From Candidatus Planktophila sp. (GTDB lineage: Bacteria > Actinomycetota > Actinomycetes > Nanopelagicales > Nanopelagicaceae): a DNA stretch of 40,310 bases. The position numbers and the translations under genes are program-made. The notes beneath the pieces were generated by a model. The model did not search any database. It was not told where the DNA came from and saw nothing but the letters and a program-made list of their open reading frames with translations. Numbering within the stretch: position 1 is the first letter of the stretch; each line of letters starts with the position of its first letter. Positions 1 through 40,310 of the stretch are shown one piece after another. The stretch covers positions 1 to 40,310 of the forward strand of contig SHVG01000005.1 in assembly GCA_009691145.1 (NCBI GenBank). Reading direction: 5' to 3'.

Positions 1-1
1 T

Positions 2-187
2 GTTAACGAACTCGCTGCACGCGGTGCCCATGGTGTGACCTTTCACGATGATGATTTGATTCCATTTGGAAGCGATGAAGGCGCGCGTCGCACACACATC
101 GATCGTTTTAAGAAGGCACTTGCAGAAACCGGCATGAAAGTACCGATGGTCACTATGAGGGGGGTGATTTTTGTTCAACTTGTCTAA
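2..187 (+). pseudogene. xylA: xylose isomerase fragment (5' end outside window, 3' truncated)
   Basis: Frame 2 reads [51 protein letters not shown], matching the N-terminal region of actinobacterial XylA ([21 protein letters not shown]...[21 protein letters not shown]). It then diverges to [10 protein letters not shown] and stops at 185-187, long before the normal ~390 aa length. Confidence 0.8.
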
Positions 188-231
188 CGATTAGGTAACA
201 GTTAGTAAGCCTCTGAGGGTAACCTTGGCAA

Positions 232-1896
232 ATGTCGTCACAGGTAGAGCAGCTCGAAGCCGCGCTCAAGGCCGCTATTGGCAGAGCGATTTCAAATGGT
301 GAGATATCTGGGCAAAGCCCGCACTCCATCACGCTCGAGCGGCCAAAGAATCGAGACCATGGCGACTACGCGACATCGGTTGCGCTGCAGTTGGCAAAGG
401 CGGCTGGGAAAAATCCCCGCGAAGTTGCACAGATAATCCTTAATCAACTCAAGGGCCTCGATTCAATCTCTGCCTTAGATATTGCAGGGCCCGGCTTTAT
501 TAACATCACACTCAACCGCTCTAGTCAGGCCGAACTCATATCTATCATTTTAAAGGCTGGAAAAGATTTCGGTCACGGCAGTGCGCTCGCAGGAGTGCGA
601 ATCAATCTTGAGTTTATTAGTGCAAATCCAACTGGGCCTTTGCACTTAGGTCATACACGCTGGGCCGCAGTTGGCGATGCCTTAGGTCGAGTACTCAGTG
701 CAGCAGGCGCTGATGTCACTCGCGAGTTTTATATCAATGATCGCGGAAACCAAATGGATCTATTTGGAGCATCGGTTGAGGCAGCAGCCCTTGGCAAGGC
801 AATCCCAGTGGATGGCTATCAGGGCCAATACATCTCAGATCTTGCTGCACAGGTTGTCGCAGGTAATCCTGCAATTATCTCCCTACCTGAAGATGCACGA
901 CACCCAGCATTTCGCGAAGCGGCATATGCAGTGCAACTTAAAGATCAACAGCGCGTTTTAGATAACTTCGGTACGCATTTTGATATCTGGTTTTCAGAGC
1001 GCTCCCTGCATGATGAAGGTGCGGTCGAACACGGCGTAGAAAAACTTCGCACCAAGGGACATGTCTTTGAAGAAGAGGGTGCAACATGGCTGCGTACTAC
1101 TGACTTTGGCGATGATAAAGATCGCGTATTAACCAAGTCCGATGGCTCATTTACATATTTCTCATCCGATACCGCGTACTACATTAATAAGCGCGAACGC
1201 GGCTTTGATATCTGTATCTATATGTTGGGCGCAGACCACCACGGCTACGTTGGCCGGCTTAAAGCCACAGCTGCCTGTGCCGGTGATGACCCTGAATACA
1301 ACATTCATGTTTTGATTGGTCAGTTAGTAAAGATTATGGAGGGTGGGCAAGAGGTCAAACTCTCTAAGCGCGCCGGCACGATTATTACTCTGGAAGAGTT
1401 AGTGGAAAAAACTGGCGTCGATGCCGCCCGTTATACATTGATTAGATATCCAGTCGACACTCCAATGGTGATGGATATCGATGTCTTAAAGCGCAACACA
1501 AATGAGAACCCGGTGTATTACGTGCAGTATGCACATGCCCGCATCACCGCAGTTTTGCGCAACGCTGCCGAATTAAAGATCTCGGTGGATTTAAAGGGCT
1601 TCGATTCATCGCAGTTAACACATGATCGCGAAAATGAACTACTGGGCAAGCTGGCAGAGTTCCCTCGCGTCGTTGCATCTGCGGCAGAAATGCGCCAACC
1701 CCACCGTATCGCCCGCTATCTCGAGGATTTAGCTGGCACCTATCACGGCTTCTATGCCGATTGCCGCGTGCTACCGATGGGTGAAGAAAATGCAACTCCA
1801 TTGCACATAGCTCGACTACTACTCTGTACATCTACAAAAGTAGTGATCGCTAATGGTTTGGATTTACTAGGCGTGAGTGCACCAGAGAGGATGTAA
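232..1896 (+). CDS. argS: arginyl-tRNA synthetase
   Basis: 554 aa; class I signature HLGHTR (HIGH) and KLSKR (KMSKS-like); ISANPTGPLHLGH typical of ArgRS. Confidence 0.97.
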   Translation: MSSQVEQLEAALKAAIGRAISNGEISGQSPHSITLERPKNRDHGDYATSVALQLAKAAGKNPREVAQIILNQLKGLDSISALDIAGPGFINITLNRSSQAELISIILKAGKDFGHGSALAGVRINLEFISANPTGPLHLGHTRWAAVGDALGRVLSAAGADVTREFYINDRGNQMDLFGASVEAAALGKAIPVDGYQGQYISDLAAQVVAGNPAIISLPEDARHPAFREAAYAVQLKDQQRVLDNFGTHFDIWFSERSLHDEGAVEHGVEKLRTKGHVFEEEGATWLRTTDFGDDKDRVLTKSDGSFTYFSSDTAYYINKRERGFDICIYMLGADHHGYVGRLKATAACAGDDPEYNIHVLIGQLVKIMEGGQEVKLSKRAGTIITLEELVEKTGVDAARYTLIRYPVDTPMVMDIDVLKRNTNENPVYYVQYAHARITAVLRNAAELKISVDLKGFDSSQLTHDRENELLGKLAEFPRVVASAAEMRQPHRIARYLEDLAGTYHGFYADCRVLPMGEENATPLHIARLLLCTSTKVVIANGLDLLGVSAPERM

Positions 1897-1898
1897 CT

Positions 1899-3206
1899 AT
1901 GTGGTCCTCTAATGTTTCAACGGATGGCGAGCTTTCAATCTCTGGCATTACCGCAGCAAATCTGGCAAAAGAGTTTGCTACTCCAGCTTTTATTATGGAT
2001 GAGGCGGATTTTCGTGCCCGTGCAATCTCTTGGGATCAGGCCTTAAAGAGCGGCTTTGGCGAGAACGCCGGCACTGTGTACTACGCGGGTAAGGCATTTA
2101 TCTGTACCGAGGTCGCTCGCTGGATTAAAGATATTGGGATTGGCATCGATGTCTGTACTGGCGGAGAACTCGCGGTGGCACTTGCTGGGGGAGTTGATCC
2201 TTCAAAGATTGAAGTTCATGGCAACAATAAATCTTTAGCCGAGATCGATAGAGCTGTATCAGTTGGTGTTGGCACAATTGTAATTGATTCACTATATGAA
2301 ATCGAACGTGTTGCTGCATCGGCTACAAAGCATGGCAGAGTTCAGAGAGTCTTACTGCGTTTAACTCCAGGGATAGAAGCCCATACTCACGAATCAATTG
2401 CAACGGCCCACGAAGATGTCAAGTTTGGTTTCTCAATTGTAAGCGGTGCGGCATGGAAGGCGATCGAAGCAGTACGCGCGCATGCATCGATAGAGCTGCG
2501 CGGCTTTCACGCACATATTGGCTCCCAGATTTTAGACACTGACTCTTTTGAAATTAGCGCCGAGCGACTTATTGCACTGCTTGCTAAGTACCGTGATGCA
2601 TTTGGAGTGGAGCTACCCGAGCTGGGTTTAGGTGGGGGATATGGAATCCACTATCTTCCTGGTGATGAAGAGTTAGTGCCATCAGTTGTGATGCAGGCCC
2701 TTGCAACTGCAGTGGATACAAACTGCGCCTTACATAGTTTGAGCGTTCCAAAGATTGCAATCGAGCCAGGCCGAGCCATTGTTGGGCCAACAATGTTCAC
2801 TTTGTATGAGGTCGGCACCGTTAAAGATGTGACCCTTGAAAACGGGGATAACCGTCGTTACATATCTATTGATGGTGGGATGAGCGAGAATATTCGACCA
2901 GCGTTGTATGCAGCCGAATATACGGCTGTGCTAGCAAATCGGACGAGTAATGCAGCACTTATTTCATCTCGCTTAGTTGGAAAGCACTGCGAAACTGGCG
3001 ACATTCTGATTCGCGATATTGCATTAGCTAGTGACATTGCACCTGGTGACTTATTGGCCACCCCTGCAACTGGTGCATATGGGCGCAGCATGGCTAGCAA
3101 CTACAACCATCTTCCACGTCCCCCAGTTATTGCAGTTAAGAATGGAAAAGCCCGCGTGATTGTGCGCCGTGAGAGCGAGGCAGATCTGCTGGGATTGGAT
3201 ATTTAA
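1899..3206 (+). CDS. lysA: diaminopimelate decarboxylase
   Basis: 435 aa PLP-dependent group IV decarboxylase; YYAGKAF, HAHIGSQI, GGGYGIHY, EPGRAIVG motifs; adjacent to hom-thrC-thrB. Confidence 0.96.
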   Translation: MWSSNVSTDGELSISGITAANLAKEFATPAFIMDEADFRARAISWDQALKSGFGENAGTVYYAGKAFICTEVARWIKDIGIGIDVCTGGELAVALAGGVDPSKIEVHGNNKSLAEIDRAVSVGVGTIVIDSLYEIERVAASATKHGRVQRVLLRLTPGIEAHTHESIATAHEDVKFGFSIVSGAAWKAIEAVRAHASIELRGFHAHIGSQILDTDSFEISAERLIALLAKYRDAFGVELPELGLGGGYGIHYLPGDEELVPSVVMQALATAVDTNCALHSLSVPKIAIEPGRAIVGPTMFTLYEVGTVKDVTLENGDNRRYISIDGGMSENIRPALYAAEYTAVLANRTSNAALISSRLVGKHCETGDILIRDIALASDIAPGDLLATPATGAYGRSMASNYNHLPRPPVIAVKNGKARVIVRRESEADLLGLDI

Positions 3207-3240
3207 CGCCGTTACAGGCATCTGTGAAAGAATAACCCGC

Positions 3241-4536
3241 ATGGACGCGGCCTTGAAAACAATCTCAATAGGAATGCTTGGCGCCGGTGTTGTAGGCAGC
3301 CAAGTCGCCCGCCTGCTGCAATCTGATCGCCAAGAGCTCTCTGATCGCTCCGGTGCATTACTGGTTTTGAAAAGAGTCGGTGTACGTAGCAACGCCCCAC
3401 GCGAAGGCATTGATGCAGCGATGCTTACAACGGATTTACACTCCATTGTTACTGATCCCGAGATCAATATTGTTATCGAAGTTATGGGCGGCATCGAACC
3501 TGCCCGTACTTTAATTTTGGAGGCGATTAAAAATAAGAAGTCAGTAATCACCGCCAATAAGGCGCTACTTGCAACACATGGACACGAACTCTTTAACGCC
3601 GCCGATGCTGCAAAAGTAGATCTCTATTACGAGGCGGCCGTTGCAGGTGCGATTCCTATTATCCGTTCAATGCGAGAATCCCTGGCTGGAGATCAGATCA
3701 CCCGAGTCATGGGAATTGTGAACGGAACAACTAACTATATTTTGACCAAGATGCATGAAGAAGGTCGCGAGTTCGCCGATGTATTAAAAGAGGCGCAAGC
3801 TTTAGGGTACGCCGAAGCCGATCCAACTGCCGATGTCGAGGGCCATGATGCCGCTGCCAAGGCTGCACTATTGGCGAGTTTGGCTTTCCACAGCACAGTC
3901 ACAATCGATGAGGTGTACTGCGAGGGAATCTCGAAGATTTCAATCGATGATGTAAACGCTGCAAAGTCTATGAGCGCAGTCATCAAGCTTCTGGCTATCG
4001 CTGAACTTACCCTCAATGATGAGATTTCAGTACGTGTACACCCAGTGATCTTGCCGAACTCGCATCCGCTTGCCTCTGTCCGCAATGCATTTAACGCCGT
4101 GTATGTTGAATCAGAGGCCGCTGGAGAGTTGATGTTTTACGGACGCGGAGCTGGGGGTGCACCAACTGCATCGGCGATATTAGGCGATTTAGTTGCAGTC
4201 ACACGTCACCGTGCATATTCAACGGTTGGGTACGGCGAATCTGATTACGCCGATTTAGATATCGCACCTATCGGTGAAGTTAAGTCCCAGTTCTTTGTGC
4301 GCTTACATGTGGCAGATAAATCAGGTGTTTTAGCAGCTATCGCTCAGACTTTTGCGAGTGAAGATATTTCAATTCAAACCGTTCGTCAGGCAGGCATGGG
4401 TCAAGATGCAGAGCTCGTTGTCGTAACTCACGCAGCATCTGAAGCCTCACTAACTGCATGTGTAAAGAAGTTGTCTGCAATGGATATTGTCAGCACAGTT
4501 GAATCAGTGATTCGTGTCGAAGGAGCGGTCTCTTAA
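3241..4536 (+). CDS. hom: homoserine dehydrogenase (with C-terminal ACT domain)
   Basis: IGMLGAGVVGSQVARLL Rossmann start; VNGTTNYILTKM; C-terminal ACT-like region. Start placed at ATG 3241 rather than 3160 (which lies inside lysA). Confidence 0.96.
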   Translation: MDAALKTISIGMLGAGVVGSQVARLLQSDRQELSDRSGALLVLKRVGVRSNAPREGIDAAMLTTDLHSIVTDPEINIVIEVMGGIEPARTLILEAIKNKKSVITANKALLATHGHELFNAADAAKVDLYYEAAVAGAIPIIRSMRESLAGDQITRVMGIVNGTTNYILTKMHEEGREFADVLKEAQALGYAEADPTADVEGHDAAAKAALLASLAFHSTVTIDEVYCEGISKISIDDVNAAKSMSAVIKLLAIAELTLNDEISVRVHPVILPNSHPLASVRNAFNAVYVESEAAGELMFYGRGAGGAPTASAILGDLVAVTRHRAYSTVGYGESDYADLDIAPIGEVKSQFFVRLHVADKSGVLAAIAQTFASEDISIQTVRQAGMGQDAELVVVTHAASEASLTACVKKLSAMDIVSTVESVIRVEGAVS

Positions 4537-5622
4537 ATGGCAATCTTCGGCTCCGAGCACAAAGGCGCTCATCAATGGCGCGGAGTAATCGAGGAGTATC
4601 GTCACCGCTTACCAGTTAATGCAAACACTCCAATTATCTCTTTGCGCGAAGGTGGTACCCCACTTATTTATGCCGCTTTTCTCTCAGAGTTATTAGGTAA
4701 CAACGTATGGATTAAATACGAGGGCCTTAATCCAACTGGGTCATTTAAAGATCGCGGAATGACCATGGCGATTTCTAAAGCGGCCGAAGATGGAGCAAAG
4801 GTAGTAATTTGTGCATCAACTGGAAATACTTCGGCCTCGGCCGCTGCCTATGCAGTCAAAGCTGGTATGACTCCGGCCGTGCTCATTCCTAAAGGAAAAA
4901 TCGCTATGGGCAAGTTAGCCCAGGCCGTAATTCATAACTCAAAAATTTTGCAGGTAAATGGAAACTTCGATGACTGCTTAACTCTTGCCCGGGAATTATC
5001 TGAAAACTATCCAGTGGCACTTGTTAACTCGGTCAATCCATTTCGCATTGAAGGACAAAAGACGGCAGCCTTTGAAGTTGTCGATATGTTAGGAAATGCC
5101 CCTGATATTCACGCACTGCCCGTTGGCAATGCTGGCAATATCACCGCTTATTGGAAGGGCTACAAGGAGTACAACAGCGATGGCATGTCGACGCGTTTGC
5201 CTGCGATGTATGGCTTTCAGGCTGCAGGCTCGGCGCCGATTGTTAAGGGCAAGATCGTTAAGAACCCAGAAACAATTGCCACTGCAATCCGCATTGGAAA
5301 TCCAGCCTCTTGGGCGCAGGCAGTAGATGCCCGTGATTCTTCAGGTGGCCTCATTGATTGCGTTACTGATCGAGAAATCCTCAGCGCATACCGTTTAATT
5401 GCAGCTAAAGAGGGAGTCTTCGTGGAGCCATCATCGGCTGCAGGCTTAGCTGGACTTATTAAATACAAGAAGGCCGGCAAACTGCCCAAAGATAAGACAA
5501 TCGTTATCACTGTTACTGGCCATGGATTAAAAGATATTTCGCATGCTCTAGAGAGTGCAAAGAAGCCGGTAGTTGTTCCAGTAAATATTAAAGCCGCCGC
5601 AAAGGCGTTAGGCCTTATCTAA
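4537..5622 (+). CDS. thrC: threonine synthase
   Basis: 361 aa PLP fold-type [27 protein letters not shown]; abuts hom stop. Confidence 0.97.
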
Positions 5623-5623
5623 G

Positions 5624-6547
5624 ATGAAACCGACTTTTAAAGCCCAAGCTATGCAGGTGCAAGTACCTGCAACGAGCGCCAATTTAGGGCCAGGCTTTGA
5701 CAGTTTAGGTTTGGCCCTTGCTATGTACGATAGATACATTGCCCAGGTTTTAGATGAACAGGTAATTGATATCGATATAACTGGTGAAGGCGCAGATACG
5801 CTGCCGCGCAATGAAAAGAATTTAGTTCTTAAATCGATGTACAAGGGCTTTGAGTTTCTTGGAGGCAAGCCCCGCGGTATTGCACTGCGCGCATTAAATG
5901 TGATTCCACACAGTCGTGGCCTTGGATCATCGGCCAGTGCAATCATTGGCGGGTTATCACTTGCGCGTGCACTTGTCTTAGGCGGCAATGAGCGCATGAG
6001 CAATGACGATATGTTGAACTTGGCCAATGAGATGGAGGGCCATCCCGATAACGTTGCCGCCACAATTTTCGGCGGAGCAACCATTGCCTGGCAAGAGATA
6101 CAGCACGGTCACAACGTTGCATTATCTGTACAGCTAGAAGTTGATCCACGAATAAGCGCCGTTGCATTTGTTCCATCGACATCGGTTTCAACATCAAAAG
6201 CGCGCAAAATGCTCCCTGATTTAATCACGCATGGAGATGCCATAAAGAACTCGGCCAACACGGCCTTGCTCGTACATGCATTGCAACACCGTCCAGATTT
6301 ATTGCATACGGCAACGCAGGATTTCCTGCACCAGTCTTATCGCGCCGATGCAATGCCCGCCACATTTGCTCTTCTGATGAAGCTTCGCAAGGCAGGGGTC
6401 GCCGCCTTTATCTCTGGGGCAGGTCCGACACTTCTAGTTCTACATACCGGGGGCTCGGCCGAAGTTGAAGAGCTCACTCGCGCCGCAGGCGATAAATTCT
6501 CCGCTATGGCCCTTGGGGTATCTCGCACTGGTGCCAGCCTAGTTTGA
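5624..6547 (+). CDS. thrB: homoserine kinase
   Basis: GHMP kinase; PATSANLGPGFDSLGLAL and RGLGSSASAIIGGL motifs; hom-thrC-thrB order. Confidence 0.97.
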   Translation: MKPTFKAQAMQVQVPATSANLGPGFDSLGLALAMYDRYIAQVLDEQVIDIDITGEGADTLPRNEKNLVLKSMYKGFEFLGGKPRGIALRALNVIPHSRGLGSSASAIIGGLSLARALVLGGNERMSNDDMLNLANEMEGHPDNVAATIFGGATIAWQEIQHGHNVALSVQLEVDPRISAVAFVPSTSVSTSKARKMLPDLITHGDAIKNSANTALLVHALQHRPDLLHTATQDFLHQSYRADAMPATFALLMKLRKAGVAAFISGAGPTLLVLHTGGSAEVEELTRAAGDKFSAMALGVSRTGASLV

Positions 6548-6704
6548 GGCTAAATTTTGTCCTTCCGCAGGTTGACTGCTAACATTTAGGCATCTGCTAG
6601 GCCTTTTATATCGGCCAGATACACATCAGATACATCAAGAAAAACAATCCACGGTTTCACGGGTTACAAATATGAGCCCATAAACCAATAGTGAAAAGAA
6701 ACAG

Positions 6705-8258
6705 ATGACAACAACAGAAGAGCCAGTACGTTTACAGAGTCCAGAGCTTGCCGCAATGACGCTACTAAAGTTAAAAACTGTGGCAACACAGTTAGGTGTC
6801 GATGGCGCAGCCAGGATGAAAAAGGATGCATTAGTGGAAGCGATCGTCGATTTACAGGCTAAGAATCGCGAAGCGGCCAAGGCTGAACGTGAAGCGCGCC
6901 GCGAGGCACGCAATAACCGCAAGAAAGAGAGCAAGCCAGCTGCTAACACCACACAAGATTCAGATAATGCCTCAAATGATGATGCACCATCGAGCAACAA
7001 CGATCGCGGCAGCCGCCACGATCGCCACGATCGTGGACGTGGACGTGATCGCAACCGCGACCGCAATAATCGCGACCGTGCACCACGTGAAGAGCGCGAG
7101 CCAGTCCTGAGCGAAGATGATGTCTTAGTACCAGTGAATGGTCTATTAGATATCCTCGATAGCTACGGCTTTATCCGCACCTCTGGCTATTTGCCAGGAC
7201 CAAATGATGTTTATGTAACTCTGCAGCAGGTGCGCCGTAACGGACTGCGCAAAGGCGATGTTGTTACAGGTCAAGTGCGCCAAGCCCGTGAAGGTGAGCG
7301 CAAAGAGAAGTTCAACGCACTTATTACTCTTGAAACCGTCAATGGAATGAGCCCCGATGAGGCGCGCAGCCGTGTCGAATTCGGCAAGCTAACTCCGCTT
7401 TATCCTCAGGAGCGTTTGCGCCTTGAGACCGAGCCAAATGTTCTTACAACTCGTGTAATCGATTTGATTGCGCCCATCGGTAAGGGTCAACGTGGCCTTA
7501 TCGTTTCGCCTCCAAAGGCTGGTAAGACAATGGTTCTTCAAGCAATTGCTAACGCCATTACAACAAACAACCCAGAGTGCCACTTGATGGTTGTTCTAGT
7601 TGATGAGCGCCCTGAAGAAGTCACAGATATGCAGCGATCAGTTAAGGGCGAGGTCATTGCCTCTACTTTTGACCGCCCAGCAGATGATCACACAACGATT
7701 GCAGAGCTTGCTATCGAGCGCGCAAAGCGTTTGGTTGAACTCGGTCACGATGTAGTTGTTCTTCTCGACTCAATTACTCGTTTGGGCCGCGCATATAACA
7801 TCTCTGCTCCCGCATCAGGTCGCATTCTCTCCGGTGGTGTCGATTCAGCTGCTTTGTATCCACCTAAGAAGTTCTTTGGTGCTGCACGCAATATCGAAGA
7901 TGGTGGATCACTCACAATCCTTGCAACAGCACTTGTTGATACAGGCTCTCGCATGGATGAAGTTATCTTCGAAGAGTTCAAGGGCACTGGAAACATGGAG
8001 CTAATTCTGGATCGTCGCCTTGCAGATAAGCGAATCTTTCCAGCTGTTAACGTTGTTGCATCGGGTACACGTAAGGAAGAAATCCTTATGGGATCAGAGG
8101 AGCTCAACATTGTCTGGAAGCTACGTCGCGTCTTGCACGCGCTAGAGCCACAAGCCGCCCTCGAACTGTTATTAGAGAAGATGAAGGGCACTAAATCTAA
8201 CGTCGAGTTCTTGATGCAGATTCAGAAGACAACTTCTGGCCCTGATGACAGCAAGTAA
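6705..8258 (+). CDS. rho: transcription termination factor Rho
   Basis: 517 aa; [14 protein letters not shown] Walker [15 protein letters not shown]-terminal Rho domain, then an RNA-binding-like Arg/Asp/Asn-rich insertion as in other actinobacterial Rho. Confidence 0.97.
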
Positions 8259-8368
8259 ATAGGCGTAAATTTCATAAAAGTTGGGCTTTGCCCCTACTCT
8301 TATCCACGTTAACCACTCCGTTTGGTTCACTCGCTAGCCGAGATCCAAACACGAAAAAGGGAAGAACT

Positions 8369-8590
8369 ATGAAGCCAGAGATCCACCCAGAGTACAAAGA
8401 GACCCAAGTAACCTGTGGTTGCGGCGAGAAGTTTGTAACTCGCTCAACAGTTGCCAGCGGTTCAATCTATGTTGAAGTCTGTTCTGTATGCCACCCGTTC
8501 TACACAGGTAAGCAGCGCATCCTTGATACTGGTGGTCGCGTGGCTAAGTTCGAAGAGCGCTTCGGAAAAAAGACGACCGACGCAAAGTAG
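8369..8590 (+). CDS. rpmE: 50S ribosomal protein L31 (zinc-binding C+ type)
   Basis: [22 protein letters not shown]...[15 protein letters not shown]; Cys motifs of C+ L31. ATG 8369 preceded by GGGAAG; the ORF start at 8288 is not supported. Confidence 0.95.
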
Positions 8591-8602
8591 CTTTTTTAAG
8601 AG

Positions 8603-8641
8603 ACCGCATCGCAGCCTTAACGGTTGCGGCCGCGGTTTTTT
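8603..8641 (+). terminator. Rho-independent terminator after rpmE
   Basis: ACCGC-AT-CGCAGCC-TTAAC-GGTTGCG-GCC-GCGGT followed by TTTTTTATTT: two stacked stems (5 bp and 7 bp with one G-T) and a T-tract. Confidence 0.85.
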
Positions 8642-8693
8642 ATTTCCCCCATAATTTCTAGTACCACCTAACGTGAAGATAAGGAGAAGCCAC

Positions 8694-9776
8694 ATGAGTA
8701 ACGATCGCTTTGCATCAGCCCATGAGATGGTTCGCGAATACGCCGAGCTTGAAGCACAGATGGCCGATCCGACTATTCACGATGATCAAAACAATGCCCG
8801 CAAACTTGGCCGTCGTTATGCCCAACTTGGTCCAGTTGTTGCAGGATTTAAAGCCTGGAAATCAGCTGAAGATGATTTGCTTGCCGCTAAAGAGTTAGCG
8901 CTAGTTGATGCCGATTTTGCATCTGAGATCCCAGCGCTCGAGACAGCTGCAGTTGCCGCCGCAGAGAAGTTAGAAGAGTTATTGCTGCCACGTGACCCTA
9001 ACGATGATCGCGATGTAATTTTGGAGGTTAAAGCTGGCGCTGGCGGAGATGAGTCTGCAATCTTTGCCGGAGATTTACTGCGCATGTATATGCGATATGC
9101 CGAGCGCCATAATTGGAAAGTTGAAATTATCAATGCCACCGAAAGTGAAATGGGTGGCTACAAAGATATTTCAGTGGGAGTTAAATCAAAGGGGGTTCCT
9201 GCCCCAGGTGAGTCTCCGTATGCGCGTCTTAAATTCGAAGGTGGAGTACACCGAGTACAGCGCGTGCCAGAGACTGAGAGTCAAGGCCGTATCCATACAT
9301 CGGCAGCTGGTGTTTTAATCTTGCCAGAGGCTGAAGAGATCGATGTTGAGTTAAATATGAATGATGTACGCGTTGATGTTTTTCGCTCATCGGGCCCTGG
9401 CGGACAGTCGGTTAATACAACCGACTCTGCAGTGCGTTTAACCCACCTACCAACGGGCATTGTTGTCTCTTGTCAGAACGAGAAGAGCCAGCTGCAAAAT
9501 AAAGAGTCGGCACTTCGTATTCTGCGTGCACGCCTGCTGGCTGCAGCCCAAGAGGCGCAGGAAGCAGCGGCATCGGCCGAGCGCAAAAGCCAGGTACGCA
9601 CGGTCGATAGATCAGAGCGAATCCGAACATATAACTATCCTGAAAACCGTATTAGTGATCACCGAGTCAATTACAAGTCAAATAATTTAGATGCAGTATT
9701 AAATGGCGATCTCGATGACATGATCCAAACTCTAATCGATGCCGACAAAGCCGCACGTTTAGCTCATACGAAGTAA
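8694..9776 (+). CDS. prfA: peptide chain release factor 1
   Basis: GGQ motif in [38 protein letters not shown] region. ATG 8694 has an AAGGAG RBS. Confidence 0.97.
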
Positions 9777-9782
9777 AGCTTC

Positions 9783-10631
9783 ATGGATATCAAGGCCTTA
9801 CTTCGTAATGCAAAATCACAGTTGGCCGAATCGCAGATATCGCAGGTCGATGCCGAGCATTTATTAGCCCATGTATTAGGTATCTCCCGGATGGATCTGC
9901 ACAACCCAGTTCTCATTGAAACGACTCTCGCAGCAGTCAGTGATAGCGATGTTATCGAGGAGCAGTTCCTTACTGTGTTGGACCGACGCATCAATCACGA
10001 GCCACTGCAATATCTCACTGGTATTGCACCCTTTAGATATTTAGAGATTGAAGTTGGCCCAGGTGTTTTAGTTCCACGCCCAGAGTCAGAGTTGTTAGTT
10101 GATGCTGTGTTAACGCATATTAAGAATCTGCCAGCTCCAGTGAGCGTAATTGATTTAGGTGCAGGGTCAGGGGCTTTGGCGCTAGCGATTGCAACTGAGG
10201 CACCAGATACTCGCGTGATTGCAGTTGAAAAATCTCCCGAGGCGATTTACTGGCTCAAGAAAAACGTTTCGGTTATTGCCGAGAACGTGCGCGTAGTCGA
10301 AGGTGATGTCGCCGATGCCTTGCCCGGAATTAAATGCGATGTTGTCATCGCTAATCCTCCATACACTCCAGATGCTCAGGCCTTGCCGCGCGATGTCGCC
10401 GGCTTTGAGCCTCATGCCGCCCTCTTTGGTGGACCAACCGGGATGGAACTGCCAAAGATTTTTATTATTGCAGCGGCTCGACTACTAAAGTCTGCGGGGG
10501 TATTGGTTATCGAACATACCGAAGAGCAGGGGGCAGATATAGCTGCTGAATTAACGCTAGATTTTGCGAGTATTACACTCCATGATGATCTGGTTGGTCG
10601 TCCACGATGGACTAGTGCGGTGAGGAGGTAA
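9783..10631 (+). CDS. prmC: release factor glutamine methyltransferase
   Basis: SAM-MTase with VIDLGAGSGALALAIA and VVIANPPYTPD; located directly after prfA. Confidence 0.94.
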   Translation: MDIKALLRNAKSQLAESQISQVDAEHLLAHVLGISRMDLHNPVLIETTLAAVSDSDVIEEQFLTVLDRRINHEPLQYLTGIAPFRYLEIEVGPGVLVPRPESELLVDAVLTHIKNLPAPVSVIDLGAGSGALALAIATEAPDTRVIAVEKSPEAIYWLKKNVSVIAENVRVVEGDVADALPGIKCDVVIANPPYTPDAQALPRDVAGFEPHAALFGGPTGMELPKIFIIAAARLLKSAGVLVIEHTEEQGADIAAELTLDFASITLHDDLVGRPRWTSAVRR

Positions 10632-10633
10632 TC

Positions 10634-11278
10634 ATGGGCAAAGAGATTGATTTGAAAAAAGGCGAGATCAGTCGTCACATCAATAAAGCGTTGAAAGCGA
10701 TATCTGATGGATACGTCATCGTGATTCCTCTTGAGCACAGTTATGCATTTGCCTGCGATGCCTTTAAACACGATGCCGTGCGTGCGATGCACGTCTTACG
10801 TGGAGATCCATTGTTTACTGCAGCTCAAGTCTTAGTCGGCAGTACAAAGACGGCCCATGGTGTGGTGCGTGAAATTACTCCAGAGATCAGCGCATTAATG
10901 AAAAAGTTTTGGCCAGGAATGTTATCGATGAACCTTCGTCCACAAACGGGATTGAGTTGGGATTTGGGCGATGCTAATCAGTTAGATCGAGTGAGCATTC
11001 GTGTTCCTAAGAGTAAGTTTGCTAAAGCTCTAGTGGCCGAAAGTGGACCATTGGCCGTTGCAAGTGGAGTGCGTGTTGGCCGTCCTGCACCAAAGGCTTT
11101 GAGCGATATCTTTGTTTTGGACTCAGATTTAGCGATGCAGTTTAATAATGGCAATCTGCGAAAGGGCCCAACAACAACGGTAGTAGAAGCCGATGAGACC
11201 GGTGTGCGCGTGCTGCGAATTGGGGCAATCTCATTGGAAGAGATTCAAGGTATCGTTCCTGGTGCCACTGCCCTATAA
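10634..11278 (+). CDS. Sua5/YciO/YrdC-family protein (divergent; L-threonylcarbamoyladenylate synthase-like)
   Basis: Collinear with actinobacterial Sua5/YrdC (GYVIVIPLEHSYAFACDAF ... FWPGMLSMNLRP...LSWDLGD ... GPLAVASGVRVGRPAP) and in the usual prmC-sua5 position, but the active-site motifs are altered (see findings). Confidence 0.8.
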   Translation: MGKEIDLKKGEISRHINKALKAISDGYVIVIPLEHSYAFACDAFKHDAVRAMHVLRGDPLFTAAQVLVGSTKTAHGVVREITPEISALMKKFWPGMLSMNLRPQTGLSWDLGDANQLDRVSIRVPKSKFAKALVAESGPLAVASGVRVGRPAPKALSDIFVLDSDLAMQFNNGNLRKGPTTTVVEADETGVRVLRIGAISLEEIQGIVPGATAL

Positions 11279-11287
11279 GATTGGGCC

Positions 11288-12547
11288 ATGTCCACTTTCT
11301 ATGGCCCCGATTTTCAAGCCTTAACCAAGCAAGATCCAGAGATCGCCGCGGTTTTATTATCTGAACTCAAGCGTCAACAGACCAACTTGCAGTTAATCGC
11401 ATCGGAGAACTTCACATCGCGCGCAGTCTTGGCGGCGATGGGATCATCGCTATCTAATAAATATGCCGAGGGCTATCCAGGCAAGCGCTACTACGGCGGA
11501 TGCGAAGAGGTAGACAAGGCTGAGTTCCTTGCAATTGAGCGCGCGAAGAGTTTATTTGGGGCAGAGCATGCAAATGTTCAACCGCACTCAGGTGGTAGCG
11601 CCAACGTCGCCGTCTATCAAGCCTTTACTAAGCCCGGAGATACTGTGCTTGCAATGTCACTGCCACATGGTGGCCACTTAACACATGGCTCGCCAGTTAA
11701 CTTTTCAGGTAAGTGGTTTAACGTAGAGTCATACGGTGTGCGGGCCGATAACGAACTCATTGATTATGACGAGCTTCGCGATAAAGCCATCGCAGTTAAG
11801 CCAAAGATGATCTGCTCGGGTGCAACTGCATACCCCTCACTTATTGATTTTGAAAAGATTCGTACGATTTGTGATGAAGTCGGCGCAATTATGTGGGTAG
11901 ATGCTGCGCACTTCATCGGTTTGGTGGCCGGCAAAGCGATTCCATCTCCAGTTCCTTATGCCGATGTGGTTTCATTTACGACACACAAAGTTTTGCGAGG
12001 ACCTCGCGGTGGCATGATTCTGGCTAAGGCCGAACACGCCGCCGCCATCGATAAGGCGGTTTTCCCTGGGATGCAGGGCGGGCCAATAATGTCGGCCATT
12101 GCAGGAAAGGCCGTTGCCCTAGCTGAATGTGCAACACCTGGCTACCAAAAGTATGCAAAGGATGTGATCGTTAACGCCAAAGCCTTAGCTGCAGCTCTAG
12201 AGTCTGAAGGTATGCGCGCAGTATCTGGCGGCACACAAACTCACCTCGCGTTGATGGATATTCGCAGCACTGGCGTTACTGGAAAGGTCGCCGATGAGCG
12301 TTGTGGCGCAGCAGGAATCGTCATGAATAAGAACTCCATTCCTTATGATCCAGAAAAGCCAGCTGTGACAAGCGGTGTGCGCGTTGGAACGCCTGCCACC
12401 ACTACCCAGGGCATGGGGCCGGCCGAGATGAAGCAGATCGCATCGTTGATTGCGCGCGCAATTGCAACCGATGATGGCGCAACCCATGCTTTGATTAAAA
12501 CCGAAGTCCACGCTCTTACTGCGCGTTTTCCCATCTATCAGGCGTAA
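11288..12547 (+). CDS. glyA: serine hydroxymethyltransferase
   Basis: 419 aa; LIASENFTS, TTHKVLRGPRGGMIL PLP-lysine motif. Confidence 0.97.
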   Translation: MSTFYGPDFQALTKQDPEIAAVLLSELKRQQTNLQLIASENFTSRAVLAAMGSSLSNKYAEGYPGKRYYGGCEEVDKAEFLAIERAKSLFGAEHANVQPHSGGSANVAVYQAFTKPGDTVLAMSLPHGGHLTHGSPVNFSGKWFNVESYGVRADNELIDYDELRDKAIAVKPKMICSGATAYPSLIDFEKIRTICDEVGAIMWVDAAHFIGLVAGKAIPSPVPYADVVSFTTHKVLRGPRGGMILAKAEHAAAIDKAVFPGMQGGPIMSAIAGKAVALAECATPGYQKYAKDVIVNAKALAAALESEGMRAVSGGTQTHLALMDIRSTGVTGKVADERCGAAGIVMNKNSIPYDPEKPAVTSGVRVGTPATTTQGMGPAEMKQIASLIARAIATDDGATHALIKTEVHALTARFPIYQA

Positions 12548-12555
12548 CTAATTTC

Positions 12556-13632
12556 ATGCGCGAATATTTAGTCACTCTACTTATCTCTGCGGCGCTGTGT
12601 TATCTGGTTACTCCATTTGTGCGCACGCAGGCGATTCGCTTCGGTGCAGTAGCCCAGATCCGTGGCCGCGATATTCACACGACACCAACTGCTCGCTGGG
12701 GTGGGGTAGCGATGTGGATAGCGATGTCGGTGACTTTTATGATCGTCAATCACCTTCCACTCGTTGGTAAATCATTTGGCCACGAATCACAGGGTATTTT
12801 CTTAGCGGCAACTGTCATTGTCTTACTTGGTATGGCCGATGATCGTTTTCAATTAGATGCCCTTACAAAACTTGCCGGTCAAGTCTTCGTTGCAAGTATT
12901 TTATTGTTATATGGAATCCAGATTTTATGGCTACCCATTAACGGGGTTGTTACGCTGCCACCAAGCATTGGTCAGTTAGTTACAGTATTAATCGTTGTTG
13001 TGATAATTAACGCCGTGAACTTTATCGATGGTATGGATGGCTTAGCCGCTGGAATCGTGGCTATTGCCGGCATAGCTTTTTTCGCCTTTGCCTATCTATT
13101 AGCCGTTGATTTCGGCTTCAGCCGTGCCGGTGCACCATCTTTAATTACCGCGGTTTTAGTTGGAATCTGTATTGGTTTCTTGCCGCATAACGCACACCCG
13201 GCGCGGATTTTTATGGGGGATAGTGGATCGATGTTGCTAGGGCTTCTATTAGCTGCTGCTGCAATCACATTAACTGGGCAAGTAGATCCCAATGCAATCT
13301 CGGCTGAATCTGCCGGTCCAACACTCTTACCGCTGCTCTTACCCTTTGCCGTTCTTGCGATTCCATTAGCTGATTTATTACTCGCCGTTGGCCGCAGAGT
13401 ACAAGCTGGTAAATCCCCCTTCGCACCTGATAATGAGCATTTGCATCACCGTCTATTAAGTGCCGGGAACTCCCAGTTAAAAACCGCCTTCATTCTTTAT
13501 CTATGGACGGCGACGATAGCTTTTCCAGTCACTGTTTTAGCCTTTGCGCCGTGGTGGGTGGCCCTCTTAACAGCACTGACTTTAATCACGATTACATCAT
13601 TGATTAGCCGAAAGAGTAAGGTGAGCAAATGA
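12556..13632 (+). CDS. undecaprenyl-phosphate N-acetylglucosaminyl 1-phosphate transferase (MraY/WecA family)
   Basis: Multi-TM; NFIDGMDGLAAG, ARIFMGDSGSMLLG, DNEHLHHRLL motifs; upstream of the atp operon as in many actinobacteria. Confidence 0.92.
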   Translation: MREYLVTLLISAALCYLVTPFVRTQAIRFGAVAQIRGRDIHTTPTARWGGVAMWIAMSVTFMIVNHLPLVGKSFGHESQGIFLAATVIVLLGMADDRFQLDALTKLAGQVFVASILLLYGIQILWLPINGVVTLPPSIGQLVTVLIVVVIINAVNFIDGMDGLAAGIVAIAGIAFFAFAYLLAVDFGFSRAGAPSLITAVLVGICIGFLPHNAHPARIFMGDSGSMLLGLLLAAAAITLTGQVDPNAISAESAGPTLLPLLLPFAVLAIPLADLLLAVGRRVQAGKSPFAPDNEHLHHRLLSAGNSQLKTAFILYLWTATIAFPVTVLAFAPWWVALLTALTLITITSLISRKSKVSK

Positions 13633-14075
13633 GTCAATCGAGTGAGTTTGAAATGTGGCGTGGTGCGGTTATTCCAGCCAGTGTTATTGGTGTACTTACC
13701 ACGATTGGAATGACTTTAGCCCGAGGCTCTTCATCGATTTTAGGTGGAGTATTAGCCGAATTCATTGTTGTTATTTTCTTTGGAATTCACCTTGCGATCT
13801 CAAAATATTCTCGAAAATTAGATCCGATGACGACGATGGTTTTAGTATTGATTTCATATTTTGCAAAATTGATGATTTTAGGAGTTTTTCTCTTGGTTGT
13901 TGTAAACGCAGTGCCTGAGAAGAGTTTAGATCGCACAACTTTTGGCGTTGTTGCCGTTGCAATTACTTTCGCCTGGCTTGCCGGTGAAGTGAGGGCTTTC
14001 TTAAAGCTTCGCCTTCATCTACCATTACCCGGTGAGGCCAGTCACAATCAATCGAGTGAAGAGGGCGGCCAATAA
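13629..14075 (+). CDS. small membrane protein, AtpI-like, upstream of atp operon
   Basis: 148 aa with about 4 hydrophobic segments; ATGA overlap with the preceding gene; synteny. Confidence 0.7.
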   Translation: MSQSSEFEMWRGAVIPASVIGVLTTIGMTLARGSSSILGGVLAEFIVVIFFGIHLAISKYSRKLDPMTTMVLVLISYFAKLMILGVFLLVVVNAVPEKSLDRTTFGVVAVAITFAWLAGEVRAFLKLRLHLPLPGEASHNQSSEEGGQ

Positions 14076-14263
14076 TGGCGATGAATGATGATGCGGCTTT
14101 TTGGTCCATACTTGCCTACTTGATCTCGGGATTAGTTTTCTGGGGAGGCGCAGGTGCCCTAGGAGATCACTTTCTGGGTACACATTTCCTGCTCATTATC
14201 GGTTTAGTCCTTGGAATCGGCTCAAGTTTTTGGTTGATCTGGCTCCGTTTTCTCAAGAGCTAA
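14075..14263 (+). CDS. AtpZ/AtpI-like small membrane protein
   Basis: 62 aa, two TM segments (ILAYLISGLVFWGGAGALGDHFLG / FLLIIGLVLGIGSSFWLIWLRF), typical of the AtpZ/AtpI family; overlaps the previous stop. Confidence 0.75.
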   Translation: MAMNDDAAFWSILAYLISGLVFWGGAGALGDHFLGTHFLLIIGLVLGIGSSFWLIWLRFLKS

Positions 14264-14405
14264 ATTCTCCTCGCCTAGCAATCTCGCCTAGCCCGCGTGG
14301 GCCTACTTCGATTTTGCATGTGGGCAGATAAGCCTCTAAGTTTGGGCAGGGCGCCCTCTCCCCATGGGCAAGAGCTATTTACCATGACTGTAGAAGGAGT
14401 TTTTA

Positions 14406-15188
14406 GTGCGCGCTTTATGGAGCCAAGCCAATCCAGGCTTTGTCCCTCCAAGTAGCGCCGACTTCGATTTCGAGCCAATCTTTGGAAATAGCATCCTGGC
14501 TACAAAGCCAGTCCTGCTAGTTGTTCTCTCAGTAATTATCGCTGGATCATTCTTCACGCTCTCAGCTCGCAAGGCGGCAATTGTGCCTTCAAAGCTGCAA
14601 TTTGCCGGTGAATCGATCTACACATTTATCCGCAACGAACTTGGGCGCGATGTTATTGGCCCTGAGTTCATGCGATTTGTGCCCTTTCTTTTCTCACTAT
14701 TTATCTTTATTCTGACAAATAATGTGTTTGGAGTTATTCCGCTCTTGCAGTTTCCAACGATGTCACATATCGGTTTTCCAATCGGCGTGACTATCTTTTC
14801 TTACGTGACTTATCACTATGTTGCAATTAAGAAGCATGGACTTGGAAAGTACGTAAAAGATATCTGCTTTATGCCAGGAATTCCAAAGCCTGTATATCTA
14901 ATTTTAACTCCAGTAGAGCTACTTACCTATCTTGTAATCCGACCATTGACACTCTCAATGCGTTTATTTGCCAATATGTTCGCCGGACACCTTCTGCTTC
15001 TCGTATTCACTCTTGGCGGCGAATACTTGCTCACCAGTGGCTTGATTCTAAAGTTCCTCAGTTTGTTCTCATTTGGCTTTGCAATTGGCTTGAGCTTCTT
15101 CGAATTAGGTATCCAGACTTTGCAGGCATACATCTTTACTCTACTTACAGCCCTCTACATCGCCGGCGCACTCGCCGACGAGCACTAA
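14406..15188 (+). CDS. atpB: ATP synthase F0 subunit a
   Basis: PVELLTYLVIRPLTLSMRLFANMFAGHLLL conserved helix; GTG start with GAAGGAG RBS. Confidence 0.96.
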   Translation: MRALWSQANPGFVPPSSADFDFEPIFGNSILATKPVLLVVLSVIIAGSFFTLSARKAAIVPSKLQFAGESIYTFIRNELGRDVIGPEFMRFVPFLFSLFIFILTNNVFGVIPLLQFPTMSHIGFPIGVTIFSYVTYHYVAIKKHGLGKYVKDICFMPGIPKPVYLILTPVELLTYLVIRPLTLSMRLFANMFAGHLLLLVFTLGGEYLLTSGLILKFLSLFSFGFAIGLSFFELGIQTLQAYIFTLLTALYIAGALADEH

Positions 15189-15242
15189 CACCACACTAAC
15201 TTTGACCAGACGACCGTTTGGCCAATATGAAAGGAAAGAGAA

Positions 15243-15449
15243 ATGACAGGTACTCTCGCAATCGTAGGCTTTGGTCTATCGACAATTGGACCCGGTACTG
15301 CTACCGGCTTGATCTTCGCGGCATATATCAGCGGCGTTGCTCGTCAGCCAGAGGCTCGCAGCATCCTGCAGCCAATCGCATTCCTTGGCTTCGCCCTTGC
15401 TGAAGCTTTGGCGCTATTTGGCCTTGTTCTTGCATTCGTACTGAAGTAA
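15243..15449 (+). CDS. atpE: ATP synthase F0 subunit c
   Basis: 68 aa hairpin; GPGTATG, RQPEAR loop, carboxylate in [11 protein letters not shown] (H+-type appearance). Confidence 0.97.
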
Positions 15450-15477
15450 GAAATAGCTAGAAACAAACTAGGAGTAA

Positions 15478-16020
15478 ATGATGTTTAGTAAAATTGGATT
15501 TCTTGCATCTGCCGAGGCAGGCGCAAGTCCCGTCATTCCTAAACCAGCTGAAATTATTGTTGGTTTCGTTGCCTTTGGCATCCTCTTTTTGATTATTCGT
15601 GCGCGCGCAGTTCCGCGCTTTGAAAAGGCATATAAGGATCGCACCGAAGCAATCGAGGGTGGCTTAGAGCGCGCAGAAGTTGCACAACGCGAAGCAGCGC
15701 AGGCATTGCAGATGTATAAGACACAACTTGCAGATGCTCGCGGAGAAGCTGCGAAGCTTCGCGAAGAGGCACGTGCAGAAGGCTCTGTCATTCTCGAGCA
15801 GATGAGAACTACTGCTCAAGAAGAGGCCACACGCATTACTGCTTCGGCGCGCGTATCGATTGAGGCCGAGCGTCAAGTGGCCTTTAACTCACTTCTCAAT
15901 GAAGTAGGCGCACTAGCTACTGAACTCGCATCAAGAATCGTCGGAGAATCACTCGATGATGCAGCTCGGCAGTCACGAGTTGTTGAGCGCTTTCTTGCAG
16001 ATGTGGAGAAGTCAAAGTAA
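15478..16020 (+). CDS. atpF: ATP synthase F0 subunit b
   Basis: One N-terminal TM then a charged coiled-coil; position between atpE and atpH. Confidence 0.94.
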   Translation: MMFSKIGFLASAEAGASPVIPKPAEIIVGFVAFGILFLIIRARAVPRFEKAYKDRTEAIEGGLERAEVAQREAAQALQMYKTQLADARGEAAKLREEARAEGSVILEQMRTTAQEEATRITASARVSIEAERQVAFNSLLNEVGALATELASRIVGESLDDAARQSRVVERFLADVEKSK

Positions 16021-16022
16021 CT

Positions 16023-16862
16023 ATGACACTCTCACTAAAAGGTTCAAGTCGGCTATCTCTAGTCACAACCCGTGCTCAGCTTGAGAAATTGATCTCAAGT
16101 AGTGATGCATCGGCTGCGGCTAAAACCTCCTCTGATCTTTTGGCGATTGTTACAGTACTTGACTCTTCAATTGCACTTCGTAGGGCGTTAAGTGATTTTG
16201 CACGTGATGCAGCTTCAAAAGTTGAATTAAGCAAGACGGTTTTCTCTGGAATTCAAAGCGGGAACGCCTTTGCATTACTTTCAACAATGGTTGGTCTGCG
16301 TTGGTCATCACCTAAGGATTTAGGCGATGTTACTGAGCTCCTTGCAGTAGAGGCTGCGACCGTTGCAGTTGAAAAAGCATCTCAACTCGATCAACTTGAG
16401 TCCGAGCTATTTGCTTTTGCTCAGATTGTTGCAAAGAATCCAGAGCTTCGTGCAACATTTGCACTTCGTTCAACGTCAGGGGTTAAGAAGAGTGATCTAG
16501 TGTCGGCCCTCCTGTCAGGCAAGGCGCTTGCAGCATCTATCGATTTAATCTCATTCTTAGTAGACCATCCGCGAGGCCGTAATCTTGAGAGCGGACTTGA
16601 TGAGTTCGCCGACATCATCTCTGCACGTAAAGCACGTTTAATTGCCCACGTTATATCGGCTAACCCGCTCACTTCAGAGCAGACCGCTCGTTTAACTACC
16701 GCCTTGACCAAGATGATGGGCCATGAAATTCGAGTCAACGTCAGTATTGAAAAGGAAGTAGTCGGGGGTCTGTCAATTCGCATTGCAGATGAGCTCATCG
16801 ACGGCACTTTGATTGCTCGTTTAGCACAAGCAGATCGCCTGCTTGCTGGCAAGAGCGCTTAA
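16023..16862 (+). CDS. atpH: ATP synthase F1 subunit delta (long actinobacterial form)
   Basis: 279 aa; C-terminal [26 protein letters not shown]; synteny. Confidence 0.94.
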
Positions 16863-16896
16863 GTTTTTAATTAGAAACAAGAAAAGGGAGAATAAA

Positions 16897-18537
16897 ATGG
16901 CGGAACTTACAATCCGGCCCGAAGAGATCCGTGATGCCTTAGCGACATTTGTTAAGTCATACGATCCAGGCACAGCCACTCGTGATGAAGTCGGAACTGT
17001 TAGCCAGGCCGGCGATGGAATCGCACGCGTTGAAGGTCTCCCATCTACAATGGCCAATGAGTTGTTGCAGTTTGAGAACGGAACGTTGGGGCTTGCACTT
17101 AACCTCGATGTGCGCGAAATCGGCGTAGTTATTCTCGGTGACACAACTGGTATCGCAGAGGGTTCATCAGTACGACGCACAGGAGAGATTCTCTCTGTGC
17201 CAGTTGGAGATGCCTTCCTTGGTCGCGTTGTTGATCCACTGGGTCGTCCAATCGATGGCAAGGGTGAGATCAAAGCCGAAGCACGCCGCGCACTCGAACT
17301 ACAGGCACCTTCAGTAGTTCAGCGCCAACCCGTAAAAGAGCCATTAGCAACTGGAATTAAAGCTATCGATGCGATGACAGCTATCGGACGTGGACAGCGC
17401 CAGCTAATTATTGGTGACCGTCAGACTGGTAAGACTGCAGTTGCAGTAGACACAATTATCAACCAGAAGGAAAACTGGAAAACTGGAGATCCGAAGAAGC
17501 AAGTTAAATGTATTTACGTTGCTATCGGACAAAAGGGTTCAACGATTGCATCTGTTAAAGCTGCACTAGAAGAGGCTGGCGCGATGGAGTACACAACCAT
17601 CGTTGCATCCCCTGCCTCTGATTCAGCAGGCTTTAAATACTTAGCTCCATACACTGGCTCTTCTATTGGTCAGCACTGGATGTATAAGGGTGAGCACGTT
17701 CTCATTGTTTTTGATGATTTATCAAAGCAGGCCGAGGCCTATCGCTCAGTTTCGCTCTTGCTACGTCGTCCTCCAGGCCGCGAGGCTTATCCAGGCGATG
17801 TTTTCTACTTACACTCACGTCTATTAGAGCGTTGCGCAAAGCTCTCCGATGAACTCGGTGGCGGTTCAATGACTGGCCTGCCAATTATTGAGACTAAGGG
17901 AAATGACATATCAGCATTTATTCCTACAAATGTTATTTCGATTACCGATGGACAGTGCTTCCTTGAAACAGATTTATTTAACGCCGGTGTTCGCCCTGCG
18001 ATCAACGTAGGTATTTCAGTTTCTCGCGTAGGTGGTTCAGCTCAGACTAAGGCAATGAAGAAGATCGCTGGACGTTTGCGCCTTGACCTTGCACAGTTCC
18101 GTGAGCTCGAAGCCTTCGCAGCATTTGGTTCAGATCTAGATGCAGCCTCTAAGGCACAACTCGAGCGCGGTGCTCGCATGGTCGAACTTTTGAAGCAGGG
18201 TCAGTACTCACCGTACTCACTCGAGCGTCAGATTGTTTCAATCTGGGCCGGTACATCAGGTGCCTTAGATGATGTTGCAGTGGCTGATATCCGCCGCTTT
18301 GAATCAGAGCTCCTGGATTACATTGGCCGTGAGCGCAAAGCAATCTTTGACGTTATCTCGCAAACCAAGCAGTTAGAGGATGACACCGTTGCTTCAATGG
18401 TCGAAACCGTAGCCTCATTCAAGACGCGCTTTATTCCAACTGTTGCCGTTGTGGTTAAGGATGCTCCAGCTGAAGCACTTACAGGCGAAGGTTCAGAGCA
18501 GATCACAAAGCACGTCCCACCGGCGGTGAAGAAGTAA
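16897..18537 (+). CDS. atpA: ATP synthase F1 subunit alpha
   Basis: [26 protein letters not shown] Walker [21 protein letters not shown] 16897 with GGGAG RBS; the ORF start at 16843 overlaps atpH. Confidence 0.98.
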
Positions 18538-18540
18538 ACC

Positions 18541-20888
<2,348 letters not shown>

Positions 20889-20896
20889 GCACAACA

Positions 20897-21151
20897 ATGG
20901 CACTTAACGTCGAATTAGTATCGCCAACACAACGTGTGTGGTCGGGGGAGGCAACCTCTGTCTCTGCACGGACAATTGATGGAGATCTCGGAATTTTAAC
21001 TGGGCACACACCTTTGTTTGGTGTCCTAGTTGACGGCGTTGTAAGCATTACTTCTATTGATGGGAGCACCACTGATTTCAACGTCAGTGGTGGCTTCTTA
21101 TCAGTGTCAAATAACAGAGTTTCAATTCTTACAGAAACAGTCAGTAATTAA
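20897..21151 (+). CDS. atpC: ATP synthase F1 subunit epsilon, short form
   Basis: 84 aa; LNVELVSPTQRVWSGEATSVSARTIDGDLGILTGHTPLFGVL beta-sandwich domain only; last gene of the operon. Confidence 0.93.
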   Translation: MALNVELVSPTQRVWSGEATSVSARTIDGDLGILTGHTPLFGVLVDGVVSITSIDGSTTDFNVSGGFLSVSNNRVSILTETVSN

Positions 21152-21152
21152 C

Positions 21153-22073
21153 CTACTTTAAGTGGTGCTCGGTTTCGATAACGCGGACCGTCTTGGACTG
21201 TCCACGCATCACAATTGATTGGCTAACCGCGCCAAAACTTGTATAGCGAATACCTTTTATTAACTCACCATCGGTGATTCCAGTAGCGGCTAAAAAAACA
21301 TCCTCAGAGTTCACTAGATCTTTGGTGTACAAAACCGCCCCTGATGCTTTGCCCTCGATATGCAGTTGTCCCTGAATCGCACCACCTAAACAGATCATCG
21401 CCACGGCGGCAATAACGCCTTCGGGGGTGCCTCCAATGCCCATCAAAAGATCGATTCCAGTATTGGGGCGTGCAGTTTCAATTGCAGCTGCAACATCCCC
21501 ATCTTGAATCAAACGGATACGTGCACCTGCAGCACGAATTTCGGAGATCAACTGCTCGTGACGAGGGCGATTTAAAACAACGACGGTGATATCACTGATC
21601 GCTAAGTTTTTAGCCTTTGCAACTGCTTTGATATTATCGGCCGTACTTGCATTGATATCGATAACATGCGCCGCCTCTGGCCCTGTAACAATCTTGTTCA
21701 TGTAAAAAGAGGTCTTTGGATCATACATTGTTCCGCGCGGTGAAAGAGCGATAACTGAGATCGCACCGTTCATTCCATTTGCTGTCAGCGATGTTCCATC
21801 GATTGGGTCTACTGCAACATCGCAGGATGGACCTTGCTGATTGCCAACGTGTTCTCCGTTGTGCAACATGGGGGCGTTATCTTTTTCACCCTCACCAATG
21901 ACAACAACTCCGGCCATATCAACGGTGTTAATCATTTCGCGCATCGCTTCGACAGCCGCCTTATCGGCTAAGTTTTTCTCACCTCGTCCGACCCAGGGTG
22001 CGGCCGCGATTGCAGCGGTTTCGGTTACTCGGATTAACTCAAGGGCTAAGTTACGATCTGGAATCGGTGACAT
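21153..22073 (-). CDS. glpX: fructose-1,6-bisphosphatase class II
   Basis: [38 protein letters not shown] typical GlpX. Confidence 0.96.
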
Positions 22074-23332
22074 TATTCGCGGCTCACTTTGGCTCCTAGG
22101 GATACTAACTGGTGTGCAAAGTTAGGATAGCCTCGATCAATGTGAAAAGCCTGATCGATCGTCGTTTCTCCCTCGCTGACAAGGGCGGCCAAAATTAATC
22201 CCGCCCCAGCACGGATATCGGTCGCCTCAACGGGGGCACCAGAGAGCTCAGGTATACCGTCGATAGATGCGTGATGGCCATCGACTGAAATCTGCGCGCC
22301 AAGGCGAATTAGCTCGTTGACAAACATAAATCGAGATTCAAATACATTTTCAGTTACTAATGAGTGTCCATCAGCGATTGAGTTAAGGGCAATCACCATG
22401 GGCAGTAAATCAGTTGGAAAGCCAGGGTATGGAAGCGTTGCAACATCTATGGCCCGTGGCCTTGAATCCATACGGACACGAACTCCATCGGCAGTAGTTG
22501 TGACGATTGCACCGGCACTAGCTAATTTTTCGAGGGGGAGTTCGAGATCATGTGCACGTGCTCCATGGATTGTAATGTCGCCTCGAGTCATGGCTGCGGC
22601 AAATGCCCATGTCCCGGTGATGATGCGGTCAGGGATTGTTGCATGGGTGGTGGGATTGAGCTTTGTAACTCCAGTAATAGTAATTAGTGGGGTACCAAGG
22701 CCTTGAATCTGTGCGCCCATTGAGATGAGAAACTCTCCAAGATCAACGACATCGGGTTCGCGCGCAGCGTTATCGATGGTTGTTACACCCTTAGCTAAAA
22801 TGGCGGCCGTCATAATATTTTCCGTTGCACCGACGCTGGGGAAATCCAATTCCACTATCGCTCCGACTAATCCAGTCGGAGCTTCGGCGATTACATATCC
22901 ATGTTCGATATGCGCTCTAGCGCCAAGTGAGACTAACCCCTTAATATGAAAATCTAAACCACGCGAGCCGATTGCATCTCCACCAGGCAGAGCGACCTCG
23001 GCCTTACCAATGCGTGCAACCAGTGGCCCTAAAACATTTATCGATGCGCGCATCTTTCGAACGAGATCGTAATCGGCGCGATGGCCAAGGTTATCTGGTA
23101 CATCGATGGTGACGCTATCGCGTGCATGGACAACGGTGCAGCCTAAACGCGTCAATAAATCAGACATGATGTCGACATCGGCGATTTCAGGCACGTTGGT
23201 AATAGTTGTTTCGCCGGCCGCCAAAAGCGATGCCGCCATGAGTTTTAAGACCGAGTTCTTGGCACCAGTAACGGTGACTTCTCCGCGCAGATGGGCACCT
23301 CCCGTGATGCGGAAACGGTCCAGAGATGCCAT
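22073..23332 (-). CDS. murA: UDP-N-acetylglucosamine 1-carboxyvinyltransferase
   Basis: [28 protein letters not shown]; 419 aa EPSP-synthase-like repeats; PGFPTDLLP. Confidence 0.96.
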
Positions 23333-23360
23333 GGCCGCAGTCTACTTATAGGCTATGGGC

Positions 23361-23933
23361 ATGGTTAATTTAACCCGTATTTACACCAAGACCGGCGATG
23401 ACGGCACGACATCTCTTGGAGACATGAGCAGAACCTCTAAGAATGATCCACGCCTTGAGGCATATGCCACAGTCGATGAAGCAAACTCCTCTATCGGCGT
23501 AGTGCTTGCAAGCGATGAGTTGAGCCCCGATGTACGCGCTCTATTAGTGCGAATCCAAAATGATTTATTTGATGTTGGCGCAGATTTATGTACACCCGTT
23601 GTTGATTCGCCAGCCTTTGAGCCACTGCGAGTTCTTGAATCACAGATCACTTATTTAGAAGAACAGATTGATAAGTACAATGCAGATCTCGAATCCCTGC
23701 GCTCATTTGTGCTGCCATCTGGCACACCTGCAGCAGCTCATTTGCACGTTGCCCGCACTGTGTTGCGCCGTGCTGAGCGATGCACATGGGCTGCGATTCA
23801 TGCATTTGGTGCCGGAGTTAGCCCAGTAACTGCAAAGTATTTAAATCGCTGTTCGGATCTTCTCTTTGTTTTAGCGCGTTATGCAAATAAAGAGATTGGT
23901 GATCAGTTATGGGTACCGGGGGCGAACCGCTAG
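23361..23933 (+). CDS. ATP:cob(I)alamin adenosyltransferase, PduO type
   Basis: MVNLTRIYTKTGDDGTTSLGDMSRTSKNDPRLEAYATVDEANSSIGV. ATG 23361 preferred over 23355: it matches the family N-terminus and has TAGGCT 6 nt upstream (leaderless). Confidence 0.92.
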   Translation: MVNLTRIYTKTGDDGTTSLGDMSRTSKNDPRLEAYATVDEANSSIGVVLASDELSPDVRALLVRIQNDLFDVGADLCTPVVDSPAFEPLRVLESQITYLEEQIDKYNADLESLRSFVLPSGTPAAAHLHVARTVLRRAERCTWAAIHAFGAGVSPVTAKYLNRCSDLLFVLARYANKEIGDQLWVPGANR

Positions 23934-24569
23934 TTATTTGCTGGGGGTATACGTAGAAGAGGCAGTGTTATCGCCAACCGGATCGTGATGGCATTTAGCC
24001 GATATCCCCGTAACAATATGTTTAAGTGCCAGGTTTTCCTCACTAATCAAAAGAACTGTCGTAATCTGTCTAGCCGCCGTTGCTTTTACTAGAGTTCGAA
24101 TTGTGCCAAAGGTGCGAAGAGTTTTATTATCGACAGAGCTCTCACCTACAAGATTTGCATTGATTTCCCACCAAGTGCAGCCAGTCAGTGATGCGATCTG
24201 AACCGCTCCGCACGAGTATTTTTCGCAGATCCGCACACCATCGACAAGTTGAGCTAGCTGGCGAGTCAAGACTGCACTGTTAGAGGCTGTACCGATTAAC
24301 TCTTTCGCCGTTGGAATTTTTGCAAAGACTTCGCCGTTGGATTTAAATCCCGCTGGTGGCCACTTGGGTGAAGGAGAAGGAGACAGTGTCTTTTTTGCCC
24401 TCTTCTTGGGAACTACTTTCTTGGCTGCAACGGCCTTCTTGGTTGCCGTTGCCTTAGGTGTGGGCGTAGCTGTTGCCTTAGGTGTGGGCGTTGGAGTTAT
24501 GGTCGCTGCATCTGCAGCTGGTGTGATTAAAAGAGTGGCCATCACCAGCACAACTAAAGGTTTAATCAC
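23934..24569 (-). CDS. secreted protein with Thr/Pro/Lys linker and Cys-containing domain, unknown function
   Basis: GTG 24569 overlaps the permease stop (GTGATTAA). Signal-like KPLVVLVMATLLITPAADA, then TPTPTPKATATPTPKATATKKA..KK linker, then a globular region with CEKYSC / TGCTWWEINAN / KCHH. Confidence 0.65.
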   Translation of the reverse strand: MIKPLVVLVMATLLITPAADAATITPTPTPKATATPTPKATATKKAVAAKKVVPKKRAKKTLSPSPSPKWPPAGFKSNGEVFAKIPTAKELIGTASNSAVLTRQLAQLVDGVRICEKYSCGAVQIASLTGCTWWEINANLVGESSVDNKTLRTFGTIRTLVKATAARQITTVLLISEENLALKHIVTGISAKCHHDPVGDNTASSTYTPSK

Positions 24570-25356
24570 GATCCCACTTAAATTTTCGTACTGAAAAGAA
24601 GATGCCAATAGCCAGCCATGCCAGAAGAATCGTAAAGGTACGCCCATTTTCCCAGGATTTTGCAACCTCTTGTCCTGCAAATGAATCAGGCAAAAATACC
24701 GATCGCATTCCCTGTGTGAGCCATTTAAGCGGGAATATCGCTGCGATCTGCTGCATCCAGGGTGGAAGCTGTGTAAAGATTAAAAAGACACCGCTGAAAA
24801 ACTGCAAGATGATCACGATGGGCGATACCACGGCAGATGCACCGCGGCCACTCTTTGGCACTACTGAAAATGCAATACCGAGGGCAGTCGAGCATCCGCT
24901 ACCAAGCAAAACTAGCCAGGTAAAAGTAATCCATTTATTAATATCGGTCGGTATTTCAACGCCAAAAAAGATTAATCCAAATCCTAGAAGCATGAGAATT
25001 TGGATAACCATACTGACCGAGACCAAGATAGCTTTTCCAATAAAATAACTTGATGCGGGCATCGGTGTACCGCGCAGACGTTTGAGTGCACCGAAATCGC
25101 GCTCGAGTGGGATGGTGATGGCAAGTGCCTGGAAACCCGTGTTTACAAGGCCCGATGCGATCATTCCTGCGACAAAGTACTGCGAAAAAGTTACTCCGGG
25201 GGCGATAGTGTCTTTAAAGACCGAGCCAAAAATTACGAGCAAGATGACTGGAAATAAAAGAGTAAAGACAACGGATTCGCGCTGGCGTGCAAATTGGCGG
25301 ATCTCTAAGCCACCTCGGCGCACGCCCAGTGATAGGGCGCTCGGAATCTTATTCAT
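24562..25356 (-). CDS. ABC-2 type transporter permease
   Basis: 264 aa with about 6 TM; ABC-2 pattern (LLFPVILLVIFGSVF... FFSGVFLIFTQLPPWMQQIAAIFPLKWLTQGMR). Confidence 0.9.
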   Translation of the reverse strand: MNKIPSALSLGVRRGGLEIRQFARQRESVVFTLLFPVILLVIFGSVFKDTIAPGVTFSQYFVAGMIASGLVNTGFQALAITIPLERDFGALKRLRGTPMPASSYFIGKAILVSVSMVIQILMLLGFGLIFFGVEIPTDINKWITFTWLVLLGSGCSTALGIAFSVVPKSGRGASAVVSPIVIILQFFSGVFLIFTQLPPWMQQIAAIFPLKWLTQGMRSVFLPDSFAGQEVAKSWENGRTFTILLAWLAIGIFFSVRKFKWDRD

Positions 25357-26200
25357 GGCTCATGCCAATCATTGCCAAATAAATATCCTCCAGCGATGGG
25401 CGAGTAACGGTGAGCTCTGGGATCTCCCCGTTAAATTGCGCAGTTAATCTATTAACAACTGAAGTTGGATTATCAGTTGCCTCTGACTTTATCTCATCTC
25501 CATCGCGCCAAGAGACCAAAGCCTGCGCCCTGCTACGCCCACCGAGCTCGGTGGGAGTCGATATTTCAAGTATCTGACCATTGTTAATGACACCAACACG
25601 ATCGGCCAGAGCTTCGGCCTCATCTAAGTAGTGAGTGGTTAAGAGAATTGTTGTGCCATCACCACGGAGTTTTTCGATCAGCGCCCAAAAGCTGCGGCGG
25701 GCCTCGGGGTCAAAGCCCGTTGTGGGCTCATCGAGGAATAGAAGCTCGGGATTGCCGATGATGCCAAGGGCAACATCTAAGCGTCTGCGTTGTCCTCCCG
25801 ATAGCTTTCGAATAAGTGAGCCGGCTTTCTCATCTAATCCAACGGAGTTAATAACCTCTTCGACGTTGCGAGGATTGGAGTAATAGGCACTGAAATGTTC
25901 AATCGTCTCAATAACCGTTAGATCACCTGAATCTGATGTCGACTGCAGAACGATGCCGATACGATTTCGCCACTCGCGCGCGGCATGGCCCTCGTTGTGG
26001 GGATCAAAACCCAAAACCCGCACATCCCCGCTATCGCGCCTACGAAAGCCCTCAAGGATTTCTACAGTGGTTGTCTTTCCTGCACCATTTGGGCCAAGAA
26101 GGGCAAAGATTTCACCCGTTGCAATACTTAGATCTATCCCACGCACTGCATCGACTTGGCCATAGCTCTTCTTTAAGCCAATGACCTCGATAGCGTTCAT
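25349..26200 (-). CDS. ABC transporter ATP-binding protein (DrrA-like)
   Basis: LLGPNGAGKTTTVEILEGFRR, RKLSGGQRRRLDVALGIIGNPELLFLDEPTTGFDPEARR; overlaps the permease start. Confidence 0.95.
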   Translation of the reverse strand: MNAIEVIGLKKSYGQVDAVRGIDLSIATGEIFALLGPNGAGKTTTVEILEGFRRRDSGDVRVLGFDPHNEGHAAREWRNRIGIVLQSTSDSGDLTVIETIEHFSAYYSNPRNVEEVINSVGLDEKAGSLIRKLSGGQRRRLDVALGIIGNPELLFLDEPTTGFDPEARRSFWALIEKLRGDGTTILLTTHYLDEAEALADRVGVINNGQILEISTPTELGGRSRAQALVSWRDGDEIKSEATDNPTSVVNRLTAQFNGEIPELTVTRPSLEDIYLAMIGMSHE

Positions 26201-26230
26201 ATGGAGATACTACTATGCGAAAATAGCGCC

Positions 26231-26542
26231 ATGAGCCCGCGCAGAAACTACCCCAAGAACAAGCGGCCAAAACCTGATGATCGCGATATCGCCGCATCTA
26301 ACCAAACATTTGAAGAGCACAGTGAGGGTCTCTACACGGTCCGCAAATTAACGGGCTCGGCATCTAATAAACCATATCGCTGTCCAGGATGCGATCAGAT
26401 GATTCCGCTTGCAACTCCGCACATAGTTGCATGGCTAGAAGATGATGAAGAGAGCCGTCGTCATTGGCACAGTGCATGTTGGGCCAAGAAAGATAAGCGT
26501 CGACCTAATACCGAACGAACACGCAACGCTCCGAGATTTTAA
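26231..26542 (+). CDS. conserved actinobacterial zinc-binding-like protein ('ATP/GTP-binding protein' family name)
   Basis: MSPRRNYPKNKRPK...PYRCPGCDQMIPLATPHIVAW...RRHWHSACWAKKDKR; CPGC...HWHSACW putative metal ligands. Start 26231 chosen over 26201. Confidence 0.75.
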   Translation: MSPRRNYPKNKRPKPDDRDIAASNQTFEEHSEGLYTVRKLTGSASNKPYRCPGCDQMIPLATPHIVAWLEDDEESRRHWHSACWAKKDKRRPNTERTRNAPRF

Positions 26543-26554
26543 CCCTCGTTATTT

Positions 26555-28036
26555 TTAACCTAGCCGACCTTTAAGTAGTTTGGTTAATTTAATTACTAAT
26601 CTGTCATCTTGTGGTCGGCGTTTGAAACTGAGGAAATGTAGCGGCAGGTAAAAGCGTGTGCGCACAATGGTGCGTGCAAATGTGTATTCCAATAGCCCTT
26701 CAGGGCCATGAACTCGGCCAGAGCCACTATCTTTTACGCCCCCAAAGGGTACTGAAGGGATTGTCGCAAAGGAAAATGTCGAGTTGATTGCAACCATTCC
26801 ACAATGCAGTTGTGATGCGATCTTCTTGCCTTTTCGCTTAGACCAGACATTTGCTCCAAGTCCATAGGCAGATGCATTCGATAGGTCAATCGCTTCGCGC
26901 ATTGTTGCAACACGATTAATAATAATGATCGGGCCAAATGTTTCCTCGCGTACTGCAGTTGAATCCTCGGGCACATCGATTAAGACAACGGGCTGCACAA
27001 ATGGGGCTTTGACTGATTGCGGGCCACCGTAAACACATGTGCCACCGTCAGCGATCGCGGCTTTGATGTGGGATCGAATAACTTTAATCTGCGAAGGCAT
27101 AGTTGCAGGTCCGTAGTTTCCATCTCCCGATGCGCCTGCATGAATCGTTGCCGCTAGCTCTATCGCACGGGCAATGAACTCATCGGCAAGCTTTTCATCG
27201 ACATAAACACGCTCTGCGCCTATACATGACTGGCCAGCATTGGCCATTGCCGACCACATCGTTGCATCAACGGCGCGTTTAACATCGGCATCGGCGGCGA
27301 CGATCACAGGATCTTTTCCGCCACATTCAAGCACCACTGGAACCATAACCGTTGCGCATTGTGCAGCAACTAACTTAGCCGTACGGGTAGAGCCGGTAAA
27401 TGAGATTTTATCGATCCCACTTACACAAAGGGCTCTACCGGTTTCACCAAATCCTGTAATCGTTGTAAAGATATCGGCGAAGGGTGCGACCTCATTGAAA
27501 GCCTCTTCGAGCCACATTCCAACACCTGGCGTGAACTCACTTGGTTTAAATACAACAGTATTTCCCGCAGCTAAAGCATATGAAATTGAACCAGCGGGAG
27601 TAAAGAGGGGATAGTTCCATGGCCCGATTACACCAACAACACCCAGCGGTGAGCGCTCAACGGTAGCCGACATGTTTGCCATTAATAATCCAGGGCGACG
27701 AAAAGATGTACGCATAATCGATTCGGCATGGCGTGCAGCCCAACCAATGTGGCTTACCGCGATACTGACTTCAAGCTTTGCATCACTTAGTGGCTTGCCA
27801 GTTTCAAGGCAGATTAAATCGGCGATCTGATCGATACGGTTAATAATGAGCGAGCTCCAAGCCAGCAAAACTCTCTTGCGTCCACTAAAACCCAGCCCCT
27901 GCCACTGTGCAGTTGCTAGCCGGGCATGTACCACTACATCTGCGACTTCACCCTTACTTATAATTGGATATGTTCCAATTACTTCATCAGTGACTGGATT
28001 GTACGAATTAAATGAGGGCCTACGTTTAGTTGCCAT
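26555..28036 (-). CDS. NAD(P)-dependent aldehyde dehydrogenase family protein
   Basis: IGPWNYPLFTPAGSISYALAAGNTVVFKPSEFTP, FTGSTRTAK, LECGGKDP, NAGQSCIGAERVYV. ATG 28036 preferred over 28066. Confidence 0.93.
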   Translation of the reverse strand: MATKRRPSFNSYNPVTDEVIGTYPIISKGEVADVVVHARLATAQWQGLGFSGRKRVLLAWSSLIINRIDQIADLICLETGKPLSDAKLEVSIAVSHIGWAARHAESIMRTSFRRPGLLMANMSATVERSPLGVVGVIGPWNYPLFTPAGSISYALAAGNTVVFKPSEFTPGVGMWLEEAFNEVAPFADIFTTITGFGETGRALCVSGIDKISFTGSTRTAKLVAAQCATVMVPVVLECGGKDPVIVAADADVKRAVDATMWSAMANAGQSCIGAERVYVDEKLADEFIARAIELAATIHAGASGDGNYGPATMPSQIKVIRSHIKAAIADGGTCVYGGPQSVKAPFVQPVVLIDVPEDSTAVREETFGPIIIINRVATMREAIDLSNASAYGLGANVWSKRKGKKIASQLHCGMVAINSTFSFATIPSVPFGGVKDSGSGRVHGPEGLLEYTFARTIVRTRFYLPLHFLSFKRRPQDDRLVIKLTKLLKGRLG

Positions 28037-28074
28037 GGTTAGAAGCGTAGTCGTGTGCCGATACAATTTGAAGT

Positions 28075-28785
28075 ATGCCTGAGATTCTCAGATCCAGTAC
28101 AACTTTGCCAGCATTGCGCACGCCTTTTCATGTTATTACTAGCGATGGCATAGATCTCATTGGAGAAGTAGCTGCGCCACTCGGGGTTAGCCGTGGGGGG
28201 ATTCTCTGTCTGCATCCACTACCAACGGCCGGCGGAATGATGGATAGCCATATATTTAAAAAGGCGGCCAACAGACTGCCTGCGATGGCTGGAATCACTG
28301 TTGTTCGCTTTAACTCGCGAGGGACAACTAGTAAGGCCGGCAGTAGTACGGGTGAGTTCGATAACGGAAACGCCGAGGCCTTAGATGTTCAAGCGATGCT
28401 TGCATACTGCTTTGAGAGCTTAAAACTTGAGAACGTATGGGTTGTTGGCTGGTCATTTGGAACAGAGTTAGCACTGCGTCATGCCAAAGATGCACGACAT
28501 AAAGGTTTGATTTTATTAAGCCCACCGCTACGAACAACTAGCGATGACGACTTACTATATTGGAACAGCGATCCGCGTCCGATTACGGCTCTTGTGCCCG
28601 AGTTAGATGATTATTTAAGACCAGAAGAGGCACGCATACGCTTTGCCATTCTCCCTACATTAAAGATCGAGGCAGTTGCAGGTGCCAAGCACTTATGGCT
28701 CGGCGAACCATCTGTTCACCACGTTTTATCGCAGATTAATTCGATTGTGACTGGAGATTCAGCCGAGCTCCCGCTGGAGTTTTAA
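28075..28785 (+). CDS. alpha/beta hydrolase
   Basis: LCLHPLPTAGG, VVRFNSRGT, VWVVGWSFGTELALRHA nucleophile elbow. Confidence 0.8.
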   Translation: MPEILRSSTTLPALRTPFHVITSDGIDLIGEVAAPLGVSRGGILCLHPLPTAGGMMDSHIFKKAANRLPAMAGITVVRFNSRGTTSKAGSSTGEFDNGNAEALDVQAMLAYCFESLKLENVWVVGWSFGTELALRHAKDARHKGLILLSPPLRTTSDDDLLYWNSDPRPITALVPELDDYLRPEEARIRFAILPTLKIEAVAGAKHLWLGEPSVHHVLSQINSIVTGDSAELPLEF

Positions 28786-29909
28786 GAGGCTTGGGCGCGT
28801 GGAATAACTACTTCATCCAAAATCAAAATAATCGCGGCGGCAACAGGTACGGCTAGTAATCCGCCAACGAGTCCGAGTAGCGATGAGCCAATAAGGGCTG
28901 CGATAATAGTTACCACACCTGGAACAGACATAGTTTTCTTCATGATGCGCGGAGCGACAACATAGTTTTCAACTTGGACGTAGACCACGTATGCGACAAA
29001 GGCGATAACACCAATGGGGACAGATTGTGTCAGTGCGATAACCGTTACGATTGAACAGCCGATGAAGTGACCGACCAATGGAATAAGCCCACAGACAAGA
29101 ATTATCATGGCAATTGCGATTGGTGATGGCAGACCTAAGGCGAGGCAGAGGAAGAGAACGAAGATGGATGCCATGATTGCAATTATGATTTGGCTGCCAA
29201 CGAATGAGCCAACGCGGGCGATAATCGCCTCAGTTAAGCGGCCAACACGCTCACGTCGGCTAGCTGGGACGAGTGAGAGACCGAGATTCACAGCTTGTGG
29301 CAGCGAGGTTATGAAGTAGAGAGTTAAAACTAAAACCGTTAAAAATGAGAAGAAGCCTGAGAGGATTGATTTTCCAACTCCCAGAACTCCACCGAAGGTT
29401 GAAATCAATAGTGTGCCATTTGAGGTTACTGACTTTAACTTGGCCTGTAATGTATCGATAATCCCATATTGATCATTGAGTCTACTAATCGCTTGATTAT
29501 TGGTTAAATCATTGAGTAACTGCGGTGCCTTATTAATGAGTTGCGTTCCTTGCGATACAACAGGTGGTGCAACAACTAAAGCAAAGAAGATTACAAAAGC
29601 GATAACAGATGTAAAGATAATAGCAACGGCAGTTGTACGAGATAAGTTCTTGCGGCGCAGCGCTTCAACTGCAGGGTTAAGTCCGGTTGCAAGAAACAAT
29701 GCGATAAGAATGAGTACAAATATCTGACTTACGCTGGCCAGAGCGCGCATTAATACAATTGCAGTCAGGGCGCCGAGCGTTGCAATGAAGCCGAAGTAAT
29801 AAGGATTAGTTCTATTAATCGGAGCTCCTAAAGCACCAAAATCGGCTGGAGGAGTCGGAGATTTCACTGCTCGCTTGGTGACCTTTTTTATTCGCGCTGA
29901 AATAGCCAT
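28782..29909 (-). CDS. AI-2E family transporter
   Basis: 375 aa, multi-TM; IALFLATGLNPAVEALRRK... VENYVVAPRIMKKTMSVPGVVTIIAALIGSSLLGLVGGLLAVPVAAA. Confidence 0.9.
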   Translation of the reverse strand: MAISARIKKVTKRAVKSPTPPADFGALGAPINRTNPYYFGFIATLGALTAIVLMRALASVSQIFVLILIALFLATGLNPAVEALRRKNLSRTTAVAIIFTSVIAFVIFFALVVAPPVVSQGTQLINKAPQLLNDLTNNQAISRLNDQYGIIDTLQAKLKSVTSNGTLLISTFGGVLGVGKSILSGFFSFLTVLVLTLYFITSLPQAVNLGLSLVPASRRERVGRLTEAIIARVGSFVGSQIIIAIMASIFVLFLCLALGLPSPIAIAMIILVCGLIPLVGHFIGCSIVTVIALTQSVPIGVIAFVAYVVYVQVENYVVAPRIMKKTMSVPGVVTIIAALIGSSLLGLVGGLLAVPVAAAIILILDEVVIPRAQAS

Positions 29910-29991
29910 ACATCTATTGTAAAGTGCGCATCAGTGCAATGGTGCCGAGGAGTTCACCTGATCGACACATTGATAGGCAAGAATAGGGACC

Positions 29992-31218
29992 ATGGCGCTG
30001 CGAATAACTGGATTAGGCGAGGAGATCGCAGCTGTTACTGGGCTGCCCTGGCACCTCAACCTTGAGGAGTGGCCCGAGGATCCTGAACTCGCCGAAAAGC
30101 GTGGTATCTCCCGCCACGTGGTCCGTTTAGTGCGAGCCACAAAAGATCCAGATTCGCAGGTCTATGCAGTCAAGGAAACGGTGAGCGAGTTCGCTAACCG
30201 CGAATACAAAATCCTGCGCGAACTATCTCATCTTAACGCTCCATGTGTAGAACAGATCGCAGTGGTCGAGGGTCGCACCGATAAAAATGGTGAAGAACTA
30301 CCGTGTGCAATAGTCACACGTTTTCTACCGTACTCGCTGCCGTACCGCGTTTTATTATCTGGATCAGTCACAGCCCACGACATCACAACGATGGCTAGCG
30401 CGCTCGCTCTTTTACTTGTTCGCCTGCACTTACTTGGTTTTTGGTGGGGCGATTGTTCGTTATCTAATACCTTGTTTCGCCGCGACGCCGAGGGATTTGC
30501 TGCATATTTAGTTGATGCAGAAACGGGAGAGTTTCAAAAAACTCTTAGTGATGGCCAACGCGAACATGATTTAGATATTGCAATGTTCAATGTTGCTGCA
30601 GAGTTAGAGGATCTATCTTTGTCCGGAGTTTTATACCCTGGAATGGATCCAGTACGCGCAGCCGAATCTGTTATCCGCCGTTATCGTCGTATCTGGACGG
30701 CGCTAAAAGAGCGGCAGTTATTGGACCCTAAGGATCGTCATGCCGTCGAGCGTGCAATGCGCGCACTGCATGATTTAGGTTTTGCAGTTGAAGAAGTATC
30801 CATCACTATCGATGGCGATACTCAGATGCTTTCATTCCAACCTAAGTTAGTTGTCGCCGGATACCATACAAATCGTCTGCGTGAGTTAATGGGTTTAGAA
30901 ACTGAAGAGCTACAGGCCAAGCGCTTGCTTGCATCCTTTGATCGCTACCGTGCGCGCGAAGATAAAACAGGTTCATCGGTAACTGAGATAGCTAAGGCAT
31001 GGTTTTTAGAAGTGTTTGAGCCGATTATCAATCGCGTGCCTGAATCAATGCGGGGCCGCGTTGAACACGCACAGATGTTCCATGAGATCCTAGAAAACCG
31101 CTGGTATTTAAGTGAGGCAAAGGGCGTTGATGTTGACCTTGAGTTTGCTACCGATAACTACGTCGCCGAGATACTGCCTTTTCGCCGCGATTCAGGAGTG
31201 GATGTCGATGCGCAGTAG
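29992..31218 (+). CDS. DUF4032 domain protein with kinase-like (LPS kinase/WaaP-like) N-terminal region
   Basis: VYAVKETVSEFANREYKILREL kinase-like; LVRLHLLGFWWGDCSLSNTLFRRDAEGFAAYLVDAETGEF; C-terminal half resembles DUF4032. Confidence 0.8.
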   Translation: MALRITGLGEEIAAVTGLPWHLNLEEWPEDPELAEKRGISRHVVRLVRATKDPDSQVYAVKETVSEFANREYKILRELSHLNAPCVEQIAVVEGRTDKNGEELPCAIVTRFLPYSLPYRVLLSGSVTAHDITTMASALALLLVRLHLLGFWWGDCSLSNTLFRRDAEGFAAYLVDAETGEFQKTLSDGQREHDLDIAMFNVAAELEDLSLSGVLYPGMDPVRAAESVIRRYRRIWTALKERQLLDPKDRHAVERAMRALHDLGFAVEEVSITIDGDTQMLSFQPKLVVAGYHTNRLRELMGLETEELQAKRLLASFDRYRAREDKTGSSVTEIAKAWFLEVFEPIINRVPESMRGRVEHAQMFHEILENRWYLSEAKGVDVDLEFATDNYVAEILPFRRDSGVDVDAQ

Positions 31219-31227
31219 GATTTACCC

Positions 31228-32088
31228 ATGAGCAATCCTCCTAACTTTGCACAAGCGGTGGATCTAAGCTCTCTGGCAAAGCCAAAGGCGGCGCCGGCCG
31301 GGCCGATGCCTGGACTAGAAGTAACGGCGGCAAATTTAACGGCCGAGTTTTTACCACTTTCCATCACTAAGCCGGTCATCGTCATTGCATGGTCTGCGAG
31401 ATCTCCTGAATCAATGGAGTTGGTTAAAACTCTCGGCGCACTTGAAACTTCTTATCAAGGTAGCTGGGTACTTGGTCGTTTAGATATCGATGCCGAGCCA
31501 CAAGTTGCGCAGGCCTTTCAAACAAAGAGTGTTCCCTATGCAATCGCACTTATTGGCCAGCAGATAGTTCCTCTCTTTGAACAGAGTTATCCCGAGGCAC
31601 AGATTCGTTTAGTACTCGACAAGGTCTTAACCCTTGCCGCAGAGCAAGGCGTTGGTGCCCCACCAGCTGAAGTCAGCGAGCCCGAAGAGGATGAAGCGAT
31701 GGCCGCCCTTGAGTCCAGCGACTTTATAGCTGCAGAGTTGGCTTATAAGAAACTATTAGCCCGCAAGCCCGCAGATAGTTTTGCAAAGTTAGGTCTTGCT
31801 CAGACACAGTTATTGATCCGTACCGATGGATTAAATCTGGCAACGATTATCAAGGAGGCCAGTGATTCTCCTAGTGACATCGCGATGCAGTTAAAGGCAG
31901 CTGATATGGAGATTGTAAATGGGGGAGTCGAGGCGGCATTTAATCGTTTACTGCATTTAGTACAGCAGTCGTCAGGTGATGAGCGAACAAAGGCCAGAGA
32001 GCACCTCTTGATGCTATTTGCATTAGTCGATCCATCAGATCCGCGCTTGACCGCTGCACGAAGCGCTCTTGCGAACGCACTATTTTGA
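31228..32088 (+). CDS. thioredoxin-fold / tetratricopeptide protein (YbbN/CnoX-like)
   Basis: Thioredoxin-like VIVIAWSARSPESMELVKTL...VPYAIALIGQQIVPLFEQ without CXXC, then helical TPR-like repeats. Confidence 0.8.
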   Translation: MSNPPNFAQAVDLSSLAKPKAAPAGPMPGLEVTAANLTAEFLPLSITKPVIVIAWSARSPESMELVKTLGALETSYQGSWVLGRLDIDAEPQVAQAFQTKSVPYAIALIGQQIVPLFEQSYPEAQIRLVLDKVLTLAAEQGVGAPPAEVSEPEEDEAMAALESSDFIAAELAYKKLLARKPADSFAKLGLAQTQLLIRTDGLNLATIIKEASDSPSDIAMQLKAADMEIVNGGVEAAFNRLLHLVQQSSGDERTKAREHLLMLFALVDPSDPRLTAARSALANALF

Positions 32089-33272
32089 TGAAGAGTTTAA
32101 CTGCAAATAAGGAGCTTAATTATTTAAAGTCTCTGTTTTTCCTCTTTGGTTTTCTTATCATGTCATGGTTGCCAAGATTCCCAGAGGTCAAAGCAAACTT
32201 AGGGCTATCTAATGGTGAGTTTGGATCATTGATCAGCACATCTGCGGCGGGCGCACTTATTGCACTCTTTACTGTGGGACATCTGGTGCACAACTATGGC
32301 GCAAAGTTGGTCATGCGTATCGCCGCAGTTTCTATGGCAATAACTCTTATTCTCTTAACAAGCACACACTCGACATTAGTTTTCCTTATAAGCAATATTC
32401 TTCAAGCCGCTGCAATATCGGGTTTTCATGTCTCCATTAACGCCCAGGGCTTTAGCTTTCAGGATCGCAATAAACGCCATGTAATAACACTTCTCAGCGG
32501 CTTCTGGAGTAGCGGAGCACTTGCCACCGCCGTTGTATCGGGATTGCTCGTTGATAGAGTCTCCTTAGCCACCCACGTATTCATTTTGACGTTGATTGTC
32601 TTGGTAGTAATGCTCGTAGTGATTTCGGCGATAGGGGAAAACTTAGTTAAACCAAATCAGGACTCTGTCACTGATTACAAGATCAGCGATTTATTTAAGG
32701 GTTTTCGAATCGATGGAATGGTCTCAAGTGCTTTGTTCTGTGCACTCTTTCTTGAGTTCAGTGTCTGGGACTGGGCCGCTATCTTCGTTAAGGAAGACAT
32801 TGGCATCAAGGGCGGACTACATACGCTCCCCTATATTCTCTTCACTTTTGCGATGATCACAGGCCGTTTGAGCGTTCACCGTCTGTTTAATAGGTATTCG
32901 ATAGAGTTTTTAGTAAAGGCCGCTTCGCTAATCTCTGGAGTTTCGTTTTTAGTTGGGATCATTGCAACTAGGTTTATCGGTATCGAACATAAAATGCTTT
33001 CATTAGTAATACTGAGCATAAGTTTTACCACTGCCGGCCTAGGTTCGTCATTTCTCGCACCTACTATTATGAACGTCGCAAATGCTCGATCTAAGTCGCC
33101 TTCTAGTGTTGTAATTGGTCAGATTGGAGTGATTAACAATATTGTGGTCTTTGTTATGCGTTTAGTAATAGCCTGGACCGCACAAGCATTTTCTCTCTCG
33201 ATCGCCTTGATGATTCCAGCGTTATTGCTATTTACCATCCCGTACTTTTCAAAGATATTTAAGCGCGCTTAA
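32085..33272 (+). CDS. MFS transporter (YbjJ-like)
   Basis: 395 aa, about 12 TM; LIMSWLPRFPEVKANLGLSNGEFGSLISTSAAGAL; start overlaps the previous stop. Confidence 0.85.
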   Translation: MMKSLTANKELNYLKSLFFLFGFLIMSWLPRFPEVKANLGLSNGEFGSLISTSAAGALIALFTVGHLVHNYGAKLVMRIAAVSMAITLILLTSTHSTLVFLISNILQAAAISGFHVSINAQGFSFQDRNKRHVITLLSGFWSSGALATAVVSGLLVDRVSLATHVFILTLIVLVVMLVVISAIGENLVKPNQDSVTDYKISDLFKGFRIDGMVSSALFCALFLEFSVWDWAAIFVKEDIGIKGGLHTLPYILFTFAMITGRLSVHRLFNRYSIEFLVKAASLISGVSFLVGIIATRFIGIEHKMLSLVILSISFTTAGLGSSFLAPTIMNVANARSKSPSSVVIGQIGVINNIVVFVMRLVIAWTAQAFSLSIALMIPALLLFTIPYFSKIFKRA

Positions 33273-33431
33273 ACCAGAGCGTCGCAAGTGGCGGTAGCGC
33301 AATCTGCGCGATCAAGTGGGCACCATCGTTGAGGGTTATTGCCAAATGCGCCATCATCGGTATTGAAAACTTCGTTCCACATACCTGTGGTTGGAAATGG
33401 AAGTTGATATCGCTAATTGCAACTCTTGAGA
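33259..33431 (-). pseudogene. glgB: C-terminal relic of a glycogen branching enzyme-like (GlgB/GH13) gene
   Basis: Minus-strand frames read RYQLPFPTTGMWNEVFNTDDGAFGNN and, shifted by one base, TLNDGAHLIAQIALPPLATLWFKRA*. Together these resemble the GlgB C-terminus (GKWREILNTD...LTLPPLATIWL). Confidence 0.7.
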
Positions 33432-36152
33432 TCAACCAGAGCCTTCCGTATTGCCAGCATCTGCTGCCGATATGTCATCAATACGGTACTTCTCCATTGC
33501 AGCTTTTACAACGCTGTGTTTTACCTGTCCAAGTTTTTCTAGCTCCTGCAAGGTTGCAACTGCGATGGATTCGGCATCGACCTTAAAGTGTCGACGAAGA
33601 GCCCCACGTGTATCTGAGAGTCCAAAGCCATCGGTACCAAGAGATACAAATGGGGCGCTAATCCATGGAGCGATCTGATCTTGCACTGCACGCATGTAAT
33701 CACTAACGGCGATGACTGGACCTTTGCACCCAACGAGCTTGTCAGCGATGTATGCAGAGTGCTTATCACGTGGATTCAAAAGGTTATGGCGATCGGCGGC
33801 AAGGCCATCGCGGCGAAGTTCGTTCCATGATGTAACCGACCAGACCGAGGCCTCAACGCCCCAATCCTCGTGCAGAAGTTTCTGTGCCTTCAACGCCCAG
33901 TTAACACCGACGCCAGAGGCCAAAATCTGGGCGCACTTCTTGCGTTGGTTCTTGGCAGGTGAGTACAGATAGATTCCCTTAAGCAGACCGGCAACATCTA
34001 AGTTTTCAGGTTCGGCCGGGTGAATATATGGCTCGTTATAGACAGTGATGTAGTAATAAATATTCTCACTATCTTCGCCATACATACGTCGTAAACCATC
34101 TTTAACAATGTGCCCGAGTTCGAATGCAAATGCTGGATCGTAAGCAACAACAGCTGGGTTGGTTGATGCCAATAGGTGTGAATGCCCATCTTCGTGCTGT
34201 AGACCTTCTCCGTTAAGCGTTGTGCGCCCAGCAGTTGCTCCAATAACAAAGCCACGCACTAGTTGATCGGCCGCGGCCCAGAAAGCATCTCCTGTGCGTT
34301 GGAAACCAAACATTGAGTAGAAGATATACATCGGAATCATTGGCTCGTCATGCGTTGAGTAGGAAGATCCCACTGCAGTAAATGAGGCAACTGATCCGGC
34401 TTCACTAATACCCTCATGCAAAATAACGCCCGATGTGGATTCCTTATAGGACAACATAAGCTCGCGATCAACGGCCTTGTATTGCTGACCGTTAGGGGAG
34501 TAGATCTTCAAAGTTGGAAAGAGTGAATCCATTCCAAATGTGCGTGCCTCGTCGGGGATGATGGGAACAATGCGCGAACCAAGTCCTGGATCTTTCACTA
34601 GATCTTTGAGCATGCGCACAAATGCCATAGTTGTTGCAATCTCTTGGGCACCTGAACCACGTTTGACTGATTCGTAGACAGAGTCATCTGGCTGAGGTAG
34701 TGGACGTGAAATTGAACGCCTGCGTGGAATCGAGCCACCCAAAGCTGCACGGCGCTCTGCCAAGTACTTAACCTCTTCTGAATCATCGGCTGGCTTGAAA
34801 TACGGTGGTAGATACTTATCTAATTTTTCATCCGGTATCTCTAAGTGCAATGTATCTCTAAAGCCCTTCAAATCTTCAAGGCTCATCTTCTTCATCTGGT
34901 GCGTTGAGTTACGCCCTTCGAAGGTAGAACCAAGAGTCCACCCCTTAATGGTTTTAGCTAAAATTACCGTTGGACGGCCGTTGTGCTGCACCGATGCGGT
35001 GTAGGCGGCAAATAACTTCTTATAGTCATGACCACCGCGCTTAAGGCTCCAGATTTTTTCATCGCTCCAGTCGGCGACCATTGCAGCAGTACGTGGATCA
35101 CGGCCGAAGAAGTTTTCACGGACATAGCCACCAGATTCAGCTTTAAATGTCTGGTAATCACCATCGAGGGTCTCGTTCATTATCTTTACGAGTGCGCCTT
35201 CACGATCTTGGGCGAGTAGTGGATCCCAATCACGGCTCCACACAACTTTAATAACGTTCCAGCCCGCGCCACCAAAGATTGCTTCGAGCTCTTGAATAAT
35301 CTTGCCATTACCGCGAACAGGGCCATCTAGGCGCTGTAAGTTACAGTTAACAACAAAGGTTAAGTTATCTAACTTTTCTCGCGTAGCAAGGCCAATTGCC
35401 CCGAGTGTGTCTACCTCATCGACCTCACCATCGCCTAAAAATGCCCAGACATGTTGATCATTAGTATTTTTAAATCCGCGATTGTGTAAGTAACGGTTAT
35501 GTCGCGCCTGATAAATCGCATTCAGCGGTCCGATTCCCATCGACACAGTTGGGAACTGCCAGAAATCTGGCATCAAACGTGGATGTGGATACGACGATAA
35601 AGAGCCAGATGGATGTGAGAGCTCTTGTCTAAAACCATCTAATTGATCTTGGCTCAAACGTCCTTCAAGAAAGGCGCGCGCATACATTCCGGGGCTTGCA
35701 TGTCCCTGGAAAAATATCTGATCTCCGCCACCTGGATGATCCTGTCCACGGAAAAAGTGATTAAAGCCAACTTCATAAAGGGCCGCCGATGAGGCATATG
35801 TTGAGATATGTCCACCCACACCAACACCAGGGCGCTGAGCACGGTGTACCAATATTGCGGCGTTCCATCTATTTATTGCACGGATTCGTCGTTCAATATT
35901 TTCATCTCCCGGGAATGCAGGTTCATTTTCAGGGGGAATCGTGTTGATGTAATCAGTTGTACGAAGTGCAGAAAGCCCGATGTTCTTCTCGTGTGCCCGC
36001 TTTAAAAGGCTGAGCATTAAATAGCGTGCTCGCACAGGACCAGCATGGGCAAGGGCGGCATCAAAGGATGCCTGCCACTCTGCCGTTTCAGATGGATCGG
36101 TATCTACCAACTGATCGATGATCTGATCGGGCGCTTCGAAGTTTTCGCTCAT
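33432..36152 (-). CDS. aceE: pyruvate dehydrogenase E1 component (homodimeric)
   Basis: 906 aa; [73 protein letters not shown]. Confidence 0.97.
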
Positions 36153-36248
36153 GGCCCCTATTCTCCCTTGAACTGACCAGTAAGTCGAAATCGAAATCGA
36201 GGCCCAAAACCACTTGCATATCCCCCTCAGATTCGGTGAACTTAGCCC

Positions 36249-36641
36249 GTGCCAGCCAGAATGGGGATACAGAAAGGCGACTTGATTTTAGAGGTCGGCC
36301 TTGGCGATGACTGTGATTTCACAGTGCGAGATTTGATTTCAGAGATCACCGGAATAGAGTTTTTAGATGGCCAGACACACGACGTTGTCGATGCAGTCAT
36401 TATCTGGTGGCGCGATGGCGATGGCGACTTAGTCGATGAGTTAATGGATTCACTTACATATTTATCGGCCAGTGGCGCGATCTGGGTTCTTACCCCAAAA
36501 GTAAATCGCGATGGTCACGTCGAGCCAAGTGATATTCAAGATGCTGCACCCATAGCCGGTTTGAGCCAAACATCAACGCTATCGATAGCACCAGATTGGA
36601 CGGCAACACGTTTAGTCGCGCGCAAAGCTGGCAAGCGGTAG
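36249..36641 (+). CDS. DUF3052 family protein
   Basis: [20 protein letters not shown]...[69 protein letters not shown] 36249 or ATG 36261 start. Confidence 0.85.
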
Positions 36642-36651
36642 ATTTCGCGCT

Positions 36652-37110
36652 ATGACACTAACTATCGGCCAAGCCGCTCCGGACTTTGAAGTCAGCAATC
36701 AGCACGGTGAGAAAACTTCACTAACATCATTTAAAGGCGAAAAAAATGTGGTGCTCATGTTTTATCCCTTTGCTTTTTCAGGCACGTGCACAGGCGAACT
36801 CTGCGCATTGCGCGATGATCTTTCAGAATTTCAAAACGATAACGTGCAACTACTAGCCATCTCATGCGATCCAATGTATGCACAGCGCGCATTTGCCGAG
36901 AAAGAAAAGTACACGTTCCCAGTTCTGAGCGACTTCTGGCCACATGGCGCAGTCGCTAAGGCTTACGGTGTATTAGATGATGCACGGGGATGTGCAACAC
37001 GTGGAAGCTTTGTTATAGATAAGGCTGGCATTCTGCGCTGGCAGGTCATCAATGGTCTGGGTGATGCGCGCAACATCGGTGACTATAAGGCGGCAATCGC
37101 TGCGCTATAA
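36652..37110 (+). CDS. peroxiredoxin (AhpE/Bcp family)
   Basis: PDFEVSNQHGEKTSLTSFKGEKNVVLMFYPFAFSGTCTGELCALRDDL. Confidence 0.93.
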   Translation: MTLTIGQAAPDFEVSNQHGEKTSLTSFKGEKNVVLMFYPFAFSGTCTGELCALRDDLSEFQNDNVQLLAISCDPMYAQRAFAEKEKYTFPVLSDFWPHGAVAKAYGVLDDARGCATRGSFVIDKAGILRWQVINGLGDARNIGDYKAAIAAL

Positions 37111-37116
37111 GGCGAT

Positions 37117-37146
37117 TTACCTTTTCTTACTCACCTGAAGTAAGAT
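37117..37146 (+). promoter_or_regulatory. putative sigma70-type promoter of the tRNA-Val gene
   Basis: TTACCT (37117-37122), 18-bp spacer, TAAGAT (37141-37146). Confidence 0.5.
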
Positions 37147-37171
37147 TCCCCAGTACTCGTTAAGAGTGCGC

Positions 37172-37243
37172 GGGTGCTTAGCTCAGTGGTAGAGCGTCTC
37201 GTTTACACCGAGAATGTCGGGGGTTCGAAACCCTCAGCGCCCA
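37172..37243 (+). tRNA. tRNA-Val (anticodon UAC)
   Basis: GGGTGCT/AGCGCCC acceptor, D-arm GCTC..GAGC, anticodon arm TCTCG-TTTACAC-CGAGA with TAC, T-arm GGGGG-TTCGAAA-CCCTC, discriminator A; CCA not encoded. Confidence 0.96.
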
Positions 37244-37266
37244 CAAGAAGTGCGAAGGAGTTGATC

Positions 37267-37995
37267 ATGAAGGCAAGTCCAAGTGATCAGCGACAGATTC
37301 TAGATGTCGCAGCTTTCGACCAGAGAACAACTGCCCTTAACCACAAAGCCCAGGTCCTTGCCGAGCACGCCCTACTTGTCAGTCTTACAACCAAGTCAGA
37401 CAACTCCCGCGATCTTCGCATCGGTGCGCAGACCGAATTCAGCGACGTTAAGCGCGAACTTTTGCGCGCCGAGGCCGATGTCGAACAGATTGTTTCGCGC
37501 ATTTCCCGCGATGAGGCACGCTTAAATGGCGGCTCTGCATCTCCTAAAGAGTTAGAGCAGTTGCAACACGAGGTTGGAACATTAGGAGCTCGCCGTGCAG
37601 AGCTTGAAGAAGTTGAGCTCGAAGTCATGATGCGAATCGATGAGATTAATACGCGCATTACAGATTTGAGTGCGCAAGAGGCGGCATATGCTGGCGAAAT
37701 CGCCGACCTTGAGATTCGCAAAGAAAATGCGCTCGCTGCCTTTAATACCGAGCTCAAGGCAATTGCTAAAGAGCGCAGCGAAACCCTTGCCTTTCTCGCA
37801 CCTGATTTCATCGCACTCTATGAAAAAATCCGTGCATCAAATAACGGCACTGGGGCAGCTGCACTCATCGCTGGCAGTTGTAATGGCTGCCATCTCTCAA
37901 TTAACGCCGTCGAGCTCAAGCGCATCGCAGATTTAGTCGATGACGAGGTTATTCGCTGTGAAGAGTGTCGCTGCATTCTGGTGCGCGGAGTTTAA
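37267..37995 (+). CDS. coiled-coil C4 zinc-ribbon protein (CT398/CdsZ-like)
   Basis: Long charged helices, then CNGCHLSINAVELKRIADLVDDEVIRCEECRCILVR. ATG 37267 with GAAGGAG; the ORF call from 37174 runs through the tRNA and is wrong. Confidence 0.88.
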   Translation: MKASPSDQRQILDVAAFDQRTTALNHKAQVLAEHALLVSLTTKSDNSRDLRIGAQTEFSDVKRELLRAEADVEQIVSRISRDEARLNGGSASPKELEQLQHEVGTLGARRAELEEVELEVMMRIDEINTRITDLSAQEAAYAGEIADLEIRKENALAAFNTELKAIAKERSETLAFLAPDFIALYEKIRASNNGTGAAALIAGSCNGCHLSINAVELKRIADLVDDEVIRCEECRCILVRGV

Positions 37996-37999
37996 GCAG

Positions 38000-39085
38000 A
38001 TGGCCCGTCACTTTCTCTTAACTGCCGATGGTGGCTCTCGTGGTAATCCAGGACCTGCAGGTTATGGATCGGTTATTACCGAAAATGGCTCGATTATCGC
38101 CGAGCTCTACGACTTTATCGGGATAGCAACTAATAACGTCGCTGAATACAGCGGTCTCATCGCTGGTTTAACTGCGATTAATGCAATCGATCCTGCAGCT
38201 ACCATCGATGTAAAGATGGATAGCAAATTAGTTGTCGAACAGATGTCGGGCCGTTGGCAGATTAAGCATGCAGATATGCGATCTCTTGCCCAAGATGCTC
38301 GAGCGGCGCACACTCCCACCCTTGTCACATACACCTGGATCCCACGCGATGAAAACTCACATGCCGATCGCCTAGCCAATAAGGCCCTTGATCAAGAGGC
38401 TGGTGGGGCAGAGATAGTTTCAATCCAAAAGAATTATTTTATGGAGCGCTTATTGAGTAAAGAAGTTGCTACAACGGTATTTCTTATCCGCCATGGCGAG
38501 ACACCATTGACACCACTGAAGAAGTTTTCAGGTGTTGGCCCGCCCAACCCCGAGATGACTGAGCAGGGATTAGTCCAGGCCGAGCTCGTTGCTAAGGCCG
38601 TTGCCGATTTAGATCCCGAAGTAATTATCTCATCCCCCCTTAATCGCACGAAGCAGACTGCCGATGCGATCTCTCGGGCAACAGGGCTGCCCGTTAACTA
38701 CGACGATGCCTGGCTTGAATGTTCATTTGGAATCTGGGATGGAATGTCGATCGATGAAGTAAAGGAAAAGTATCCAGCTGATTACCACGCATGGCTCTGC
38801 TCAACTGGCTTTGCCCCACCCGAAGGGGAGTCCTACGATGCTGTTGCAGTGCGCATCGATGAGGCCCTTGAGGCGATAGTTGCAATGTATCCGGGGCAGC
38901 GCGTCGCAGTTGTCAGCCACAATGGAACGATTAAGACTGCAGCAAAGTTAGTCATCGGGGCACCTTCTGATTCAATCTTTCACATCGATGTTTCACCGTG
39001 CTCAATAACTACGCTATCAATCTGGCCAAGTGATGGCCTGCGCGCATTACGTAGTCTTAACGAACAGGCCCATTTACGCAGTTAA
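38000..39085 (+). CDS. bifunctional RNase H / acid phosphatase (histidine phosphatase domain)
   Basis: TADGGSRGNPGPAGYGSVI RNase HI-like and FLIRHGETPLTPLKKFSG phosphatase domain. Start 38000 (MARHFLL). Confidence 0.93.
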   Translation: MARHFLLTADGGSRGNPGPAGYGSVITENGSIIAELYDFIGIATNNVAEYSGLIAGLTAINAIDPAATIDVKMDSKLVVEQMSGRWQIKHADMRSLAQDARAAHTPTLVTYTWIPRDENSHADRLANKALDQEAGGAEIVSIQKNYFMERLLSKEVATTVFLIRHGETPLTPLKKFSGVGPPNPEMTEQGLVQAELVAKAVADLDPEVIISSPLNRTKQTADAISRATGLPVNYDDAWLECSFGIWDGMSIDEVKEKYPADYHAWLCSTGFAPPEGESYDAVAVRIDEALEAIVAMYPGQRVAVVSHNGTIKTAAKLVIGAPSDSIFHIDVSPCSITTLSIWPSDGLRALRSLNEQAHLRS

Positions 39086-39656
39086 GCCAGACCTTTGCCA
39101 TTTCTTGATGGCCAAAAATGGTGGGATGAATTCCATCCTCTGCGATCTTAGACACTGAAACTATTTTGCCCATGTCGTGTAGATACGCATCAAAGGGAAC
39201 GAGGATTGCATCAAAGACCCTGGCCATTTGATGAACAAGCGCGATTTTAGGATTTAGATCTTCGCGCCACGTGTTCATCTCCTCTTCGACGGGAAGTAGA
39301 AATGGTTCGCACAGAACAAATTGTGGATTGCATGTCTTCTTTGTAAGCATCAGTAAACGATGGTAGCGATCGCTAAAATCTTCGATGGTGGTAATGTCAT
39401 TGTCGTCGTATCGACGCCAGGTATCGTTAATTCCGATGGCGATGGATACAAGCGTTGGTTTGTGGTCTAAGACATCGGCCTGCCACCGCTTTTCTAGATC
39501 TATTAGGCGGTGACCACTTGTACCAACATTAATTATCTCACCCGCCAGTTTTCCAGATTGAGCTATGTTGCGTACGTATCCATTACCAAACGGTGGCTCA
39601 ATATCTCTGCCACAGTCTGTGACGCTGTCACCGATAAACACATTGATTGCAGACAT
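39057..39656 (-). CDS. SGNH/GDSL hydrolase
   Basis: NVFIGDSVTDCGRD, VSIAIGINDTWRR, GIHPTIFGHQEMA blocks I, III and V. Confidence 0.88.
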   Translation of the reverse strand: MSAINVFIGDSVTDCGRDIEPPFGNGYVRNIAQSGKLAGEIINVGTSGHRLIDLEKRWQADVLDHKPTLVSIAIGINDTWRRYDDNDITTIEDFSDRYHRLLMLTKKTCNPQFVLCEPFLLPVEEEMNTWREDLNPKIALVHQMARVFDAILVPFDAYLHDMGKIVSVSKIAEDGIHPTIFGHQEMAKVWLNCVNGPVR

Positions 39657-39658
39657 TG

Positions 39659-39736
39659 TTAACTCATTAGCTCTGCCATGAGTTCATTAATCGGTCCTTC
39701 TATCTGATCACCAAATAAGTTTTTGCGATATGACAT
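39659..39736 (-). CDS. putative 25-aa small ORF upstream of SGNH hydrolase
   Basis: ATG 39736, MSYRKNLFGDQIEGPINELMAELMS*, stop 2 nt before the SGNH ATG; perfect TATAAT (39743-39748 on minus) 6 nt before the ATG. Confidence 0.45.
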   Translation of the reverse strand: MSYRKNLFGDQIEGPINELMAELMS

Positions 39737-39742
39737 CGACGA

Positions 39743-39748
39743 ATTATA
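39743..39748 (-). promoter_or_regulatory. consensus -10 element TATAAT, leaderless spacing
   Basis: Minus strand TATAAT-TCGTCG-ATG; lies inside an inverted repeat CGAATT...AATTCG (39740-39760). Confidence 0.55.
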
Positions 39749-39833
39749 TCGAAAAATTCGCACTACCGACATTAATTCCGAATATCAAGAGCTAGGCCCG
39801 GCATGGAGCCTGACCCGCCTTAATAATTGAGAG

Positions 39834-40310
39834 TTAAGCGAGCTTGCCCTTAACCTCTACGAAGTTAACTCCGGCATTTGATAGAGATACAGAGAACTCA
39901 TCACCAGCTTTTCCTGGGCAGGATAATCCCCAACCAAATGAGACGCTGGCTCCAACTGCAAGTGGATCAGTTGGTGCACCGGCCATTGCGTTATCGCCAT
40001 CGAAGATATCCACGCACTCGCCAGCGGCAGTGCCTCCCTTAACAATCAATGTTGCAAGATCTAAGGCAGCCGCTGAGTTATTAGCGATAGTTACGGTGAA
40101 TTTTTCATTGAGCTGGCCTGGTAGAAAGCCCGATGCGAACTTTCCAGGATTAAAGTGAGATGGAGATGAGAGCGTGTAACTAACCTTCTCTGGCGTAACA
40201 ACCGGGGCATCAAATCCACCAGTTGCTTGAGGCGCAGTCTCAACGGCCTCAGTCAGAGCCTTGCCCTCTTCGGTAGTTGTTCCTGCTGAGTCGGCTTTGC
40301 CACCACAGGC
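39834..40310 (-). CDS. lipoprotein with DUF4352-like extracellular domain (partial, 5' end outside window)
   Basis: Minus frame is open to the window edge: ACGGKADSAGTTTEEGKALTEAVETAPQ...FNPGKFASGFLPGQLNEKFTVTIANNSAAALDLATLIVKGG...VKGKLA*. Begins at a lipobox-like (A)C-G-G. Confidence 0.75.
   Translation of the reverse strand, partial: ACGGKADSAGTTTEEGKALTEAVETAPQATGGFDAPVVTPEKVSYTLSSPSHFNPGKFASGFLPGQLNEKFTVTIANNSAAALDLATLIVKGGTAAGECVDIFDGDNAMAGAPTDPLAVGASVSFGWGLSCPGKAGDEFSVSLSNAGVNFVEVKGKLA

Follow-up and report, generated by a model that had tools for sequence, protein, structure and literature searches.

A TsaC-fold protein lacking the KxR/SxN tetrad is conserved at the prmC-glyA locus of Nanopelagicales

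Functional YrdC proteins are marked by a KxR/SxN signature, and YciO, which is without this signature, fails to complement (PMC3223725). In vitro, the TC-AMP synthase activity of E. coli YciO is very weak (PMC12506659); the protein does not replace YrdC and is suspected of a role in rRNA metabolism (PMC3223725, PMC12506659). A related fold is found in the YrdC domains of HypF and TobZ; these act as carbamoyl-adenylate synthases, are joined to Kae1-like domains and retain KxR/SxN (PMC9654439). A survey of the family kept KxR/SxN sequences only and judged the co-occurrence of TsaC and Sua5 to be rare and unstable (PMC10321239). When we searched the literature for acI or Nanopelagicales together with Sua5 or t6A, no papers were found.

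The window analyzed here, a stretch of 40,310 nucleotides, comes from a MAG of 1.08 Mb and 79% completeness. We take this genome to fall within the Nanopelagicales, presumably the acI lineage of freshwater actinobacteria. On the + strand, which carries all features given below, positions 10634..11278 hold an open reading frame with an ATG start for a 214-residue protein, which with its orthologues we call the short copy. It follows prmC (9783..10631) directly with a gap of 2 bp and precedes glyA (11288..12547) with a gap of 9 bp; prfA (8673..9776) upstream and a wecA-like glycosyl phosphotransferase gene (12556..13632) downstream are its further conserved neighbors. Our synteny comparison showed that the order rho-rpmE-prfA-prmC-short copy-glyA-wecA is kept throughout Nanopelagicales, and that an intact TsaC occupies the same prmC-glyA position in other families of the class. 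A Pfam profile search returned a match to PF01300 (Sua5_yciO_yrdC) of 80.9 bits against a cut-off of 25.1. Coordinates, profile match and synteny thus agree with the preliminary description, which had placed a Sua5/YrdC homologue here. With the NCBIfam TC-AMP synthase equivalog model TIGR00057, the protein scored 104 bits, under the cut-off of 123.2; a weak CNF1 profile match lay below that model's cut-off and was disregarded. An AlphaFold (AF2) model built from 54 orthologues reached a mean pLDDT of 95.2 and a pTM of 0.91, and its best match in the PDB was P. abyssi Sua5 (6f89; TM 0.90, rmsd 2.1), followed by YciO and YrdC. Since the predicted Sua5 fold is intact, the gene is not broken.

To locate the active-site residues we used S. 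tokodaii (St) Sua5 numbering, with correspondences taken from our own alignment, in which the window protein shows zero gaps across both key motifs relative to S. tokodaii and P. abyssi Sua5. The first motif (residues 32-43, 10727..10762) reads PLEHSYAFACDA in place of PTDTVYGLGADA, with E34, Y37, D42 and A43 retained, and the PTDT motif, PTET in the aligned Sua5, is PLEH. At the KxR half of the tetrad stands R56-G57-D58 (10799..10807), so that Lys57 is replaced by R56 and Arg59 by D58; at the SxN half stands S144-G145-V146 (11063..11071), where Ser144 is retained and Asn146 has become V146. We also noted Q65 (10826..10828), which is conserved in a clade-specific manner and is Pro in canonical actinomycete TsaC. 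Also retained are WPG (residues 93-95, 10910..10918), R123 (11000..11002) and R195 (11216..11218), all three invariant, together with the actinomycete-TsaC motif WDLGD (residues 109-113, 10958..10972) and T182. It had been proposed that the hallmark catalytic motifs are lost here while WPG and WDLGD remain, and that reading proved right wherever we checked it: the first motif, KxR and the Asn of SxN are all replaced. The ligand positions had been set beforehand as the test of the loss; in the gapless alignment Lys, Arg and Asn are gone from them, and the reading stands. Because the protein was tested for both the tetrad and TIGR00057, and has RxD/SxV and a score under the cut-off, the name TC-AMP synthase is not warranted for it; most likely it has lost the ability to make TC-AMP. 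Annotation by similarity would nevertheless give it that label, probably wrongly, in an abundant freshwater lineage.

Set against the known systems, the window protein shares with TsaC (YrdC, YwlC; L-threonylcarbamoyladenylate synthase type 1) the fold, the single domain, its descent, the prmC-glyA or prmC-wecA locus and the residues WPG, WDLGD, R123, S144 and R195. It differs from TsaC in RxD/SxV for KxR/SxN, in PLEH for PTDT, in its TIGR00057 score and in that complete relatives carry another protein of the family whose motifs are intact. Sua5 (TsaC2) has a catalytic domain of the same fold and, in the P. abyssi protein, provides the top structural match; however, the window protein stops after the YrdC domain, lacking both the C-terminal SUA5 domain (PF03481) and the tetrad, and in its complete relatives a canonical Sua5 is encoded by a gene of its own. 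Unlike the YrdC domains of HypF and TobZ, it stands alone and is without KxR/SxN.

The loss is shared by the whole order. KxR/SxN was present in 0/85 distinct short-copy orthologous domain sequences of Nanopelagicales and in 38/38 long Sua5 copies retrieved from this order and its class, a pattern that neither chance nor sequencing error can explain. Among the 85, the commonest forms were RxD/SxA (31), RxD/SxS (15) and RxD/SxV (10), the first two making up a new consensus to which most copies conform. Seven sites show one conserved state in the short copies and another in canonical TsaC, and four of these (L55, R56, D58 and Q65) lie in cavity loop 55-66 (P = 0.0003 for enrichment in the loop, which was picked after the data were seen). 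In genus g55 the short copy (L143:1746-2405, G223:C103) is highly divergent, reads PFLHTH and RxV/NxN, and lies away from prmC-glyA.

One earlier suggestion was that t6A synthesis depends on another copy. In 17/17 single-contig Nanopelagicales genomes we found the short copy plus one further PF01300 gene, a long Sua5 that includes the SUA5 domain; those long copies whose sequences we read carry PTETVYGLGADA (GADP in one), KGRP and SAN. A canonical second copy thus exists in these relatives; in what is assembled of the window's own MAG, at 79% completeness, neither Sua5 nor a PF03481 match was found. The close relatives G042, G057 and G024, whose short copies are 88-89% identical, carry Sua5, and we take its absence from the window's MAG to be an assembly gap, a cause by contig breaks being borne out in part. 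A search for TsaB, TsaD and TsaE had also been advised, and all three are present in this MAG, TsaE, TsaB, RimI and TsaD look-alike genes being grouped on contig C56. Its tsaD is divided between two contig ends (L202:1-912 on C56 and L203:4783-5292 on C39), and tsaE, tsaB and the rimI-like gene adjoin the part on C56.

The most useful part of our analysis goes beyond the original finding and concerns the class-wide association of Sua5 with altered TsaC. Across 64 Actinomycetes genomes in which the copy is linked to prmC or prfA, the tetrad was intact in 42 and altered in 1 without Sua5, and intact in 5 and altered in 16 with Sua5 (P = 6e-10). From this count we omitted G424, since its genus mates have Sua5 and its copy is partial. 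Counted per family (all intact versus any altered), the numbers were 29/1 without and 2/8 with Sua5, the families not being fully independent of one another. The lone altered copy without Sua5 belongs to G481, a congener of the Sua5-bearing G445 with a nearly identical altered motif. Some of the genomes had been chosen for low profile scores; the subset drawn by kinship alone led to the same outcome at a weaker P, with intact and altered copies numbering 32/0 without Sua5 and 4/4 with it (P = 0.0008). Counting the PT[DE]T motif as well, the numbers became 32/0 and 2/6 (P = 7e-6). Mapped on the TsaC tree, alteration requires five changes, at least four of them forced by well-supported branches. 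In other Sua5-bearing families the prmC-linked TsaC takes the forms KxQ/GxN, KxL/AxN, KxY/TxN, RxG/AxN (for example L301 of G307, f37) and QxR/AxS (L304 of G445, f38). L293 (G100, f29) reads RxR/SxN, and its first motif is changed as well. No TsaC copy was found in the fragmented, Sua5-bearing genomes G487 and G492, so outright loss may occur too. In the sampled Actinomycetes, TsaC and Sua5 commonly occur together if copies without the tetrad are included. The tie between Sua5 gain and TsaC alteration offers a natural experiment that separates TC-AMP synthesis from other roles of TsaC, and it makes the question of YciO-like proteins testable.

Our trees place the short copies in a single clade (100/96) beside family f5 and actinomycete TsaC and remote from the long Sua5. 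Together with the TsaC-type synteny, this placement identifies the gene as a vertical TsaC orthologue. In f5, which is closest to the short clade, Sua5 is present, PTDT is lost, and KxR and SxN are retained; this suggests that PTDT was lost first and the tetrad later.

Taken together, we infer that Sua5 probably took over t6A synthesis and that the old TsaC was retained for another role, independent of the tetrad, as in YciO. An actinomycete TsaC would have been inherited vertically in the prmC-glyA operon until the lineage acquired a two-domain Sua5, which would then take on the making of TC-AMP for t6A. The older TsaC may have shed PTDT and later KxR/SxN, yet without deletion of the gene, and the Nanopelagicales copy would have fixed a new cavity-loop signature, L-R-x-D with Q65, under strong purifying selection. 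By analogy with YciO, the remodeled cavity might still bind a nucleotide-, phosphate- or RNA-like ligand in a translation-linked role. YciO has a conserved positively charged surface patch, and for the short copies we compared net charge. A charge shift was considered as evidence of RNA binding but not used: the net charge of the 85 copies was about 0 against -8 for Sua5, but -4.1 after thinning, when the shift vanished. A broader version is more speculative, and we put it forward as somewhat less than an even bet: TsaC itself may hold a second, tetrad-independent function, such that each gain of Sua5 frees the active site to erode while the gene is kept, several times independently and furthest advanced in Nanopelagicales, and YciO may share this origin.

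The short copy could instead be a pseudoenzyme partner of Sua5, TsaD-TsaB-TsaE or tRNA that regulates t6A synthesis without catalysis, which we regard as unlikely but worth some weight. Alteration with retention does accompany Sua5 in several lineages, and in G223 the divergent short copy and the canonical Sua5 gene are convergent, some 0.6 kb apart. Elsewhere, however, we saw no linkage to Sua5 or tsaBDE, the gene remaining with prmC and glyA, and a protein acting purely as a scaffold would have no need of a particular fixed cavity-loop signature.

We consider it improbable that the protein remains a TC-AMP synthase whose active site has been rearranged, either redundant with Sua5 or sufficient alone where none was found. 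The fold persists along with the ligand-side residues S144, R123, R195 and E34; the change of Lys to Arg is conservative, so that with Ser144 and both conserved Arg in place a weak activity is conceivable, and the window's own genome has TsaB, TsaD and TsaE. Against this, K and R of KxR and N of SxN are all lost; KxR/SxN is kept in 42/43 genomes elsewhere in the class that depend on TsaC alone; and the same RxD/SxV occurs in G072, where no Sua5 was found, and in G042, where Sua5 is present. Several fragmented genomes of high completeness do show the short copy alone: no Sua5 was found in 11/35 non-single-contig genomes of at least 97% completeness. This absence tracks fragmentation, as Sua5 was found in 17/17 single-contig genomes versus 24/35 of these others (P = 0.01). 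The Sua5 genes of G042 and G057 sit roughly 1 kb from where a contig ends, and in G047, G144, G143 and G138 (98-99% complete, Sua5 not found) the purM contig ends within a few kb. In G053 we found no Sua5 in the roughly 15 kb read beyond purM on the same contig, so there the gene must be elsewhere or missing. The Sua5 genes of Nanopelagicales often lie near genes of glycosyltransferase or surface-polysaccharide type (L116, L117, L118, L174), in neighborhoods that vary between genomes; with such variation, MAGs may often miss Sua5.

That the gene is a decaying TsaC relic, retained by chance or for operon spacing, is very improbable, even though the ancestral catalytic residues are gone and the branches are longer than those of intact TsaC. 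For sequence pairs with dS of 0.1-1.2, the median dN/dS of the short copy was 0.061, close to that of prmC (0.047), with glyA at 0.036; on these values we rejected decay. The long Sua5 gave medians of 0.077 for the catalytic domain and 0.124 for the whole protein, from just 10-11 qualifying pairs, and comparison with the former indicates that the short copy is about as constrained as the canonical enzyme. Its reading frame is open in every single-contig genome of the order, and 16 columns are invariant, in addition to the new clade-specific conservation. A gene so stable, conserved and selected in Nanopelagicales probably serves a function independent of the tetrad. The preliminary description had raised a repurposed YrdC fold as one explanation, and purifying selection with retention throughout the order supports a kept, changed function.

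Membership in the known YciO family is the least likely reading and scarcely credible. YciO likewise has Arg at the Lys position and no Asn, but the tree that includes YciO rules out orthology by grouping the short copies with prmC-linked TsaC at 96/100 and seven actinomycete YciO-like proteins in a separate clade on a long branch (100/100), the synteny is of TsaC type, at prmC-glyA and not rnm, and in place of the Arg the window protein has Asp whereas YciO has Leu. Given this separate clade, the shared change of Lys to Arg and loss of Asn are convergent. The TsaC-derived protein probably resembles YciO, a tetrad-less TsaC paralogue beside a functional TC-AMP synthase, as a kept and repurposed YrdC fold.

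Lastly, in one Planktophila subclade (L060-L066 and L070-L072) we observed that RxD is replaced pairwise by HxS or HxA. As R56 and D58 are altered together, the two positions appear to be coupled.
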